Source: Nitrospirota bacterium (GTDB lineage: Bacteria; Nitrospirota; Thermodesulfovibrionia; UBA6902; JAJYJJ01). Taken from it: a stretch of DNA of 64,000 nucleotides. This document shows, in pieces, positions 1-64,000 of the stretch. The DNA is taken from contig JAJYJJ010000005.1 in assembly GCA_021789595.1 (NCBI GenBank), forward strand, positions 62,001-126,000, read 5' to 3'. Position 1 is the stretch's first letter, and each line of letters starts with the position of its first letter. The notes beneath the pieces were generated by a model. That model ran no database searches and had not been told where the DNA came from. It saw nothing but the letters and a program-made list of their open reading frames with translations. The translations under genes and the position numbers were made by a program.

Positions 1-996
1 TATCTTTGAACTCTCCCTGTTGACATCCTGGGCTGAGCTTCTAACTTTTTCAATTAGTTCTGTAAGACCCTCTACCATGAGATTAAAGGCATCCCCGATG
101 GAACCAAAGATGTCAGGTGTAACCTCAGCATTTTGAGTGAGGTCTCCTTCAGAGGCAGAGCTTAAGAGGTTCAAGAAATTAATGATATTTTCCTGGGACC
201 TAGTTCTTTCTTCCTCGCTCTGGACGAATACCTTAAGCCTGTCAATGGTATCATTAAGGGTCTTTGCCAGTTCGCCAAGCTCGTCACCCCTCGTCCACCT
301 AATCTTTCTGGATAAGTCTCCTTCACCCATAGCCTTTGCTATCCTGGTCAGATCGTGGACAGGATATGTTATCTGCCTCAGGATGAACAGATAGAAGAGT
401 CCACCGAACACCACCAAGGCGGATAGAGCAATAATTGCACCTAACTGTAGTCTTTTATATGTAAGTGCTTCCACCTGTTTTTGCATTGCTGTGGTTTTCT
501 CTCTCTGGGTATTCATCATGTCCAGGATTTTCTCTCTGAAACTCCGCCACTTGGGCGTTTCAGCAGAGGTAAGGAGTGCAATCGCATCTTTTGGTTTTCC
601 TTCGATAGCAAGACCCTGGATTTGCAGTCTTATTTTATGCAATTCATTCCATTCAGATAAAATGTTTTGTAATTCTCTGGCCATATCCTGTGGTGCAATC
701 TTGATAGCCTCCTCATTGGCCTTTATAAACGCCTCATTGGCCTTTTTATAAAAATCTATAGCTGCACTATCATTAGGGGCCAAGATGATCTGTCTTGTTG
801 TTCCACCCCCCTGGATTCCAAAGGCGTGCATGCTATTAAGGTAAATCAGCAGTGCCTCATCCTTTTGAACAAAATCCCTGAATGTGTCATTTATATCCCT
901 TGCTGCTATAAGGGTAATTCCAATTGCCACAAGAAATGTGGCTATCATTACAAAACCACCGATAAGGAACTTTTTGGTAATGCTCAGCTTTACCAT
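1..996 (-). CDS. Methyl-accepting chemotaxis-like receptor, truncated by window edge
   Basis: The first 332 codons of a membrane sensor read leftwards and run off the window with no stop. The start is the ATG at 996, preceded by a GGGAGGT ribosome site about 5 nt away. Residues about 9-29 form a first membrane helix, about 30-180 a mostly helical periplasmic sensor region, and about 178-200 a second membrane helix. HAMP-like segments with 'GEGDLSRKI' and then 'ASEGDLTQ' follow. This order is typical of chemoreceptors. The cytoplasmic signalling tip that would separate a chemoreceptor from a HAMP histidine kinase or cyclase lies outside the window, so the chemotaxis role is inferred. Confidence 0.8.
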   Translation of the reverse strand, partial: MVKLSITKKFLIGGFVMIATFLVAIGITLIAARDINDTFRDFVQKDEALLIYLNSMHAFGIQGGGTTRQIILAPNDSAAIDFYKKANEAFIKANEEAIKIAPQDMARELQNILSEWNELHKIRLQIQGLAIEGKPKDAIALLTSAETPKWRSFREKILDMMNTQREKTTAMQKQVEALTYKRLQLGAIIALSALVVFGGLFYLFILRQITYPVHDLTRIAKAMGEGDLSRKIRWTRGDELGELAKTLNDTIDRLKVFVQSEEERTRSQENIINFLNLLSSASEGDLTQNAEVTPDIFGSIGDAFNLMVEGLTELIEKVRSSAQDVNRESSKI

Positions 997-1063
997 ACTA
1001 ACCTCCCTAGCCATTCTTTAATTAAATTAAAGACTCAAAGCTGAAAGTCTTAATCATCGATAA

Positions 1064-1091
1064 ATACTACTATAATATTAAAGGCTTGTCA
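1064..1091 (-). promoter_or_regulatory. Sigma-70-type promoter of the receptor gene
   Basis: On the minus strand TTGACA (1091-1086) and TAGTAT (1069-1064) are separated by 16 nt. The start would lie near 1057, giving a leader of about 60 nt that contains the receptor ribosome site. Confidence 0.5.
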
Positions 1092-1196
1092 ATAAGGATT
1101 GTTGAGACCCCTTGAGGACTTTGAGCATATAATCAATCTGCCGATTATAAAAACTCTGAAACTTACCTACGCCTACATCCTGGAATACATTGATAA

Positions 1197-1225
1197 TTGA
1201 CAGATGCATGGAAATACTTTATAGT
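1197..1225 (+). promoter_or_regulatory. Consensus promoter giving leaderless nadB mRNA
   Basis: TTGACA (1197-1202), exactly 17 nt, then TATAGT (1220-1225). Only 7 nt separate the -10 box from the ATG at 1233, so transcription should start at or within a base of the A of the start codon. No Shine-Dalgarno sequence is present. The TTG that would open a 12-codon longer reading frame is the first three bases of the -35 box, which argues against that longer start. Confidence 0.75.
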
Positions 1226-1232
1226 TGCCTTT

Positions 1233-2804
1233 ATGAGGACAGAGGTTGTGGATTATCTTGTCATCGGCAGTGGGGTTGCAGGCCTGAGGGCCGCTATTGA
1301 GCTTGCACCCCATGGCAGGGTTCTTGTTGTCACAAAGGATAAGCCAACAGAGGGGAGCACAGAATATGCACAGGGCGGGGTTGCAGTTGCACTCAGCGAT
1401 GAAGACGAGGTTCACATCCACCTGTCTGATACGATCAAGGCAGGCGACGGCCTGTGTAAGAGGGAGGCTGTAAAGGTCCTTGTGGAGGAGGGGCCGGCAA
1501 GGATCGTTGAGCTGATATCATGGGGGGCAGAGTTTGACAGAGAGGGCATGAGGCTTGCTTTCACGCTTGAGGCAGCCCATTCAAGGAAGAGGATACTCCA
1601 TGCACATGGTGATGCAACAGGCAGAGAGATAGAGCGTGTCCTTTTAAAAAAGGTGCGTTCGATTAATACAATCTCCAGATACCCGTTTGCATTTACCCTT
1701 GACCTCATTGTTGAGGATGGCAGGTGCTGTGGCGCCTTTCTGCTCAGGGAGGGAGAGGTTACTGCAATCCTCTCAAGGGCAGTAATCCTTGCAACTGGCG
1801 GCTTAGGCCAGCTCTTTGCAAGGACAACCAATCCGCCTGTTGCAACAGGTGATGGAATGGCCATTGCATTCAGGGCAGGGGCCGTCCTGGAGGATATGGA
1901 GTTTGTCCAGTTTCATCCAACAAGCCTCTATTATCCATCAGCCCCACAGTTTCTTTTAAGCGAGGCCATGCGGGGCGAAGGCGCAATACTCAGAAACATC
2001 CATGGAGGGCAATTTATGTCCTCATATCACCCTATGGCAGAGCTTGCACCAAGGGATGTGGTATCAAGGGCAATAATTTCAGAGATGGTAAGGACAAAAA
2101 GCAAGAATGTATTTCTCGACCTCACCCACCTTGATGGAAGGTTTATAAAAAATAGGTTTCCAAGGATATATTCCACATGCCTTCAATATGATATAGATAT
2201 CACAGAGGAACCAGTACCTGTCTCCCCTGCCGCACATTATATGATGGGTGGCGTATGGACAGACCTTAATGGTCAGACCAGCATAGATGGACTTTTTGCA
2301 GCAGGTGAGGTTGCATGCACAGGTGTCCACGGAGCCAACAGGCTTGCCTCCAATAGTCTGCTTGAAGGGCTTGTGTATGGTGCAAGGGCAGGCCAGGCTG
2401 CTGCCTCCTATGGGGAGGCCGCTGGTCCTCAAAAAATGGATATTCCTGAGCCTGAATATAAAAGACCAAAAAGGGATTTTGACCCCGAAAAGATAAGGAG
2501 TTCCCTTAGAAAGCTCCTGTGGGAAAGGGTTGGGATAATAAGGTGCGCCCGTTCGCTTACAGAGGCAAAGACAAGGCTGTCTAAATGGACAGTCATATCA
2601 GAGATGGACTTCAGGGATAGGAGGCTGCTTGAGCTAAAGAATATGCTTACGGTTGCGATGCTGATAACAGAGGCAGCACTGAGGAGAGAGGGCAGCGTCG
2701 GTGCCCATTACAGGTCAGATTTCCCGGCAAGGGGTAAAAACTGGCAGAGGCACATAAACATAAGGAAAGAGGGTTCAGGATTCAGGATGAATAGTGCATC
2801 TTGA
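1233..2804 (+). CDS. nadB: L-aspartate oxidase
   Basis: FAD-dependent oxidation of L-aspartate to iminoaspartate, the first step of de novo NAD synthesis, in the cytosol. The 523-residue product has the N-terminal dinucleotide site GSGVAG at residues 12-17 and then STEYAQGGVAVA. The catalytic stretch of the fumarate reductase/aspartate oxidase superfamily, HYMMGG followed by GLFAAGEVACTGVHGANR, lies at about 335-365. The C-terminal helical domain is complete. The short Q-G-G-V-A segment and the lack of a covalent-flavin histidine fit NadB better than SdhA/FrdA. The start at 1233 is chosen because upstream sequence forms its promoter. nadA and nadC are not adjacent, but nadD is at 27448. Confidence 0.95.
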   Translation: MRTEVVDYLVIGSGVAGLRAAIELAPHGRVLVVTKDKPTEGSTEYAQGGVAVALSDEDEVHIHLSDTIKAGDGLCKREAVKVLVEEGPARIVELISWGAEFDREGMRLAFTLEAAHSRKRILHAHGDATGREIERVLLKKVRSINTISRYPFAFTLDLIVEDGRCCGAFLLREGEVTAILSRAVILATGGLGQLFARTTNPPVATGDGMAIAFRAGAVLEDMEFVQFHPTSLYYPSAPQFLLSEAMRGEGAILRNIHGGQFMSSYHPMAELAPRDVVSRAIISEMVRTKSKNVFLDLTHLDGRFIKNRFPRIYSTCLQYDIDITEEPVPVSPAAHYMMGGVWTDLNGQTSIDGLFAAGEVACTGVHGANRLASNSLLEGLVYGARAGQAAASYGEAAGPQKMDIPEPEYKRPKRDFDPEKIRSSLRKLLWERVGIIRCARSLTEAKTRLSKWTVISEMDFRDRRLLELKNMLTVAMLITEAALRREGSVGAHYRSDFPARGKNWQRHINIRKEGSGFRMNSAS

Positions 2805-2826
2805 AGTATGGGGCATTGCGGGCAAG

Positions 2827-2856
2827 CTCACAATTCTGCGACAATTCAGGTATAAT
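2827..2856 (+). promoter_or_regulatory. Promoter giving leaderless mRNA
   Basis: A perfect TATAAT (2851-2856) ends 5 nt before the ATG at 2862. A weak -35 (CTCACA, 2827-2832) lies 18 nt upstream. No ribosome site is visible. Confidence 0.5.
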
Positions 2857-2861
2857 AATCC

Positions 2862-3269
2862 ATGGTTGAAAAGACAAGGCCGAACCTGAATTTTATCCTC
2901 CTCTGCGATGATGTAAGACAGGAGATGGGAGGAAAGATAAGTCTTATGGGCATATTCGAGAGTATATATGCGACCAGCTTTCCTGCCATCCATCCAAAGC
3001 TGGCAATTGTAAATGAATGGGCTGACGGTATAGGAGAGTTTGATGCGGCCCTCAGGATACTTTCACCCGACAGAAAAACTATCATAAGGGAAAATGTGAC
3101 AAGGCTGAAACTCGTTAATGCCCGATACAGACACAGGGATGTATCCATACACCTGAACATCGAGTTCAAGGAGCCCGGGACATATTGGATAGAGAACTAT
3201 CTTGACGGCGTTTTAATAAATTCAGTCCCTTTAAATGTAATCCATATAAAGGAGAAATCCTTCCATTAA
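2862..3269 (+). CDS. DUF6941-like protein
   Basis: A 135-residue soluble protein with no signal peptide or membrane helix. It opens with PNLNFILLCDDVRQE and GGKISLMGIFESI, a beta-rich pattern I associate with the uncharacterised DUF6941 family found as single genes in many bacteria. No catalytic motif is visible. It ends 12 nt before the next gene, so the two may share a transcript with pyruvate kinase. The family assignment is from memory of the motif. The function is unknown. Confidence 0.65.
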   Translation: MVEKTRPNLNFILLCDDVRQEMGGKISLMGIFESIYATSFPAIHPKLAIVNEWADGIGEFDAALRILSPDRKTIIRENVTRLKLVNARYRHRDVSIHLNIEFKEPGTYWIENYLDGVLINSVPLNVIHIKEKSFH

Positions 3270-3281
3270 GGGTGCCCCGCG

Positions 3282-3824
3282 ATGCAAGAGGGATACAGTC
3301 GCCAGAAACTCATCGAGGAAAGGATTAATAAAACAAAAGATGCGGCGGTGATGAGCCTCAAACTTATAAGGCAGATGGTCATGGACTTTCTTATTAATCA
3401 AAAGGGCTATCACGCTGAGGACATCGAGTCTGACAGGGAATTTGAGATTATTATGGATGACAGAAAGACATCAACCTCTGCGGATTACATTATCAGACTC
3501 AACGCTAAGAGACTTATAGTTATAAAGTGTTCTCCAGGCGCGCTGGAGTCAAGGGACAGGCATCTGATATCCTTTGCAAGGGTTGTTGATTCACATCAGA
3601 TCCCCTTTGCAGTGGTAACTGACGGCTCACATGCAAGGCTCCTCGATGCCGTATCAGGCAAGCTCATATCTGAGGGACTGGATTCTATACCCAATAGGTC
3701 AGAGGCATTAAAGGCTTTAAATTCTATAGAGTTCATACCATATCCTGCAGAGCGGATGGAAAGAGAAAAAAGGATCCTCCTGGCCTTTGATACAATTAAG
3801 TGCACTGAAGAGGCTTGCGAATGA
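3282..3824 (+). CDS. Stand-alone HsdR N-terminal-type nuclease domain protein
   Basis: 180 residues resembling the N-terminal endonuclease domain of type I restriction subunit HsdR, without helicase domains. Visible are the helical start SRQKLIEERI, the segment REFEIIMDDRKTSTSADYII (acidic residues and D of a PD-(D/E)xK fold, about 47-66), RLIVIKCSPG in place of the usual E-x-K strand (about 73-82), and VVTDGSHARLLDAVSGKLI. Such orphan domains are common in deltaproteobacteria and Nitrospirota, usually far from restriction systems. Because the second acidic residue of the E-x-K pair is replaced by K-x-S, nuclease activity is doubtful. It sits between two housekeeping genes with no methylase or specificity subunit. 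Confidence 0.65.
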   Translation: MQEGYSRQKLIEERINKTKDAAVMSLKLIRQMVMDFLINQKGYHAEDIESDREFEIIMDDRKTSTSADYIIRLNAKRLIVIKCSPGALESRDRHLISFARVVDSHQIPFAVVTDGSHARLLDAVSGKLISEGLDSIPNRSEALKALNSIEFIPYPAERMEREKRILLAFDTIKCTEEACE

Positions 3825-3861
3825 TCTATTTCCATATGAACAAGATTGAAAGGGAGTAATC

Positions 3862-3882
3862 ATGAGAAGGGTTAAGCCATGA
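3862..3882 (+). other. Six-codon upstream reading frame duplicating the pyk start
   Basis: ATG-AGA-AGG-GTT-AAG-CCA-TGA follows a good ribosome site (AGGGAG, 3851-3856, 5-nt spacing). Its TGA overlaps the pyk ATG as ATGA (3879-3882). Bases 3862-3876 repeat at 3879-3893 with one change, so a 17-nt tandem duplication moved the ribosome site onto an out-of-frame copy of the start. Pyk translation may depend on stop-start coupling or on the weaker AGAAGG inside the repeat. Confidence 0.6.
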
Positions 3883-5300
3883 GAAGGGTCAAGATTGTAT
3901 GCACAATAGGGCCATCTACAGCATCGAAAAAATCTATACACGCACTCATCAGGGCAGGGATGAATGTTGCCCGCCTTAATTTTTCCCATGGAACCCATGA
4001 AAGCTATAGACAGGTAATCGAATATATAAGGGATATCTCGAGACAATTGCAGTCACCTGTTGCAATACTTCAGGACCTGCAGGGCATAAAGATAAGGGTT
4101 GGACGGTTAAAAAGCAGGGCGATCACTCTAAAAAAGGGCAGTGACCTTTTGATTACACCTGAGGACATTACAGGGGACAGCAGCAGGGTATCGGTCTCAT
4201 ACCCGCATCTTTTAAAGGATGCACGAAGGGGAGACAGGATACTCATGGATGACGGCCTTATACAGCTTAGCGTACTGGGTAAAGGCAGAGATGGGCTTCG
4301 CACAAGAGTTATTGAGGGCGGAATCCTGAAGGAGAGAAAGGGTGTAAACCTGCCTGGGGTGAATATCTCTGCCGCCACATTCACAGATAAAGATAGGACC
4401 GACCTATTATTCGGCATAAAGATGGGTGTTGATTATATTGCCCTTTCTTTTGTAAGAACAGGGCGTGACATCGAAAGGGTAAAGGATTGGCTTAAAGAAA
4501 GGGCTGTAAAGATACCGATTATAGCTAAGATAGAAAAGCCAGATGCAGTCAGGAATATAGATGCGATACTCGAGGTTGCAGACGGCCTTATGGTGGCAAG
4601 AGGTGACCTCGGGGTTGAGGTCCCTGCTGAGGAGGTGCCGTTATTGCAAAAGGACCTCATAGAGAGGGCGAACAGATGTATGAAGCCTGTTATAACAGCA
4701 ACGCAGATGCTTGAATCCATGACAGAGCACCTTAGACCGACAAGGGCAGAGGTTACAGATGTGGCCAATGCTGTGCTTGACGGCACAGATGCCCTTATGC
4801 TTTCTGCTGAAACCGCCTCAGGGAAATACCCGACAGAGGCTGTCAGGATGATGGACAGGATTATTAGATATACAGAAGAAAGGGGGCTAAAGGCTGCTGC
4901 CCATTCCATGAAGGGGAGTTTCCCGGGTGCAGTTGCAGAGGGTGCGTGCACTGCTGCTATTGATATTGGAGCAAAGGCCATTGTCGTCTTCACAAGGTCG
5001 GGATTTACTGCACTGCTTGCCTCCAAATTCAGGCCGCCTGTGCCGATAATTGCCCTTACCACAAAAGAAGATGTTAGAACAAGGATGACTCTGTTCTGGG
5101 GTGTTATACCGAGGCTCATGAGGCCTGTTAAAAATACAGACCAGATGATCCTCGAGGTTGAAAGAAATCTGCTTATGGATAACCTTGCAAAGAAAGGCGA
5201 TAAGGTAGTAATAATGGCCAGCTCACCGCTTTCAACAAGGGAAAAGACAAACTTTATGAAGCTCCATGTTATTGGCGAGGATAGAGGCTCAGGTCTCTGA
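3879..5300 (+). CDS. pyk: Pyruvate kinase
   Basis: Transfers phosphate from phosphoenolpyruvate to ADP, the last step of glycolysis. The 473 residues match the usual bacterial length. Seen: KIVCTIGPST at the N-terminus, GMNVARLNFSHGTHE, the B-domain start, IAKIEKPDAVRNID, LMVARGDLGVE and the substrate-binding KPVITATQMLESM plus PTRAEVTDVANAVLDGTDALMLSAETA. The normally conserved DLxGPxIR strand reads DLQGIKIR, with isoleucine for proline, near residue 66. The allosteric C-terminal domain is present (AIVVFTRSG). The 3' end overlaps the convergent kinase gene by 12 nt. Confidence 0.97.
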   Translation: MRRVKIVCTIGPSTASKKSIHALIRAGMNVARLNFSHGTHESYRQVIEYIRDISRQLQSPVAILQDLQGIKIRVGRLKSRAITLKKGSDLLITPEDITGDSSRVSVSYPHLLKDARRGDRILMDDGLIQLSVLGKGRDGLRTRVIEGGILKERKGVNLPGVNISAATFTDKDRTDLLFGIKMGVDYIALSFVRTGRDIERVKDWLKERAVKIPIIAKIEKPDAVRNIDAILEVADGLMVARGDLGVEVPAEEVPLLQKDLIERANRCMKPVITATQMLESMTEHLRPTRAEVTDVANAVLDGTDALMLSAETASGKYPTEAVRMMDRIIRYTEERGLKAAAHSMKGSFPGAVAEGACTAAIDIGAKAIVVFTRSGFTALLASKFRPPVPIIALTTKEDVRTRMTLFWGVIPRLMRPVKNTDQMILEVERNLLMDNLAKKGDKVVIMASSPLSTREKTNFMKLHVIGEDRGSGL

Positions 5301-6638
5301 ATGCCCTGTGTTGGATGATCTATAGAGGGGCAATACAATGCTGAAGGTTGTCCCCTGCCCCATACTGCTTTCGACATCTATGGTGCCGCCGTGTGATACA
5401 ATGATCTTCTGAACAAGGGCAAGGCCAAGGCCTGTGCCCTTTTCCTTTGTAGTAAAGAATGGAAGGAATATCTTTGACCTGATATCCTCGGGGATGCCAT
5501 GGCCTGTATCAGAGATTGTCAGCTCCAGGGATTCGTCCCTTAGTTTTGTATGGATCCTAAGCTCTCCACCCTCTGGCATGGCATCTATGGCATTCTGAAA
5601 GATATTTGTGAATGCCTGCCTTAAAAGGACTTCATCGCCCTTTATCTCTGGCAGGTTATCTGGAACCGGGAAATCTATCCTGATATTCTCCTGTATGATC
5701 TTACATGCATCATTGATAATTCCCCTTAAATCAACAGCAGAGGGCAGAGGCTGGGTTGGTCGTGCAAATGACAGGAATTCAGAGATAATCCTATCCATCC
5801 CCTCTATCTCTGTGAGTATGGAATCAACAAGCGGCCGTTGGGATAGATCTGCTTTCTTGGAAAGCAACTTTATATAGCCTGAGATGACTGCCATGGGATT
5901 TCTTAACTCATGGGCAATGCCTGCTGACATCTCCCCAAGCTCTGTGAGCCTTTCTTTTAGCTCTACCTGCGCCTGCAGGGCCTTCATCTCTGTCAGGTCT
6001 GTAAATACAAGGATAATACCTATAACCTCTTCGTTTTTGTCCTTTAGAGGTGATGTGGTAAGCCCTATCCATATCCTTCTGCCGTCCCTTGTTGTAAAGG
6101 GATATTCGCCCCGTTCAACCGTCTTTTTCTGAGCTATAATCGATGCAAGGGGTTCTCCAAATATCACATGAAAACCCTTGCCGATAGCATCTTCAGCCCT
6201 TATACCAATAATCTCCTCCGCTGCCCTGTTTATGCTTACTATGCAGAGGGAGTTGTCTATACTCACAACACCGCTTGGAACACTCTGAAGGATATTCTCA
6301 TTATAGCTCTCAATGCTGCTTGCCCTGTCCTCTGCCAATGCCCTCATCTGTTCAAGCTCCCTTTCCTTTTCCTTGAGTTTGTTCACAAGGCCGTGAAAGG
6401 TATCAACTACAAAGCCTGTCTCCCCTGACTCAGGAGGCCTCTTTGACAGGCTAAGGAGCCGTTTCACATAGGCAAGTAGCACAAGGACAAGGAGCAGCCC
6501 AATACCTGTATACAGTAAAAGGTTTGTCCCTAATGGGCCTATGCTCTTGATATCATGGTATATCTGTATGTTTAGGGCAACAATGATGCCGATGAGGACT
6601 ATAAGAAGAAATGCATGGGAGTATCTATATCCTGCCAT
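5289..6638 (-). CDS. PAS-domain sensor histidine kinase
   Basis: 449 residues with two N-terminal membrane helices (about 10-27 and 40-57) and almost no periplasmic loop. A short coiled coil leads to a PAS domain (about 113-222), then the phospho-acceptor box GEMSAGIAHELRNP with His243, and a HATPase_c domain with the N box (QNAIDAMPEGG), DTGHGIP and GTGLGLALVQK. It probably autophosphorylates and passes phosphate to an NtrC- or PilR-like regulator. None is directly adjacent; the nearest is at 13291. It overlaps pilD by 14 nt, so both are likely co-transcribed, which makes a PilS-like role possible but unproven. Confidence 0.9.
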   Translation of the reverse strand: MAGYRYSHAFLLIVLIGIIVALNIQIYHDIKSIGPLGTNLLLYTGIGLLLVLVLLAYVKRLLSLSKRPPESGETGFVVDTFHGLVNKLKEKERELEQMRALAEDRASSIESYNENILQSVPSGVVSIDNSLCIVSINRAAEEIIGIRAEDAIGKGFHVIFGEPLASIIAQKKTVERGEYPFTTRDGRRIWIGLTTSPLKDKNEEVIGIILVFTDLTEMKALQAQVELKERLTELGEMSAGIAHELRNPMAVISGYIKLLSKKADLSQRPLVDSILTEIEGMDRIISEFLSFARPTQPLPSAVDLRGIINDACKIIQENIRIDFPVPDNLPEIKGDEVLLRQAFTNIFQNAIDAMPEGGELRIHTKLRDESLELTISDTGHGIPEDIRSKIFLPFFTTKEKGTGLGLALVQKIIVSHGGTIDVESSMGQGTTFSIVLPLYRSSNTGHSET

Positions 6639-7401
6639 GGAGATAAAACCTCAGTAATTCCTGCCCCAGGAAAAGACTTACCACTGCGCCAATAGCAAGG
6701 AAGGGACCAAATGGTATCTTTGCCTTTCTTCCCTTGCCCTTGAATATCATCAAGGAGACACCGATAACAGCCCCTGTAAGGCTGCCAATAAAGGTTGTAA
6801 GCAACACACCTTTCCAGCCGAGGAATGCGCCAACCATGCCCATCATCTTTATATCCCCTCCACCCATACCGCCTCTGCTTAACACTGCGATGAGGAGGAA
6901 AAGACCGGCTCCAAGGATGAGGCCAATCGCAGATGCCTTCATGCCAAGGAGAAGAGGCCTTGAAAACGGGTCTATAAGGATTGTTGAGCCGAGGATAAAG
7001 CCAACTAAAATGCCCAGAAAGGTAATCCTGTCAGGGATTATCTGGTGGTCTATGTCTATAAAGGCTATAACGATCATTGATGAGACAAAGGCAAAATAGG
7101 CAATATCTATCCAGTCAAATCCAAATCTATATGCCACCAGGACATAAAGCAGGCCGTTTAAGAACTCTACGGCAGGGTATCTTAACGGTATCTTCCATTT
7201 ACAGTTTCTGCATCTTCCCCTCAGGATTAAGAAGCTGATAATCGGGATATTGTCATAAAAGGCAATCGGCCTCTCACATGATGGGCAGTGAGAAGGAGGT
7301 GAGATTATGGATAGCCCCCGCGGCATCCTGTATATGCAAACATTCAGGAATGAACCTATGACTGCACCGAGAATAAATGTCACAGCATATGCATATGTCA
7401 T
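6625..7401 (-). CDS. pilD: Type IV prepilin leader peptidase/N-methyltransferase
   Basis: Inner-membrane aspartyl protease that cleaves and N-methylates type IV pilin or pseudopilin leaders. The 258 residues contain the cytoplasmic zinc-type cysteine pairs C39-x2-C42 and C64-x2-C67 and the catalytic aspartates in FIDIDHQIIPD (about 115-124) and GGGDIK (180-185), with about eight hydrophobic segments. The length and motif order are full. No pilin is encoded in the window, but MglA/MglB at the far end fit a twitching-motile cell. Confidence 0.95.
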   Translation of the reverse strand: MTYAYAVTFILGAVIGSFLNVCIYRMPRGLSIISPPSHCPSCERPIAFYDNIPIISFLILRGRCRNCKWKIPLRYPAVEFLNGLLYVLVAYRFGFDWIDIAYFAFVSSMIVIAFIDIDHQIIPDRITFLGILVGFILGSTILIDPFSRPLLLGMKASAIGLILGAGLFLLIAVLSRGGMGGGDIKMMGMVGAFLGWKGVLLTTFIGSLTGAVIGVSLMIFKGKGRKAKIPFGPFLAIGAVVSLFLGQELLRFYLHGRI

Positions 7402-7412
7402 CTTTAGCTCTC

Positions 7413-7730
7413 TTATAACTCTGGCTTGCTCATCTCAGCGGCCTTTTCCCTTAAAGCCTTGACCTCGTTGTCCAGCGTGTCTATCTCTGATAGTGCTCTG
7501 GTTATTATCTCATCCTTGAGCATCAGCCGCTCTCCAGATGCGTGCATCTCGTGAAGCCTCTTGCCAATGGACTTGTGCAGCTCCTCTATCTTCCTTTCAA
7601 GTTTGCTGGTTTCATAAAGTAATTTTGCAATAGAGGTCTCTGCCTTTGTCCTTTCCGCAACAAGGCTCGCTGCCCACTTAATGGTCTTGACACCCTCTGA
7701 AAAGTTTCTTCTTACCCTTTCCCACACCAT
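7413..7730 (-). CDS. Small coiled-coil protein
   Basis: 105 residues from the ATG at 7730, chosen because GGGGAGGG lies just upstream and because a longer frame from 7778 would run into recG. The sequence is a helical, charged coiled coil (ERTKAETSIAKLLYETSKLE and following heptads, about 25-95), with no membrane segment. It lies 11 nt after recG and 11 nt before pilD in the same operon. I do not recognise a family. The short length and heptad content suggest a structural or scaffold role. Confidence 0.75.
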   Translation of the reverse strand: MVWERVRRNFSEGVKTIKWAASLVAERTKAETSIAKLLYETSKLERKIEELHKSIGKRLHEMHASGERLMLKDEIITRALSEIDTLDNEVKALREKAAEMSKPEL

Positions 7731-7741
7731 ATGCCCTCCCC

Positions 7742-9820
7742 TCAACTTACCCTTATCAAATCTATCCTGCCCTGCCACTTATGTTTAATGGCATCCCTTA
7801 AAGATGGATAGGCCTTCAGTCCTGGGTCCTTATCTGTAATGGCAAACGCCTCACGCCTCGCTGCCTCAAGTATCCGTATATCCCTTATGAGATTGGCTGC
7901 CCTAAGGTCCGGAATGCCTGCCTGCCTTGTCCCGAAGAAATCTCCAGGCCCCCTTATAATGAGGTCCTCCTCTGCAATCCTGAATCCATCGGATGTCTCC
8001 TCCATGACCTTGAGCCTCTTCTTTGCCTCATCGCCCATCGGCGGATATGCAACCAGCAGACAGTAGGACTGATGCCCTCCCCTTCCAACCCTCCCTCTTA
8101 ACTGATGCAACTGTGCAAGGCCAAACCTCTCTGCATGAACAATCACCATTACAGTGGCATTGGGCACATCAACGCCAACCTCTATTACGGTTGTGGCGAC
8201 AAGGATGTCTATCTTGCCCGCCTTGAATGAGGCCATTATCTCTTCCCTTTCACCCGGCTTCATCCTGCCATGGATAAGGCCGACATTTCTTCTCTGGAAT
8301 ATCTGCTGAAATGCCTTTGCACCTTCTATGGCAGATTTCAGATCAACCTTTTCTGACCCTTCAATTATAGGATAAACCACATATGCCTGTCTGCCCTTTT
8401 CAAGTTCCTGCCTCATAAGGCTGTATATCCTCTCCTTCTGGCTTGAGAAAAGGACCTTTGTCTCTACCCCATGCCTCATGGGCGGGAGCTCGTCAATCGT
8501 GGATACATCAAGGTCGCCATAGAGGGTAAGTGCGAGGGTCCTCGGAATAGGGGTTGCTGTCATGACAAGGACATCAGGGTTAAAGCCCTTTTTCCTCAGG
8601 CTTGCCCTCTGGATCACACCGAAGCGGTGCTGCTCATCTATGATGACGAGACCGAGTTTTTTAAAGGAGATCCCTTCCTGGATAAGGGCATGTGTTCCTA
8701 TAACAATCTGTGTACTTCCCTCTGCAATATCCTGTATGGGTCTTTCCTTGAGGCTGCCTGTAAGCAGTGCCGCCTTCAGGCCAAGTGCTTCTATCATATG
8801 ATGGATGTTAAGGTAATGCTGTTCTGCAAGTATCTCTGTGGGAGCCATGAGGGCTGCCTGATAGCCGCTGTCAACTGCAAGGAGCATGCTCATAAGTGCA
8901 ACTATGGTCTTACCGCATCCGACATCCCCGTGCATGAGTCTGTTCATTACCGTTGGGCCTGCCATGTCCCTTCTTATCTCGTCAAAGACCCTTTCCTGGG
9001 CCTTTGTCGGTTTGAATGGCAGCCTCTCCAGGAGTGCCCTTACAAGCGGACTTTCCGCCTTGAAGGTTATCCCCCTTTCAATGTCCTCCCCCCTCTTTAT
9101 CATGGACAGGCCAAGCTCAAGTATAAAGAATTCATCAAAGATAAGACGCCTGTGCGCCGTGCTCACTCCCCTGTTGAGCTCTTCGATGGATGCATCCTCT
9201 GGAAAATGTACATTCTTTATCGCCTCTCCGAGGGGCATAAGGGAATTCCTCAGGCGTATCTCCTCAGGAAGAAAATCCTTTATCTCATCGATATGCCCTA
9301 CAACCACCTCCATCATGATGGTCCTCAATTGTTTTGGGGACAGCCCTTCAGTGCCTCTATATATGGGGACGATCCTTCCTGTGTGGATGAGCCTGTCCTG
9401 TTCGTCCTTGATTATCTCAAATTCAGGGCTTTCCATCTCTATCCCAATGCCGTAATAGGCATTGCTCTTTACATGGCCGCTAAGTATAACCCTCTGGCCA
9501 TGTTTGAAATACTGCTTCATAAAGGGCTGATTAAACCATTTTGCCTTAAGCACCCCTGTGCTGTCCATCAGGGTAAGCTCAAATATCTTTATCCCCTTCC
9601 TCGGCGTGGTGGTCACCTCTATTCCGACAACCTCGCCCATTGTTGTTTCAAGGCTGCCGTAGTTCAGTTCCCTGATCTTTTTAATATTCCTTCTGTCCTC
9701 ATACCTTGAGGGTAAATAGTAGAGGGCATCCTCGATGGTCTTTATATCGAGGCGCTGCAGCAGTTTGGAGCGTCCTGGTCCGACCCCCTTCACATACTGG
9801 ATGGGATGGTCACTTACCAT
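7742..9820 (-). CDS. recG: ATP-dependent DNA helicase RecG
   Basis: Branch-migration helicase that remodels stalled forks and recombination intermediates. The 692 residues start with the wedge/OB region (VKGVGPGRSKLLQRL, YLPSRYEDR). The helicase motifs are GDVGCGKT (Walker A), IIDEQHRFGV (DExH), VMTATPIPRTLALT and the C-terminal GRVGRG motif VI with HQLRGRVGRGGHQSYC. The length is full. nusA ends 3 nt before its start on the same strand. Confidence 0.97.
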   Translation of the reverse strand: MVSDHPIQYVKGVGPGRSKLLQRLDIKTIEDALYYLPSRYEDRRNIKKIRELNYGSLETTMGEVVGIEVTTTPRKGIKIFELTLMDSTGVLKAKWFNQPFMKQYFKHGQRVILSGHVKSNAYYGIGIEMESPEFEIIKDEQDRLIHTGRIVPIYRGTEGLSPKQLRTIMMEVVVGHIDEIKDFLPEEIRLRNSLMPLGEAIKNVHFPEDASIEELNRGVSTAHRRLIFDEFFILELGLSMIKRGEDIERGITFKAESPLVRALLERLPFKPTKAQERVFDEIRRDMAGPTVMNRLMHGDVGCGKTIVALMSMLLAVDSGYQAALMAPTEILAEQHYLNIHHMIEALGLKAALLTGSLKERPIQDIAEGSTQIVIGTHALIQEGISFKKLGLVIIDEQHRFGVIQRASLRKKGFNPDVLVMTATPIPRTLALTLYGDLDVSTIDELPPMRHGVETKVLFSSQKERIYSLMRQELEKGRQAYVVYPIIEGSEKVDLKSAIEGAKAFQQIFQRRNVGLIHGRMKPGEREEIMASFKAGKIDILVATTVIEVGVDVPNATVMVIVHAERFGLAQLHQLRGRVGRGGHQSYCLLVAYPPMGDEAKKRLKVMEETSDGFRIAEEDLIIRGPGDFFGTRQAGIPDLRAANLIRDIRILEAARREAFAITDKDPGLKAYPSLRDAIKHKWQGRIDLIRVS

Positions 9821-9823
9821 CTA

Positions 9824-10930
9824 TTACGGTTGGCCTTTTTGTCCTTGTTTTATTATGGTCTCTTGCAGATGCCTTTCTGTATCTTCATGCTTTATCTTTT
9901 CATACTCTGATTCGCTTATTATGTCTATGTCCCAGCCTGTCAGCTTCATGGCAAGTCTGACATTCTGCCCCTTCTTTCCAATGGCTAAGGACAACTGCTG
10001 TTCATTCACAACAACAACAGCCGATTTTTCTTCCTCGTTTACACCTATCTTCTCAACAGAGGCAGGACTCAATGCCTTGGCTATAAGCATCCTTGGGTCC
10101 TCTGTCCAGGGTATTATATCTATCCGCTCTCCCTTGAGCTCCCTGACTATGGTCTGCACCCTCGTGCCCTTCATCCCGACACACGCACCAACAGGGTCTA
10201 CCATCGGGTCCTTTGACATGACCGTCAGCTTTGTCCTCTCCCCTGCCTCTCTGACAATGCCTTTTATTGCGACAATCCCCTCGTATATCTCAGGGACCTC
10301 CATCCTGAAAAGTTCTGCTACAAAGTTTGGATGCGTCCTTGAAAGGATGATGACAGGCCCGCGCAGTGTTGCCTTTACCTCTTCTATATACGCCCTTATC
10401 GTATCACCCCTTCTCAGGGATTCATTCGGCAATGTCTGTCTCTGCGGCAATACAGCCTCCGTTTTACCGAGATTCACAAAATAATTGCCCTTTTCCTTCT
10501 GCATAACCACACCGCTTACAATCTGTCCTGCCTTGTCCTTATATTCGCTGTATATGACATCCCTTTCCGCCTCTTTCACCTTCTGCAGTATGACCTGTTT
10601 TGCGGTCTGAGCAGCAATCCGTCCGAAATCATGCATGTCGGTATAGGTCTCTATCTCCTCGTCAATACCCTTTGTATTATCAATCTTCTTTGCCTCCTCA
10701 AGCGATATCTCATTTTTAGGGTCAACAACCTTCTGGACAATCCTCTTGTTGACAATTAGATTCACCTTCCCTGTTGTTGGGTCTATCCTTATATTTATAT
10801 TCGGCCTGTTTCCATACCTCTTCTTTGCAGCAGACAAAAGGGCAGACTCCAGGGTCTCAAGGAGCAGCGCCTTTGGAATACCCCTCTCCTTACTCATGTG
10901 TTCTATAAGTTGTATAAGTTCATGGCCCAT
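9824..10930 (-). CDS. nusA: Transcription termination/antitermination factor NusA
   Basis: RNA-polymerase-binding factor for pausing, termination and rRNA antitermination. The 368 residues comprise the N-terminal polymerase-binding domain, an S1 domain (IVSGVVMQKEKGNYFVNLGKTEAVLP, about 135-165) and two KH domains (CVGMKGTRVQTIVRELKGERIDII and AIGKKGQNVRLAMKLTGWDIDI). The acidic C-terminal repeats of enterobacterial NusA are absent, as in many other phyla. The ATG overlaps the rimP stop as ATGA, the classical rimP-nusA arrangement. infB does not follow, because recG is next. Confidence 0.96.
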   Translation of the reverse strand: MGHELIQLIEHMSKERGIPKALLLETLESALLSAAKKRYGNRPNINIRIDPTTGKVNLIVNKRIVQKVVDPKNEISLEEAKKIDNTKGIDEEIETYTDMHDFGRIAAQTAKQVILQKVKEAERDVIYSEYKDKAGQIVSGVVMQKEKGNYFVNLGKTEAVLPQRQTLPNESLRRGDTIRAYIEEVKATLRGPVIILSRTHPNFVAELFRMEVPEIYEGIVAIKGIVREAGERTKLTVMSKDPMVDPVGACVGMKGTRVQTIVRELKGERIDIIPWTEDPRMLIAKALSPASVEKIGVNEEEKSAVVVVNEQQLSLAIGKKGQNVRLAMKLTGWDIDIISESEYEKIKHEDTERHLQETIIKQGQKGQP

Positions 10931-11397
10931 CAGAATTCAACCTCTAACCTTGCCCTTAATATATCTTCACAAGGGACTGTCACCGTCTTGTCCTTTGGCA
11001 GGCTTAGTATCAGGCTGCCATCAGATACAGATACAAGCCTCCCAACAAAAAAGCTCTGATTCTCTATAGGTGTCTTTGTTATTACTCTAACCATCCTGCC
11101 TACAAATCGTTTGTATTCTTCTAAGTTTCTCAACGGCCTATCAAGCCCCGGAGATGATACCTCAAGGGTATACGAGGACGGTATTGGATCCTCTACATCT
11201 AAAACAGCCCCTACCTCACGACTTACCATCTCACAGTCACCTATGTTTACTCCGCCCTCTTTATCTATAAATATCCTCAGCAGCATACCCCTTCCCCTGC
11301 CTGCAATCTCAATATCAACAAGCTGCAAGCCGAGGGACTGCAAAAGCGGCATAATCAAGCCGTTAATCCTATCTTTCAGTATCTCTAAATCCTTCAT
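10930..11397 (-). CDS. rimP: Ribosome maturation factor RimP
   Basis: Needed for 30S subunit assembly. The 155 residues show the typical MPLLQSLGLQLVDIEI strand, the LRIFIDKEGGVNIGDCEMVSREVGAVLDVEDPI segment and the SSPGLDRPLRN signature. A terminator-like hairpin sits 12 nt before its start codon and no Shine-Dalgarno is visible, so expression of rimP-nusA may be controlled at that point. Confidence 0.95.
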   Translation of the reverse strand: MKDLEILKDRINGLIMPLLQSLGLQLVDIEIAGRGRGMLLRIFIDKEGGVNIGDCEMVSREVGAVLDVEDPIPSSYTLEVSSPGLDRPLRNLEEYKRFVGRMVRVITKTPIENQSFFVGRLVSVSDGSLILSLPKDKTVTVPCEDILRARLEVEF

Positions 11398-11408
11398 TAC
11401 ACAAAAAC

Positions 11409-11434
11409 AAAAGAGTGGGTTAACCCACTCTTTT
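11409..11434 (-). terminator. Terminator-like hairpin directly before rimP
   Basis: A perfect 26-nt palindrome: AAAAGAGTGGG, loop TTAA or smaller, and its complement. On the minus strand it is followed by GTTTTTGTG, and rimP begins 12 nt further on. It may end transcripts from the upstream lipoprotein gene, act as an attenuator of rimP-nusA, or both. Confidence 0.6.
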
Positions 11435-11441
11435 ATAAGGA

Positions 11442-11470
11442 ATTATAATATAAAAATACACAAAAAACAA
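11442..11470 (-). promoter_or_regulatory. Putative rimP-nusA promoter upstream of the hairpin
   Basis: Minus-strand TTGTTT (11470-11465), 17 nt, then a perfect TATAAT (11447-11442). Transcription would start near 11435, at the foot of the terminator-like hairpin, so the hairpin would be the first thing made. Confidence 0.45.
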
Positions 11471-11477
11471 TAGCGTA

Positions 11478-11497
11478 GGGCGGGGTTCCCCCCGCCC
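11478..11497 (-). terminator. Intrinsic terminator after the lipoprotein gene
   Basis: GC stem of 8 bp (GGGCGGGG with CCCCGCCC, 4-nt loop), 9 nt after the lipoprotein stop on the minus strand. A T-rich run (ATTGTTTTTT) follows. Confidence 0.55.
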
Positions 11498-11506
11498 AAA
11501 GATATC

Positions 11507-11671
11507 TTACTTGCCCGGTGCTGGTGCAGGTGATGCTTCTGGTGCTGGTGCCGGTGCTGGTGCCGGTGCTGGAGCAGGTGCTGGTGCCTCTTCTTTCTTC
11601 TTGCAGCCCATTGTAAGAGTAAAAGCCACAACTAATATTAAAGAAAGGATCAGGGTTAAAACTCTCTTCAT
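11507..11671 (-). CDS. Small Ala-Pro repeat lipoprotein
   Basis: 54 codons. A basic start (MKRVLT), a hydrophobic segment and the lipobox LTMGC with Cys23 as the lipidation site make a lipoprotein signal. The mature part is a KKKEE anchor followed by eight Ala-Pro pairs, then EASPAPAPGK. The extended Ala-Pro arm suggests a periplasmic spacer, as seen in other small outer-membrane or inner-membrane lipoproteins. No function is known. The ribosome site AAGGAGGTGA is close to ideal, and there is a strong promoter and a terminator, so it is a real, probably abundant single-gene unit. Confidence 0.8.
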   Translation of the reverse strand: MKRVLTLILSLILVVAFTLTMGCKKKEEAPAPAPAPAPAPAPAPEASPAPAPGK

Positions 11672-11730
11672 TCTCAAATCACCTCCTTCCGCTTTTTAGA
11701 TAAAACTAAGTTTGCAGTAAGTTATCACAT

Positions 11731-11759
11731 TTAATAACATATAAGGCAAGTATTGTCAA
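11731..11759 (-). promoter_or_regulatory. Strong promoter of the lipoprotein gene
   Basis: Minus-strand TTGACA (11759-11754), exactly 17 nt, then TATTAA (11736-11731). The start near 11724 gives a leader of about 50 nt containing AAGGAGGTGA. Confidence 0.7.
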
Positions 11760-11829
11760 GGGTTTTTTTATGTTTTTTCGTTTTTCCGATAGACGATGCC
11801 AATAACGAGGGCCCCCATGTATATGCGGT

Positions 11830-12150
11830 TCAGCGTGAGGTTTCCTCATTCAGCCATGAGAGATATGGCCTGAAGCCTTTTACAACATGGATGGCTATAA
11901 TCTCCGGGACAGTATAGCTGTGCATGTTCTTTACCTTTTCTGAAAGGGCATCAAAGAGTTCCTCCCTTGTCTTTACAATAAGGAGGGCCTCCTTTTCATC
12001 GCATATCCTCCCCTCCCAGCGATAGATAGAGCGTATCCCTGTGACAATATTCACACAGGCGGCAAGTCTCTCCTCAACAATGCTATTTGCAATCCTGGCC
12101 GCCTCTTCCTCGCTGCCTGCTGTGATCAAGACGACTATGGCGTCCATCAT
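11830..12150 (-). CDS. cutA: CutA-like divalent ion tolerance protein
   Basis: A trimeric PII-like fold protein of 106 residues. Seen: VVLITAGSEEEAARIANSIVEERLAACVNIV, SIYRWEGRI, EALLIVKT and HSYTVPEIIAIHVVKG, the family signatures. Its molecular function is poorly defined (copper/metal tolerance in E. coli). The start overlaps the preceding aminopeptidase stop by 4 nt. Confidence 0.93.
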   Translation of the reverse strand: MMDAIVVLITAGSEEEAARIANSIVEERLAACVNIVTGIRSIYRWEGRICDEKEALLIVKTREELFDALSEKVKNMHSYTVPEIIAIHVVKGFRPYLSWLNEETSR

Positions 12151-13283
12151 GATAAAAGCCTTCCATCCCTCATTACGATTTTCTTCTCTCCACCCCTATA
12201 GAAAAGTGTGACCGTAGGCTTAAAAAATACAAAGTCCTGATGAAATGGTGTCCTCACCTTCCCGCCAAATGAACTGTTATCACCAAGGGCAATGTGGATG
12301 GTCCCGAGTATCTTCTCAGATTCAAGGATATTATCAGGTCTTTTTGCCATATCATTTGTTCCTATCCCAAGCTCTGCAATATTGCTGTTTTCCTTCCTCT
12401 CCTGAAGTCTATGCCTCAACACTTCGACATATTCCTCATCTCCGTCAATGCCGACAACACAGCCGTCCCTTACATCCAGTCTGATCGGCGACCTTAACTG
12501 CCTCATTGGTGCCCACTGAATGACCAACCTGCCTTTTGCAGTCCCTTCCACAGGTGCTAAGAAGACCTCGCCGGAAGGCAGATTCCCAAAGGAGCCTGCC
12601 TTTTTCAGGTTGCCTGTATCTGCCAATGCCCTTCTACCCATCTTTGAAAACACAATATCGGTTCCATTAGGTGTTGTTATCCTTATAGAGACTGCTTTAT
12701 TTATAACCATCGTGAGTGACCTTGTCCTTTTTTCCATCTCCTTCCAGTCAACATCCATAGGTCCTTCAAACATCGTTACATCAAAAAGGGGCATGCTTGC
12801 ATACCGTGTGCCGCAGAGTCTTGTAAGCATATCCCTGAACCTCGTGTGGCTTGTCGAATAGTTGGAAAGTGCAATCACAACATCTACAGCGCCCTTTGAA
12901 TACCGCCTTACAATCTCTTCTATGCGATTGAGCCCTTTTTCATTAACCCTCTTTTCAAGGAGTGATGTAAAGAGCCGCTCCTTTTTTATGGCCTTGACAG
13001 CCTTTTCCGGGTATGCTGTCTCCCAGAGCACAGGAGGCGGCTCTATGCCGTGGCCGCCTGTGGAGGGATATTCGATATAACGGAGGTCTTTCACGAATGT
13101 CTTTCCTATCTCAGATACGAGTCTTGCAATATCCCTCAGCCTTTCACGCCTTTCCCTCTCCCCTCTGTCTATCTGCTCAAGGCTGCCAATCCTGTCTGTA
13201 AAGACAATGACCCCTTCATCTGGTCTTACCCCCAAGTTTATCTCATATATATTCTTTATTACTTCTATAATCTTTTCTGTCAT
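12147..13283 (-). CDS. M29-like metallo-aminopeptidase
   Basis: 378 residues related to thermophilic AmpS/M29 aminopeptidases, which remove N-terminal residues using two metal ions. The C-terminal half contains the expected metal-ligand cluster: LPSGEVFLAP (Glu), NIAELGIGTN (Glu), LGTIHIALGDNSSFGG (His and Asp) and PFHQDFVF (His, Asp). The N-terminal half with GVIVFTD is more divergent. It is translationally linked to cutA by a 4-nt overlap and follows the ntrX-like gene by 7 nt, so it shares that operon. The peptidase call is good. The substrate is unknown. Confidence 0.85.
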   Translation of the reverse strand: MTEKIIEVIKNIYEINLGVRPDEGVIVFTDRIGSLEQIDRGERERRERLRDIARLVSEIGKTFVKDLRYIEYPSTGGHGIEPPPVLWETAYPEKAVKAIKKERLFTSLLEKRVNEKGLNRIEEIVRRYSKGAVDVVIALSNYSTSHTRFRDMLTRLCGTRYASMPLFDVTMFEGPMDVDWKEMEKRTRSLTMVINKAVSIRITTPNGTDIVFSKMGRRALADTGNLKKAGSFGNLPSGEVFLAPVEGTAKGRLVIQWAPMRQLRSPIRLDVRDGCVVGIDGDEEYVEVLRHRLQERKENSNIAELGIGTNDMAKRPDNILESEKILGTIHIALGDNSSFGGKVRTPFHQDFVFFKPTVTLFYRGGEKKIVMRDGRLLS

Positions 13284-13290
13284 GGCAGTG

Positions 13291-14643
13291 TTACAGTATA
13301 TTTATGCCGAGGGCCTTTATCTTTCTGTGGAGATTGCTCCTCTCTATCCCGAGCTCCTCTGCAGTCCTGGATACATTCCAGTTGTTGTCCTTGAGCCTTT
13401 TTGTTATGAAGTCCCTCTCAAATACATCCCTTGCCTCTTTCAAGGACTTAAGATTGAAATAATCAGACGAAGTCCTCGTTTCCTTCAGTAATGGGATATC
13501 CCTCGCCTCGATGACCTTTGATGGGCTCATTATAACCATGCGCTCCACGACATTTCTCAGCTCCCTTACATTGCCTGGCCAGTCATAGGACATCAGGGCG
13601 TCAATGGTTGCCCTTGAGAATGCCTTTGGCATCTGGCCATACTGCTGTGCAAATATATGCAGGAAGTGTTCAACGAGAAGCGGTATATCCTCTTTCCTTT
13701 CCCTGAGCGGCGCTATATTTATCGGGATTACATTAAGCCTGTAATAAAGGTCTTCCCTGAATGTCCCTTTCTTTATCTCGGCCTGAAGGTCTTTATTTGT
13801 AGCAGCAATCAGCCTTACATCAACCTTTATATTCCTGCTGCCTCCAACCCGCTGAAATTCCTGCGTCTCTATAACCCTGAGCACCTTTGCCTGTGTCCCT
13901 GGCGCCATATCCCCTACCTCATCAAGGAACAGGGTCCCTCCATCTGCCAGCTCAAACTTGCCCTTCTTTTTCTCGAATGCGCCTGTGAAGGAGCCTTTTT
14001 CATGGCCGAATAGCTCGGATTCTATAAGTTCGTGGGGGATTGCAGCGCAGTTCACCTCCACAAACGGCATTGCATTTCTCTTGCTTGCCTCATGCAGTGC
14101 CCTCGCAACAAGCTCCTTGCCTGTGCCGCTTTCTCCAAGGATTATCACCCTGCTGTTGGTTGGCCCGGCTATCCTTATCTGTGCCTTGAGGGACTCTATT
14201 ACAGGGCTTTTGCCAACGATATCCCATTCCCTTCTTATGCTCTCCCTTAATTCCCTGTTTTCTGTCTCGAGCCTCTTTCTCTCAATTGCCCTCTCTACAG
14301 CGATTATCACCTTTTCAAGGGACAGGGGTTTTTCAAGGAAGTCATATGCGCCGAGCTTTGTTGCCTTCACTGCAAGGTCTATATTGCCGTGGCCTGATAC
14401 CATCAGCACAGCGATGTCAGGCCATTGCTCCTTCATCTTCTTAAGGGTTTCTATGCCGTCAATGCCAGGCAGCCATACATCGAGTATTACAAGGTCTATA
14501 TCTGCATCGCTGATTATATTGAGTGCGTCCTCGCCTGTAGTTGTGGTGATTGTATCATAGCCCTCATCTCCCAGTATGCCTGAGATGCTCTCAAGTATGC
14601 CCTCTTCATCATCAACTACAAGGATCCCCGCTTTCCTGTTCAC
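13291..14643 (-). CDS. NtrX/NtrC-family sigma-54-dependent response regulator
   Basis: 450 residues: receiver domain with the phospho-acceptor Asp55 in [13 protein letters not shown]+ domain (about 145-375) with GESGTGKE Walker A, the sigma-54 contact loop and LFLDEVGDM Walker B, and a C-terminal Fis-type helix-turn-helix ending [15 protein letters not shown]. The sigma-54 loop reads GSFTGA rather than GAFTGA. Its start overlaps the stop of the kinase at 14640 by 4 nt, so the two form a cognate pair, and sigma-54 itself is encoded at 41246. Confidence 0.93.
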
Positions 14644-16703
14644 TTTCCGCTCTTCACTGTTTCAGGGAGCTCGATTATAAATCGTGTCCCTTTTGGTTCG
14701 TTATCCTTAACCCTTATATAACCCCTGTGCTCTGCGATTATCCTGCTTACAATGGCAAGGCCGAGGCCTGTGCCGCCCTTCTTTGTTGAAAAATACGGCA
14801 GAAAGAGCCTTTCCTTATCCTCTGGTTTTATTCCAATGCCCTCATCTGCCACCTCTAATTTTACCATACTGATGGTCGGCTCATACGATACATCTATCCA
14901 GAGCCTGCCTTTTTTATCATTGGCCTCAATAGCATTGTCAATAAGATTTATCAATGCCCTCTTGAGATGCTCCCTGTCTGCATCTACAGGCGGCACCTCT
15001 TTGAGGTCTGTTATTATGCTCACATCCTTAAAGTTTTTGTAAAGCTCAACAACCTCATCCACCACAGTGCGTATGTCAATGGGCATTAGATTGACCTCAG
15101 GCATCTTTCCAAACCTCGAGAATTCGTTGACAAGATTCCTCAGGCCGTCAACCTCTTTGATTATAGTGTTTGTTGCCTGTTTGAGTATACTGCCAAAGTC
15201 CTCTGCTTCCTTCCCGCTGTTTATGGCTTCCCACCTCTTTGCAAGCCGTTCTGCCGAGAGTTTTATCGGTGTGAGGGGGTTCTTTATCTCATGCGCCATC
15301 CTCCTTGCAATCTCCTGCCATGCAAGCGCCCTCTGTGCCTTTATAACCTCTGTAAGGTCATCAAACACAGCCAGGACCCCCAGGGGATTGCCCATAGAAT
15401 CCCTCAGGGCGCTCAGGTATATCCTGAGGATAGCTACCCTGTCAGCGATATTAACATGTATCTGCCGCTCAATCCCCCTGAAATCCTTTTCCCCTATCTT
15501 CCTTACCATCTCCCTTAGCTCTTCAGACTGTATCCTCTCAAGTATCTCCCTGTAGCCTTTGTTCCGCAGAGATTCCTGGTCAAGGTCAAGGATGTTACAG
15601 GCTGCCCTGTTTATGGTAAGGATATTGCCGGCATTGTCAAGGGAGATAACCCCTGTAGCGGTATTCTCTATGATGGATTCCATACATATCCTTCTTCTGT
15701 CAGATTCCATGTAGGCAGATTCAAGCGATGCCTTGTTTTCCTTTAACTGCCTTATCATGCTGTTGAATGAATCTATAAGCATGCCTATCTCGTCCTGTCT
15801 TTTTATGTCTATGCTGAAGTCGAGGTTTCCCCTTGCAACCTCCTCTGTTGCCTCTGCGAGGCCCTGTATAGGGACAGTGATGCCTTTGGCAATATGCAGA
15901 GAGACCCAGAGGGCAAGGAACATTATAAGAGAGCTGAAGAGACTCGGTATGAGGAGATATAATCGTTTGATAGGCACCTTCAATGCCTCAAGCTGCTTAT
16001 AATCTTCATATGCCTGGCTTACTGCCTTCATCTTTCCGACGATCTCTTTCGGGAATGAGGACTCCACAACCACAATGCCTGAAACCCTTGCATTAGAGAC
16101 AACAGGTGCAACAGCCCTTATAATATCGCCTGATTCATTGGAGGACACCTCTGTATCTGCCTTGCCCTTAAACCCCTCTTTTATAAGGTCATCAGCGTTA
16201 TGAGGCAGGCTTTTTATTATCATAACCTTATAAGGCGATACAACCGCCCCACGATTTTTTGCATACTCCATTGCAAGATGCAGGGTATTTTCCCTCTCCC
16301 TTTCGTAGAATGCCTTTGCCACATCCATGGAATCCTTGATCGGTCTCTGCACCTGCAGGGAGAACCACCTGTCAACAGCATTGGTTATAACCCTGTTTGA
16401 AAGGGAAAAAAGCAGGATAGACGGAATGAGCGTAAGCCCGACGAATATGACAACGAGCTTTGTCTTAAACCTTGAGCCCAGAAGCCTCCGCTTTCTCTCG
16501 AGGTAGAGTTTTATAAGACTTCTGCTCACAAAGAATATGAGTGTGAGCAGGGCAATGATATTGAGGTTTATGAAGACAAAGACTGCAACCTTGCTGAAAA
16601 ACGGGCTGCTCTTAAGGCCGAGGTATTTAAGCTCCAGTGCAGTGCCGATAATACTTAGCAGGAATGCGGCAAAGATAATGAGGGTAGCCCTCAGGTGTCT
16701 CAT
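14640..16703 (-). CDS. NtrY-like membrane sensor histidine kinase
   Basis: 687 residues. Four predicted membrane helices lie in the N-terminal half: three near the start, and one at about 245-270 after a periplasmic region. Then come a HAMP domain (ITVPIQGLAEATEEVARGNLDF, about 275-325), a PAS domain with ITINRAACNIL, the H box ARRMAHEIKNPLTPIKLSAERL and HATPase motifs (NLIDNAIEAND, DEGIGI, GTGLGLAIVSRI). This layout is that of NtrY-type kinases. It probably phosphorylates the adjacent regulator. The signal it senses (nitrogen, redox or envelope state) cannot be read from sequence. Confidence 0.92.
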   Translation of the reverse strand: MRHLRATLIIFAAFLLSIIGTALELKYLGLKSSPFFSKVAVFVFINLNIIALLTLIFFVSRSLIKLYLERKRRLLGSRFKTKLVVIFVGLTLIPSILLFSLSNRVITNAVDRWFSLQVQRPIKDSMDVAKAFYERERENTLHLAMEYAKNRGAVVSPYKVMIIKSLPHNADDLIKEGFKGKADTEVSSNESGDIIRAVAPVVSNARVSGIVVVESSFPKEIVGKMKAVSQAYEDYKQLEALKVPIKRLYLLIPSLFSSLIMFLALWVSLHIAKGITVPIQGLAEATEEVARGNLDFSIDIKRQDEIGMLIDSFNSMIRQLKENKASLESAYMESDRRRICMESIIENTATGVISLDNAGNILTINRAACNILDLDQESLRNKGYREILERIQSEELREMVRKIGEKDFRGIERQIHVNIADRVAILRIYLSALRDSMGNPLGVLAVFDDLTEVIKAQRALAWQEIARRMAHEIKNPLTPIKLSAERLAKRWEAINSGKEAEDFGSILKQATNTIIKEVDGLRNLVNEFSRFGKMPEVNLMPIDIRTVVDEVVELYKNFKDVSIITDLKEVPPVDADREHLKRALINLIDNAIEANDKKGRLWIDVSYEPTISMVKLEVADEGIGIKPEDKERLFLPYFSTKKGGTGLGLAIVSRIIAEHRGYIRVKDNEPKGTRFIIELPETVKSGK

Positions 16704-17248
16704 CTCCTACCGCCTATTGCAAAGGGCTGAGAGGACTTCTCAACCTTGAACTCCACCTCAGGGATAAAAAACAGCATATACCCGATAACAGGAGGGAGCT
16801 TCCTCAGCCTTGATTCAACGGTTACCTTCACAAGGTAGGTGCCAGGCTCAAGCTCCTTCCTATTGATAAGCCTAATATCTCTTATAAAGAGAAACCACTG
16901 CATCATACTGTTATAGTCCCTGAAGCTCCTTTTTATGAGGTAAAGGCCGTCATATGATGATGCCTTATATTCAGATTTAAGGGGGTCGTATTTTACTATC
17001 TTCTCTATCTTCTTGCCTGACACAAACTCGTTTGGCCAGATATGCCATACCCTGAAGAGGTCAACATAAAATACGAGTTCCTTCTCTACGCCTGCCTTCA
17101 GGTTGTCCTCAAATTCCCTGTCAAGCCCTGTCAAAGATGCATTGACAATGATCTGACCATTGGAGATCGTGACATCCGGCCCTGATATCTCCACTGCATA
17201 TGAAGACAATGGGATAAGTAAAAGGGATATAATTATTAAGATCTTCAT
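16700..17248 (-). CDS. DUF4390 family secreted protein
   Basis: 182 residues with an N-terminal signal peptide (about 1-18, ending SSYA) and no further membrane helix until the hydrophobic patch near 157-165. The pattern VSGKKIEKIVKYDPLKSEY and RKLPPVIGYMLFFIPEVEF is that of DUF4390. The family is usually found just upstream of an NtrY-like kinase, as here with a 4-nt overlap, so a periplasmic accessory role for that kinase is a reasonable inference. Function is otherwise unknown. Confidence 0.8.
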   Translation of the reverse strand: MKILIIISLLLIPLSSYAVEISGPDVTISNGQIIVNASLTGLDREFEDNLKAGVEKELVFYVDLFRVWHIWPNEFVSGKKIEKIVKYDPLKSEYKASSYDGLYLIKRSFRDYNSMMQWFLFIRDIRLINRKELEPGTYLVKVTVESRLRKLPPVIGYMLFFIPEVEFKVEKSSQPFAIGGRR

Positions 17249-17316
17249 TAAAAACTTGAACCTTTCCAGGCATTATTATACCATAAGAGGGGTAAACTAT
17301 AAGACAGGAGGCCAAT

Positions 17317-17799
17317 ATGGAGATAAAGACTGTAAGGCTCGAAATACCGGAAGGAACTAATATCATCCTCGGTCAGACGCATTTTATCAAGACAGCAGAG
17401 GATCTGTATGAAATAATAGCCACAGGAGTTCCACAGGCTAAATTTGGCGTGGCCTTTACAGAGGCATCAGGGCCGTGCCTTATAAGGACAGAGGGCAATG
17501 ATGATGGGCTTATCAGGGCATGTGCAAAAAACCTTGAGGCCATAGGTGCAGGCCATGTCTTCTGCATACTGCTGCAAAACGCATTCCCCATTAATATCCT
17601 GAACCAGATAAAGGGCTGCCCTGAGGTATGCACGGTCTTCTGCGCAACAGCAAACCCTGTGGAGGTTATAGTTGCCGAGACAGATATGGGAAGAGGGGTG
17701 CTCGGGGTTGTTGATGGTTTCTCGCCGAAAGGCATGGAAACTGCTGAAGACAAAAAACACAGGAAGGAGTTTTTGAGAAAGATAGGGTATAAGCTGTAG
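17317..17799 (+). CDS. Adenosine-specific kinase family protein
   Basis: 160 residues of the COG1839/PF04008 family, first described from archaea as adenosine-binding, with uncertain kinase activity. Seen: NIILGQTHFIKTAEDLYE, KFGVAFTEASGPCLIRTEGND, FCILLQNAFPINILN, CTVFCATANPVEVIVAETD and GRGVLGVVDG. The ribosome site is AGGAGG, 5 nt from the ATG. It is followed after 6 nt by the HIT protein, a nucleotide-binding hydrolase, which suggests linked nucleotide housekeeping. Confidence 0.9.
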   Translation: MEIKTVRLEIPEGTNIILGQTHFIKTAEDLYEIIATGVPQAKFGVAFTEASGPCLIRTEGNDDGLIRACAKNLEAIGAGHVFCILLQNAFPINILNQIKGCPEVCTVFCATANPVEVIVAETDMGRGVLGVVDGFSPKGMETAEDKKHRKEFLRKIGYKL

Positions 17800-17805
17800 C
17801 AGAAG

Positions 17806-18150
17806 ATGAGCGATTGCATATTCTGTAAGATTGCTGATAAAAAGGTCCCGGCAAGGATCATCTATGAGGATGAGGATGCCCTTGCCTTTGAGGACATTAA
17901 TCCCCAGGCGCCTGTGCATGCACTTATCATACCTAAAAGACATATAGCAAACACCCTCGATATAACAGAGGACGATAACCATATTGTCGGGCATCTTATC
18001 CAGATTGCAAACAGGATTGCATCCGACAAAGGCATTGCTGAGAGGGGATTCAGGCTTGTTATCAACTGCAACCCCGAGGCCGGCCAGACAGTATATCATC
18101 TCCACATCCACCTCCTCGGCGGGAGGATTATGCACTGGCCGCCTGGGTAA
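17806..18150 (+). CDS. HIT family nucleotide-binding protein (HinT-like)
   Basis: 114 residues. Histidine triad motif HLHIHLLGG near residues 97-105, preceded by CIFCKIADKKVPARIIYEDED. Members hydrolyse purine nucleoside phosphoramidates such as AMP-lysine. The length is typical for HinT. Confidence 0.93.
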   Translation: MSDCIFCKIADKKVPARIIYEDEDALAFEDINPQAPVHALIIPKRHIANTLDITEDDNHIVGHLIQIANRIASDKGIAERGFRLVINCNPEAGQTVYHLHIHLLGGRIMHWPPG

Positions 18151-18378
18151 CTTGCATATGACATTGCATTTCTGCCTCACCTCAAGTTGCAGAATAACCA
18201 CACGGCAGTCAGGCAAGAGGATCAGGGAGTTCAAAATTTAGGATATTCTAAACCCTTAACCTATTGTAACGCCTTTATTTTCAAGGTTTTATGGAGGGGT
18301 TGGATGCCTGTCTATTTCAGAGAAAAGCTGGCTCAATTATTGCTTTTCCTGAACAGGGTATATACCCAAATTTTATAC
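18151..18378. other. Intergenic stretch, no feature seen
   Basis: Between the HIT gene and the porin promoter I see no open frame with a ribosome site, no RNA gene and no clear repeat. Confidence 0.5.
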
Positions 18379-18407
18379 TTGACAAAGATGACAATAGATG
18401 CTATAAA
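18379..18407 (+). promoter_or_regulatory. Consensus promoter of the porin gene
   Basis: TTGACA (18379-18384), exactly 17 nt, then TATAAA (18402-18407). The start would be near 18414, about 214 nt before the porin ATG. Confidence 0.75.
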
Positions 18408-18413
18408 ATTGTC

Positions 18414-18627
18414 AGGCTTAATAGGGTGGAGGCAGGTTGGCAATTTTGCTACAGGCTATAGGAATGAATCTATGTTTCCCAGAGGCCGTCGGCATCTGGC
18501 CAGAGGCATCGGGATGCGGGGGAGGTGATACGGCAAAAGAAAAAAAAGGCAGAAGGCTTTTTGGCGCCTGGTTTCCAGGCAGGATCTTAGAACTAACCTT
18601 AAAAATTAAGAAGGAGGTTAGCAGTAG
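18414..18627 (+). promoter_or_regulatory. Long structured 5' leader of the porin mRNA
   Basis: GC-rich and full of inverted repeats. The 10-bp palindrome TCTGGCCAGA (18495-18504) lies between two copies of GGCATC. A 6-bp GCCTGG/CCAGGC hairpin with a TTT loop lies at 18566-18580. CTAACC (18593-18598) can pair with GGTTAG (18616-18621), covering part of the AAGGAGG ribosome site (18611-18617). It may be a cis-regulatory RNA controlling translation. I could not match it to a known riboswitch class. Confidence 0.45.
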
Positions 18628-19902
18628 ATGAAAAAGAGATATTTAGTATTAGTTTTTGGTATTTTGCTTCTTATCGGATTGTCTGCCAGCGCATATGCCA
18701 CTGATATAACATTAAGCGGTGACATAAGGGTAAGAGGTGAGCTCAGGAACAACACCACGGATTTCAATAGTAGTAATGCAGACAATTATGCTGCATACGA
18801 TGAGAGGATAGGGCTCAACATTGATGCAAAGGTGACACCTGACATAGAGGGTTATATACGGCTTGAGAGTGCCGATTCTCCTACATCTCCATATGGCTAT
18901 ATCTGGGGAAACTCAGGAAATGGCGCAAAAGGTGGATATCCATATGGCGACAGCAGAGTAGGCAATGTCTACTTCCAGCAGGCATGGATACTCTATAAAG
19001 GCTCAGGCCTTCTCGGTATCCCGGCAGGAATCAAGGTTGGTCATCAACTGCTAAAACTGGGTAATGGTCTTTTCTTTGACCACACACTGTTAGGCGATGA
19101 TGCCATCGTGCTCTTTGCAAATCCCTCAAAGGAGCTCACAACAGCTTTAGTGGATGCAAAGTTCAGAGAAAATTCTCTAATACACCCTGATGATTCCGAT
19201 GCATATGTCGGCCTGTTTAATTATGCAATCGACAAAAATAGCGCTGTGAGCGCGGATTTAACCTACCTCAATGACCAAAGTGCAGCGCCAGGCGGGCTCC
19301 ATTTCTGGAACTTAGGTTTAAGGGGTAATGGAAATGTCTCAGGTCTCGGGATAAAGGCAGATGTGGAGTTACAGACAGGTAAGGCGAGGAATGCCATTCC
19401 TACAGGCGATCTCAAATATACAGGTTGGGCTGCACTTGCAGGCCTCGATTACAAGCTTGAGCCTGTGACCCTCAGCCTTGAATACGCCTATGGAAGCGGC
19501 GACAAACCAGGGACAACAGATAAGAATGAAGGGTTTGTCACCAGTGTTGACCCACAGCAGCACTTCACATATGTCTATGAGTATCGTACTGTAAATGCGG
19601 CAGGTACCCAGTTCGGCGGTATCACCAATACCCAGTATGTAAAGCTCGGCGCAGCAGCAGATCTTGCCAAGGACCTGAGCGGTAATATAGGCCTTTACTG
19701 GTTAAGGGCAAACAGGGTTTTACCAGGTCAAAGCAAGAGCATCGGAACAGAAATTGATGCAAAGGTAACCTATAAGATTGAGAAAAACCTCGTCTACTGG
19801 GTTGAGGGCGGCTACCTCGTTGCAGGTGGTTTCTTTGATACACCAACACACAGTTCTGACAACGCCTATGCAGTAAGGCACGGGATCCAGCTCACCTTCT
19901 AA
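18628..19902 (+). CDS. Outer-membrane porin-like beta-barrel protein
   Basis: 424 residues with a signal peptide (about 1-24, ending SASAYA) and then alternating amphipathic strands with many Gly, Tyr and Asn residues. The protein ends in ...VRHGIQLTF, a terminal Phe typical of Bam-assembled barrels. The start ITLSGDIRVRGELRNN resembles alginate-export-type or general porins of Nitrospirota and deltaproteobacteria. The ribosome site AAGGAGG lies 10 nt from the ATG. Substrate specificity cannot be read. The last 45 nt are repeated downstream of hicA. Confidence 0.8.
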   Translation: MKKRYLVLVFGILLLIGLSASAYATDITLSGDIRVRGELRNNTTDFNSSNADNYAAYDERIGLNIDAKVTPDIEGYIRLESADSPTSPYGYIWGNSGNGAKGGYPYGDSRVGNVYFQQAWILYKGSGLLGIPAGIKVGHQLLKLGNGLFFDHTLLGDDAIVLFANPSKELTTALVDAKFRENSLIHPDDSDAYVGLFNYAIDKNSAVSADLTYLNDQSAAPGGLHFWNLGLRGNGNVSGLGIKADVELQTGKARNAIPTGDLKYTGWAALAGLDYKLEPVTLSLEYAYGSGDKPGTTDKNEGFVTSVDPQQHFTYVYEYRTVNAAGTQFGGITNTQYVKLGAAADLAKDLSGNIGLYWLRANRVLPGQSKSIGTEIDAKVTYKIEKNLVYWVEGGYLVAGGFFDTPTHSSDNAYAVRHGIQLTF

Positions 19903-19910
19903 ATTAACGC

Positions 19911-19955
19911 CCCCTCTTATCCCCCTCTTAATTTAAGCGGGGGGAAAGGGGAGTT
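19911..19955. repeat. C-rich/G-rich palindromic intergenic repeat
   Basis: Runs of CCCCCTCTTA followed by AAGCGGGGGGAAAGGGG form an imperfect inverted repeat. It is the same style as the element at 22931-23001 and, in part, the sequence after the porin relic at 20578. Probably a dispersed REP-like element. Confidence 0.45.
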
Positions 19956-19987
19956 AAAAGGCGGCGGGCAAATGCCCGCCGCCTTTT
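19956..19987 (+). terminator. Intrinsic terminator of the porin gene
   Basis: Perfect 10-bp GC stem GGCGGCGGGC, loop AAAT, flanked by AAAA and TTTT. It would work on both strands. Confidence 0.8.
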
Positions 19988-20026
19988 CTGTTTGCAAATT
20001 TTACTTTATTGTGATACTTTATAACC

Positions 20027-20311
20027 ATGCAAGCAAATGAGTTTATTTTTACCGGTATTATCTTTAAAGATGACGAACGATATACATCTCTCTGTCCTGA
20101 ACTTGATGTGGCATCAGAAGGTGATACACCTGATGAGGCGTCAAAAAATTTATTAGAAGCTGTTGCACTTTATCTTGAAACAGCAATTGAAGCAAATCTT
20201 CCATATCTTCGCCCTATCCCATCTGATGAAGACCCAAGAATAATAGACCCTGAATCCATCATAAAAACTTTTAATCTAAAGGTAGATTTTCAAATAAAGG
20301 CTTATGCCTGA
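20027..20311 (+). CDS. hicB: HicB-family antitoxin
   Basis: 94 residues with the partial RNase H-like fold of HicB antitoxins: FTGIIFKDDERYTSLCPELDVASEGDTPDEASKNLLEAV. No C-terminal ribbon-helix-helix is evident, so DNA binding is not assured. It overlaps the toxin gene by 8 nt. A weak -10-like GATACT lies just upstream, giving a short or absent leader. The antitoxin-first order is common for this family. Confidence 0.85.
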   Translation: MQANEFIFTGIIFKDDERYTSLCPELDVASEGDTPDEASKNLLEAVALYLETAIEANLPYLRPIPSDEDPRIIDPESIIKTFNLKVDFQIKAYA

Positions 20312-20522
20312 ACTTCCTGCTGTAAAACCGCATGAAATTGTCAGGGTTTTAGAAGGTCTTGGTTTTTATAAAGTCCGCCAAAAGGGGAGCCATCTTCAAA
20401 TGAAGCGAGGCAATCTTTTGGTAACAATACCCATTCATTCTGGAGATTTAAATCCAGGCACATTAAGGTCTATTCTCCGTCAGGCTAAGTTAAGCATTGA
20501 TGAGTTTTTAAGTCTATTATAG
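20304..20522 (+). CDS. hicA: HicA-family mRNA interferase toxin
   Basis: 72 residues with a dsRBD-like fold. VRVLEGLGFYKVRQKGSHLQM contains the catalytic His in GSH, followed by VTIPIHSGDLNPGTLRSILRQA. This is a standard HicA, which cleaves mRNA and is neutralised by HicB. Its stop is 6 nt before a duplicated porin 3' fragment, showing the pair sits in a rearranged porin locus. Confidence 0.9.
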   Translation: MPELPAVKPHEIVRVLEGLGFYKVRQKGSHLQMKRGNLLVTIPIHSGDLNPGTLRSILRQAKLSIDEFLSLL

Positions 20523-20528
20523 ATTACA

Positions 20529-20578
20529 GACAATGCCTATGAAGTAAGGCACGGAATCCAGCTCACCTTCTAAATTAA
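20529..20578 (+). pseudogene. Relic of a porin 3' end (second copy)
   Basis: 50 nt repeat 19858-19907 with three differences. They include the last 14 codons and stop of the porin (NAY, VRHGIQLTF). Two of the three differences are synonymous and one changes Ala to Glu, suggesting the copy comes from a paralogue that was once under selection. The stop of the convergent L,D-transpeptidase lies inside it. Confidence 0.75.
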
Positions 20579-21525
20579 TCCCCTCTTGCCCCCCTGTGTG
20601 AAATAGCCTCTTTATGATCTGATAAAGGCGCATTGAGGGTTATCTCCTCTGCGGTACCATCCTTTTTCTTGATAACATCTGCAACCCTGTCCCAGTCAAC
20701 CCTGTCACTGAGCCCGTTTGCCTCAACGATATCCCTCACAATCCTCCGTTGGTCCTGCCCCTTATGATAAAAATCTCTATAGACCTCAAGGAATATCCTT
20801 CCATCAGCAGTCCTGGCAACCTTGACTGTCTGGTATATAAGCCTGCCTTCTGTCCCAACAGGTACAATGTCAAAGAGGCTTTTTGCATTGTCTGGCAAAA
20901 GCCTTATACAGCCGTGGCTCCTGAATTGATATATACTGTTTGGCAGTATTGTTGCATGCAGGCCAACACCCTTTATCGAAAGACCTAACCAGTATTTTCC
21001 AAGGGGGTTGTCAGGCCCGGGCGGCACAATGGTCTTTATATCCTCACCTTTTTTCACCATCTCATCCTGTATAGATATGGGGACAACCCATGTAGGGTCC
21101 TTTATCTTCTTCACAACCTCGAAGGATACGGCTGACGGCGTCTGCCATTCAGGCTTTATCATCCCAAGACCAACAGGATAGTAGGCAATCAATCTGCCGT
21201 TTTCAAAATAATAAAGGCTCCTGTCAGGTATGTTTATCAGAATACCGTTATCAATACCTGATGGGATTATCTTGCTTTTAACAATCCTTAGTTCCTCACC
21301 TTTTCTGAGCCTTGCATCTATCTTGAGATGATTAAGAGCCGCTATCTGCCTCCAGTCAACCCCAAACCTGGCTCCAACAAGCTGAAGCGAATCCCCTTTT
21401 TCGGCTCTGTAGAGAAGGTCCTGCTGGATAACATCCTTATAAAGCATAGTCTGTGAATCTGCAGCCATACATGCATCTACAGACACAGGAAGGAGAAGAA
21501 AAAGCCATATAAGATTCACTCGCAA
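20575..21525 (-). CDS. L,D-transpeptidase with LysM domain
   Basis: 316 residues from a TTG start at 21525, 7 nt after AAGGAG. A longer frame from 21597 would include an intrinsic terminator, so it is rejected. A hydrophobic signal (about 4-16) is followed by a LysM-like peptidoglycan-binding segment (about 36-82) and a YkuD catalytic domain with SHGCIRL, giving His204 and Cys206. It forms 3-3 cross-links or attaches lipoproteins to peptidoglycan in the periplasm. The C-terminal tail reads into the duplicated porin tail, so its last residues may be non-native. Confidence 0.92.
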   Translation of the reverse strand: MRVNLIWLFLLLPVSVDACMAADSQTMLYKDVIQQDLLYRAEKGDSLQLVGARFGVDWRQIAALNHLKIDARLRKGEELRIVKSKIIPSGIDNGILINIPDRSLYYFENGRLIAYYPVGLGMIKPEWQTPSAVSFEVVKKIKDPTWVVPISIQDEMVKKGEDIKTIVPPGPDNPLGKYWLGLSIKGVGLHATILPNSIYQFRSHGCIRLLPDNAKSLFDIVPVGTEGRLIYQTVKVARTADGRIFLEVYRDFYHKGQDQRRIVRDIVEANGLSDRVDWDRVADVIKKKDGTAEEITLNAPLSDHKEAISHRGARGD

Positions 21526-21552
21526 GGTAATGCTCCTTAAACAATCAGATAT

Positions 21553-21587
21553 AAAAAAAGGCCCCAGGGTTTTCTCCGGGGCCTTTT
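21553..21587 (-). terminator. Intrinsic terminator after the Cys-rich peptide gene
   Basis: Stem GGCCCC/GGGGCC extended by AAAA/TTTT and two inner GC pairs. On the minus strand it is followed by seven T residues. It starts 3 nt after the peptide stop codon and separates that unit from the L,D-transpeptidase. Confidence 0.85.
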
Positions 21588-21590
21588 GCC

Positions 21591-21653
21591 TTAACAAGAG
21601 CCTTTACATTTACAGGTTGTTGCCGTCCTTTTTGAGAGCTTCTTGATTGTCAT
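21591..21653 (-). CDS. 20-residue Cys-rich peptide, candidate RiPP precursor
   Basis: ATG at 21653, TAA at 21591, with an AGGGGGTGA ribosome site 5 nt upstream. The peptide has a basic N-terminal part (MTIKKLSKRTATT) and a C-terminal core with the pattern C-K-C-K-G-S-C. It lies 41 nt downstream of a radical SAM/SPASM enzyme gene on the same strand and is closed by a strong terminator. This fits a ribosomally made peptide modified by the neighbouring enzyme, for example by thioether formation at the cysteines. It is too short for ordinary gene callers. The peptide is read directly; its modification is inferred. Confidence 0.7.
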   Translation of the reverse strand: MTIKKLSKRTATTCKCKGSC

Positions 21654-21694
21654 AGGCTCACCCCCTTTCTCAGGGCACAGACCCTTCATGGGCA

Positions 21695-22861
21695 TTATGG
21701 TTTTATTATATCATATGCATAACATTTAATCGAATCCCTGCCAAGCGGGTCGCCATCTATATATGCCCTGAACCTGCAGCCACCCCTGCAATCTGCTTTA
21801 TGTATACAATCACATTCAAGCTCATCGAGTTTAATCGGCCTTAACCTCTTCCAGCAGACCTCAAGCCCATCCTCTGCCGTACCAAGCGGCATATCGCCAA
21901 AATAGCCGCATTTTGCCAACCTCCCATCGGCCAGCACAGCCATAAGATGGGCGCCGCAGGCATAGAGGACCGGGTTATCCCCATCCAGCTCATCAGGGTC
22001 GCTATGGAGACTGCTGCCAAAACCATAGCTGAGGTATCTGCCTGCAATATCAGGCGGAGGATTAAACTCGGTATTCTCCCTCAGGTTTCCCTGCATACAG
22101 AGGGCATCAACACTCCAATCCTTTATCCCGAGTCTCCTGAACATCTCATCCATGGCGTCGAAATCATCGAGGTTCCTGGAATGGATGATTGTGGCAACCG
22201 ATACTTCTATCCCCATAGCAAGTGCATCTATGAGGGCAGACATTGCCTTTTTAAAAGAACCTTTCCCCCTCAAGGAATCATGGGCATGCTCCATGCCATC
22301 AATACTGATCTGTATCTCATTAACCCTGAGTCTTTTTAACGACTCCCTTGTAAGAAGGGTCCCATTGGTCAGAAGGACGCTTCTGAGGGCAAGGCCCGGG
22401 AGCATCTCATTAATCTCCCAGAATCCTGGATGCAGAATGGCCTCTCCACCTGAAATCAGGACCCTGAGCCCCTGCATGGCCTCAAATTCCTTCAAGACCT
22501 GCTTTATCGTATGCAGGGGCAGGTCTATGGCCTTTGCATCGCCGAGATAGCAGTGACTGCATCTGAGGTTGCATCGGTTTGTTATCAATAATTCAAGGTA
22601 TCTCAGCGAGGGAGTTGGCGATTGTCTTAAGGGGGCTGTAAGCAGCTCAGGCCTTTCTGAAATGGCAAGGATGCCTTCATTAATGCAGTATTCTATGAAT
22701 TCCTTTTCTCCTTCACGAACATCTGCTTCGCCGCGGGAGCATTGCAAAAGGAATTCAAAGGCAGCATCATCAAGTTTATAAAGCTCATCAGTTCTTATAT
22801 CGTAGAGACAGGGCCTTCCCAGGAGTTTCAAGACACATCCATTTCTCAGGGAATATTTCAT
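21695..22861 (-). CDS. Radical SAM/SPASM peptide-maturase-like protein
   Basis: 388 residues. The N-terminal 70 or so (NGCVLKLLGRPCLYDIRTDELYKLDDAAFEFL) resemble a PqqD/RRE-type peptide-recognition winged helix. The radical SAM cluster motif is C97-x3-C101-x2-C104 in TNRCNLRCSHCYLGD, with ISGGE and LTNGTLL downstream. The C-terminal SPASM region has Cys302, 318, 350, 352, 358, 362 and 380, enough for auxiliary [4Fe-4S] clusters. This layout is that of enzymes that modify short peptides (SCIFF, geopeptide and similar systems). Which named family it belongs to cannot be decided here. Confidence 0.85.
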   Translation of the reverse strand: MKYSLRNGCVLKLLGRPCLYDIRTDELYKLDDAAFEFLLQCSRGEADVREGEKEFIEYCINEGILAISERPELLTAPLRQSPTPSLRYLELLITNRCNLRCSHCYLGDAKAIDLPLHTIKQVLKEFEAMQGLRVLISGGEAILHPGFWEINEMLPGLALRSVLLTNGTLLTRESLKRLRVNEIQISIDGMEHAHDSLRGKGSFKKAMSALIDALAMGIEVSVATIIHSRNLDDFDAMDEMFRRLGIKDWSVDALCMQGNLRENTEFNPPPDIAGRYLSYGFGSSLHSDPDELDGDNPVLYACGAHLMAVLADGRLAKCGYFGDMPLGTAEDGLEVCWKRLRPIKLDELECDCIHKADCRGGCRFRAYIDGDPLGRDSIKCYAYDIIKP

Positions 22862-22930
22862 GAATATATTTCGCTCTTAAGGCCCTGCTTACTAAGAATC
22901 TCATAATAATGAAGACAAACAATATGAAAA

Positions 22931-23001
22931 TTCCTCCTTACCTCCCTTTGGCAAATGGAGGAATCCCCCCTCTTTGGAAAAGAGGGGCGAGGGGAGATTC
23001 T
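22931..23001. repeat. Palindromic intergenic repeat near tRNA-Ser
   Basis: Two adjacent hairpins: CCTCC...GGAGG (22941-22961) and CCCCTCTTT...AAAGAGGGG (about 22967-22987), then a G-rich tail. It is the same style as the element after the porin. Confidence 0.45.
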
Positions 23002-23041
23002 TGAATAAGATGTCCGCACTATTTTGAGAACCTTGATTATA

Positions 23042-23127
23042 TGGCGGAGGGGGTAGGATTCGAACCCACGGGACTTTCGCCCTGCGGTTTTCAAGACCGC
23101 CGCCATCGACCACTCGGCCACCCCTCC
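23042..23127 (-). tRNA. tRNA-Ser (anticodon UGA)
   Basis: 86-nt cloverleaf on the minus strand. The acceptor stem is GGAGGGG with CCCCTCC, the D arm has GCCGAGTGGTC, the anticodon loop is CTTGAAA with TGA, and there is a long serine-type variable arm (GCAGGGCGAAAGTCCCGT). The T arm is GGGTTCGAATCC, the discriminator is G, and the 3' CCA is encoded. A TATAAT (23143-23138) lies 10 nt upstream. Confidence 0.96.
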
Positions 23128-23274
23128 ACGATTGTTAATTATACAAAACAGCATCGTTGTTTTTCCACAAATAGTAGTAATTTAAGTTAGGGGCGTCTCC
23201 TGCCTGTTGCAGTAGTATCATCTCTTGATTTATGATAAGATTGCTATGAAAAGTTTTTTGTTAGGAGGTCGGGA

Positions 23275-24333
23275 TTGGAAAATATATCACCAATCGTGAT
23301 GCATCTTAAAGAGATACTTGCTGAAAACCCTGCACTGAGTGTATTCCTCGATGCCGTAAAAGAATTCGGAGATATAATTGAACCCGAAAACCTCTTTCAG
23401 CAGATACTGAAGATATGCATCAGGATATTCAAGGCAGAGGGGGGCTCTGTGATGCTACTTACAGGGGACAAGCAGGAACTGGTTATAAAGAGCGCTGAAG
23501 GACTTAGAGCCGACATAGTCGGTCAGGCGAGGATAAAATTTGGCGAGGGTATTGCCGGCTGGGTAGCCAAAGAGATCGAACCGCTTTTAATTATTGGAGA
23601 AAATACTGATACAAGATTCCGGTCCCTGAAGGATAAAAACAGGATAATAAGGGATTCCATAATATCGCCCATCACCATAGGGCAAAGGGTCTATGGCGTT
23701 ATAAGTCTGAACAATAAGATAGGTGGGATGTTCACAAACAGAGACAAGGAACTGCTTGCTGTAATTGCAACCGTTGCTGCTATGGCCATTGAAAAGATAG
23801 AGCTATCAAAAAGGGCTGCATTACAGCTCAGGGAATTAGACATAACAAATGATATAACCAGAAGCCTGGACTCATTGATAGAAAAGGATGTCTACCGTGC
23901 CATTATCGAAATCCTGAAAAGGCGTATAACATTCTCACTCTTATCTATGCTCTTCATCAATGACAGGGTTATAAAGATAACACCGCTTGAGCCAATAGAT
24001 GACACATTTATTGAAGAGATGGCTGCGCAGGTGTGCAAAACTGCCAGCATCCTGAGCCGTGAGGAGATGAAGGCATCCCAGATGAGGCTTCAGGTAGAAA
24101 GCGATTTCCCGCCCTTTAAACTCAAGGAGCCCTGCCATGTCGGCTCCTTCTTGGACATGCCGCTTTCAAGCAGGGCAAAGGTCTTTGGCGTCCTTTATAT
24201 TGGAAGCACTGTGGAGAATGCCTTTACAGAGGACAATCTCAGGTTCTTCACAATAGTAGCAGAACAGGCAGGTATATTCCTCGGCAATGCAAGGCGATAC
24301 GCAGAGGCCATAGAAAAATTAAACCTCCCTTAG
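23275..24333 (+). CDS. Tandem GAF-domain protein
   Basis: 352 residues from a TTG start preceded by AGGAGGT. The first GAF domain (about 40-175) includes AEGGSVMLLTGDKQELVIKSAEGL, GIAGWVAKE and RDSIISPITIGQRVYGVISLNN. A second, more divergent GAF domain (about 195-345) includes VGSFLDMPLSSRAKVFGVLYIGS. No output domain follows, so it may sense a small ligand and act by protein contact. It ends 4 nt before pdxA. Confidence 0.88.
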   Translation: MENISPIVMHLKEILAENPALSVFLDAVKEFGDIIEPENLFQQILKICIRIFKAEGGSVMLLTGDKQELVIKSAEGLRADIVGQARIKFGEGIAGWVAKEIEPLLIIGENTDTRFRSLKDKNRIIRDSIISPITIGQRVYGVISLNNKIGGMFTNRDKELLAVIATVAAMAIEKIELSKRAALQLRELDITNDITRSLDSLIEKDVYRAIIEILKRRITFSLLSMLFINDRVIKITPLEPIDDTFIEEMAAQVCKTASILSREEMKASQMRLQVESDFPPFKLKEPCHVGSFLDMPLSSRAKVFGVLYIGSTVENAFTEDNLRFFTIVAEQAGIFLGNARRYAEAIEKLNLP

Positions 24334-24337
24334 AGAA

Positions 24338-25321
24338 GTGAAAAAGAAGATAGCCATTACACAGGGTGATATGCAGGGCATCGGCCCTGAGGTCATTGTC
24401 AAGGCCATTTATCATACAGAGATAAGGGATTGCTGCATCCCTTTTGTTATAGGCGATATCGATGTAATGGCCGAAGCTGTGAGGCTTACAGGACTGCCTA
24501 TAAACATCAGAGAGATTAAATCCCCTGAGGAGGCAAAGGCAGACAGTATTGATGTAATGCATATAATATATCCACAGTCAAAGGGCAGGTTTCTTAAGGA
24601 TGCCGTGCCTACCCAGGAGGCAGGCTATGCAGTTGCAGCATATATAAAGAAGGCTGTCAGGGTTGCCATGGAAAAGAAAGTGGATGCCATAGTCACCGCC
24701 CCGATCTCAAAAGAATCCCTGAGGCTTGCAGGCTATCCATGGCCAGGGCATACCGAACTATTAGCCGAGCTGACCGGTGTAAAGGACTATGCCATGATGT
24801 TTGTTGGAGGCCGCTTAAGGGTAATCCTTGTGACAATACATACTGCATTGAGAAATGTCCCTGCTCTTATCACAAAGGATGCTGTGCTTAAGACAATCCG
24901 CCTTGCCAGAAGGGCATGTGATATGATGGGTATTGGAAGGCAAAGGATTGCTGTCTCAGGATTAAATCCTCATGCAGGGGAGGCAGGGCTTTTTGGCGAT
25001 GAAGAGATAAGGGAGATAACCCCTGCCATAGAGGAGGCAAAGAAAGAAGGCATTAATGTCTCTGGCCCCTATCCTCCTGATATAGTATTCCACAAGGCAT
25101 ACAGGAAAGAGGTTGATATAATAGTTTCCATGTATCATGATCAGGGGCTTATACCACTAAAGATGATTGCCTTTGATAAAGGGGTGAATGTCACCGTCGG
25201 ACTGCCAATAATAAGGACATCCCCTGACCACGGCACAGCCTTTGACATCGCATGGAAAGGGATTGCCAGCCCATCAAGCATGATTGAGGCAATAAAGATG
25301 GCAGTGAAGCTGAGCAGCTAA
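24338..25321 (+). CDS. pdxA: 4-hydroxythreonine-4-phosphate dehydrogenase
   Basis: NAD-dependent step of the DXP-dependent pyridoxal phosphate pathway. 327 residues from a GTG start: ITQGDMQGIGPEVI at the N-terminus, metal-site histidines in GHTELLAELTG (about 144) and HAGEAGLFGDEE (about 208), and SMYHDQGLIPLKM (about 264). The usual GDPAGIGPE start motif reads GDMQGIGPE, so this could be a PdxA2-type paralogue acting on another hydroxy acid phosphate. PdxA remains the likelier call. Confidence 0.9.
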   Translation: MKKKIAITQGDMQGIGPEVIVKAIYHTEIRDCCIPFVIGDIDVMAEAVRLTGLPINIREIKSPEEAKADSIDVMHIIYPQSKGRFLKDAVPTQEAGYAVAAYIKKAVRVAMEKKVDAIVTAPISKESLRLAGYPWPGHTELLAELTGVKDYAMMFVGGRLRVILVTIHTALRNVPALITKDAVLKTIRLARRACDMMGIGRQRIAVSGLNPHAGEAGLFGDEEIREITPAIEEAKKEGINVSGPYPPDIVFHKAYRKEVDIIVSMYHDQGLIPLKMIAFDKGVNVTVGLPIIRTSPDHGTAFDIAWKGIASPSSMIEAIKMAVKLSS

Positions 25322-25333
25322 GGAACTACCTTC

Positions 25334-26647
25334 TTAAGCCTTGCAGGTGCCATCAAAATCAAAGGTAAAGGTACCCCAGCTCCTGCACTGAGGACATCTG
25401 CCAAACCAGTTTTTTGTCTTAAAACCGCACCTTGAACAGCAGTATGGAACAACCACGATCTTTCTGAATCCCAGGGCCTTTTTGAATTCTTCAGCAGCCC
25501 TTGAGACCTGGTTCCACCTGAGGTATATATTCCCAATAAGCTTGTGGAGGGCAGGATATATAATTCCACCTGTATCGATTGCAGACAGGACATCATAGGC
25601 ATCATCTATCATCTCAAGTCTGTAATAGAGTTTTCCGAGGAAAAACTGCGGCCCTGGGTCCTTTGGATTTGCAGCTACAGCCTTCTGATAAAGCTCTATT
25701 ATGCGGCCTGGCTCTCCGATACCTATGAAGAGGTCTTCAAGCCTTATAAGCGGTATAAGAGACGATGTCTGTTCAATGCCCTTCAAGAGTATGGAGATGC
25801 CCTCTTCTGTATCGCCCTCTCTCAGATATACCTCCGCAAGGCCAAGATATGCAGGGACGAAGTTTCTGTCAAGCCTCAGGGCTGTCCTGAATGCCTTTTT
25901 TGCCTGTTCAAACCTACCGCTTTCAAGGTTGTGCCTGCCATACTCATATTCGTATCCAACAAATTCTTTCTGCTCCTTGTTTTTTTCTGCTAATGGAAGG
26001 CCGCTCTTTATAATCCTGTGCTGAATAGCAATTATATCTTCCCATCTTTCATTTTTCTCAAGTATCTGCCTCTTACGATAAAGGGCATAAAGATTATTGC
26101 CGTCTATCTCAAGGATCCTGTCAAGGTTCCCTAATGCCTCCTGATAGCGACCTGCCTCTTCATAATCCCCTGCAAGTGAAAATAACACCTCAACATTCCT
26201 CGGTGCAGTCTCCTTCGCCTTCTTATGATATGAGACCGCCATTTCTGTAGCGCCCTGTTTCAGGGCAATATCGCCGAGCCTTATAAGGCTATCTACATGG
26301 GAAGGCTCATCATCAAGGACACGGCTAAAACCCTCCTTTGCCTCGTTATACCGCATTGCAAGAAGATGCTGCATCCCCCTTGCATATATCTCCTGAAGTC
26401 TTGCATGCCTCTTCTGCTGCTTAAGGTTCTGCCAATTCTCTATATATCTCCTGACATCCCTCAATGCCACTACCAGGAACAGGGCAAATGCCCCGGCTGT
26501 GCTTGATATAAGAATAAGTGCAATCTCAGACACCTCATACACAGAGTTCGGTCCGAGCTTTACGATTACTGTTTCCTTATTAAGATAGGACAGGTAACCG
26601 AGGATTCCTGCAAAAACTATAAAGAGAAATATAACAAATTTATTCAT
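25334..26647 (-). CDS. lapB: LapB-like TPR protein with LapA-type membrane anchor
   Basis: 437 residues from the ATG at 26647, just after the rlmH stop. Two N-terminal membrane helices (about 3-21 and 40-62) separated by KETVIVKLGP resemble LapA/DUF1049. Then about nine TPR units (for example GMQHLLAMRYNEAKEGFSRVL) and a C-terminal rubredoxin-like zinc site, C-x2-C ... C-x2-C in YCCSRCGFKTKNWFGRCPQC. LapB (YciM) helps regulate lipopolysaccharide synthesis via LpxC degradation in enterobacteria. The visible layout suggests LapA and LapB are fused here. Confidence 0.88.
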   Translation of the reverse strand: MNKFVIFLFIVFAGILGYLSYLNKETVIVKLGPNSVYEVSEIALILISSTAGAFALFLVVALRDVRRYIENWQNLKQQKRHARLQEIYARGMQHLLAMRYNEAKEGFSRVLDDEPSHVDSLIRLGDIALKQGATEMAVSYHKKAKETAPRNVEVLFSLAGDYEEAGRYQEALGNLDRILEIDGNNLYALYRKRQILEKNERWEDIIAIQHRIIKSGLPLAEKNKEQKEFVGYEYEYGRHNLESGRFEQAKKAFRTALRLDRNFVPAYLGLAEVYLREGDTEEGISILLKGIEQTSSLIPLIRLEDLFIGIGEPGRIIELYQKAVAANPKDPGPQFFLGKLYYRLEMIDDAYDVLSAIDTGGIIYPALHKLIGNIYLRWNQVSRAAEEFKKALGFRKIVVVPYCCSRCGFKTKNWFGRCPQCRSWGTFTFDFDGTCKA

Positions 26648-26649
26648 AA

Positions 26650-27096
26650 TCAATGGTGATAGGGCTTACCCCTGATTATGGTAAATGCCCTGTAAAGCTG
26701 TTCAAGAAAGAAAAGCCGCGCCATCTCATGGGTCATGGTCATGCGGGAAAGGGAAATGGTCATCCCTGCCTTTCTCTTAACCTCATCCGATACACCAAAG
26801 GCGCCGCCGAGGACAAAATCCACATCCTCTGCCTCCAGAGACCTTATAAGACCTGCAAACTCCATAGAGGTCTTCTCCTTTCCTGTCTCATCAAGGAGGA
26901 TGTAATTGCTATGGCCCCTGAGTATTCTCTCGCCTTCCTTTTCCCTGAGCCTTTGTGCAGATACGAATGCCTTTTCACTGCCAAACTCTATAATCTCAAG
27001 AGGGACATATGGATGTAAGAGCCTGAGATACTTTTTTATCCCCTCATTTAGATATGGCTCTTTTGTCCTTCCCACCCAGAGTATCCTTATCCTCAT
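26650..27096 (-). CDS. rlmH: 23S rRNA pseudouridine-1915 N3-methyltransferase
   Basis: 148-residue SPOUT methyltransferase. It opens with MRIRILWVGRTKEPYL and has the SAM-binding knot FVLGGAFGVSDEV and the C-terminal LSRMTMTHEMARLFFLEQLYRAFTIIRGKPYHH. The full family start overlaps the 3' end of rsfS by 53 nt. The adjacent rsfS gene acts on the same large subunit. Confidence 0.95.
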   Translation of the reverse strand: MRIRILWVGRTKEPYLNEGIKKYLRLLHPYVPLEIIEFGSEKAFVSAQRLREKEGERILRGHSNYILLDETGKEKTSMEFAGLIRSLEAEDVDFVLGGAFGVSDEVKRKAGMTISLSRMTMTHEMARLFFLEQLYRAFTIIRGKPYHH

Positions 27097-27451
27097 CTAA
27101 GGCAATCCTCGGTGCATCAAGCCAGAGTTTCTCAAGGCCATAGTATGCCCTTGTCTCCTCATCGAATATATGAACCACCACATCACCATAATCCATGAGA
27201 ACCCATCTTGCATACGGCAGACCTTCAATGCCTGATGGGTGAAGCCTCTTTTTAGAAAGCCTTTCATCTACGGCATCAGCTATGGCCTTAACCTGGGCGG
27301 AGCTTTCCCCTGAGCATATAACAAAATAATCGGCAATGATCGTTAAGTCCTTTAGCTCAATGACCTGGATGTCCTTTGCCTTTTTGTCCTGGGCAACCTC
27401 TGCTACAAACACGGCCTTATCCTTGCTCTTTAAGTGTATCCCTCCTTTCAT
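27044..27451 (-). CDS. rsfS: Ribosomal silencing factor RsfS
   Basis: 135 residues: ELKDLTIIADYFVICSGESSAQVKAIADAV and ARWVLMDYGDVVVHIF with ETRAYYGLEKLW, the RsfS signatures. It binds L14 and blocks subunit joining when nutrients are low. A C-terminal extension (DEDKDTLGGKDKRAISK) is encoded in the 53 nt shared with rlmH. The start overlaps the nadD stop by 4 nt. Confidence 0.94.
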   Translation of the reverse strand: MKGGIHLKSKDKAVFVAEVAQDKKAKDIQVIELKDLTIIADYFVICSGESSAQVKAIADAVDERLSKKRLHPSGIEGLPYARWVLMDYGDVVVHIFDEETRAYYGLEKLWLDAPRIALDEDKDTLGGKDKRAISK

Positions 27452-28137
27452 CTATATAGTCTATTGGCAATTATATAAGATTCAACATCCTCTGGCAAGA
27501 GATATTTTACACTTCTGCCCTCAGCTATTAGATTTCTTATCCTGCTTGCAGATATATCAAGGGCAGTTATCCTGAAAAGACAGATAGACCTGCCGCCTGA
27601 GGTTATTCCACAGATGCTGGTCGTATCGCCTTTATCAAGGTCGGCAAAGGATATATCCTTAATGTATGGCGATGCTTCCAACTCTCTAAACATATGCGGC
27701 GGCCTTGAGATAACTATAAAATTTGTGCTGGATATCAGCTCCTCAGGCTCCCTCCAGTTTGGGACATCAAGAAAGGCATCTATACCGACAATAAAGAATA
27801 TCTCTACATCTGGATAAAGCCTGCTAAATTCCCTGACCGTATCAATAGAATAGGAAGGGCCATTTCTTTTAATCTCTATGTCAGATACCTCAAACGCAGG
27901 GTTTCCCCTTGCCGCAATCAGTGTCATTTCATATCTATGAATAGCATCTATAGGTTGCTGCGGCCCAGAAGTCCTGCTGTCATCTGACAACCCCAGGACA
28001 TGTGCCTTATGCGGCGGCCTTGCCGATGGTATAAATACAATCCTATCAAGGCGAATGACCTCTCTTATCTCCTCTGCTGCCCTTAAATGGCCGTAGTGTA
28101 TGGGATTAAATGTCCCTCCAAATATGCCTATCTTCAT
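27448..28137 (-). CDS. nadD: Nicotinate-nucleotide adenylyltransferase
   Basis: Adenylates nicotinate mononucleotide to deamido-NAD. 229 residues with the nucleotidyltransferase start GIFGGTFNPIHYGHLRAAEEI (HxGH-type site), FIPSARPPHK, FFIVGIDAFLDVPNW and the C-terminal SASRIRNLIAEGRSVKYLLPEDVESYI. With nadB it belongs to de novo NAD synthesis. nadD-rsfS-rlmH is a common order. Confidence 0.95.
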   Translation of the reverse strand: MKIGIFGGTFNPIHYGHLRAAEEIREVIRLDRIVFIPSARPPHKAHVLGLSDDSRTSGPQQPIDAIHRYEMTLIAARGNPAFEVSDIEIKRNGPSYSIDTVREFSRLYPDVEIFFIVGIDAFLDVPNWREPEELISSTNFIVISRPPHMFRELEASPYIKDISFADLDKGDTTSICGITSGGRSICLFRITALDISASRIRNLIAEGRSVKYLLPEDVESYIIANRLYR

Positions 28138-28160
28138 ATTTTCATCTTACAGATGTTGCT

Positions 28161-28976
28161 TTATACCTCTGCAGCAGTATTGCCGGCCTGCTGTTTCAAT
28201 ATCCAGATTGTACCGAATTCCTTTTCCTGATAGACCCTTGCTATTCCGAGTTTAAGGATCTCAAGAAGGGCAAGGAATGTCACTATGAGTTGCGGCCTTG
28301 TCACATCCCCTTTAAAAAGGCCTTCAAAGCTGATACTCTTGGCATCTGAAAGACTTTCGAGTATAAAGGCAATCCTGTCCTTAACTGTCAGGACCTCTCT
28401 CGTAATCTCGATAATCTCCTCAGGCGCCTTTTCAAGGAGCCTTTTAAAGGCGGCTATGAGGTCAAAGAGGCTCAGTTCAAATAGCATTGGCTCCTGCTCA
28501 AAGACGATGTCCGCTGCCTCTTCAGTCGCATACCTGTAGAAGATACCCTTCCACAGGTCTTCCCTCTCCCTGAAAAAGCCCGATGTCTCTTTAAATGATT
28601 GGTACTCAAGGAGCCTCTGAACAAGCTCTGCCCTCGGGTCTGTCTCTGGTTCCTCCTGTGTCTCATCAACAGGCAAAAGCATCCTTGATTTTATGTGGAT
28701 GAGTGTTGCTGCCATGAGGAGGAACTCACCTGCAATGTCGAGGTCCAGATCCTTCATAAGGGCGAGGTATTCAAGATACTGCTCAGTAATTAAAGCAATG
28801 GGTATGTCATAGATATCTATCTTATTCTCTTTAATAAGATGAAGGAGCAGGTCGAGCGGGCCCTCAAATACAGGAAGTCTAATCCTGTAGGGAGACTCTG
28901 CGGCCTCTGAAACTACTGAACCATATGTATCTTCTGTATCCTGACCAATGTCTTCTATATTGCTATTTATATCCAC
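28161..28976 (-). CDS. scpA: Segregation and condensation protein A
   Basis: Kleisin partner of SMC. RIRLPVFEGPLDLLLHLIKENKIDIYDIPIALITEQYLEYL, FLLMAATLIHIKSRMLLP and the C-terminal winged helix FIVTFLALLEILKLG type segment identify it. A longer frame opens at GTG 29024, but that codon lies between the putative -35 and -10 boxes, so I prefer the GTG at 28976 (271 residues). Neither start has a good ribosome site. scpB is not adjacent. Confidence 0.88.
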   Translation of the reverse strand: MDINSNIEDIGQDTEDTYGSVVSEAAESPYRIRLPVFEGPLDLLLHLIKENKIDIYDIPIALITEQYLEYLALMKDLDLDIAGEFLLMAATLIHIKSRMLLPVDETQEEPETDPRAELVQRLLEYQSFKETSGFFREREDLWKGIFYRYATEEAADIVFEQEPMLFELSLFDLIAAFKRLLEKAPEEIIEITREVLTVKDRIAFILESLSDAKSISFEGLFKGDVTRPQLIVTFLALLEILKLGIARVYQEKEFGTIWILKQQAGNTAAEV

Positions 28977-29007
28977 TGTTAGTCCGTTTGTTTTTTCTAC
29001 AGTTTTA

Positions 29008-29035
29008 ATTATAGCATACAACACTCATAGCACAA
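29008..29035 (-). promoter_or_regulatory. Putative scpA promoter
   Basis: Minus-strand TTGTGC (29035-29030), 16 nt, then a perfect TATAAT (29013-29008). It lies in the divergent scpA-mutS region. Confidence 0.45.
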
Positions 29036-29066
29036 AAGCAGTCGAATGGTGTAGTATATTTTTTAG

Positions 29067-31664
29067 ATGTCAGAGGTAACCCCATTGATGAGGCAATACA
29101 GCGAGATAAAAGAGCAGTATCCTGATACGATCCTCTTTTTCCGCCTCGGTGATTTTTATGAGATGTTCGGTGAGGATGCCGTTACCGCATCAAAGGTGCT
29201 TCAGATAGCCCTTACAACAAGGGACAAAGGGAAAGAAGACCCCACACCAATGTGCGGCATCCCTTATTTCACAGCGGACACATATATCGGGAAACTCATA
29301 AAGGCAGGGCATAGGGTTGCTATATGCGAGCAGGTAGAAGACCCGAAAGAGGCAAAGGGGATTGTTAAAAGAGAGGTCGTCAGGGTCATTACACCTGGGA
29401 CATACTTTCCCGAGGATTCAAGGGAGAATGCATATATTGCAAGCTGCTATCCGAAGGACAATATCTACGGCATTGCAGTTGCCGATCTGTCTACAGGCGA
29501 GTTCTTTCTCTATGAAACACCAGGGCCACTTGATGACGAGCTGGCAAGGTTTGAACCGAGAGAGGTCATCTATCCAATGAGCATGAAATTAAACTCCTCA
29601 TTTACAGAGCCTCTTTCATCATATTATCTCACTGCCTATGATGACTGGTATTTCGACTACCTCGAGGCATACAGGGCGCTCTTAAAGCAGTTCAAGGTTG
29701 CATCCCTTGAGGGTTATGGCTGCGAAGGTATGATCGTGGCTATCTCTTCAGCAGGGGCACTCATCAACTACCTTTCTGAAAATCAGAAGGACAATCTCAG
29801 TTTCAAGAGGATAAGGCCATTGCAGCAGTCCTCTTACATGTTCCTTGATGCGCAGACACAGAGAAACCTTGAGATAACGAAAAACCTGAGGGACGGTTCA
29901 AGGGATGGAAGCCTCCTTGGTGTAATGGATGAGACACTTACACCTATGGGTGGAAGACTCCTGAGGGCATGGCTGACAAATCCGCTTTTAGACCTGAATG
30001 AGATATCCGCAAGGCAGGAGGCAGTGGCAACACTGAAGGACGATTATATGCTGCTTGAGGAGATACGGTTTCCCCTCAGGGGGATTTATGATATAGAAAG
30101 GCTGGCATCAAGGATAGAGCTTGGCAGTGCAAATGCCAGGGATGTAGTATCACTTAAGACATCCCTGAAGGCAATCCCTTCCTTAAAAAAGGCGCTTACG
30201 GAAAAAGACAACCCAAGGCTGAGACGCATATGTGATAACCTCCATGACTTCTCCGGGATTGTCAGCCTCATAGATAAGGCAATAGTGAATAATCCACCCA
30301 TAGGTCTCAGGGATGGCGGGATTATCAGGGATGGGTTTAATGCAGAGATAGATGACCTGAGAAAGTTGAGCTCAAGCGGAAAGGACTTTATAGCATCCAT
30401 AGAGCTAAAGGAGAGGCAAAAGACAGGGATTAACTCCCTCAAGGTCGGCTATAACAGGATCTTCGGCTACTACATCGAGATAACAAAAGCAAACCTTGAG
30501 CAGGTTCCAGCAGACTACATAAGAAAACAGACCCTTGTGAATGCAGAGAGGTTTATAACACCTGAGCTCAAGGAATATGAGACAAGGGTCATCGGCGCAG
30601 AGGAGAGATTAAAGACACTGGAATACGATGTCTTTCAGGATGTAATAGAGACAGTAATAAGGGAGGCCGAGGCCATACACATCACTGCATCTGCTGTTGC
30701 AGAGCTCGATGTCATATGCTCCCTTGCCATAATTGCAAAGAAATACAGATACGAAAGGCCTGTCCTCTATGACGGCGCTGATATATGGATTGCAGAGGGC
30801 AGGCATCCTGTGCTTGAGCGGCTTGAGCTTGGTGAGAGATTTATCCCGAACGACACACTCCTTGATGATGAAAACAGGATGTTGATCATAACAGGGCCAA
30901 ACATGGCTGGAAAATCTACATATATGAGGCAGACTGCCCTTATAGTGCTCATGGCACAGATAGGGAGTTTCGTCCCTGCATCTGATGCGAGGATAGGGAT
31001 CGTTGACAGGATATTTACAAGGATCGGGGCATCGGACATAATAACAAAGGGCCAGAGCACATTCATGGTAGAGATGATAGAGACGGCAAATATCCTGAAT
31101 AATGCCACAGAGAAAAGCCTTATCATACTCGATGAGGTAGGCAGGGGTACAAGCACATTCGACGGGATCAGTATTGCATGGGCAGTAGCAGAATACATAG
31201 CAAAGAGGATAAATGCACGCACCCTGTTTGCAACCCATTATAACGAGCTTACAGAGCTTGGCATTATCATTGATGGCGTGAAAAATCTCAATGTTGTAGT
31301 CAGGGAATGGGGCGATGAGGTCATCTTCCTGAGGAAGATAGAAAATGGCCCTGCTGACAAGAGCTACGGCATCCAGGTTGCAAAACTTGCAGGCATCCCT
31401 GACGATGTTATCAGCCGGGCAAAGGAGGTCCTTTCAAACCTCGAAAAGACAGAGCTTAACGAGATTGGCGTGCCGAAGATTGCCTATACCCCAGGTCAGA
31501 CAAAGGCTGAGAGACAGCTTGACCTTTTTACAACACAGGCAGACCCGCTGATAACAGAACTCCTTGGCCTTGATGTAGCGCAGATGACACCGCTTGAGGC
31601 GCTGAACAAGCTCAATGAGATGAAAAAGAGGATAGGATGGGTCAAGAAAAGGGGCATAGCATGA
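29067..31664 (+). CDS. mutS: DNA mismatch repair protein MutS
   Basis: 865 residues. The mismatch-reading motif FYEMF is in the N-terminal domain (about residue 30). The ATPase has GPNMAGKSTYMRQ (Walker A), the Walker B segment IILDEVGRGTSTFDGISIAWA and the FATHYNEL loop. The length and domain order are canonical. A TATATT lies 6 nt before the ATG with no ribosome site, so the mRNA may be leaderless. The stop overlaps the metK start as ATGA. No mutL is in the window. Confidence 0.97.
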   Translation: MSEVTPLMRQYSEIKEQYPDTILFFRLGDFYEMFGEDAVTASKVLQIALTTRDKGKEDPTPMCGIPYFTADTYIGKLIKAGHRVAICEQVEDPKEAKGIVKREVVRVITPGTYFPEDSRENAYIASCYPKDNIYGIAVADLSTGEFFLYETPGPLDDELARFEPREVIYPMSMKLNSSFTEPLSSYYLTAYDDWYFDYLEAYRALLKQFKVASLEGYGCEGMIVAISSAGALINYLSENQKDNLSFKRIRPLQQSSYMFLDAQTQRNLEITKNLRDGSRDGSLLGVMDETLTPMGGRLLRAWLTNPLLDLNEISARQEAVATLKDDYMLLEEIRFPLRGIYDIERLASRIELGSANARDVVSLKTSLKAIPSLKKALTEKDNPRLRRICDNLHDFSGIVSLIDKAIVNNPPIGLRDGGIIRDGFNAEIDDLRKLSSSGKDFIASIELKERQKTGINSLKVGYNRIFGYYIEITKANLEQVPADYIRKQTLVNAERFITPELKEYETRVIGAEERLKTLEYDVFQDVIETVIREAEAIHITASAVAELDVICSLAIIAKKYRYERPVLYDGADIWIAEGRHPVLERLELGERFIPNDTLLDDENRMLIITGPNMAGKSTYMRQTALIVLMAQIGSFVPASDARIGIVDRIFTRIGASDIITKGQSTFMVEMIETANILNNATEKSLIILDEVGRGTSTFDGISIAWAVAEYIAKRINARTLFATHYNELTELGIIIDGVKNLNVVVREWGDEVIFLRKIENGPADKSYGIQVAKLAGIPDDVISRAKEVLSNLEKTELNEIGVPKIAYTPGQTKAERQLDLFTTQADPLITELLGLDVAQMTPLEALNKLNEMKKRIGWVKKRGIA

Positions 31665-32869
31665 TAGAGGTGAGCATAAACAGGGGTATCGGTATATCAG
31701 GCCAGAGGGTTGAGATTGTTGAGAGAAAGGGATTAGGCCATCCTGACTATATCTGTGATTCTATAATGGAGGCAATCTCAGTTGCCATTTCAAAGGAGTA
31801 TCTAAGGGAATTCGGTGCTGTCTTACACCACAACATAGACAAGGGCCTGCTTGCAGCAGGTGAGGTGAGGATAGATTTCCAGGGCGGAGATGTCATAAGA
31901 CCCATGGAGCTTACCATAGGCGACAGGGCAACCTTTGAGGCAATGGGCAAGAGGATCCCTGTTACAGAGATTGCCATAGAGGCTGCAAAGAAATGGATTA
32001 AAGAAAACCTGAGATTTGTCAGGCCAGAGGAGCATGTAACCTATCGTCTGGTCCTTGCACCTGGCTCCATAGAACTATCGGATATATTTAAAAGGAGGGG
32101 CGAAGTCCTTGGTGCAAACGATACATCAGCAGCAGTTGGCTATTATCCCCTCAGCCCAACAGAGATGGCAGTCCTCAGTCTTGAAAGATACCTGAATTCC
32201 AGTGCATTTAAAGAAATGCATCCTGAAACCGGCGAGGATGTAAAGGTGATGGGTCTAAGGAATAGCAGGAGACTTGATCTGACAGTTGCCATGCCCATGC
32301 TCTCAGCTTATATATCATCAGAAGGGGAGTATTTTCAAAAGAAGGAAGAACTTCATTCTGAGATGTACAGATTTACTGAGAAGGATTCTGGGAATCATTT
32401 TGAGGACATAGAAATACACTTTAATACCCTTGATGAAAAAGGCAGGGGCATTGGCGGCATATATCTCAGCCTTCTTGGGACATCAGCAGAGGATGCGGAT
32501 TCAGGTCAGGTTGGAAGGGGAAACAGGGTCAATGGACTTATATCCATGAACAGGCCCATGGGCACAGAGGCAGCCGCAGGGAAAAACCCGGTAAGCCATG
32601 TTGGAAAGATATACAATATCCTGTCCCACAGGATTGCAAAGGAGATATATGATAAGGTTCAGGGCATTGAAGAGGTCTATGTCCTTCTGTTAAGCAGGAT
32701 AGGCACACCAATAGACAAGCCCCAGGTTGCATCCATACAGATTACAGCAGAGGAAGGGCTATCAGAAGAGGATGCAGTAAGACAAAGCAGGGCCATAATG
32801 GAAGATGCATTATCAAAGATAGGGTCTTTCTGTATGGAGCTGTCTCAAGGCAGATACCCTGTCTGTTGA
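31661..32869 (+). CDS. mat: Archaeal-type S-adenosylmethionine synthetase
   Basis: Makes SAM from methionine and ATP. 402 residues from the ATG at 31661, which overlaps the mutS stop. The sequence (RKGLGHPDYICDSIMEAISVAIS, DKGLLAAGEVRIDFQGG, GRGNRVNGLISMNRPMGTEAAAGKNPVSHVGKIYN) belongs to the archaeal MAT family (PF01941) rather than the usual bacterial MetK. This form occurs in a scattering of bacteria and is presumably inherited from archaea. It is complete and probably the cell's only or second MAT. Confidence 0.93.
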   Translation: MIEVSINRGIGISGQRVEIVERKGLGHPDYICDSIMEAISVAISKEYLREFGAVLHHNIDKGLLAAGEVRIDFQGGDVIRPMELTIGDRATFEAMGKRIPVTEIAIEAAKKWIKENLRFVRPEEHVTYRLVLAPGSIELSDIFKRRGEVLGANDTSAAVGYYPLSPTEMAVLSLERYLNSSAFKEMHPETGEDVKVMGLRNSRRLDLTVAMPMLSAYISSEGEYFQKKEELHSEMYRFTEKDSGNHFEDIEIHFNTLDEKGRGIGGIYLSLLGTSAEDADSGQVGRGNRVNGLISMNRPMGTEAAAGKNPVSHVGKIYNILSHRIAKEIYDKVQGIEEVYVLLLSRIGTPIDKPQVASIQITAEEGLSEEDAVRQSRAIMEDALSKIGSFCMELSQGRYPVC

Positions 32870-32882
32870 GTAATACCTTGGC

Positions 32883-33866
32883 TTATATCCTCATTGCCTC
32901 TCTTGCCATGGTCATGGTCACTGTAGCGGCCTTCCTGGCCTTTTTTATCCCTTCCTCCACTATGTCGCTTAAGACATCCGGATGCTGTAAAAGTTCATTC
33001 CTCTTTTCCCAGATGGGCTCCATTACCCCAAAGATATTCTTTATAAGAATCCTCTTGCATTCGATACAACCAATGCCAGCGGTCCTGCAGCCTGAGGCAC
33101 AGAACTGCTGCTCCTCCTTTGACGAGAATATCTTATGCATGGTAAAGACAGGGCATATCTCAGGCTCTCCAGGGTCTGTCTTTTTTACCCTTGCAGGGTC
33201 TGTCATCATTGTAAGAAGCTTTTGCTCTACATCCTTCGGCGGATCTGAAAGGTAGATGGCATTTCCATAGCTCTTGCTCATCTTTCTCCCATCAATACCG
33301 GGGAGCTTTGGAAATTCTGTCAACATGGCCTCTGGCTCTGGAAAGATATTTCCATAGAGGAAATTAAATCTCCTTGCAATCTCCCTTGTAATCTCAAGAT
33401 GCGGGATCTGGTCTATTCCAACAGGCACATATTGCGCCCTGTATATCAGTATATCAGCGGATTGAAGCACAGGATAACCAAGGAATCCGTATGTACCCAA
33501 GTCCCTGTCCTTAATCTCCTCCTGCTTTTCCTTGTATGTGGGAACCCTCTCAAGCCATCCAAGCGGTGTTATCATGGAAAACAGCAGATGAAGTTCTGCA
33601 TGTTCAAGAACCCTTGACTGGATGAATATGGTGCACTTCTGAGGGTCAATGCCTGCTGCAAGCCAGTTAATGAGGACATCCTTTACATTCTCCCTTATCA
33701 GGCTTGTATCTGTGTAAAGGGTTGTAAGGGAATGCCAGTCCGCAATAAAATAGTAGCAGTCATAATCCCGCTGAAGCCTTACCCAGTTTTGAAGTGCACC
33801 TACAAGATTGCCGAGGTGGAGCCTTCCGCTTGACTGCATGCCGCTTAATACCCTTTGTTTTGCCAT
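32883..33866 (-). CDS. trpS: Tryptophanyl-tRNA synthetase
   Basis: 327-residue class I synthetase. SGMQSSGRLHLGNLVGALQNWV contains the HIGH-equivalent, KMSKSYGNAIYLSD the KMSKS loop, and YPVLQSADILIYRAQYVPVGIDQIPHLEITREIA the tryptophan pocket. It contains CIECKRILIKNI with a few Cys near the C-terminal part. The 3' end faces the SAM synthetase gene 13 nt away. It is last in the pyc operon. Confidence 0.96.
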   Translation of the reverse strand: MAKQRVLSGMQSSGRLHLGNLVGALQNWVRLQRDYDCYYFIADWHSLTTLYTDTSLIRENVKDVLINWLAAGIDPQKCTIFIQSRVLEHAELHLLFSMITPLGWLERVPTYKEKQEEIKDRDLGTYGFLGYPVLQSADILIYRAQYVPVGIDQIPHLEITREIARRFNFLYGNIFPEPEAMLTEFPKLPGIDGRKMSKSYGNAIYLSDPPKDVEQKLLTMMTDPARVKKTDPGEPEICPVFTMHKIFSSKEEQQFCASGCRTAGIGCIECKRILIKNIFGVMEPIWEKRNELLQHPDVLSDIVEEGIKKARKAATVTMTMAREAMRI

Positions 33867-33874
33867 ATAAGAAC

Positions 33875-34546
33875 TCAGAATCTAATAACAGACAAGATGT
33901 CAAGGATTAATCTTGCTAAGGGCATCACAAAATAATCTGTCATGCCTGTTGCAATCAGTATCAGAAGGATTACCATGCCGTATGGTTCTATCTTGCTAAA
34001 GGCAATTGCCTGCCTATACGGAAGGATTCCTGTTAAAACCCTGCCTCCATCAAGCGGAGGGATCGGGATAAGGTTAAATGCGGCAAGGAATATATTCATC
34101 ATAACACTCGCCTTTAACATGAGGATAATTGGTTTTAGCACCTTACCTGCTATCATATGGGATGAGATATCCCCTGCAAATGGGAATATAAACCTCAGGA
34201 TGAGCATGCTTATTGCGGCAAGGATGATATTTGTAACAGGCCCTGCTGCAGCGCTGATTGCCATGTCCTTTCTGGGGTTTTTAAAGTTCAGGGGATTAAT
34301 GGGCACGGGCTTTGCATATCCGAATGCAAACTGCCCGTCTGAAAGGACAAGCAAGAGAATTGGCATTATTATCGTCCCGAATATGTCAATATGGGCTATA
34401 GGATTCAGCGTAAGCCTGCCCATAAGTTTCGCTGTCTTATCACCAAGCATATAGGCCACATATCCGTGTGAAAGCTCATGGAGGGTTATACTCACAAGGA
34501 TTGGCAGAAGGTAGACGGAGACCCGTTGTATTATTGTGTCGTTCAA
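33875..34546 (-). CDS. Site-2 protease family zinc metalloprotease (M50)
   Basis: 223-residue integral membrane protein. HELSH (residues 23-27) gives the zinc ligands in the first helix, NPIAHIDIFGTII follows, and IPIPPLDGGR (about 170) gives the third ligand, with about six membrane helices. Such small M50 rhomboid-like proteins are often beside trpS, as here 8 nt away. The substrate is unknown. Confidence 0.9.
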   Translation of the reverse strand: MNDTIIQRVSVYLLPILVSITLHELSHGYVAYMLGDKTAKLMGRLTLNPIAHIDIFGTIIMPILLLVLSDGQFAFGYAKPVPINPLNFKNPRKDMAISAAAGPVTNIILAAISMLILRFIFPFAGDISSHMIAGKVLKPIILMLKASVMMNIFLAAFNLIPIPPLDGGRVLTGILPYRQAIAFSKIEPYGMVILLILIATGMTDYFVMPLARLILDILSVIRF

Positions 34547-36391
34547 TTATTTTACCTTTATCAGGGCCTCATCTGGATTTACCATGTCGCCCTCTGCAAC
34601 ATATATATCCTTTACAATACCGTCTATTGGCGTATGTATCTCGTTTTCCATCTTCATCGCCTCAACGACCAAAACCGTATCCCCTGCCTTTACCTTATCA
34701 CCCCTCTTGACCCTGAGTTTCACAACAGTGCCTGGCATCGGGCTTGTAACATCCCCTTCTTCCTGCGCCTTTGGCCTTGTGGACTGGCCAAGGGCCTTTA
34801 CATCAATCTTCCCTTCTTCGCTCGGCAGCACCTCAGTGAGGGGCTCGACAAGCACCTCTACGAGCTGGTCGTCCACATAGAGGAAATACGGCCTCTTGCC
34901 CTCTGATTTGTGGCCCTTGCCTCCAACCTTTATGTGGTATGTCTCACCGTGCACATGAACCATAAACTCTGAAGGCGCAAGATGAGGGCCTGCCTCCTCT
35001 GTCTTTGGCGGTTCCGGTTTCTTTATCTCCTCAGGAGGAAGTCCCTTTTCCCTCAGCTCTGCAAACTCAAGGAATATCTTCGGGAATAAGGCATAGGATA
35101 TGACATCCTCAATACTCTTTGCCTTGTCGCCAACCTCTTTTTTAGCCTTCTGCATCTCAGGCTCAATAAGGTCTGCAGGCCTCACCGTTACAGGCTCTTC
35201 ATCGCCGAGCACCTTTTTCAGCACCTCTTTATTAACAGGTGCAGGCGGCTTTCCATAAAGTCCTTTAAGATATGCCTTGACCTCGCTTGTCACAACCTTA
35301 TACCGCTCGCCGGTGACGATGTTCAATGTAGCCTGGGTTCCAACAATCTGGCTTGACGGCGTGACAAGGGGGGGATAACCGAACTCTTCCCTCACCCTTG
35401 GAACCTCATTCATCACATCGGTCATCCTGTCAAGGGCATTCTGCTCCTTAAGCTGTGTGGCAAGGTTAGAGAGCATCCCTCCGGGAACCTGGTATATCAG
35501 GGCATTAGGGTCTATCCATGTATATTCGCTTTCATAGGCGTGGTATTTCCTGCGGACATTCCTGAAATAATCCGCAATCTCGCCAAGCAGTATAAAATCA
35601 AACTGAGGGTCGTACTCCGAGCCCCTCAGGATGTTTACAATCGTCTCAAGCGGCGGCTGGCTCGTCCCGGATGCCATGGAGGATATGGCCGTATCAATTA
35701 TATCAATTCCTGCCTCTATGGCCTTGAGGGTTGTTGCAGTAGCCATGCCGCTTGTATCATGGGTATGCAGGTGTATAGGCACGCCGATTGCTTTTTTAAG
35801 CCTGCTGACAAGGTCATAGGCATCAAGCGGCGAAAGCAGCCCTGCCATATCCTTTATGCATATGGTGTCTGCACCCATGTCCTCAAGCCGCCTTGCCATA
35901 TCGACAAAGACATTGTTGTTGTATATGGGGCCAAGCGTGTAACAGAAGGCAGTTTCAACCTTTCCGCCGTGTTTCAGGGTGGCCTTGACCGCCGTCTTTA
36001 TATTTCTGAAATCATTGAGGGCATCAAATATCCTCATTATATTTATGCCGTTTTCTATAGCCTTCTCAACAAAGGACTCTACAACATCATCTGCATAATG
36101 CCTGTAGCCGACAATATTCTGTCCTCTCAGAAGCATCTGAAATGGGGTCTTTGGCATGACCTCCTTGAGCTTCCTCAACCTCTCCCATGGGTCTTCCCTT
36201 AAAAATCTAAGGCATGTATCAAAGGTTGCTCCGCCCCATATCTCCACAGACCAGTAGCCAACAGAGTCAACCTTCTCTGCAATAGGCAGCAGGTCATCAA
36301 GACGCATCCTCGTTGCAAGCAAGGACTGATGGGCATCCCTGAATGTGGTATCCATTACCTTGATCTTCTTATTATTCTGTCTCTTTGGCAT
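34547..36391 (-). CDS. pycB: Pyruvate carboxylase subunit B (carboxyltransferase plus biotin carrier)
   Basis: 614 residues. The carboxyltransferase TIM barrel begins VMDTTFRDAHQSLLATRM, with AVKATLKHGGKVETAFCYT, KDMAGLLSP and HLHTHDTSGMATATTLKA (metal-binding His). The conserved C-terminal half ends with a biotinyl domain whose Lys580 lies in EAMKME. With PycA it carboxylates pyruvate to oxaloacetate. No membrane beta or gamma decarboxylase subunits are near, which favours pyruvate carboxylase over Na+-pumping oxaloacetate decarboxylase. Confidence 0.93.
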   Translation of the reverse strand: MPKRQNNKKIKVMDTTFRDAHQSLLATRMRLDDLLPIAEKVDSVGYWSVEIWGGATFDTCLRFLREDPWERLRKLKEVMPKTPFQMLLRGQNIVGYRHYADDVVESFVEKAIENGINIMRIFDALNDFRNIKTAVKATLKHGGKVETAFCYTLGPIYNNNVFVDMARRLEDMGADTICIKDMAGLLSPLDAYDLVSRLKKAIGVPIHLHTHDTSGMATATTLKAIEAGIDIIDTAISSMASGTSQPPLETIVNILRGSEYDPQFDFILLGEIADYFRNVRRKYHAYESEYTWIDPNALIYQVPGGMLSNLATQLKEQNALDRMTDVMNEVPRVREEFGYPPLVTPSSQIVGTQATLNIVTGERYKVVTSEVKAYLKGLYGKPPAPVNKEVLKKVLGDEEPVTVRPADLIEPEMQKAKKEVGDKAKSIEDVISYALFPKIFLEFAELREKGLPPEEIKKPEPPKTEEAGPHLAPSEFMVHVHGETYHIKVGGKGHKSEGKRPYFLYVDDQLVEVLVEPLTEVLPSEEGKIDVKALGQSTRPKAQEEGDVTSPMPGTVVKLRVKRGDKVKAGDTVLVVEAMKMENEIHTPIDGIVKDIYVAEGDMVNPDEALIKVK

Positions 36392-36446
36392 CTCTATCTC
36401 TCCAGTCGGTTTTCAGGCTATATCTAATCCTTATATAAATTATAAA

Positions 36447-37862
36447 TCATGTCCTTGAATGCGCTGCAATAGCAGCAGAGATCGCAAGCACAAGGTCTGC
36501 GGGGTCTCTTTCACATATATAACTCAATTGTTCAAGCCGTTCATCTATATAGCTCGTTGAGAATTCTCCTTTTATGAACTTTTCATCCTCCATCACCTTT
36601 TTATAGAAAGGTATAGTCGTCTTAACTCCTCTGATCACATACTCACTGAGACATCTATGCATTCTTTTGACAGCCTCCTGCCATGTCCTTCCCTTTACAG
36701 TGAGCTTTGCAAGCAGGGAATCATAGTAAGGCGGTATAGTATAACCCCTATAGACATTGCCGTCGATCCTGACGCCAGGGCCGCCAGGGGAATAATAGCC
36801 TGTAACCCTGCCTGTCACAGGAAGAAAACTATTCATAGGGTCTTCTGCATTTATCCTGCATTCAATAGCATAGCCATTTATCTTTACATCATCCTGCCTG
36901 ATCTCAAGGGGTTCGCCTGCTGCAATCCTTATCATGGTCTGCACAATGTCTATACCTGTGACCTCTTCCGTGATTGTGTGCTCCACCTGTATCCTTGTGT
37001 TCATCTCAATAAAGTAGAAGTTCTTTTGCCTGTCAACAAGAAATTCAATAGTCCCAACATTGTCATAGTTGACTGCCTTTGAAATCCTTATTGCAGCCTC
37101 ACCCATCCTGTTCCTTGTCTCTTCATCAAGCAGAAGAGAAGGGGCTATCTCTATCAGCTTCTGGTGTCTCCTCTGTATGGAGCAATCCCTCTCGCCCAGG
37201 TGTATAACATTGCCATACCTGTCAGCAACGATCTGGAACTCGATATGATGCGGCTCTTCGATGTATTTCTCGAGGAATATGCTGTCATCCCCAAATGCCT
37301 TTTTTGCCTCTGACATTGCAATAGGTAAAAGTCTCCTCAGGTCTTTCTCATCTCTGCATATCCTCAATCCCCTGCCGCCTCCGCCAGCAGAGGCCTTAAG
37401 CATCACAGGGTAGCCTATATCCTTTGCAGCCCCGGCTGCACTATCAACAGATGGGATGGAATCTGTTCCAGGGACAATCGGCACCCCAACCTCCTTTGCT
37501 ATCTTCCTTGCCCTTATCTTATCACCCATAGCCATTATCGCATTGGAATTAGGCCCTATGAATGTAATCCCTGCATCCTCGCATGCCTTTGCAAAATCGG
37601 CATTTTCTGCAAGAAACCCATATCCAGGATGGATTGCATCTGCGCCCCTTTGCTTTGCAAGGTCTATGATCCTGTATATATTGAGATAACCTGCAAGGGG
37701 GCCAGGGCCGACAAGACAGGCCTCGTCTGCCTTTTTTACATATAAGGTTGTTGCATCGGCCTCTGAGTGGATAGCAACCGTTGTAAGGCCAAGCTCCTTA
37801 CATGCCCTTATTATCCTCAGGGCAATCTCTCCCCTGTTTGCAATCAAAATCTTATTGACCAT
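36447..37862 (-). CDS. pycA: Pyruvate carboxylase subunit A (biotin carboxylase)
   Basis: 471 residues from the ATG at 37862, where the canonical VNKILIANRGEIALRIIRACKELG begins. ATP-grasp domain with KASAGGGGRGLRI, FLEKYIEEPHHIEFQI, HLGERDCSIQRRHQKLIE and EMNTRIQVEH. A separate accBC or acetyl-CoA carboxylase subunit set is not adjacent, and pycB follows after 55 nt, so it serves pyruvate carboxylation. A longer frame from 37904 runs through its own promoter. Confidence 0.94.
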   Translation of the reverse strand: MVNKILIANRGEIALRIIRACKELGLTTVAIHSEADATTLYVKKADEACLVGPGPLAGYLNIYRIIDLAKQRGADAIHPGYGFLAENADFAKACEDAGITFIGPNSNAIMAMGDKIRARKIAKEVGVPIVPGTDSIPSVDSAAGAAKDIGYPVMLKASAGGGGRGLRICRDEKDLRRLLPIAMSEAKKAFGDDSIFLEKYIEEPHHIEFQIVADRYGNVIHLGERDCSIQRRHQKLIEIAPSLLLDEETRNRMGEAAIRISKAVNYDNVGTIEFLVDRQKNFYFIEMNTRIQVEHTITEEVTGIDIVQTMIRIAAGEPLEIRQDDVKINGYAIECRINAEDPMNSFLPVTGRVTGYYSPGGPGVRIDGNVYRGYTIPPYYDSLLAKLTVKGRTWQEAVKRMHRCLSEYVIRGVKTTIPFYKKVMEDEKFIKGEFSTSYIDERLEQLSYICERDPADLVLAISAAIAAHSRT

Positions 37863-37870
37863 AGAAGAAA

Positions 37871-37900
37871 ATAATAAGTTTTTACCGTGTCCTTTGTCAA
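37871..37900 (-). promoter_or_regulatory. Consensus promoter giving (near-)leaderless pycA mRNA
   Basis: Minus-strand TTGACA (37900-37895), 18 nt, TATTAT (37876-37871). The -10 box is 8 nt before the ATG, so the transcript should begin at or one or two bases before it. No ribosome site is present. Confidence 0.65.
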
Positions 37901-38032
37901 GCAACAGCGTTGTAAGTCTGCAAAAGGGTTATCAAGGTTGTGCATCAAGGATTAGAAAACCTGCCTCTTGCAAGGCCTTCTGACTGTTTCAGACCTTAGG
38001 TCTTCAATGTCTGTTATATGTTATTATAAAAG

Positions 38033-38650
38033 ATGTTTGAGGCGATCATAAAGGCCCTCGGTCTGTTTGCAATAGGTATTATCTCAAGGCTTGGATACTG
38101 GGGCATCATTGCAGGCATGGCCATAGAAAGCGCCTGCATACCCCTTCCAAGCGAGGTAATAATGCCGTTTTCTGGGTACCTTGTTTTCAAGAACCGTCTT
38201 GACCTCTGGTATGTGAGTCTTAGCGGCGCACTGGGCTGTGTTATCGGCTCAGTTATCGCCTATATTGCTGGCGCATACGGAGGAAGGCCATTTCTTGAGA
38301 GATACGGCAGGTATGTGCTTATCAGCCACAGGGATATTGCAACAGCAGACAGATGGTTTGAAAAATATGGCGACAGGGCCATCTTCATGAGCCGGCTCAT
38401 GCCTGTAATAAGGACATTTATCTCGCTTCCAGCAGGGATTGCGAGGATGAACTTTCTCAGGTTTGTCCTTTACACCTTTCTTGGTTCCCTGCCGTGGTGC
38501 TTTGCGCTTACATTCATAGGACTAAAACTTGGGAAAAACTGGGATACGCTCGGCAGGTATTTCCATAGATTAGACATGATCATCGTCATCGGGCTTATAG
38601 CAATAATTATGTATTTCATATGGAGGCATTGGCCTGGGAAAAGGAGATAG
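38033..38650 (+). CDS. DedA family membrane protein
   Basis: 205 residues with 5-6 hydrophobic helices. GIIAGMAIESACIPLPSEVIMPFSGYL and the conserved basic motif SRLMPVIRTFISLPAGIARMNFLRF identify DedA, whose members are undecaprenyl-phosphate or phospholipid flippase candidates. TATTAT lies 5 nt before the ATG and no ribosome site is seen. Confidence 0.92.
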   Translation: MFEAIIKALGLFAIGIISRLGYWGIIAGMAIESACIPLPSEVIMPFSGYLVFKNRLDLWYVSLSGALGCVIGSVIAYIAGAYGGRPFLERYGRYVLISHRDIATADRWFEKYGDRAIFMSRLMPVIRTFISLPAGIARMNFLRFVLYTFLGSLPWCFALTFIGLKLGKNWDTLGRYFHRLDMIIVIGLIAIIMYFIWRHWPGKRR

Positions 38651-38658
38651 ACAGGCAG

Positions 38659-39378
38659 ATGGAAACAAAAGAGTTCACCACCGACACCATAAGGGACATA
38701 AGGATATTGCAGAGTAAAAGAGGTTATCGCTTCTCTGTTGATGCACTCTTGCTCTATCATTTTGTAGATCTGCCGCGATGTAGAAGGATAGCGGACATTG
38801 GCGCAGGCTCGGGGATCATATCCATTCTTCTTGCAAAGAAATACCCTGATGCAAAGCTCTCAGCCATAGAGATCCAAAAAGTGCTCTATGAGCTTGCCCT
38901 GAGGAATATCCACGAAAACGGGCTGCAAAAACAGATAGAGGTCTTACAGAGGGATATTAAGGCATACAGGAAGATATTTAAACCAGGGACATTTGACCTT
39001 GCTGTATCCAACCCGCCATTCAGAAGGCCGCTGAGCGGCCTTGTAAGCCCAGAGGCAGAAAGGGCAATTGCAAGGCATGAGATAAAGATAACCCTGTCAG
39101 ATCTGATAAAGGCCGCATCCTACCTACTAAAGGTAAGGGGCCGTTTTGACATCATCTATCACCCATCAAGGCTAACCGAGCTGATAACGACAATGAAAAG
39201 GCATGACCTTGAGCCAAAGAGGCTGAGGTCTGTCCATTCAAAGCCTGGTGATGAGGCAAAGATGATACTCCTTGAGGCAGTTAAATCAGGAAGGACTGAA
39301 CTAAGGGTTGAGCAGCCTCTATACATCTATAACGAGGACGGCAGCTATTCTCCTGAGATGGTGGAAATCTATGGATAA
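38659..39378 (+). CDS. tRNA1(Val) adenine-37 N6-methyltransferase-like protein
   Basis: 239 residues from the ATG at 38659, which lies after the dedA stop. Another frame start at 38620 would overlap dedA. SAM site RIADIGAGSGIISILLAKKYP, then IEIQ and the catalytic SNPPFRRP (N6-adenine or amine acceptor motif). ILQSKRGYRFSVDALLLYHF is the TrmN6/YfiC N-terminal signature. The tRNA target is inferred from the family. Confidence 0.88.
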   Translation: METKEFTTDTIRDIRILQSKRGYRFSVDALLLYHFVDLPRCRRIADIGAGSGIISILLAKKYPDAKLSAIEIQKVLYELALRNIHENGLQKQIEVLQRDIKAYRKIFKPGTFDLAVSNPPFRRPLSGLVSPEAERAIARHEIKITLSDLIKAASYLLKVRGRFDIIYHPSRLTELITTMKRHDLEPKRLRSVHSKPGDEAKMILLEAVKSGRTELRVEQPLYIYNEDGSYSPEMVEIYG

Positions 39379-39392
39379 GCAGGAATAGATCT

Positions 39393-39860
39393 CTATTCGG
39401 TATTGCATGGTGGGATGGTCTCCTTCAGTCTTTTTAGCCTTGAAGGTGTAAATTCAGCCTTGAGTTTGAATCCAGGATCGGCATATCCATCCCTTTTCTT
39501 TATCAAGAGCCATTCCTTTTTCTTTCCGTGCATCCGTGTCAGAACAAAGCCGCCCTTGAGTTTTTTCCCGTGGAGTATGAACTCTATCTTTCCCTGATTC
39601 AGATCCCCGGAGATAGGTTCATAGCCTCCAGTATCCCAGATAATCACAGGCCCTGCGCCGTAATAGCCTTTTGGTATTATTCCCTCAAAGGTGCCATATC
39701 CCAGCGGATGGTCATCAACAATTACTGCAAGCCTCTTTTCTGAGGGGTTCATCGAAGGCCCCTTTGGTACTGCCCAGGATTTCAATACCCCATCAATCTC
39801 AAGCCTGAAATCGAAATGGAGGTTTGTTGCATGATGCTCATGGACAACAAATACTGGCAT
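39393..39860 (-). CDS. Stand-alone LigD-type 3'-phosphoesterase domain protein
   Basis: 155 residues matching the N-terminal phosphoesterase module of LigD: FVVHEHHATNLHFDFRLEIDGVLKSWAVPKGPS, DDHPLGYGTFEGIIPKGYYGAG and KGGFVLTRMHGKKKEWLLIKK, with conserved His, Asp and Arg catalytic residues. LigD uses it to trim 3' ribonucleotides during nonhomologous end joining. No Ku, ligase or polymerase domain is nearby, so it may act in another repair route. It follows rapZ after 14 nt. Confidence 0.9.
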   Translation of the reverse strand: MPVFVVHEHHATNLHFDFRLEIDGVLKSWAVPKGPSMNPSEKRLAVIVDDHPLGYGTFEGIIPKGYYGAGPVIIWDTGGYEPISGDLNQGKIEFILHGKKLKGGFVLTRMHGKKKEWLLIKKRDGYADPGFKLKAEFTPSRLKRLKETIPPCNTE

Positions 39861-39874
39861 ATCACCTCAATTTT

Positions 39875-40714
39875 TCAAAGCTCCCTGCACACCATATTTA
39901 CCTTGTAACCGCGCTTTTGAAGAAATTTAAAGACCTCCTCGGCAATAACAGGCGAGCGGTGTTTGCCGCCTGTGCAGCCGATTGCAATGGTAAGATATGT
40001 CCTGCCCTCCCGCTGGTAAAGTGGAATGAGAAATCTCAAAAATGAGAAGAGCCTTGTAAGAAAGTCCTTTGTCTCCTTCTTGGCAAGGACGAATCTACTG
40101 ACCTTTGCATCTCTGCCATTAAGTTGTTTCAGTCCTTCAATGAAATTCGGGTTTGGCAGAAACCTTACATCAAAGACAAGGTCTGCATCGTGGGGAAGCC
40201 CGTATTTATAGCCAAAGCAGATAACCGTGATAGACAGCTCTTCTCCAACTGTCTTTTCTTCATAGCCCTCAAGGATATATGCCCTCAACTGGTGGGGCGT
40301 AAGGGAGGATGTATCCACAATCCTGTCTGCCGCCTCCCTTAAGCCTGACAGCATCAGTCGTTCCTTCTTTATGGCCTGAGCAAGGTCCATATTACCCAGC
40401 GGATGCGGCCTCCTTGTCTCCTTGTACCTGCGCATGAGGATTGCATCCTCTGCCTCAAGAAAGATGACCTCAACCGTATACTGCTGCTTTAACCTCCTTT
40501 GAACCTGCTCAAAGTTTGTAAGGAAGTCCCTTTCCCTTATGTCTATTCCAAGGGCAATCTTGGTAATATCGCCTGAGCGGCTGCATACATCCACAAATGT
40601 CCCGATAAGGGATGTGGGAAGGTTATCAACACAGAAAAAACCAATGTCCTCAAACGCCTTGAGTGCAACACTTTTGCCTGCACCAGAAAGCCCGGTGACT
40701 ATTACAATAAGCAT
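39875..40714 (-). CDS. rapZ: RNase adapter RapZ
   Basis: 279 residues with the P-loop GLSGAGKSVALKAFEDIGF, CVDNLPTSLI and the C-terminal DVRFLPNPN and IAIGCTGGKHRSPVIAE. In E. coli it directs RNase E to GlmZ and so controls glucosamine-6-phosphate synthesis. It lies 7 nt after hpf, in the common rpoN-hpf-rapZ order but without ptsN or HPr genes between them. Confidence 0.94.
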   Translation of the reverse strand: MLIVIVTGLSGAGKSVALKAFEDIGFFCVDNLPTSLIGTFVDVCSRSGDITKIALGIDIRERDFLTNFEQVQRRLKQQYTVEVIFLEAEDAILMRRYKETRRPHPLGNMDLAQAIKKERLMLSGLREAADRIVDTSSLTPHQLRAYILEGYEEKTVGEELSITVICFGYKYGLPHDADLVFDVRFLPNPNFIEGLKQLNGRDAKVSRFVLAKKETKDFLTRLFSFLRFLIPLYQREGRTYLTIAIGCTGGKHRSPVIAEEVFKFLQKRGYKVNMVCREL

Positions 40715-40721
40715 TGAAGAT

Positions 40722-41249
40722 CTATGACGCTCCCCCCCGTGGTTCTATGAGCCCTATATTGCCGTCATCCCTTTTATAGACGACATTTATATCTCCTGAG
40801 GATGAGTTGGTAAAGACAAAGAACGCCTTGGAAAGCAAATCCATCTGCATTGCAGCCTCTTCTGGAGTCATGGGCTTCATCTCAAAACTCTTCCTCTTTA
40901 TTATCTCAGGCTGCCGCTCTTCTTCTTTTGATTCAACCTGGAATGTCTTTCCCTCTCCTTTTCTGTGAGATACGAGTTTTTCCTTGTATTTCTTAACCTG
41001 TTTCTCCAGCTTCTCTACAACATTATCAATGGATGAATACATCTCACCCGTAGTCCCCTCGGCCTGTATAAGGACACCGTTAACCTTAAGAAGCACCTCG
41101 GCCTTGTGCCGGTATTTCTCAACGCTGAGGGTAACCATGGCCTCCGAGATATTACTCAGGTATTTTTCAAACTTCCTTACCTTCTCCTCTGCGTAATTCT
41201 TAAGATTCTCCGTGACATCCATGTGCCGTCCTGTTACGATCACATTCAT
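40722..41249 (-). CDS. hpf: Long-form ribosome hibernation promoting factor
   Basis: 175 residues. The N-terminal HPF fold (NVIVTGRHMDVTENLKNYAEEKVRKFEKY) is followed by a charged linker (about 90-120) and the C-terminal dimerisation domain (KRKSFEMKPMTPEEAAMQMDLLSKAFFVFTNSSSGDINVVYKRDDGNIGLIEP). The long form makes 100S ribosome dimers alone. The start overlaps the rpoN stop by 4 nt. Confidence 0.95.
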   Translation of the reverse strand: MNVIVTGRHMDVTENLKNYAEEKVRKFEKYLSNISEAMVTLSVEKYRHKAEVLLKVNGVLIQAEGTTGEMYSSIDNVVEKLEKQVKKYKEKLVSHRKGEGKTFQVESKEEERQPEIIKRKSFEMKPMTPEEAAMQMDLLSKAFFVFTNSSSGDINVVYKRDDGNIGLIEPRGGAS

Positions 41250-42706
41250 AGTGTTACCTCCTTAACGGTTGCCTTTTTCCGCCTGTTCTGCGGCGGGATC
41301 TTGAGTTCTGTCCTATACTTTGCTATAGTCCGTCGGGCTACAACTATACTTCTTGCCTTGAGCATCTTAACAAGCTCGCTGTCGCTGAGGGGTCTGCTTG
41401 CATCCTCCTCTGTGATAATCTTTCTTATAATATCCTTCACGCTTGTAGAAGACACCGAACCCCTATCGCCCTTAATGGCAGTGCTGAAGAAGAACCTGAA
41501 ACTGAATATCCCATGTGGGCATTGGACATATTTATTGGATGTGACCCTGCTTATGGTACTTTCATGCATTCCAAGGTCAAGGGCAACATCCCTCAGGTTC
41601 AGCGGTCTTAGAAATTCTATGCCTTTGTCAAAAAACTCCCTCTGAAACTTAAGTATGCTCTCGGCAACTCTATAGATAGTGCTGTTCCTCTGGTCAAGGC
41701 TCTTAAGAAGCCATATGGCAGACTTTAGGCGTTCGTTAAGAAACTGCCTCTCCTCGGGGGACAGCAGTGCCTTATTTGAAAGAAGTCTTCTATAGTAATT
41801 ACTCAATCCCAGCCTGGGTATGCCCTCATCATTCAGCACAATGTTATAACCGTCCTCTGTCTTAATAAAATAGACATCAGGGACTATATAATTAGTCACG
41901 CTGTGAAAGAAATTTCTTCCCGGTCGAGGTTCAAGCCCTTCTATGACCTTTACAGCGGATAAGACATCATCGAGGCTTACATCAAGTCTCTTTGCTATGT
42001 TATGGTATCGCTTCTTTTCAAGGTCATCAAGGCAGTCCTTTACAATCCTCTCAACAATGGAACCCTCAAGTCCAAGTTGTCTTATCTGTATGAGGAGGCA
42101 CTCGGATACATCCCTGGCACCCACGCCAGGGGGATCAAACCCGTGGATTAGTCTAAGCGCCTTGTTGACAGTCTCAAGCCTGGCAGAGCCAAGCTCTGCA
42201 ATCTCCTCTATCGATGCCCGGAGGTACCCATCATCATCCAGATTGGCTATAATAATCTCAGCAATCCCCTTTACCTCCTCTTGTGCATCCGCAAACCTCA
42301 ACTGCCAGAGCAAGTGGTCTGTCAGGTCAGGCTGCCTGGTTAATGTCTGCTCTATCGGAGGTGGTGTTTCTGCGCCTGGTGTAAAATAACCGAGATCCCT
42401 GCCGTCGCTCCCTCTTTCATCAAAATATTCATCTACCCCAAATCCGAACATCTTATCAAGCATCTTATCAAGGGGAGCCTCTGCATCCCCTATGAGATCT
42501 GTTGATTCAGGAGGTGTTTCTTCCGACTTCTCACCTGCCTCGGCCTCAATAACCTCTTCCAAAAAGGGATTCTCCATCAGCTCCTGACTTAATGCCTGAG
42601 TAAGCTCAAGCTGCGGCAGCTGGAGCAGCTTCAGCGCCTGTTGAAGCTGAGGTGTGAGGATAAGCTTCTGCGCTAACTTAAGTTCAAGTCTATTTTCAAG
42701 CGGCAT
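41246..42706 (-). CDS. rpoN: RNA polymerase sigma-54 factor
   Basis: 486 residues. The N-terminal Gln/Leu-rich activator region (LELKLAQKLILTPQLQQALKLLQLPQLEL) is followed by an acidic linker, the core-binding domain, the helix-turn-helix LRDVALDLGMHESTISRVTSNKYVQCPHG and the RpoN box ARRTIAKYRTELKIP. It works with AAA+ activators such as the one at 13291. Confidence 0.97.
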   Translation of the reverse strand: MPLENRLELKLAQKLILTPQLQQALKLLQLPQLELTQALSQELMENPFLEEVIEAEAGEKSEETPPESTDLIGDAEAPLDKMLDKMFGFGVDEYFDERGSDGRDLGYFTPGAETPPPIEQTLTRQPDLTDHLLWQLRFADAQEEVKGIAEIIIANLDDDGYLRASIEEIAELGSARLETVNKALRLIHGFDPPGVGARDVSECLLIQIRQLGLEGSIVERIVKDCLDDLEKKRYHNIAKRLDVSLDDVLSAVKVIEGLEPRPGRNFFHSVTNYIVPDVYFIKTEDGYNIVLNDEGIPRLGLSNYYRRLLSNKALLSPEERQFLNERLKSAIWLLKSLDQRNSTIYRVAESILKFQREFFDKGIEFLRPLNLRDVALDLGMHESTISRVTSNKYVQCPHGIFSFRFFFSTAIKGDRGSVSSTSVKDIIRKIITEEDASRPLSDSELVKMLKARSIVVARRTIAKYRTELKIPPQNRRKKATVKEVTL

Positions 42707-43428
42707 TACAGTCTAAAATCCTCTCCGAGATACACCTTCCTGACCCTCTGATTATGAACGAGCTCAGAGGGGGTACCAGTTTCAAAGACCCTTCCATCAT
42801 TTATTATGTATGCCCTATCTGTAATAGACAGTGTATCCCTCACATTGTGGTCTGTGATTATTACCCCTATGCCCCTGTCCCTGAGGTATCCAACGGTCTT
42901 CTTCAACTCACCTACGGTTATAGGGTCTATCCCGGCAAATGGCTCATCAAGAAGTATAAAAAGAGGGTCAAGGGCAAATGCCCTCGCTATCTCAACCCTC
43001 CTTCTTTCACCCCCTGAAAGCATATGCCCCTGCCTTTTAAGGATCGGTTCGAGGTTGAATTCAGCAATAACCGCCTCGGCCTTTTCCATCTGTTGTCCTT
43101 TATCCATTCCCCTTATCTCAAGCACTGCCAGGATGTTTTCCTCAACAGTAAGTTTCCTGAATATAGAGGGCTCTTGCGGAAGATACCCTATTCCCCTCCT
43201 TGCCCTCTCATACATTGGGAAGCTGCTTATATCTTCATCGTCAAGAAATATCCTGCCTGCATCCTGTCTTATTGCGCCAACAATCATATAAAAACTTGTG
43301 GTCTTGCCTGCGCCATTTGGCCCAAGTAGCCCTATTATCTCTCCTGATGCTATCCTTACATCGAGGTCTGTTACTACTATTTTACCATCATAGCCCTTTC
43401 TGAGTCCCTTAGTCTCAAGAACATGCAT
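42706..43428 (-). CDS. lptB: Lipopolysaccharide export ATPase
   Basis: 240 residues: GLLGPNGAGKTT (Walker A), the Q-loop, LSGGERRRVEIARAFALDPLFILLDEPFAGIDPI (signature and Walker B) and switch His. It powers LPS extraction with LptFG, which are not in the window. It overlaps rpoN by 1 nt and lies 1 nt after lptA. Confidence 0.96.
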   Translation of the reverse strand: MHVLETKGLRKGYDGKIVVTDLDVRIASGEIIGLLGPNGAGKTTSFYMIVGAIRQDAGRIFLDDEDISSFPMYERARRGIGYLPQEPSIFRKLTVEENILAVLEIRGMDKGQQMEKAEAVIAEFNLEPILKRQGHMLSGGERRRVEIARAFALDPLFILLDEPFAGIDPITVGELKKTVGYLRDRGIGVIITDHNVRDTLSITDRAYIINDGRVFETGTPSELVHNQRVRKVYLGEDFRL

Positions 43429-43429
43429 C

Positions 43430-43882
43430 TTAATCCTTTTTCTTGAGGATAGCCTTACTGTCCTTCACTACGGCCATGTCCTCCTTGATGATGTAGAGTA
43501 TCTCGCTTCCAGTAATGATATTGTCGCCCTGCGTAGCCATTGGCTCACCTGTAAATATGACCCTGCCGTCCTGCCAGTATGTTGCCTCTTTTGATGTTAT
43601 TATCCTGTCACCCTTTACCACCTTTACATTGCCTGATGCATCAATCTTTCTGATCTCGCCTTTTTTCTCATCGTAATATACGAGCATCCTGTCTGCATAT
43701 ATCGTCATATCATCTGTCTTTGCAACAACAGAACCCTCAAAGAGCGCTGTATGGGCCTTATTATCTGCGGTGAGGCTCCTTGATGTAATAACCACGGTGC
43801 TCTTGCTATCTGCCTCTGAGGAGACCACGAGTATAAGAACTGCCATAAGAGACAGGCTAATTATAGAAGATACCCTTGACAT
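43430..43882 (-). CDS. lptA: Lipopolysaccharide transport periplasmic bridge protein
   Basis: 150 residues with a signal peptide (about 1-23), then an OstA/LptA beta-jellyroll repeat (STVVITSRSLTADNKAHTALFEGSVVAKTDDMTIYADRMLVYYDEK). It overlaps lptC by 26 nt, and the lptC-lptA-lptB order is standard. Confidence 0.92.
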   Translation of the reverse strand: MSRVSSIISLSLMAVLILVVSSEADSKSTVVITSRSLTADNKAHTALFEGSVVAKTDDMTIYADRMLVYYDEKKGEIRKIDASGNVKVVKGDRIITSKEATYWQDGRVIFTGEPMATQGDNIITGSEILYIIKEDMAVVKDSKAILKKKD

Positions 43883-44381
43883 CCTGTAAGACCCTCACCT
43901 TCTGCTCCCTTGCCTTTATTATCAGCCCCTTGCCGTCTATGGAGAAATTCTTGCCCTTAATATTTATAGTGTCTTCTGTGGTTATCTCTTCATCAGCGGC
44001 CTTCCATAACAGGGAATCCGTATCAAGGGACATATCATCAACAGTTGCCCTGACATCCTTTATCTTCAAGTTTTTATTCTTAAAATCATATATCCCCTCT
44101 TTACCATTAAGGACAAGACTCCTGCCCTGGTAGATATTTAAGGTCAGGGCATATAGATGTGCATCCTCGCCTCCCTGCCCTATCTCGGCCCTCCTTGATG
44201 TGAGCTCCCACTTCAGGGCACCGTTTTCTGAATGATTTAGCTTTAGCCCGCTGATAGATGAACCTTCTTGTCTGATTCTCACTGTAAAGGGTTTATCCTT
44301 GTGGAGAAAAATGAATCCTGCTATAGACACGACAATCACCGTCAATATATAAAACCATTTTCTCATATTAAATTCTATCAT
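43857..44381 (-). CDS. lptC: Lipopolysaccharide export protein LptC
   Basis: 174 residues with one N-terminal membrane helix (about 9-24) and a jellyroll domain (ISGLKLNHSENGALKWELTSRRAEIG, LVLNGKEGIYDFKNKNLKI). It receives LPS from LptB2FG and hands it to LptA. The identification rests on fold pattern and position before lptA. Confidence 0.88.
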   Translation of the reverse strand: MIEFNMRKWFYILTVIVVSIAGFIFLHKDKPFTVRIRQEGSSISGLKLNHSENGALKWELTSRRAEIGQGGEDAHLYALTLNIYQGRSLVLNGKEGIYDFKNKNLKIKDVRATVDDMSLDTDSLLWKAADEEITTEDTINIKGKNFSIDGKGLIIKAREQKVRVLQDVKGIFYN

Positions 44382-44434
44382 TTGGACAATGGCATTGTAA
44401 AGGATGCGACAAGTATAAATAGAAGGAGGAATCT

Positions 44435-45988
44435 TTATCTATGCATCAAACCCTTGCCTATCATTACCCTTGCAACTGCCCTCTGTGCAAGCTCTGAATC
44501 CCAATAGGCAGCAATAAGGTTGTCTGCTTTTAACCCATCAAGGATATAGGGCGAGCCAAAAGAGACTATGGTTGAGCGTTTTGCAATGGCCAGGGCATCG
44601 GTCAAAAAATCATGAAGGGAACTGTCAAGTCCACTTCTGCCTTTCCATGCCGCTATCTTTGAAAATATTGCTATAACAGTATCCCTGTCCTTTATATGAT
44701 TCAGCATCTCCTGCTTCTCCTTATTGAGATTGTCTCTATCAATATAAAAGGAATTGACATCTGGAAATCCTTCCCTGACGGCATCTGTGAAGAAATCTCC
44801 TGCGCCTGAATTATCGTCATCTACAATCACCACTACTGAATTGCTGACAAGAGATGCCCTGCCTTTAATCACCCTGACAGCCTTTTCTGTTATAAGCCTC
44901 GAAATCTCCTGATGCCGATGTTTGCCTATAAAAGATTCCCACTCTTTCCTGGACAGGACAGGATACTGCGATAGCTTTAACTTCTGTTTTATGGCCTTTA
45001 TACGGATATTAGACTCCTCCACCCTCTTATTTATGCCAGGGGCATTTGATAACAGTGACCCTATAATAGTCTCTGCAGAGGTTGGATGAAGCAGTATGTC
45101 AGCGCCTGACTTAATGGCCAGGAGACATGCCTCTTGCTCGGAATAATAATTCCTTATCCCTCCCATGTTCATGGCATCAGTAAGGACAAGGCCGTTGAAA
45201 CCCATCTGCCTTCTAAGAAGTCCCCGGATAACCTTTTCTGAGAGGCTTGAGGGCATGTCCGGGTCTACTGCATCTACTCTGAGATGACCCACCATTATCA
45301 TGTCAACCCCCTGTTTTATCGCCTGTAAAAAGGGCATCAGCTCTACCTTCTTGAGCCTTTCCATATCAGCCTTTAGAATCGGCAGGGCATTGTGTGAATC
45401 CATCTCAGTGTCGCCATGCCCGGGGAAGTGTTTTGCACATGCAGAAAGTCCTATCGGGAAATCTGGCAGGGACTGCGTTTCCACAGCCGAGGTCCTTTGA
45501 TGCTGAATCCCTTTAATAAACTCCTTCCCAAACCATGCAACCTTTTCAGGGTCGCTGGAAAATGAACGGGTGCATATGATAGGATTCCTGGGGTTTGTAT
45601 CTACATCAAGGACAGGCGACAGGATTACATTAATACCGACAGCCCTTGCCTCCATCGCCATGATGTATATAGCATCTCTGAGAAGTCTTACATCCTCCTT
45701 ATCCTCGTGGTCTATTGCCTCTGCAATGGCCCTTGCCTTTGGAAACAATGTACCGCCTTTTACCTGCTGGCCAAGCCCCTGCTCAAGGTCTGAGGCTATA
45801 AACAGTGGAATCTCGGATGCCTTCTGGAGGTCATTGATTGCCCTTATAACCTCTTCCAATCCACCGCCAAAGAGTATGAATCCACCTATGCCTTGTTTAA
45901 CAAGGCTCAGGTAGTGGTCAAATCTCTCATGGAGTCTGTCCCCATCAAGCCTTGCAATGACAAGCTGTGCAACATCCCCTGGAAGCAT
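44435..45988 (-). CDS. nagZ: Beta-N-acetylhexosaminidase (GH3, NagZ-like)
   Basis: 517 residues, longer than cytosolic NagZ (about 340), because of an extra C-terminal GH3 domain (VVIVDDDNSGAGDFFTDAV onward). The catalytic core has CAKHFPGHGDTEMDSHNALPIL (acid/base His) and MVGHLRVDAVDP with LVLTDAMNMGGI (nucleophile Asp). It would release GlcNAc from peptidoglycan fragments. No signal peptide is evident, so it is probably cytosolic. It fits MurQ at 49960. Confidence 0.9.
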   Translation of the reverse strand: MLPGDVAQLVIARLDGDRLHERFDHYLSLVKQGIGGFILFGGGLEEVIRAINDLQKASEIPLFIASDLEQGLGQQVKGGTLFPKARAIAEAIDHEDKEDVRLLRDAIYIMAMEARAVGINVILSPVLDVDTNPRNPIICTRSFSSDPEKVAWFGKEFIKGIQHQRTSAVETQSLPDFPIGLSACAKHFPGHGDTEMDSHNALPILKADMERLKKVELMPFLQAIKQGVDMIMVGHLRVDAVDPDMPSSLSEKVIRGLLRRQMGFNGLVLTDAMNMGGIRNYYSEQEACLLAIKSGADILLHPTSAETIIGSLLSNAPGINKRVEESNIRIKAIKQKLKLSQYPVLSRKEWESFIGKHRHQEISRLITEKAVRVIKGRASLVSNSVVVIVDDDNSGAGDFFTDAVREGFPDVNSFYIDRDNLNKEKQEMLNHIKDRDTVIAIFSKIAAWKGRSGLDSSLHDFLTDALAIAKRSTIVSFGSPYILDGLKADNLIAAYWDSELAQRAVARVMIGKGLMHR

Positions 45989-46041
45989 GTTTTAGTATAA
46001 CAGAATCTTCATAGCCAAAGGTTTCTCATGACGGCCTCCCC

Positions 46042-46071
46042 TTGACTTATTAGCGTCAATTAAATTATTTT
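46042..46071 (+). promoter_or_regulatory. Putative leaderless gmhA promoter
   Basis: TTGACT (46042-46047), 18 nt, TATTTT (46066-46071). The ATG lies 7 nt downstream of the -10 box. No ribosome site is visible. Confidence 0.45.
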
Positions 46072-46078
46072 TTATCTA

Positions 46079-46663
46079 ATGGAAGAAAGCATAACAAGGG
46101 CATTTCAGGAGAGCATTCGGGTAAAAGAGAGGTTCTTCAGGGACAACATTGCCAACATAATAGATGTATCGAGGCTTATTGCAGATACCTTTATAAAGGG
46201 CAATAAACTCGTCCTCTTTGGCAATGGCGGAAGCGCAACCGATGCATCACACATAGCAGGGGAGTTTATAAACAGGTTTAAGAGAGACCGGCCAGGACTT
46301 CCAGCCATTGCGCTTAACACAGATATGGCTGTTATAACATCCATCGCGAATGACTATGACTATTCCGAGGTATTTGCCCGACAACTGAAGGCGCTTGCTG
46401 TGGAAGGCGACATAGCTATCGCTATAAGCACAAGTGGAAGCTCGCCCAATGTCCTCAAGGCTGTTGATGCGGCAAAGAAAAGGAGGCTTAAGGTCATAGT
46501 CTTTACAGGTTCAAAGGGCGACAAATTCGCAGCAAAGGCAGATTATGCCTTTGTAGTGCCATCTGATAATACCCCCAGAATCCAGGAAACCCATATAACC
46601 ATCGGCCATATCCTGTGCCAGATAGTCGAAGAGATATTGTTTGAAAACCCCAAGAAGAAGTAA
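46079..46663 (+). CDS. gmhA: Phosphoheptose (sedoheptulose 7-phosphate) isomerase
   Basis: 194-residue SIS-domain protein. KLVLFGNGGSATDASHIAGEFINRFKRDRPGLPAIALNTD and AIAISTSGSSPNVLKAVDAAKK bind the sugar phosphate, and IQETHITIGHILCQIVEEI contains the metal/catalytic His. It begins the ADP-heptose pathway for LPS core. The other steps are not in the window. Confidence 0.94.
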   Translation: MEESITRAFQESIRVKERFFRDNIANIIDVSRLIADTFIKGNKLVLFGNGGSATDASHIAGEFINRFKRDRPGLPAIALNTDMAVITSIANDYDYSEVFARQLKALAVEGDIAIAISTSGSSPNVLKAVDAAKKRRLKVIVFTGSKGDKFAAKADYAFVVPSDNTPRIQETHITIGHILCQIVEEILFENPKKK

Positions 46664-46731
46664 TAGAATTATTGTATTGACAAAGCTGATGTGCTATATT
46701 AACCTATAGTTGTGACGGAGGGTATAAGCTC

Positions 46732-46911
46732 ATGCTAAAGGCTGTGATTGCGGCATTAGTTTCTACTTACTGCAAAGAAAATTCGCTCTCTCTATTACAG
46801 ATAATCTTTCTTGTAGTGTTCTCTCTCTCCCTGCTGGTAATTTCTTTTAGTGCCTTTTATCTGCATATCAAGAAAGATTCTGTAAAAGATGCCTCTCAAA
46901 AGGAAGAATAA
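46732..46911 (+). CDS. Small single-span membrane protein
   Basis: 59 codons, ATG at 46732 to TAA at 46911. GGAGGG lies 10 nt upstream. One strong hydrophobic helix (about 21-44) sits between MLKAVIAALVSTYCKE and a polar tail HIKKDSVKDASQKEE. I do not recognise a family. It is a single-gene unit closed by a terminator that begins inside its stop codon. The membrane segment plus the ribosome site make it likely real. Confidence 0.6.
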   Translation: MLKAVIAALVSTYCKENSLSLLQIIFLVVFSLSLLVISFSAFYLHIKKDSVKDASQKEE

Positions 46912-46972
46912 AAAAAGGACTCCTGGGTGGGGTCCCTGATAAGTGGCCTGGCCCTGGGGGAAATCCTTTTTT
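46911..46972 (+). terminator. Terminator after the small membrane protein gene
   Basis: The outer stem AAAAAAGGA (46911-46919) pairs with TCCTTTTTT (46964-46972), enclosing further G/C-rich inverted repeats. It can act on both strands, separating this gene from dapA. Confidence 0.55.
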
Positions 46973-47009
46973 GTTGAACCCAGGTTCTGGCCGATTAATC
47001 TGAGGCCGA

Positions 47010-47885
47010 TCACCTTAAAAGGCCGTAGCCCTCAAGCGTCTTCCTGAGCTTCTCCCTGTTTGTATCAGCCATGAAGCAGAGTGGAAGCCTGAATTCCTCC
47101 TTAATCATTCCCATCATGGACAGTGCAGTCTTCACAGGGATTGGATTTGTCTCAATGAACATCGCCTGGTTAAGAGGCTCGAGTTTGTAGTGAAGTGTCC
47201 TTGCCCTTTCAATGTCTCCTTCTTCCCATGCCCTGCACATGGCTGATACATCTGAGGGCGCAATATTGGCGGTTACGGAGATCACCCCTTTGCCGCCGAG
47301 GGCAAGAAGTGGCAGGGTTGTAAAGTCGTCCCCTGATATAACATCAATCCTTTCGCCGCACAGCCTTATGACCTCGCTGACCTGTTTCATATCTCCTGTT
47401 GCCTCTTTTATGGCAACTATGTTTTTAATCTCTGCAAGCCTTGCAACTGTCGAGGGAAGGATATTCACTGCAGTCCTGCCAGGGACATTGTAAAGCACTA
47501 TGGGTATATCCACAGCCTCAGCAACTGCCTTGTAATGCAGGAAAAGTCCTTCCTGTGTGGGTTTGTTATAATAGGGCGAGACAAGCAATGCCCCATCTGC
47601 GCCCAGTTGTTTTGCCTTTTTTGTCATCATGATCGTTTCATCTGTTGAGTTGGCGCCTGTGCCTGCAATAACAGGCACCCTCCTGTTAGCAGTCCGAATC
47701 GCCACCTCAATTACCCTGTAGTGCTCATCATATTCAAGGGTTGCTGATTCTCCTGTCGTGCCGCAGGGCACTATGGCATCTGTCCCCTCCTTTATGTGCC
47801 ACTCAATCAGATCACCGAGGGCCTTTTCATCCACCTTGCCGCCACTGAAAGGGGTTACTATTGCGACTATTGAACCCTTAAACAT
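47010..47885 (-). CDS. dapA: 4-hydroxy-tetrahydrodipicolinate synthase
   Basis: 291-residue TIM barrel that condenses pyruvate and aspartate semialdehyde for lysine and meso-diaminopimelate. IVPCGTTGESATL, LVSPYYNKPTQEGLFLHYKAVAE (catalytic Tyr), VLYNVPGRT and IVAIKEATG (Schiff-base Lys). A good GAGGAGGT ribosome site precedes the ATG. Confidence 0.96.
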   Translation of the reverse strand: MFKGSIVAIVTPFSGGKVDEKALGDLIEWHIKEGTDAIVPCGTTGESATLEYDEHYRVIEVAIRTANRRVPVIAGTGANSTDETIMMTKKAKQLGADGALLVSPYYNKPTQEGLFLHYKAVAEAVDIPIVLYNVPGRTAVNILPSTVARLAEIKNIVAIKEATGDMKQVSEVIRLCGERIDVISGDDFTTLPLLALGGKGVISVTANIAPSDVSAMCRAWEEGDIERARTLHYKLEPLNQAMFIETNPIPVKTALSMMGMIKEEFRLPLCFMADTNREKLRKTLEGYGLLR

Positions 47886-47959
47886 CTTTACCTCCTCGTA
47901 GTCCTTGATTAAGAACCAGTTTATGCAAAAGCCTATCTATAGGTCAAGAGAAATCTTTA

Positions 47960-49669
47960 TCATCGAACCCATGTAGTATCCGATGAATTTTTATAAACCA
48001 TTATTGATGCCCATATAGCCACTGCCATGTAGATTGCCCCTGACATGTAGAATCCAAGGAGGAGCTTTCCAAGGCCAAGCGTATAACCTACTACAAGCGT
48101 AACACCATAGATGAAATTAAACACATCCCTCCTGAAACTCTTATTAGCCTTCTGGTCGCCGAGTGCCTTTTTAATCGGCCTCCAGCCAGGTCCCCCGGGG
48201 TTTGTCTTTCTGTAAAACTCCATCAGCTTTTCATCAGGTGCAGGCCTTGTTATCAGTGTCACTACGACCCATACAACAGTTGATACCGCAATGATAAGGG
48301 AAAGCCTTTCATAATACGGCGAAGCCTTAAATAGAGGATGGGTATAGACAATTATAGTCATTACTGTCGAACTGATCATGGCGGATATCTCTGACCATGC
48401 ATTCACCCTCCACCAGTACCACCTGATGATATAGACAAGTCCTGTGCCTGAGCCAAAGGCTATGAGAAATTTAAAGACCCCGATAATGGATGTAACCTGG
48501 TAGGCGATAATCCCTGTGATGACAGACAGTATAAGGGTAGCAATCCTTGAGATATTTATATAGTGCCTTTCAGACGCCTCCTTCTTGATAAACCTCTTAT
48601 AGAAGTCGTTTACAAGATATGCAGATGAGAGGTTCAGGTATGTGCTCAGGGTGGACATAAAGGCGGCAAAGAACGATGCCAGCATGAGCCCCTTCAATCC
48701 TGATGGAAGCAGGTCCACCATCATCCGCGGATATACTGCCTCATTGTCCTTGACAGACGGATACAGGATGAGCGAGGCAAGGGCAGCCAGTATCCACGGC
48801 CAGGAACGAAGGGCATAGTTGGCTATATTGAAATAGAATGTTGCAAAAAGGCTTTGCCTTTCATCCCTGCATGATGCCATCCTCTGGACTATCACACCAC
48901 CGCCGTCTGATGAATACTTAGACCACCAGCTCAGGCCGACATATCCTAAGAATGTGAGGAATGCTGTCCCAAGAACACCGCCATCCATTGGCGGAAAGAA
49001 ACCGAGCTGGGCAGAGGACAGATGCAGTTTTATCTGTCCGATGCCGCCTGCCTTGTTTACAGAGGCAATGCACAGCAAGATGGCTCCAACCATTGCTATG
49101 ATAAACTGGAAGAAGTCCGTTGTCACTACCCCCCAGTAGCCAGAGAGCATGGAATAGGTAATGGTAACTGCACTGGATATTGCAATGCTTTCCCATCTGC
49201 CCCAGCCTATAGAGACATCAAGTATCTTTACCATGGCAAGGATAACCTGGGCCTTGATTATAGTATGTATTGCCAGGGCAAGATAAACAGCCTTAAAGCC
49301 CCTGAGTACGGCTGCTGATCTGCCTGAATATCTCAGCTCAATGAACTCAACATCAGTAATGACGCCGAGGCGCCTCCAGAGCCTTGCAAAGAAAAAAACA
49401 GACATCATTCCTGATGCTATAAAACACCACCACTGCCAGTTCTCGTAGATCCCGTTTGCCCTTACAAGGCCTGTCACATATAGTGGGGTATCTGAGGAAA
49501 ATGTCGTTGCCACCATTGATGTCCCTGCAAGCCACCATGGGAGATTCCTGCCAGAGATGAAAAACTCGCTCATGCTTGATGATGCCCTGCGGGTAAAATA
49601 AAGCCCGATAGCAAGCGACAACAGCATGTATAACACAACTATTGACCAGTCAGCAACTGAGAGTGTCAT
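47960..49669 (-). CDS. Sodium:solute symporter (SSS family)
   Basis: 569 residues with about 13 membrane helices. SEFFISGRNLPWWLAGTSMVATTFSSDTPLYVTG is the typical N-terminal SSS signature, and VDLLPSGLKGLMLASFFAAFMSTLSTYLNLSSAYLVNDFY is the core motif with the Na+-site serines/threonines. The substrate is not predictable from sequence. Its place after murQ and before dapA suggests a cell-wall sugar or amino acid. The start overlaps the stop of a small upstream frame as ATGA. Confidence 0.9.
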   Translation of the reverse strand: MTLSVADWSIVVLYMLLSLAIGLYFTRRASSSMSEFFISGRNLPWWLAGTSMVATTFSSDTPLYVTGLVRANGIYENWQWWCFIASGMMSVFFFARLWRRLGVITDVEFIELRYSGRSAAVLRGFKAVYLALAIHTIIKAQVILAMVKILDVSIGWGRWESIAISSAVTITYSMLSGYWGVVTTDFFQFIIAMVGAILLCIASVNKAGGIGQIKLHLSSAQLGFFPPMDGGVLGTAFLTFLGYVGLSWWSKYSSDGGGVIVQRMASCRDERQSLFATFYFNIANYALRSWPWILAALASLILYPSVKDNEAVYPRMMVDLLPSGLKGLMLASFFAAFMSTLSTYLNLSSAYLVNDFYKRFIKKEASERHYINISRIATLILSVITGIIAYQVTSIIGVFKFLIAFGSGTGLVYIIRWYWWRVNAWSEISAMISSTVMTIIVYTHPLFKASPYYERLSLIIAVSTVVWVVVTLITRPAPDEKLMEFYRKTNPGGPGWRPIKKALGDQKANKSFRRDVFNFIYGVTLVVGYTLGLGKLLLGFYMSGAIYMAVAIWASIMVYKNSSDTTWVR

Positions 49670-49875
49670 AATCTAATCGCCATATATGCAACAATGAAGA
49701 ACCTTGCGGCAAGCCGCAGGGTATCAAAGAATCCTATATTTGTGTTGTTGTCATTGTCATTCCCGCTTGTCGGGAATCCTTCAGAAAGATTCTGGACAAG
49801 CCAGAATGACAGAGCATGGTAACCCTGTGGCAAGGCCACAGGGAATTGCAAGTTAAACAGATTAAGATATGCCAT
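49666..49875 (-). CDS. Small reading frame upstream of the symporter, interrupted by a palindromic repeat
   Basis: 69 codons with GAGGAG upstream of the ATG at 49875 and a TGA that overlaps the symporter start. The middle part (about codons 20-43) is encoded by a palindromic repeat, while the ends (MAYLNLFNLQF and RFFIVAYMAIRL) look like short membrane-active peptides. It may be a degenerate small gene or a leader frame that couples translation to the symporter. No family is recognised. Confidence 0.35.
   Translation of the reverse strand: MAYLNLFNLQFPVALPQGYHALSFWLVQNLSEGFPTSGNDNDNNTNIGFFDTLRLAARFFIVAYMAIRL
49702..49721. repeat. Small GC hairpin before the symporter
   Basis: GCGGC (49706-49710) pairs with GCCGC (49713-49717), with extra flanking pairs. 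Part of the repeat cluster at 49702-49843. Confidence 0.35.
49756..49810. repeat. Imperfect palindromic repeat element
   Basis: About 55 nt. GTCATTC at one end pairs with GAATGAC at the other, with CTTGTC/GACAAG and GAATC/GATTC inside. This is a style of dispersed palindrome (GTCATTCCCG...) seen in many deltaproteobacterial and Nitrospirota genomes. It lies inside the small frame upstream of the symporter. Confidence 0.6.
49823..49843. repeat. Perfect 9-bp hairpin
   Basis: CCCTGTGGC (49823-49831), loop AAG, GCCACAGGG (49835-49843). No T-run follows on the minus strand, so it is probably part of the repeat cluster rather than a terminator. Confidence 0.45.
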
Positions 49876-49959
49876 ATAAATATCTCCTCTATTATAAAAA
49901 TTCTGAGACAGCCTGCCCTATATAACCTGGTTATTTCTGTATTTTCTCTAATACTACTT

Positions 49960-50829
49960 TTACAGAATCCCTTCATTACCCATTAATAGCCTCTCTGCCT
50001 CTTTCGGATTCAATCCCCTCTTCTTCATCAATACAGCCACCTTTACCCTTCCACGGGCAGTATTCAATAATACCTCCGCCTCATCCAGAGATGCGCCTGT
50101 AAGCTCTGTGATTATCCTTTTTGCCCTTTCCTGGAGTTTCCTGTTTGTCGGCTTGACATCAACCATGTAGTTTCTATAGACCTTTCCAATGCCTATCATA
50201 GAGGCAGTTGATATGATATTGAGCATCACCTTTGTTGCAGTCCCTGCCTTAAGCCTTGTGGAGCCTGCTATTACCTCAGGGCCAACAATTACCTTTATGA
50301 GGCCATCTAAAAAGGGATGCCTCTTTATAGGGTTAAAGGTTATAAGCCATGTCCTTGCCCCTTTATCCTTTGCCTCTTTCAGGCAGGAAAGGACAAATGG
50401 TGTCCTTCCACTTGCAGATATGCCTATGGCAATGTCCTTTGATGTTATCCGTGCCATGGCCCTTCTGCCTTCTCTCACATCATCCTCTGCACCTTCCACT
50501 GCCTTTGTAAATGCCTTTTTTCCTCCTGCCATAATTGCATTAAATAAGTTCTGCGGGACGCCAAAGGTCGGCGGAACCTCAGCAGCATCCATTACACCGA
50601 GCCTCCCGCTTGTCCCTGCACCAACATAAAACACCCTTCCTTTGGCCTTTATGGCCTTCATCACATCTTTAACTAACCGTCCAATCGCACTTTTAGCCTT
50701 GCTGACCTGCCCGATTGCCTTAATCTCCTCAGAGGCAATCAATTCTACAATATCCTCCACCTTCATAGAATCGACATGTCTTGAAAGGGGATTAGGCCTT
50801 TCAGTTATATCTATTGAATTATTCATCAT
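49960..50829 (-). CDS. murQ: N-acetylmuramic acid 6-phosphate etherase
   Basis: Cleaves the lactyl ether of MurNAc 6-phosphate to GlcNAc 6-phosphate in peptidoglycan recycling. 289-residue SIS protein: TERPNPLSRHVDSM, GRVFYVGAGTSGRLGVMDAAEVPPTFG, AIGISASGRTPFVL and AGSTRLKAGTATKVMLNIISTASMI. The start overlaps the stop of the DRTGG protein by 4 nt. Confidence 0.95.
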   Translation of the reverse strand: MMNNSIDITERPNPLSRHVDSMKVEDIVELIASEEIKAIGQVSKAKSAIGRLVKDVMKAIKAKGRVFYVGAGTSGRLGVMDAAEVPPTFGVPQNLFNAIMAGGKKAFTKAVEGAEDDVREGRRAMARITSKDIAIGISASGRTPFVLSCLKEAKDKGARTWLITFNPIKRHPFLDGLIKVIVGPEVIAGSTRLKAGTATKVMLNIISTASMIGIGKVYRNYMVDVKPTNRKLQERAKRIITELTGASLDEAEVLLNTARGRVKVAVLMKKRGLNPKEAERLLMGNEGIL

Positions 50830-51887
50830 ATCCCTATTGCCTTCCTGAATGCCCTGTAGTCGAAAAATCCCTCTATAAGCTCAGCCGCCCTTTTTACCTT
50901 CTTTTCCTCCCTTATCCTTATCTTTCCAAGGACAGACTCTATCCTTTCAACAATGCTGAAGGTATCCTCTTTGACCGATATTATGGGAATACCCATAAGC
51001 CTTGCCTTTCCTATGATGACATCGTTTGGGAGCATGCCGCCTGTGAGAACAAGGCATCTTGTTGATGTCTCCATGGCTGCAAGCTGTATATCAGCCCTGT
51101 GACCGCCTGTTATAACAGCCTTATTTGCAACCTTCCTGAAGTACTTTATTGCACTGTCAACATCCATTGCCCCGATCAGAAAACCTTCAATAAACTCATC
51201 CATGTGCTCCTCTGAGCATAATACCCTGCCTGAGACTACCTCATTAAGCTGCCTTACTGTAATGGCATCAAGCAGACTGTCCTTTGGTATGGCACCAAAA
51301 ACAGGTATGCCCTTTCTCTTGAGGAATGGGATGAATTCATCCTTAACAGACCGCACAGCGGCCGCAGGTATCTTATTTATAACACCTCCTAAGAGCCTGT
51401 CCTTTAACAGTTCCTTTGATTCAAGAAGGGAGTCTATAGAAGACTCTGCCCTATAAGGTTCAACCATAATGAGCCTCGCATTAAAGGCATTGATAATGGA
51501 AGGGCCGCTTATACCGAGGAATGCACCATCATAAAGGTTTAAAGCGCCTCCGACAAATACAATATCCTTGCCCTTTTTTACTGACCTGAATGCCTTTATC
51601 ACCTTTCCCCTTGTCCCCTTTATCTCACCCTTGAGCGCCCGCTTATGGAGATCGAATGTGAGCACAACAGGGGACATGTCTGTTGCAGGGTCATCAATGC
51701 CCAGTGCCTCCTTCATAAATTTAGCATCGGCATCAATAACATCTCTGCCTTCCTTTACAGGGATATTCCCGAATGGCTTTATGTAGCCAATCTTTATACC
51801 CTCTTGCTTCAGCCTCAATCCAAGACCAAGGATAAGGAGACTCTTACCTGAATAACCAACATTTGAACCCACATAAAGGGCTATCAT
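50826..51887 (-). CDS. AAA_26/DRTGG-domain protein (phosphotransacetylase N-terminal-like)
   Basis: 353 residues. The N-terminal BioD-like P-loop region (IALYVGSNVGYSGKSLLILGLGLRLK, about 1-210) is followed by a DRTGG domain with VITGGHRADIQLAAMETSTRCLVLTGG (about 250-335). These are the regulatory parts of long phosphotransacetylases. The catalytic Pta domain is absent. It lies between the ADP-forming acetate-CoA ligase gene (39 nt upstream) and murQ, so it may sense nucleotides and regulate acetyl-CoA/acetate conversion. That role is inferred. Confidence 0.85.
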   Translation of the reverse strand: MIALYVGSNVGYSGKSLLILGLGLRLKQEGIKIGYIKPFGNIPVKEGRDVIDADAKFMKEALGIDDPATDMSPVVLTFDLHKRALKGEIKGTRGKVIKAFRSVKKGKDIVFVGGALNLYDGAFLGISGPSIINAFNARLIMVEPYRAESSIDSLLESKELLKDRLLGGVINKIPAAAVRSVKDEFIPFLKRKGIPVFGAIPKDSLLDAITVRQLNEVVSGRVLCSEEHMDEFIEGFLIGAMDVDSAIKYFRKVANKAVITGGHRADIQLAAMETSTRCLVLTGGMLPNDVIIGKARLMGIPIISVKEDTFSIVERIESVLGKIRIREEKKVKRAAELIEGFFDYRAFRKAIGI

Positions 51888-51926
51888 CTCTGTCCTCCTT
51901 TTATGGTTATCTTTATTTCCAAACCT

Positions 51927-54020
51927 TTAAGACACATTCCGCAGCGTTGCCCTTGCATCAAGTGCAACAGTCCCTCTCTCCTTCACCACCAATGGATTTA
52001 TATCAAGCTCGATAACCTCTGGGATATCAATTGAGAGCTGTGACAGCCTGAGTATTGCATCCTCAAGACTATCAATGTCAACAGGCCTTTCGCCCCTTAC
52101 ACCCCTAAGAATCGGATATGAGCGGATTTCCCTTGTCATCTCCTTTGCATCCTGTCTTGTAAGGGGTGCAATCCTGAAGGATATATCCTTTAATGCCTCC
52201 ACATATATACCGCCAAGGCCAAACATAAGCATGGGGCCAAAGGTTGAATCAAGGCTGAGACCAAGTATTACCTCCTTACCCGTGGAGATCATCTCATAGA
52301 GCATCACACCATCTATATGTGCATCCGGCATAAGCCTTCTGACATTTGATGTTATCTCAAAGAATGCATCCTCTATATCCTTTGGTCCATTGAGCCCTGT
52401 CTTAACACCTCCAACATCTGTCTTATGCAGTATATCAGGGGATGATACCTTCATGACAACAGGATAGCCTATTCCGCTGGCTGCCTTTAATGCCTCCTTT
52501 ACAGTCCTTGCAAAAACAGCCTTTGGGAAGACAAACCCATATACCTTAAGAACCTCTTTTATCTGCTCATCTGAAAGCTGCCCCATGCCGGCATCAATGG
52601 CGTTCATAACCAATGCCCTTGCCTTTTCCTTATCAACCTCAAACCTCGGTATCTCCTGGGCACCGAGTCCTCTTTCGCTTGAGTAATCAACCATCCTTCT
52701 AAATGCCTTTACAGCAGGCTCAGGATAGGAAAAGTTAGGTATACCCTCATTCTTCAGCATCTCTACTGCTGATATGACCCTTTCGTGACCCATAAAGCAT
52801 GTAAGGATCGGTATCCTTGTCCTTTTAGATACGGCTATGACCTCATCTGCTGTCCTGTTTACATCTATCATTGCCTGCGGTGTAAGGATTATCAGGATGC
52901 CATCGATGTTTGCATCATTAATAACCACATCAAGGCTGTCCCTGTATCTCTCGTGGGTTGCATCTCCTATTATATCAACAGGGTTATAGAGCGAGGCATT
53001 CTTTGGAAGCAATCCATGAAGTTTGGTGATGGTATCAATGGAAAGGTTTGACAGGGTTATGCCTAATCTCTCTGCCTCGTCAGCAGCAAGGATCCCCGGG
53101 CCGCCTGCATTTGTAAGGATTAGAAGTCTGCTGCCCCCTGGCATGGGACATGAGGCAAATGCCTTTGCGGTCTCAAACAGATCCTCAATCCCTTCAACCC
53201 GTAAGATGCCTGTCTGTTTGAATGCCGCACTAAACGCCTGCTCAGAGCCAGCAAGCGCACCTGTATGTGACGATGCTGCCCTTGCACCGGCAGATGTGCC
53301 GCCTGCCTTCACAATGATGATTGGTTTTGACCTTACAGCATTGGAGGCGACATCGAGGAACCTCCTTCCATCAACAACACCCTCGATATATCCGAGAATG
53401 ACCTTTGTATCCGGGTCATTGGCGAGATATTCGATCATATCTATCTCGCTCAGGTCAGCCTTATTGCCGAGACTTATAAACTTTGAAAAACCAACCCTAT
53501 TACCAACAGCCCAATCCAGTATCGCAATCCCGAGCGCGCCTGACTGGGAGAAAAAGGCGATCTCGCCTCTGGGGAGCATACCTGCAGCAAATGTTGCATT
53601 GAGATTGTTTTTGGTATTTATAATCCCAAGACAGTTTGGCCCAAGAAGCCTTATGCCAAGCCCTTTCGCTCTATCCTTTAATTCCTCTTCAAGTCTGGTT
53701 CCATCACCGCCAGCCTCTTTAAATCCAGCAGTGATGACTATGGCTACCTTAATCCCCTTTTTTGCGCACTGCGGAAGGACATCGAGAATAAGATTGGGGG
53801 GTATGGCAATTATCGCCTGTTCTACATCATTGGCGACATCAAGTATACTGGGATATACCTTTAAGCCAAGCAGCTCCCGTGCCTTGGGGTTTATTGGATA
53901 GATATCCCCCTTAAAGCTAAATTCTATCAGGTTTTTTAATATGCTGTGGCCTACCTTATCTGGCTCTCTTGCTGCACCTATGAGGGCTATGGATTCAGGG
54001 TTAAAGAGTGCATCAAGCAT
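51927..54020 (-). CDS. ADP-forming acetate--CoA ligase, fused alpha-beta
   Basis: 697 residues. A CoA-binding Rossmann domain (FNPESIALIGAAREPDKVGHSILKNL, about 1-125) and a succinyl-CoA-ligase-like middle part with the phospho-His region SSHTGALAGS (about 250) are followed by a C-terminal ATP-grasp subunit (YPVVMKVSSPDILHKTDVGGVKTGL, DPLVV end). It converts acetyl-CoA (or another acyl-CoA), ADP and phosphate to the acid and ATP. It is typical of archaea and anaerobic bacteria. With Por in this window, it forms a route from pyruvate to acetate with ATP gain. Confidence 0.92.
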   Translation of the reverse strand: MLDALFNPESIALIGAAREPDKVGHSILKNLIEFSFKGDIYPINPKARELLGLKVYPSILDVANDVEQAIIAIPPNLILDVLPQCAKKGIKVAIVITAGFKEAGGDGTRLEEELKDRAKGLGIRLLGPNCLGIINTKNNLNATFAAGMLPRGEIAFFSQSGALGIAILDWAVGNRVGFSKFISLGNKADLSEIDMIEYLANDPDTKVILGYIEGVVDGRRFLDVASNAVRSKPIIIVKAGGTSAGARAASSHTGALAGSEQAFSAAFKQTGILRVEGIEDLFETAKAFASCPMPGGSRLLILTNAGGPGILAADEAERLGITLSNLSIDTITKLHGLLPKNASLYNPVDIIGDATHERYRDSLDVVINDANIDGILIILTPQAMIDVNRTADEVIAVSKRTRIPILTCFMGHERVISAVEMLKNEGIPNFSYPEPAVKAFRRMVDYSSERGLGAQEIPRFEVDKEKARALVMNAIDAGMGQLSDEQIKEVLKVYGFVFPKAVFARTVKEALKAASGIGYPVVMKVSSPDILHKTDVGGVKTGLNGPKDIEDAFFEITSNVRRLMPDAHIDGVMLYEMISTGKEVILGLSLDSTFGPMLMFGLGGIYVEALKDISFRIAPLTRQDAKEMTREIRSYPILRGVRGERPVDIDSLEDAILRLSQLSIDIPEVIELDINPLVVKERGTVALDARATLRNVS

Positions 54021-54141
54021 AGGATAATAATAGCACAGGAGGGAAAATTTTTAGCAGGGATGTTATTATTCAATAGGGATAGCGATTGCACAGGGACATT
54101 GTTCCCTCACAAGATTCAATAGATTATTAAAAAGGAGTTTA

Positions 54142-54789
54142 ATGCTGAGGCTTATAATCTTTGACCTTGATGGGACTATTGTCGATTCAAGTATAGACAT
54201 CACAAATGCAATAAATTATGCAATAAAACCACTGGGCATGAAGCCTGTTCAGCCTTCCGATACAATAAAGATAGTTGGCGAAGGCATAACAAGGCTTATA
54301 GAGAAACTTCTGCCTGAAGAACTCTCTGAAGACAGAGCAGAGACAACCAAAAGGTTTATAGATTATTACTCGGCGCATCTGTTAGATTTCACAAGGGCAT
54401 ACCCGCATGTGGAGGAAGTACTGAAGGCCCTCAATGACTATAAAAGGGCAGTCATATCAAATAAGCGTGAAGGGCTTTCCATCTCAATCCTCGATGGGCT
54501 TGGACTTTTAAGATATTTTGACCTTATCCTTGGAAGCGATAGTGCAGGGGCAAAAAAACCATCACCCATACCTGTACAAAGGGTCATGGACTGCCTCGGG
54601 GCCAGGGCTGAAGAGACGATTATTGTTGGCGACAGCAACCTCGATATAGAGGCGGGAAAGGCAGCGCATATCAGAACCATTGCCGTTACCTATGGATACA
54701 GGCCGAGAGATGTCCTGATGGATGCGGATTTTATGATAGATGACATGGTTGACCTGATAAAGGTTGTAAAGTTACTGCAAAATGGGTAA
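54142..54789 (+). CDS. gph: HAD-family hydrolase, phosphoglycolate phosphatase-like
   Basis: 215 residues. FDLDGTIVDSSIDIT (nucleophile Asp), a helical cap, then VISNKREG and VGDSNLDIEAGKAAHIRTIAVTYGYR. The Gph assignment is by family. The true substrate could be another phosphate monoester. The ribosome site is AAGGAG. A small GGGA...TCCC hairpin lies between the divergent promoters. Confidence 0.88.
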   Translation: MLRLIIFDLDGTIVDSSIDITNAINYAIKPLGMKPVQPSDTIKIVGEGITRLIEKLLPEELSEDRAETTKRFIDYYSAHLLDFTRAYPHVEEVLKALNDYKRAVISNKREGLSISILDGLGLLRYFDLILGSDSAGAKKPSPIPVQRVMDCLGARAEETIIVGDSNLDIEAGKAAHIRTIAVTYGYRPRDVLMDADFMIDDMVDLIKVVKLLQNG

Positions 54790-54802
54790 TGCTTTTTTAA
54801 TT

Positions 54803-55195
54803 CTAAATGGCAGGCTTATAAGGGAATTTGTAAACTTCCTTCAATTTTTCCATTATCCCCTTTAATATTTCATACTGTTGCCTTTCTACTTCAATTGTTC
54901 TACCAAACATCTCCTTGTCTGATGGGTCATCAATGAGTTGCTGTATCATGGTATGTTTCTTCACTGCTGATTCCTCAGATGCCATGCTCAAAACAAGCAG
55001 CTTTATCTCATCCTGTTCTTGATTTACTTCTGGCATTATAAAAACAGGCTTCCCTTCCTTGTTAAGGATATACCTTATTAACATCCTCGCATGTTCTAAT
55101 TCGTCTCTACTGAAATCCTCAAAGGCTTTCAAAGTGACCTTCCTTTACGTCTCAAATAGGACATTACTTATGTAGCTATCAATAGTTGCAGTGCC
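54803..55195 (-). pseudogene. Ferritin-like gene, truncated and interrupted
   Basis: The open part from a TTG at 55132 reads KAFEDFSRDELEHARMLIRYIL (Glu-x2-His metal pair) and later EESAVKKHTMIQQ and TIEVERQQYEILKGI, i.e. three helices of a ferritin-like four-helix bundle. Upstream in the same frame, past a TAA at 55147-55145, the sequence ATIDSYISNVLFET continues as the end of the first helix. It then stops at the inverted repeat bordering the restriction-modification island. So the first 20 or so codons were replaced and a nonsense codon followed. The protein is probably non-functional. Confidence 0.7.
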
Positions 55196-55202
55196 GTGCC
55201 GA
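55183..55202 (+). repeat. Left inverted repeat of the restriction-modification cassette
   Basis: 20 bp (TAGTTGCAGTGCC...) matching the reverse complement of 57723-57742 at 19 of 20 positions. It lies immediately after the methylase stop codon. Confidence 0.8.
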
Positions 55203-57023
55203 TTATATTGATTGAGTAAAAGTAGGATGTTGCCGATTTGAGGCTTTTTCAAAGAGAGAGTATTGAAATTGTTCCTCTTGTTCTTTTCCGTCTTTTGCAA
55301 AAAAGACATCCCACTCTTCTCTCGTCATATTTTGCGAAATGTCATCCGGTAAATTACTAAGTAGTCTTCTTGCATTTTCAAAGCCGAGATAGTCAGCTAT
55401 TTTGAAAAGATTGATACGCATTAGCATGTCCTTAGTGTATGGACGCTTAGCGTCAATGAACGTAATAGCTCTTAGTAAATCTTGAGTATATGAGCTATTA
55501 AGGATTGCCAATGTGATTAGTGCTTCTGATATGTCGTCAAAGCCTAAGAAATAGCAGGTATCATCTAACATCATTGGTTTATTCTTATAAGGTAAAATCA
55601 ATGAAAAAAAAGGTTTTTTATATAAACCAGAAATTGCTATTTTATAAGGTTTAAAGGAGTATTCCCCGATCCCAAAAATAGAAAATGACGGTTTACCCTT
55701 ATAAATACTTGACCGTCTCTCTGTGAAAAAACGGATATTATCTGTAAGGTATTTGTAAATATTCGGGAATTTATTCTCAAGGTATTTTGTATCTTCTCCA
55801 ACCTTCTTTTGAGTTAAGATAGTAAATTTTCTGGGCTTTGCAATCAAAGGTGATTGAATGTCAGAGCTTTTTATTAAAGCGAAAATCAGGTCATCTTCTA
55901 AGGTAAGCTCTTCGTTAAAGCCATTGATATATTTACCATCCATCGTCTCAAGTTCAAGTATTTTAGAGCAATCATGCTTTATACCTTGTCGCCAAATAAA
56001 AGGACAGGTCCCGTCAAAGGCTTTACTGTCATGATAAAGATCGACGTCAGATACAAATTTACGACCAGCCCAACCAAACTCACTTTCAACTACATTTGGT
56101 GAATCAAAAAGAGATACTTTACAGATATACTCATGAGAACTTCTTCCTAACCTGCATTTGAACAAAGACGCTTCCACGGATGCGTTGAAATATGCCTTAG
56201 TATCAAATCTTAAAGCAGTCATATCAGAAATGTCATAATTCGTTTTCGGAAGGTCAAATATCAAATTTTTAATGACGGAATTTTTTGCAAGCATTGCAAT
56301 GTATCCGCAGTGTTTCGCAAATGATTTGAGCATCATTAAGATGATATATTCCCCAATATCAAAATTCCCTTTCCCAGTGATAGCATCAAGTCCATTGTAA
56401 GACTTGAAATTACTTTTTGTTGGTAGATTACTGGAATTCAAAGTGCTCAATTCCGAATTAGTAACCCATGGTGGGTTACCGAGAACAAGAACTTTTTCTT
56501 TAGTTGTGGCTTTTTCTATATGTGAAAAATCAAACTCAAAAACGTCTTCACAGTATAAAAAAATCGAAGGTTTGTTCAAATGAGGATTCTCAACGAATAA
56601 TTCGAGTATTGCAAATTTTGTAAACCAAAAATAAGGTTCATAGATTTCTACGCCATACACTTGTTTAAGTTTTTGGAACGCTTTAAGAGCTGATATGATA
56701 AACGAACCTTTGCCGAAGGTAGGTTCCACGACTATTTCAGGAGTAAAGCCTTCTTTCAAAAGAATACTGCACACTAAGTCGCTTAGAATACTTGGTGTTT
56801 GGAAATCGCCAAATTCTCTTCTTTCCATGTCTTCAGAAATGATGTGTTTAGGTTCAAGAAGTTCTAAGAAAAGCAAGAAATCATGCTCATTTCTGAAGAA
56901 GTCATTGATTCCACAAAGCTGCATAAGAGAATTATTTGCTTCCTTGAAAGTTTGAATATGATGGAAATGGCTTCTTAAGGAATCAAGGGTCGAAAGTTTT
57001 ATATTCTGTAAGGCTTTTTTCAT
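55203..57023 (-). CDS. N6-adenine DNA methyltransferase of a type II restriction system
   Basis: 606 residues. SAM motif VVEPTFGKGSFIISALKAF (about 98-116), the catalytic motif IV as VLGNPPW (about 180-186), and a large C-terminal specificity-like region. The NPPW motif marks an amino-methyltransferase of the gamma class (TaqI/Eco57I-like). The gene is visibly AT-richer than its neighbours and lies in an island flanked by inverted repeats, so it was acquired horizontally. It overlaps the upstream nuclease gene by 4 nt. Confidence 0.85.
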   Translation of the reverse strand: MKKALQNIKLSTLDSLRSHFHHIQTFKEANNSLMQLCGINDFFRNEHDFLLFLELLEPKHIISEDMERREFGDFQTPSILSDLVCSILLKEGFTPEIVVEPTFGKGSFIISALKAFQKLKQVYGVEIYEPYFWFTKFAILELFVENPHLNKPSIFLYCEDVFEFDFSHIEKATTKEKVLVLGNPPWVTNSELSTLNSSNLPTKSNFKSYNGLDAITGKGNFDIGEYIILMMLKSFAKHCGYIAMLAKNSVIKNLIFDLPKTNYDISDMTALRFDTKAYFNASVEASLFKCRLGRSSHEYICKVSLFDSPNVVESEFGWAGRKFVSDVDLYHDSKAFDGTCPFIWRQGIKHDCSKILELETMDGKYINGFNEELTLEDDLIFALIKSSDIQSPLIAKPRKFTILTQKKVGEDTKYLENKFPNIYKYLTDNIRFFTERRSSIYKGKPSFSIFGIGEYSFKPYKIAISGLYKKPFFSLILPYKNKPMMLDDTCYFLGFDDISEALITLAILNSSYTQDLLRAITFIDAKRPYTKDMLMRINLFKIADYLGFENARRLLSNLPDDISQNMTREEWDVFFAKDGKEQEEQFQYSLFEKASNRQHPTFTQSI

Positions 57024-57688
57024 ATCTTGTTTACTATACGAATTATTCCGTCAACGCTTTCAGCGAGTTTGACGATGCGCCCGTACTGCAATCGCCACTG
57101 TAGGGCGTTAGAAATTGTTAGGTAGCCCTGCTCAGGCTTATTGCGCAATATTTCTTCAGCTAAATCGCGCATTGTTATTTCATCTGCTGGAAGATTTCTG
57201 TCTGTAAGATAAGCGATTATATCTTCGGAATTTGCATTGTTGTCGAGCATTTGCCGGATTGTTTTTGTTATTTGGAAGTCAGCAGTTCTGTGCTTATGGA
57301 TAAACGAACAACTGACAAAGTTGAGGCGTGCAACCTTTTTAGCGGGGTCGTCGGTCTTCTCGTATACAAAGAGTAGTAAGTTATAACCTAGACCATAGAT
57401 TTTTTGTCTTGCATTCTTGAAGGGGCAAGATGATTTAGGCTGTTCAATCGAGGTTACTTTGATATCAGTACTGATATCACCAGAAGGTATATCAATAGCG
57501 TTTGCGGAGGAACCGATTTCAACATCATAATTTTTCTCAAGATGATCTGTAAATTTGTGTTCTATGAATGTACCGACAGCCTTCCCATCCGTTACTCCAA
57601 ACAAATCCTTGTTATCAAAGTTAGATTCTCTTTCACAAAAAGCCTTTGCTTCTTTAATCAATGCATCAATCGTTAGTTTTGGCTTCAT
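57020..57688 (-). CDS. Putative type II restriction endonuclease
   Basis: 222 residues. GTFIEHKFTDHLEKNY followed by SGDISTDIKVTS gives an E ... D-x-K-like PD-(D/E)xK arrangement near residues 42-80. The rest has no known family I can name. It is directly upstream of the methylase with a 4-nt overlap, as expected for a type II nuclease/methylase pair, and has the same AT-rich composition. The nuclease role is inferred mostly from position. The ribosome site GGAGAA lies 6 nt before the ATG. Confidence 0.65.
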   Translation of the reverse strand: MKPKLTIDALIKEAKAFCERESNFDNKDLFGVTDGKAVGTFIEHKFTDHLEKNYDVEIGSSANAIDIPSGDISTDIKVTSIEQPKSSCPFKNARQKIYGLGYNLLLFVYEKTDDPAKKVARLNFVSCSFIHKHRTADFQITKTIRQMLDNNANSEDIIAYLTDRNLPADEITMRDLAEEILRNKPEQGYLTISNALQWRLQYGRIVKLAESVDGIIRIVNKI

Positions 57689-57722
57689 TTACTTCTCCTA
57701 ACGTATAGGTATTGTATCCTTT

Positions 57723-57742
57723 TCGGCACGGCATTGCAACTA
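57723..57742 (+). repeat. Right inverted repeat of the restriction-modification cassette
   Basis: 20 bp (TCGGCACGGCATTGC...) that pair with the left copy at 55183-55202 with one mismatch. It overlaps the outer arm of the attC-like palindrome. Confidence 0.8.
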
Positions 57743-57813
57743 ACGGTTGCAGGCTAAAAGAAGTGCGTTAGCATTTGCCGATTAATCTATTTCCTTTTAG
57801 CCTGCTGTTAGGC
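57740..57813 (-). mobile_element. attC-like recombination site after the GyrI-like gene
   Basis: On the minus strand the site runs from GCCTAAC (57813-57807) to GTTAG (57744-57740). Inside, a perfect 12-bp arm pair GCAGGCTAAAAG/CTTTTAGCCTGC encloses a 33-nt loop. Outer pairing is CTAAC with GTTAG, with a few unpaired bases between the arms. This R-L...L-R layout with RYYYAAC and GTT ends is that of integron attC sites, 16 nt after a gene stop as in gene cassettes. No integron integrase is present. A transposon-free palindrome of other origin is possible. Confidence 0.5.
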
Positions 57814-57830
57814 GATGGATTTTGCCCATT
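57807..57830 (+). repeat. Inverted repeat at the end of the GyrI-like cassette
   Basis: GTTAGGC, 5 unlike bases, then ATTTTGCCCA. It matches the reverse complement of 58463-58486 at 20 of 24 positions, so the GyrI-like gene is bounded by its own inverted repeats. Confidence 0.6.
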
Positions 57831-58441
57831 CATTTTATCGGATGTCTTAAAACTGTTTTCATTTTTTCTGGTGCAGTTTTACGAGGGTCGCTCAAGTATA
57901 TTTCGTGATGTTTCCCTGTTAAATTATGCCCTTTGCTCTTTACGAAATTATGAATCTTCTCAATGGTTGGACCCTCGGCAGAATAAGGACCAATATGCAT
58001 TATCTGAGCTGACAGCCCTTCATGAAAACTTTCAAATCTTACTTTGGAAAGAGCCGGGGGATTTTTCTTTTTCTCCACTTGTTCAAGAGCTTTATTGACC
58101 AGGTCTCTTGTTACATATTCTGGCTGCATAATCATTACTATCCATTTCCACGCATCTTTATTTTCCATGCTGAATTTGGTCATATCATCAGTCCACCAAA
58201 GACCTTCAAGAGGCATAACACCATAATCAATAGCTGTCTTCCCTTTTTTAATTGTAAATTTGAGGGTATAAGATACGGCATATAATGCTTCTACTGCGTC
58301 TTTGAACTCTTGGGATGTGTTTGGGTCACCGGTACCATCAATCATGAGAAAATTCATTTTGGGAACATCAACTATCATAACTTCTTTTGGAGAGGGATTA
58401 TATAGGTGTTTGAGTTCTTTTTTGAGGTCAACCTTTTTCAT
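57830..58441 (-). CDS. GyrI-like small-molecule-binding protein
   Basis: 203 residues with the GyrI-like (PF06445) ligand-binding fold. PKMNFLMIDGTGDPNTSQEFKDAVEALYAVSYTLKF is a typical start, with YGVMPLEGLWW and GLSAQIMHIGPYSAEGPTIEKIHNFV following. No DNA-binding domain is attached. Members are stand-alone binders often found in mobile cassettes. It is bounded by inverted repeats and followed by the attC-like site. Confidence 0.85.
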   Translation of the reverse strand: MKKVDLKKELKHLYNPSPKEVMIVDVPKMNFLMIDGTGDPNTSQEFKDAVEALYAVSYTLKFTIKKGKTAIDYGVMPLEGLWWTDDMTKFSMENKDAWKWIVMIMQPEYVTRDLVNKALEQVEKKKNPPALSKVRFESFHEGLSAQIMHIGPYSAEGPTIEKIHNFVKSKGHNLTGKHHEIYLSDPRKTAPEKMKTVLRHPIK

Positions 58442-58462
58442 GGCTCTTGCCCCTTATTTTAT

Positions 58463-58486
58463 ATTGGGCAAAATCTTTTGCCTAAC
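58463..58486 (+). repeat. Inverted repeat at the start of the GyrI-like cassette
   Basis: ATTGGGCAAAAT...GCCTAAC, the partner of 57807-57830. On the minus strand it reads GTTAGGC just before the gene, as at a cassette junction. Confidence 0.6.
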
Positions 58487-58604
58487 TTGTTCATAAGCGA
58501 AATAGGTGCGTATATCCCCCTGTTTTTAGGGTTATAGACGAACTTGTTTCGTTTATCCCGATTCTGGCTGAAGGCCAAAAATCCCTTCCCTCTGACAAAA
58601 TATG

Positions 58605-58790
58605 TCACTCATCACCTCCTTCTCTCAGACTTAAGCTGTCCAATGGACTCTTTATCTTACCAAGACTTTTTGTGCTGACGTGAGCAGGATGCCATCTGTG
58701 GCCCGGAATGGTCTTAACCTTCGTGACATAATCAGGATTGTAACGAAAAGCAACTATTATCCTGTCTGAGTTATCTTTGCTGACGGTCAC
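58605..58790 (-). pseudogene. Tyrosine recombinase (integrase) with most of its interior deleted
   Basis: 61 codons from a GTG at 58790. The first 35 residues (DRIIVAFRYNPDYVTKVKTIPGHRWHP) resemble the N-terminus of XerC/IntI-like integrases. The last 26 (AHVSTKSLGKIKSPLDSLSL...) resemble their extreme C-terminus, where a catalytic Tyr normally sits just before HVS. The two ends are joined in frame, so the whole catalytic domain and the tyrosine are gone. The gene keeps a promoter and a stop codon. Confidence 0.65.
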
Positions 58791-58814
58791 CCCATGTTAT
58801 CTCCCCTTTGTGAA

Positions 58815-58843
58815 ATATTATCAACTCCTTCTAGCGCTGTCAA
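58815..58843 (-). promoter_or_regulatory. Promoter of the deleted integrase gene
   Basis: Minus-strand TTGACA (58843-58838), 17 nt, TAATAT (58820-58815). A two-codon frame (ATG GGG TGA) precedes the GTG start. Confidence 0.5.
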
Positions 58844-58870
58844 GCTAACGCATTGAATCATCTGATAAAA

Positions 58871-58904
58871 TGTAACCCAAACTTTTAAGGAGGTTAGGGT
58901 TACA
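58871..58904 (-). terminator. Probable mglA terminator
   Basis: TGTAACCC (58871-58878) pairs with GGGTTACA (58897-58904). On the minus strand TTTTATC follows. It lies 80 nt after the mglA stop, at the edge of the accessory island. Confidence 0.4.
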
Positions 58905-58983
58905 TAGGGATAATCCCTTTAAGGCTGACAGATTGGGATAGCAGTAAAGTTGTTATCTGATAAGAAGTAACAAAAATTATAGG

Positions 58984-59571
58984 TTAGTAATGCTTCTTTA
59001 ATTCAAACAGCACCTGTTTGGCCACACTCTTCAGGGTCTCGAAAACTCCTATGCCTTCAACTGCAACACCCTCAAACCATTGAATGCCGTTGGGGTTTAG
59101 TATCTGGTTCATCTCCTCAAGCGGTGCGACATTCGGGAGGTCTCTCTTGTTATACTGTATGATGAAAGCCAGTTTTTCAAGGTCATAGCCCTGCTCGGCA
59201 AGGTTTACCCTTAGGTCATCCAGGCTCTCGATATTTGCATCCATCCTCTCTATCTGACTGTCTGCAACAAATACAACTCCATCGACACCTTTAAGTATCA
59301 GCTTTCTGCTTGCTGCATAGAAGACCTGCCCGGGGACGGTGTAGAGATGAAACCTTACCCTGAAGCCCTTTATATCACCGAGGGCAAGTGGAAGAAAATC
59401 GAAAAAGAGTGTCCTTTCTGTTTCTGTGGCAAGCGATATAAGCTTGCCTTTCTGTTCGGGATTCGTCCTTTTATATATGTATTGCAGGTTTGTTGTCTTG
59501 CCGCCCAGCCCAGGGCCGTAATAGACTATCTTGCAGTTTATCTCACGGGAGGAATAGTTTATAAAGGACAC
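58984..59571 (-). CDS. mglA: MglA-like polarity GTPase
   Basis: 195-residue small Ras-like GTPase. P-loop YGPGLGGKTTN (about 18-28), switch region and VPGQVFY (bacterial equivalent of DxxG, with Asp replaced), and QYNKRDLP (N/TKxD). In Myxococcus MglA sets the leading pole for gliding and twitching. It follows mglB after 9 nt, as usual. Confidence 0.94.
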   Translation of the reverse strand: MSFINYSSREINCKIVYYGPGLGGKTTNLQYIYKRTNPEQKGKLISLATETERTLFFDFLPLALGDIKGFRVRFHLYTVPGQVFYAASRKLILKGVDGVVFVADSQIERMDANIESLDDLRVNLAEQGYDLEKLAFIIQYNKRDLPNVAPLEEMNQILNPNGIQWFEGVAVEGIGVFETLKSVAKQVLFELKKHY

Positions 59572-59580
59572 TTGCAGTAC

Positions 59581-60075
59581 CTACCTGAAGAGGTTGTCAA
59601 TGTCTTCGTCGCTGATCTCCGCAAATGGAGATACCTCTACGCTCCCTTCCACCTTTTCCTTTTCTGTCTTTGCGGCAATGGAATCAAATATCCTTACGAG
59701 GGCGTCAGATGTCTTTTTCACCCTCAGCCGAACAAGGCCGAGCGAGGAACGCTGGTCAAAGATAACAACAAGGATGACCCTCTGCCCGATAAGGGATATA
59801 TGGATATTGTCCTTCTCGCCCTCATGGAAGAGTATGGTAAATTCTTTCTCTCCAAGGAGTCTTGCAATACCGCCTGTGGCAGCGATATTGCCTGCTGTAA
59901 GCGATGCAAGGGATGTAGTATCTATGTTGCGGGTTTCTCCTGCAGATGCTATAAGCTGACCGTTTTTATCAACGAGAAACACCACCTTTGCATTTGCCTG
60001 CTGGTGGAGTTTCTGGAGTTCAGCATCTATCTGGCTGAACTCCTCTTCATACATTACTAAATCTGGACTAGCCAT
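59581..60075 (-). CDS. mglB: MglB-like Roadblock/LC7 GTPase-activating protein
   Basis: 164 residues with the Roadblock/LC7 fold: ANAKVVFLVDKNGQLIASAG, LASLTAGNIAATGGIARLLGEKEFTILFHEG and ILVVIFDQRSSLGLVRLRV. It activates MglA GTP hydrolysis at the lagging pole. An acidic C-terminal tail (EISDEDIDNLFR) is present. It lies 42 nt after porB with no terminator seen, so read-through from the por operon is possible. Confidence 0.92.
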   Translation of the reverse strand: MASPDLVMYEEEFSQIDAELQKLHQQANAKVVFLVDKNGQLIASAGETRNIDTTSLASLTAGNIAATGGIARLLGEKEFTILFHEGEKDNIHISLIGQRVILVVIFDQRSSLGLVRLRVKKTSDALVRIFDSIAAKTEKEKVEGSVEVSPFAEISDEDIDNLFR

Positions 60076-60117
60076 TTGCTACTAAAAATAGCATAAATAT
60101 TTAGCTTTATCAAGTCC

Positions 60118-61050
60118 TTATTGTCCTTTTGCTAATCTCAAGACGGCCTCCCAATTTTTGTCCACATCTTCCTGAACCTTTTTGAGCAGGGCCTCGTTGT
60201 CGGGTTTAAACAGGTGTTTAAACCTTCCCTGAGGCTTAAGCCACTCTGTAATCGGCTTCTTTTCCTTGGGCGTGTAGTTCAGTTTTATGATCCCATCCTC
60301 TGCCTCATACAGCGGCCAATAACATGTATCAACCGCTAACCTGCAAAGCTCTATGGTGTTGTTGGTAGCAGTCCTCCATCCGCGGTTACAGGGCGAGATA
60401 ATATTCAAAAAGGACGGTCCATCAATGGAGAGCGCCTTTTTCACCTTTGTCATAAGGTCCTTCCAGTGCGAAGGAGATGCCTGAGCAACATATGGGACAT
60501 TGTGGGCTATCATTATCTTTGTAAGGTCCTTCCTCACCTGTGTCTTCCCTGGCTGAACATTTCCAACAGGACTCGTTGTTGTATCAGCGCCGAGGGGCGT
60601 TGCACTTGAGCGCTGTATCCCTGTGTTCATATATGCACCGTTGTCATAGCATACATAGAGGATATTGTGTCCCCTTTCCATTGCACCTGAGAGGCTCTGA
60701 AGCCCTATGTCGTATGTCCCACCATCGCCCCCAAAGGCAATGAACTTAATATCTCTCTGTATCCTGCCCCTTTTCTTCAATGCCCTGTACATGGATTCCA
60801 CACCGGAGATGGTTGCGGCTGCATTTTCAAAGGCACTGTGTATCCAGGGTATCTTCCACGCAGTATAAGGGTAGATGGTTGTTGCAACCTCAAGGCATCC
60901 AGTTGCATTGGATGCAATAACAGGCTGTTCAGCAGCCATCAAAACCTGTCTGACAATGATGGATGCACCGCAGCCTGCGCAAAGCCTGTGCCCTCCTGTA
61001 AGGAGGTCTTCCTTCTTTGATAACTCTTTTAATACAAGGGGTGTTGTCAT
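60118..61050 (-). CDS. porB: 2-oxoacid:ferredoxin oxidoreductase, beta subunit
   Basis: 310 residues with the thiamine-diphosphate site GDGGTYDIGLQSLSGAMERGHNILYVCYDNGAYMNTG. GHRLCAGCGASI supplies cluster-ligand cysteines. It forms an anaerobic CoA-acylating enzyme (pyruvate to acetyl-CoA, or the reverse) with the three genes upstream. Confidence 0.94.
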   Translation of the reverse strand: MTTPLVLKELSKKEDLLTGGHRLCAGCGASIIVRQVLMAAEQPVIASNATGCLEVATTIYPYTAWKIPWIHSAFENAAATISGVESMYRALKKRGRIQRDIKFIAFGGDGGTYDIGLQSLSGAMERGHNILYVCYDNGAYMNTGIQRSSATPLGADTTTSPVGNVQPGKTQVRKDLTKIMIAHNVPYVAQASPSHWKDLMTKVKKALSIDGPSFLNIISPCNRGWRTATNNTIELCRLAVDTCYWPLYEAEDGIIKLNYTPKEKKPITEWLKPQGRFKHLFKPDNEALLKKVQEDVDKNWEAVLRLAKGQ

Positions 61051-61051
61051 G

Positions 61052-62230
61052 TTATTCCCTCACAGTGATGTATTCTTTAAAGGTTTTTGCCTTTCCTGTA
61101 TTGGCTATTTCAGCAAGTTCATTCAGTACAGTCTCTGCATGTTCTGGAAGGAAATCCCTTCCTCCAAGCCCATAGACCTTATTTATCATAACAGGCCTCT
61201 CCTTTATATGTATCAATGCAGAGCTTATCTCCATAAACAGGGGGCCGTAACCTCCAGAGGAATCTGCCCTGTCCATAACACATATTGCCTTTACACCTTT
61301 AAGGGCATCTGCTATCTCCTCATACGGGAATGGCCTGAAGAGCCTCGGCTTTAAAAGCCCTGCCTTGATGCCCCTGTTTCTGAGGTCATCGATTACATCC
61401 TTGGCCGTGCCTGCTGCTGAGCCCATTATTACAAGTGTAATATCAGCATCGCCAAGCCTGTAGTCCTCAAAGAGGCCATATGACCTTCCGCTCAGTTTCC
61501 CGAATCGCTCTGCTACATCAAGGACCACGGCCTTGACCTTTCCCATGGCATCTGCCTGTGCCTTCTTGTGTTCCATAAAGTAATCAGGGAGAACAAGTGC
61601 ACCAATGGTCTTTGGGTTATCTATATCAAGCAGGGGGTTCAATGCCTTATACTCGCCAATAAAATCCTTGACCTCCTCATCCTTCAGATACTCCATCCTC
61701 TCTATAGAATGGCTTATGATAAAACCATCCATGCAGGTCATTATCGGAAGCCTTATGTCCATGTGCTCTGCAATCCTTAGGGCCTGGATAGTGTTGTCAT
61801 ATGCCTCCTGTGCATTCTCAGAGTACAGTTGTATCCAGCCTGCATCCCTTGCACCCATGCCATCTGAATGGTCGCCGTGGATGTTTATTGGCGCAGAAAG
61901 TGCCCTGTTTACCAGCGCCATAAGGATAGGGAACCTCATGCCTGATGCTATATAGAGCATCTCCCACATCAGGGCAAGGCCCTGGGATGATGTTGCAGTT
62001 ACCACCCTTCCGCCAGCGGCGGCAGCGCCAATGCATGCGCTCATTGCGCTGTGCTCGCTTTCAACAGTCACAAGTATAGTGTTCACATCACCGTCTGCAA
62101 CAAATGCAGCGAACCTCTGCATTATCTCTGTGGAGGGAGTAATTGGATAGGCCGCACACACATCCGGATCTATCTGCCTCAATGCTTCTGCAACTGCCTG
62201 ATTGCCTGTTACCGCAACTGCCTTAGCCAT
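61052..62230 (-). CDS. porA: 2-oxoacid:ferredoxin oxidoreductase, alpha subunit
   Basis: 392 residues. TGNQAVAEALRQIDPDVCAAYPITPSTEIMQ, VESEHSAMSACIGAAAAGGRVVTATSSQGLALMWEML and the CoA/substrate region are standard. Pyruvate is the likely substrate by similarity, but other 2-oxoacids cannot be excluded. Confidence 0.94.
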   Translation of the reverse strand: MAKAVAVTGNQAVAEALRQIDPDVCAAYPITPSTEIMQRFAAFVADGDVNTILVTVESEHSAMSACIGAAAAGGRVVTATSSQGLALMWEMLYIASGMRFPILMALVNRALSAPINIHGDHSDGMGARDAGWIQLYSENAQEAYDNTIQALRIAEHMDIRLPIMTCMDGFIISHSIERMEYLKDEEVKDFIGEYKALNPLLDIDNPKTIGALVLPDYFMEHKKAQADAMGKVKAVVLDVAERFGKLSGRSYGLFEDYRLGDADITLVIMGSAAGTAKDVIDDLRNRGIKAGLLKPRLFRPFPYEEIADALKGVKAICVMDRADSSGGYGPLFMEISSALIHIKERPVMINKVYGLGGRDFLPEHAETVLNELAEIANTGKAKTFKEYITVRE

Positions 62231-62527
62231 CTATTTCCCCTCCTCTACCATTACTATTGCCTTCTGTCCTTTTTTGCCAGGGCATTCATAAGCACATACA
62301 CCGCAGCCCTTGCAGTGCTTGTAATCAAAACCTGTCATCTTTCCATCCTTAGTAATAACAGCAGAATCAGGGCAGAAGACCCAGCAGAAAAGGCACTGAA
62401 TACAGTTTTCCTCTTTCCATTCAGGTCTAAATGCCCTCCATGAACCTGTATTATACTCATCGGCATTACCTGCCTCAAGGATGACTCCGCCGCCTGGTGT
62501 AAGGTCCTTCCATCCCTTTGGTTTCAT
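62231..62527 (-). CDS. porD: 2-oxoacid:ferredoxin oxidoreductase, delta (ferredoxin-like) subunit
   Basis: 98 residues with two [4Fe-4S] motifs, CIQCLFCWVFCPD and CKGCGVCAYECPG. It abuts porA with no gap. Confidence 0.94.
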   Translation of the reverse strand: MKPKGWKDLTPGGGVILEAGNADEYNTGSWRAFRPEWKEENCIQCLFCWVFCPDSAVITKDGKMTGFDYKHCKGCGVCAYECPGKKGQKAIVMVEEGK

Positions 62528-62538
62528 TTATTCCTCCG

Positions 62539-63114
62539 TTATCCCGCCTTCAGTTCATTATAGCCACGTCTTGTGGCCTCGATATTTGCCTCGATTATCT
62601 TTGAAGAAAACTTCTTTCCAAAACTCGCCCTCACATCCTCAAGAAGTATATCAAGCGGAATGATGTTCGATGCCTTTGCCAGTGCCCCGAGCATGCATGA
62701 ATTGGGCAGCGCCCTGCCAATGGTTTCAAGGGATATCTTTGTTGCATCCACTGTGAAGACCTTTTGATTATTGCTGAGAGAAAGTTTCTGTTTTATCTCC
62801 TTTGGATCCCTGGGTGAATTAATAATAAAGATGGCATCGTCCTTTGCGCCATCTGTAACATTTACGCCGTCAAGAAGTGTTACATCCACTACCATTATGA
62901 TATTCGGTCTTGTAACTGGGCAGTGAAGCCGAAGCGGCCTGTCGCCTATACGATTATATGCCCTGAGAGGGGCACCTGCCCTTTCTGGCCCGTATTCTGG
63001 AAATGCCTGGACATGTCTTCCACCACTTAATGCCGCATCTGCAAGAACCTTTGCAGCAGTAACTGTCCCCTGGCCACCACGACCATGCCACCTTATTTCG
63101 ATGAGATCTGACAT
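62539..63114 (-). CDS. porC: 2-oxoacid:ferredoxin oxidoreductase, gamma subunit
   Basis: 191 residues. EIRWHGRGGQGTVTAAKVLADAAL, VQAFPEYGPERAGAPLRAYNRI and NSCMLGALAKASNIIPL are typical. It is the first gene of the operon, with an AAGGAGG ribosome site. The order gamma-delta-alpha-beta is standard. Confidence 0.94.
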   Translation of the reverse strand: MSDLIEIRWHGRGGQGTVTAAKVLADAALSGGRHVQAFPEYGPERAGAPLRAYNRIGDRPLRLHCPVTRPNIIMVVDVTLLDGVNVTDGAKDDAIFIINSPRDPKEIKQKLSLSNNQKVFTVDATKISLETIGRALPNSCMLGALAKASNIIPLDILLEDVRASFGKKFSSKIIEANIEATRRGYNELKAG

Positions 63115-63127
63115 GCGTCCTCCTTTT

Positions 63128-63380
63128 TAAGAACTATAGAAGTAAATAACGGATGACAATGACTGAAGATGCCCCTTTAGATGCTCCTTTGGAACATTGC
63201 ATTAGCCACTGTTTTTACAATATATCCTAAAACATATTGGATTTTCAAGTGCTGAAGCAGTTTGTTGAATCAATTAGATTTCAACAGTGATGGCTGGTCA
63301 ACGACTCGTAAGGCGAGAATTTTACATAGATCTGAACTGCCTATCCCATGTCTATATTGAGTGGAGATGTAGTGCCCTTG
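63128..63380. other. Intergenic stretch, no gene seen
   Basis: Between the divergent por operon and hisF I see no open frame with a ribosome site and no RNA gene. The por promoter is not clear. Confidence 0.4.
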
Positions 63381-63409
63381 TTATCAGGAAGCATTTCAGG
63401 CTATATTAT
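63381..63409 (+). promoter_or_regulatory. Putative leaderless hisF promoter
   Basis: TTATCA (63381-63386), 17 nt, TATTAT (63404-63409), 6 nt before the ATG. No ribosome site is visible. Confidence 0.5.
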
Positions 63410-63415
63410 AGCATT

Positions 63416-64000
63416 ATGCTTGCAAAGAGGATAATACCCTGTCTTGATGTAAAGGAAGGAAGGATTGTCAAGGGTGTGAGCTTTATAAACCTGAGGGACG
63501 CAGGAGACCCTGTGGAGAACGCAAGATTTTACGATGAACAGGGTGCAGATGAGCTTGTTTTCCTTGATATAACGGCATCCCACGAAAAGAGGAATATAAT
63601 AATAGATGTTGTAATGAGAACCGCTGAAGAGGTCTTTATGCCTCTGACAGTTGGAGGCGGAATAAAGACGCTTGATGGTATCAGGGGGCTTCTTAAGGCA
63701 GGATGCGACAAGGTTTCCATAAATACAACTGCTGTAAATAATCCTGATTTTATAAGGGAGGCTGCAGAAAGGTTTGGAAGCCAGTGCATAGTTGTTGCCA
63801 TAGACGCAAAGCGTGTGCATGATTCAAGATTTGAAATCAGGAGTCTTGAGGAACTACCTGAATGGCTAATTACATCAGAAGAACTTAAAGATAAACTCCT
63901 TATCTCTCAGCCTCCAGCCTTCAGCCGTCAGCCTTCAGCGCTGTGGGAGGTCTATACCCACGGAGGAAGAAAACCAAAAGGCATCAATGCAGTGCAATGG
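63416..64000 (+). CDS. hisF: Imidazole glycerol phosphate synthase subunit HisF, truncated by window edge, with a 42-residue insertion
   Basis: 195 codons to the window edge. [31 protein letters not shown] (catalytic Asp) and [27 protein letters not shown] are canonical. After VVAIDAKRV the usual short link to the [10 protein letters not shown] strand is replaced by about 42 extra residues (135-176). The end of this segment is encoded by CAGCC-rich tandem sequence (63908-63940). The insertion is in frame, so the protein may still fold. The partner hisH is not in the window. Confidence 0.9.

Follow-up and report, generated by a model that had tools for sequence, protein, structure and literature searches.

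Several described systems pair a radical SAM/SPASM enzyme with a small peptide. In the SCIFF system, a small cysteine-rich precursor (CteA), with six cysteines in about 45 residues, is served by a single, widely conserved radical SAM/SPASM maturase (CteB) that carries an N-terminal RRE. The SCIFF models are TIGR03973/TIGR03974. GeoRSP, mycofactocin, and PqqA/PqqE are likewise built from a radical SAM/SPASM enzyme and a small peptide, and the sactipeptide maturases SkfB and AlbA (subtilosin) have the same RRE-SAM-SPASM layout. Other cysteine-containing ribosomal peptides, the bufferins and methanobactins, are tied to copper homeostasis. Bufferins depend on MNIO (DUF692) enzymes and a DUF2063-RRE partner for their synthesis; they have Sec signals and work in the periplasm (PMC12452194).

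The locus described here combines a 20-codon gene with the gene of a radical SAM/SPASM enzyme in a Nitrospirota genome, within a stretch of 64,000 nucleotides (the window). Judged by analogy, the pair is most like SCIFF/CteB in anatomy (PMC8326336) and most like the MNIO-made bufferins in apparent role (PMC12452194), and is a member of neither. In contrast to SCIFF, the candidate precursor has three cysteines in 19–22 residues, the lineages are different, and second precursor copies lie in metal operons. In contrast to bufferins, the candidate maturase is a radical SAM enzyme rather than an MNIO enzyme, and a precursor of about 20 residues leaves no room for a signal peptide; the tie to copper comes from operon location and concerns the copies with His or Tyr after the CKC (H/Y-type). 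Compared with SkfB and AlbA, the toxin and immunity context is absent, and the precursor sequence differs from those of GeoRSP, mycofactocin, and PqqA.

We assign a probability of about 0.83 to the reading that the locus represents a new radical SAM RiPP family, in which one maturase would serve several precursors and at least one branch would take part in copper handling. The pair is best read as belonging among the radical SAM RiPPs, with a very short precursor, a single trans-acting maturase, a spread over bacteria and archaea, and copper-linked paralogues as its unusual features. To our knowledge, the precursor is among the shortest known. The pair would add a RiPP to lineages with few described ones, namely Nitrospirota, Desulfobacterota, Archaeoglobi, and Methanoperedens.

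The radical SAM enzyme and the 20-codon gene

The enzyme (388 residues) is encoded on the reverse strand at 21695–22861 of the window, and the candidate precursor gene lies downstream on the same strand at 21591–21653, across a gap of 41 nt. The product of the 20-codon gene, read directly from the sequence, is MTIKKLSKRTATTCKCKGSC, with the core CKCKGSC. The region 5′ of its ATG (21654–21675, reverse strand) reads GAGAAAGGGGGTGAGCCT and contains the ribosome site GAGAAAGGGGGTG. An intrinsic terminator (21556–21587, reverse strand) with a 12-bp stem, an 8-nt loop, and a T tail starts 3 nt past the stop codon and has a folding energy of −21 kcal/mol (z = −2.3). The gene, ribosome site, core, and terminator reported in the first-pass annotation are thus all present by sequence reading and folding. 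A 20-codon gene is too short for the usual gene callers, and the peptide has no family match in NCBIfam or Pfam.

Rfam models detect tRNA alone near the locus; a tRNA-Ser(TGA) gene precedes the enzyme gene on the reverse strand (23042–23127). Directly 3′ of the peptide terminator is a gene for a LysM and YkuD L,D-transpeptidase protein (20575–21528, reverse strand), which is probably unrelated. Farther on, at 20027–20522 of the forward strand, a HicA toxin gene (Pfam, 2.2e-19) follows a weak HicB-like antitoxin, an ordinary toxin–antitoxin pair.

The enzyme matches the Pfam Radical_SAM model (1.7e-19), and the codons of its CxxxCxxC motif (C97-N-L-R-C101-S-H-C104; 22550–22573, reverse strand) are invariant in ten orthologues. 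In a Pfam scan at E up to 1, Radical_SAM is the one confident match and the SPASM and PqqD models are not reached. Therefore, the SPASM and PqqD-like assignments are based on the arrangement of cysteines and on structure prediction. The seven-cysteine motif of SPASM domains is Cx9-15Gx4C...Cx2Cx5Cx3C...C. In accordance, seven C-terminal cysteines are invariant in the ten orthologues and occur in SPASM order (C302-x10-G313-x4-C318, C350-x-C352-x5-C358-x3-C362, and C380), which bears out the cysteine-rich SPASM region proposed earlier. The second spacing, C350–C352, varies from x1 to x4 and is x1 in the window enzyme.

The AlphaFold model of the whole enzyme has a pLDDT of 84, and its nearest folds in Foldseek are SkfB, CteB (5why), and SuiB, all of them RiPP maturases; SkfB is the best match among solved structures in both fold and sequence. 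Residues 1–86 (22604–22861, reverse strand), modelled alone, also reach a pLDDT of 84. Their top Foldseek matches are lasso-peptide B1 RREs with leader peptides (5v1v, E 4.7e-3, probability 1.00; 6jx3, 5.8e-3), followed by SuiB, the PbtF RRE, and CteB, with no match below E 0.001. The model supports a RiPP recognition element fold for the N-terminus, which would bind a leader. The PqqD-like N-terminus read from the letters is thus upheld by fold comparison, though not by a Pfam PqqD match, and the radical SAM core, SPASM cysteines, and RRE fold together agree with the peptide-maturase architecture that had been suggested.

The closest folds, SkfB and CteB, are a sactipeptide and a ranthipeptide maturase, and the pair could accordingly be imagined to make a secreted antimicrobial or signalling peptide of these classes. 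We consider this very improbable. Genes for immunity, export, or proteolysis do not recur in the neighbourhood, the peptide is unusually conserved across phyla and domains for an antibacterial peptide, and copies of it occur in copper operons.

Named maturase models do not cover the enzyme. Among 82 weak NCBIfam matches, the best scores 91 bits against a cut-off of 400. When the best 25 matches per protein are listed for the window enzyme and its orthologues, all ten orthologues match the same families as the window enzyme and no listed match reaches its curated cut-off. In particular, the window enzyme falls below the models for SkfB (62.6 bits; cut-off 300), AlbA (65.9; 850), StsB (70.1; 625), GeoRSP (65; 400), the mycofactocin maturase (82.2; 265), and PqqE (50.9; 381). 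Membership in the SCIFF or ranthipeptide class is rejected in the same way: the peptide has three cysteines in 20 residues, and among the matches listed there is no SCIFF model and none above cut-off. In addition, we find no description of the enzyme–peptide pair in the open-licence literature, an absence that is weak evidence. The first-pass suggestion that the pair could be undescribed is consistent with both results.

Conservation and co-occurrence of the two genes

The peptide motif M-x-I-K/R-K...C-K-C-x-x-S-C is kept from Nitrospirota to Archaeoglobi. In 40 sequences, M1, C14, K15, C16, S19, and C20 are invariant, and I3 and K5 are nearly so. The peptides are 19–22 residues long with three cysteines, the last at or one residue before the C-terminus. 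The cysteine pattern CxCx3C read from the window is conserved and can be refined to CKCxxSC. In 689 kb of sequence, each of the 16 DNA-level matches to CKCxxSC followed by a stop codon belongs to the family, and a Shine-Dalgarno-like site precedes 78 of 83 family copies. A search with the shorter pattern CKCxxC gives about 0.5 chance matches per genome and serves as background only. Among 62 close pairs, pS is 0.52 and pN 0.095 per site, indicating strong purifying selection; with the Cys codons left out, the values are 0.51 and 0.115. A lack of cysteine conservation, which would have spoken against the gene, is not seen.

With its three Cys codons close to the stop and a terminator 3 nt beyond it, the window frame could also be the cysteine-sensing leader of a transcription attenuator. 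The frame is, however, under nearly equal selection outside the Cys codons, Lys15 and Ser19 are invariant, and the window frame ends its transcription unit at the terminator. Copies follow the enzyme rather than cysteine genes, occur in archaea, and are placed upstream, downstream, or far from the enzyme. We reject the attenuator on selection and position, and regard its chance of being correct as almost negligible.

The two genes are found in the same genomes. A true enzyme orthologue (E < 1e-100) is present in 10 of 61 relatives, the others having only distant radical SAM proteins, and a profile built from seven peptides matches exactly those 10, in five of them far from the enzyme. A scan of public genomes with the single enzyme protein gives no match; an alignment-based scan yields 42 family members with a sharp score drop below them. 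Their hosts include Nitrospirota, Desulfobacterota ('Deltaproteobacteria'), Actinomycetota, and one Rokubacterium, together with archaea such as Archaeoglobus, Geoglobus, Methanoperedens, and Hydrothermarchaeum. Most of the 42 have a peptide frame within a few hundred bases, downstream of the enzyme in Nitrospirota and Actinomycetota and upstream in most Desulfobacterota and archaea. The expected position 30–60 nt downstream with a terminator thus holds in the window (41 nt) but is not universal, upstream and unlinked positions being common. In a genome-wide search, 36 of 40 enzyme-carrying genomes contain the peptide, which is every one of the 36 non-Asgard genomes. The four Asgard genomes have a divergent enzyme (31–35% identity) and no CKCxxSC peptide in the same search, so the substrate of the Asgard enzymes, if any, must differ.

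Across three samples (516 genomes), 96 genomes have both genes, 417 have neither, and 3 are discordant; in two of the three the enzyme is truncated at a contig end, and one has the peptide alone. The Nitrospirota sample (198 genomes) contributes 67 with both, 1 with the enzyme only (a contig-end fragment), 1 with the peptide only, and 129 with neither (Fisher 7e-51), and the Desulfobacterota sample (198 genomes) contributes 23 with both, 1 with an enzyme only (truncated at a contig end), and 174 with neither. In the Archaeoglobus phylum (120 genomes), 6 have both and none is discordant, counting full-length enzymes and leaving out two weak partial matches (E about 1e-37). The motif-bearing 20-codon frame is therefore present in 96 of 98 enzyme-bearing genomes, and homologous enzymes that consistently lack it, the finding that would have told against the pair, are not observed. 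Its length and C-terminal cysteine pattern are conserved with the enzyme across Nitrospirota, Desulfobacterota, Actinomycetota, and archaea. This co-occurrence and the purifying selection rule out a chance frame.

At least six Nitrospirota families hold genomes with and without the pair, and in these both genes agree, indicating repeated joint gain or loss of the pair. The genes lie apart in 23 of the 67 Nitrospirota genomes; linkage alone therefore does not explain the agreement. At L066, L067, L112, and L121, in relatives, enzyme and peptide both lie at a locus with genes for a TPR protein, ispE, and prs. At L101, L103, and L104, the peptide gene keeps its order before the same three genes and the enzyme has moved elsewhere. 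We considered these genes as functional partners of the copies with Lys after the CKC (K-type) and rejected them, since they look like conserved gene order.

Nearly all genomes have a single enzyme. This enzyme must then serve all copies of the peptide, including those in copper operons. The peptide is very probably the substrate of the radical SAM/SPASM enzyme, a view drawn from sequence comparison. The pairing proposed in the first-pass annotation now has the co-occurrence (96 of 98), the conservation, and the RRE fold on its side, while chemical modification is something that we still infer. In the proposed mechanism, the N-terminal RRE would bind the basic N-terminal half of the roughly 20-residue precursor (M-x-I-K/R-K-V-x-K-K), and SAM radical chemistry would modify the C-terminal core C-K-C-x-x-S-C. 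The single enzyme normally present in a genome would act, in cis and in trans, on the products of one to three precursor genes. As a guess, the acceptor sites could be the invariant Lys between the first two Cys and the invariant Ser that precedes the third; the modification may be a thioether, a C–C crosslink, or another type. A comparison of neighbourhoods shows no dedicated peptidase or exporter gene that recurs with the pair. If one enzyme acts on unlinked precursors, as we infer, mining based on gene neighbourhoods would miss most of the family.

The ancient distribution, the single enzyme per genome, and the frequent lack of linkage (23 of 67 in Nitrospirota) would suit a cofactor better than a secondary metabolite, and the radical SAM core weakly resembles the mycofactocin and PQQ maturases. 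The peptide could thus be the precursor of a small redox cofactor that the enzyme first crosslinks and that unlinked enzymes release or finish. However, the entire CKCxxSC C-terminus is conserved rather than merely two residues, H/Y- and K-type paralogues with separate genomic associations would be odd for a cofactor precursor, and no peptidase or oxidoreductase neighbour is shared. We consider a cofactor unlikely.

Peptide copies in copper-export operons

We sort 83 peptide copies by sequence, using the residue after CKC, and by position relative to the enzyme. K-type copies (CKCKxSC) usually lie beside the enzyme, and H/Y-type copies (CKC[HY]xSC) are often inside copper-export operons. The operon copies are an addition to the first-pass annotation, which covers the window copy. 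A heavy-metal P-type ATPase gene is found within 6 kb, mostly within 2.3 kb, of 17 of the 23 unlinked H/Y-type copies and of none of the 21 other unlinked copies (p = 1.6e-7); since the operon copies are partly orthologous, 17 of 23 overstates their independence. Among enzyme-linked copies of other than H/Y-type, the figure is 1 of 35. In nearly all of the adjacent ATPases, the sixth membrane helix contains CPC or CPH, and YHS, HMBD, or HMA domains are present in many. The gene directly 3′ of an operon peptide often encodes a secreted protein with 15–23% Met or a YHS protein, and these operons also include genes for a multicopper oxidase and an OEP-type outer-membrane efflux protein. Taken together, these genes identify copper-export operons. 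The ATPase contexts number about five: CPC with YHS/HMBD, CPC with two HMA domains, CPH with a Met-rich protein, a MerR-regulated cluster, and that of the archaeon Geoglobus.

The window's genome has two further peptide copies, MSIKKVSKKKALSCKCHQSC and MKIKRVIKKKALTCKCYSSC. These have the cores CKCHQSC (L062 9905–9967; G000 C28) and CKCYSSC (L063 9694–9756; G000 C1), and each lies beside a copper-type P-type ATPase gene and a gene for a secreted YHS protein. The CKCYSSC copy is also near a CbiM-type cobalt/nickel ECF transporter. The copper-operon location holds only for the H/Y-type and not for the K-type copy of the window, which has no metal-gene neighbour; the unlinked K-type copies likewise show no metal-gene link (0 of 21).

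Six of the 23 unlinked H-type copies have no ATPase gene within 6 kb. One of the six, close to a contig end, has a Met-rich protein after it, one adjoins a HypE-like (AIRS-domain) gene, and two, from Hydrothermarchaeum, have cytochrome c assembly and thioredoxin-like genes nearby. These two (L217 6081–6149 and 9517–9585) lie on either side of thioredoxin-like genes and a gene for a CcmF-like protein of cytochrome c assembly; a third H-type copy in Hydrothermarchaeum adjoins the enzyme. The four archaeal enzyme-linked H-type entries also have no ATPase gene within 6 kb.

A peptide with CxCxxxC and a His beside copper ATPases is chemically sufficient for Cu(I) binding, and a second small Cys-rich protein accompanies many enzymes. 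The peptide might thus be an unmodified tiny metal chaperone or scaffold, with the enzyme acting otherwise in the pathway, on another protein or using the peptide as a carrier. Against this, the enzyme has an RRE fold, that of a domain which serves to bind precursor leaders, and the presence of the peptide follows that of the enzyme nearly one to one, also where the genes are unlinked. An unmodified chaperone would also be expected in enzyme-free genomes, and the peptide is in 1 of 418 of them. We therefore regard the unmodified chaperone as improbable and retain the radical SAM RiPP family as the preferred reading.

The close tie between a tiny peptide and its enzyme, together with the copies in copper operons, points to an undescribed family of putatively enzyme-modified, metal-handling peptides. 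We envisage a short thiol or thioether peptide as the product, with a soft-metal site to which His or Tyr would add a ligand in the copper-operon version. For the H/Y-type at least, we favour on balance a thiolate peptide whose role would be to bind or buffer a soft metal, Cu(I) or another, on behalf of the ATPase encoded next to it. A more specific version, to which we give slightly less than even odds, is that of cross-domain radical SAM metallopeptides: one maturase per genome may complete both a CKCKxSC peptide with a housekeeping role and, acting in trans, a CKC[HY]xSC peptide, the latter handing Cu(I) over to the adjacent P1B ATPase or buffering it for this ATPase. The variation between K-type and H/Y-type cores suggests both substrate and function. 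It would follow that these organisms need a radical SAM enzyme from another genomic locus in order to tolerate copper. If so, lineages that are largely anaerobic would have a radical SAM analogue of the copper RiPPs made by MNIO enzymes.

A small ECGAY-type protein

A protein of 45–80 residues with the pattern C-x2-C-x-F-Y...E-C-G-A-Y is encoded beside the enzyme in archaea, Actinomycetota, and some Deltaproteobacteria (L108, L111, L125, L132–L136, L138–L142, and L144–L146). It belongs to no Pfam family. Of the four Asgard genomes (L137, L141, L145, and L146), three carry a small protein of this type. In Nitrospirota, a doubled form of the pattern is mostly unlinked to the enzyme (L295 5589–5960, L299 5893–6204, L301, and L302). 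By weaker matches, the doubled form is present in 8 of 10 enzyme-bearing relatives, including the window's genome, and in none of 4 enzyme-free relatives. In so small a sample (10 and 4 relatives), the ECGAY-type protein is no more than a possible third component of the system. At L299 and L302, its gene directly follows that of CutA1 (divalent ion tolerance).
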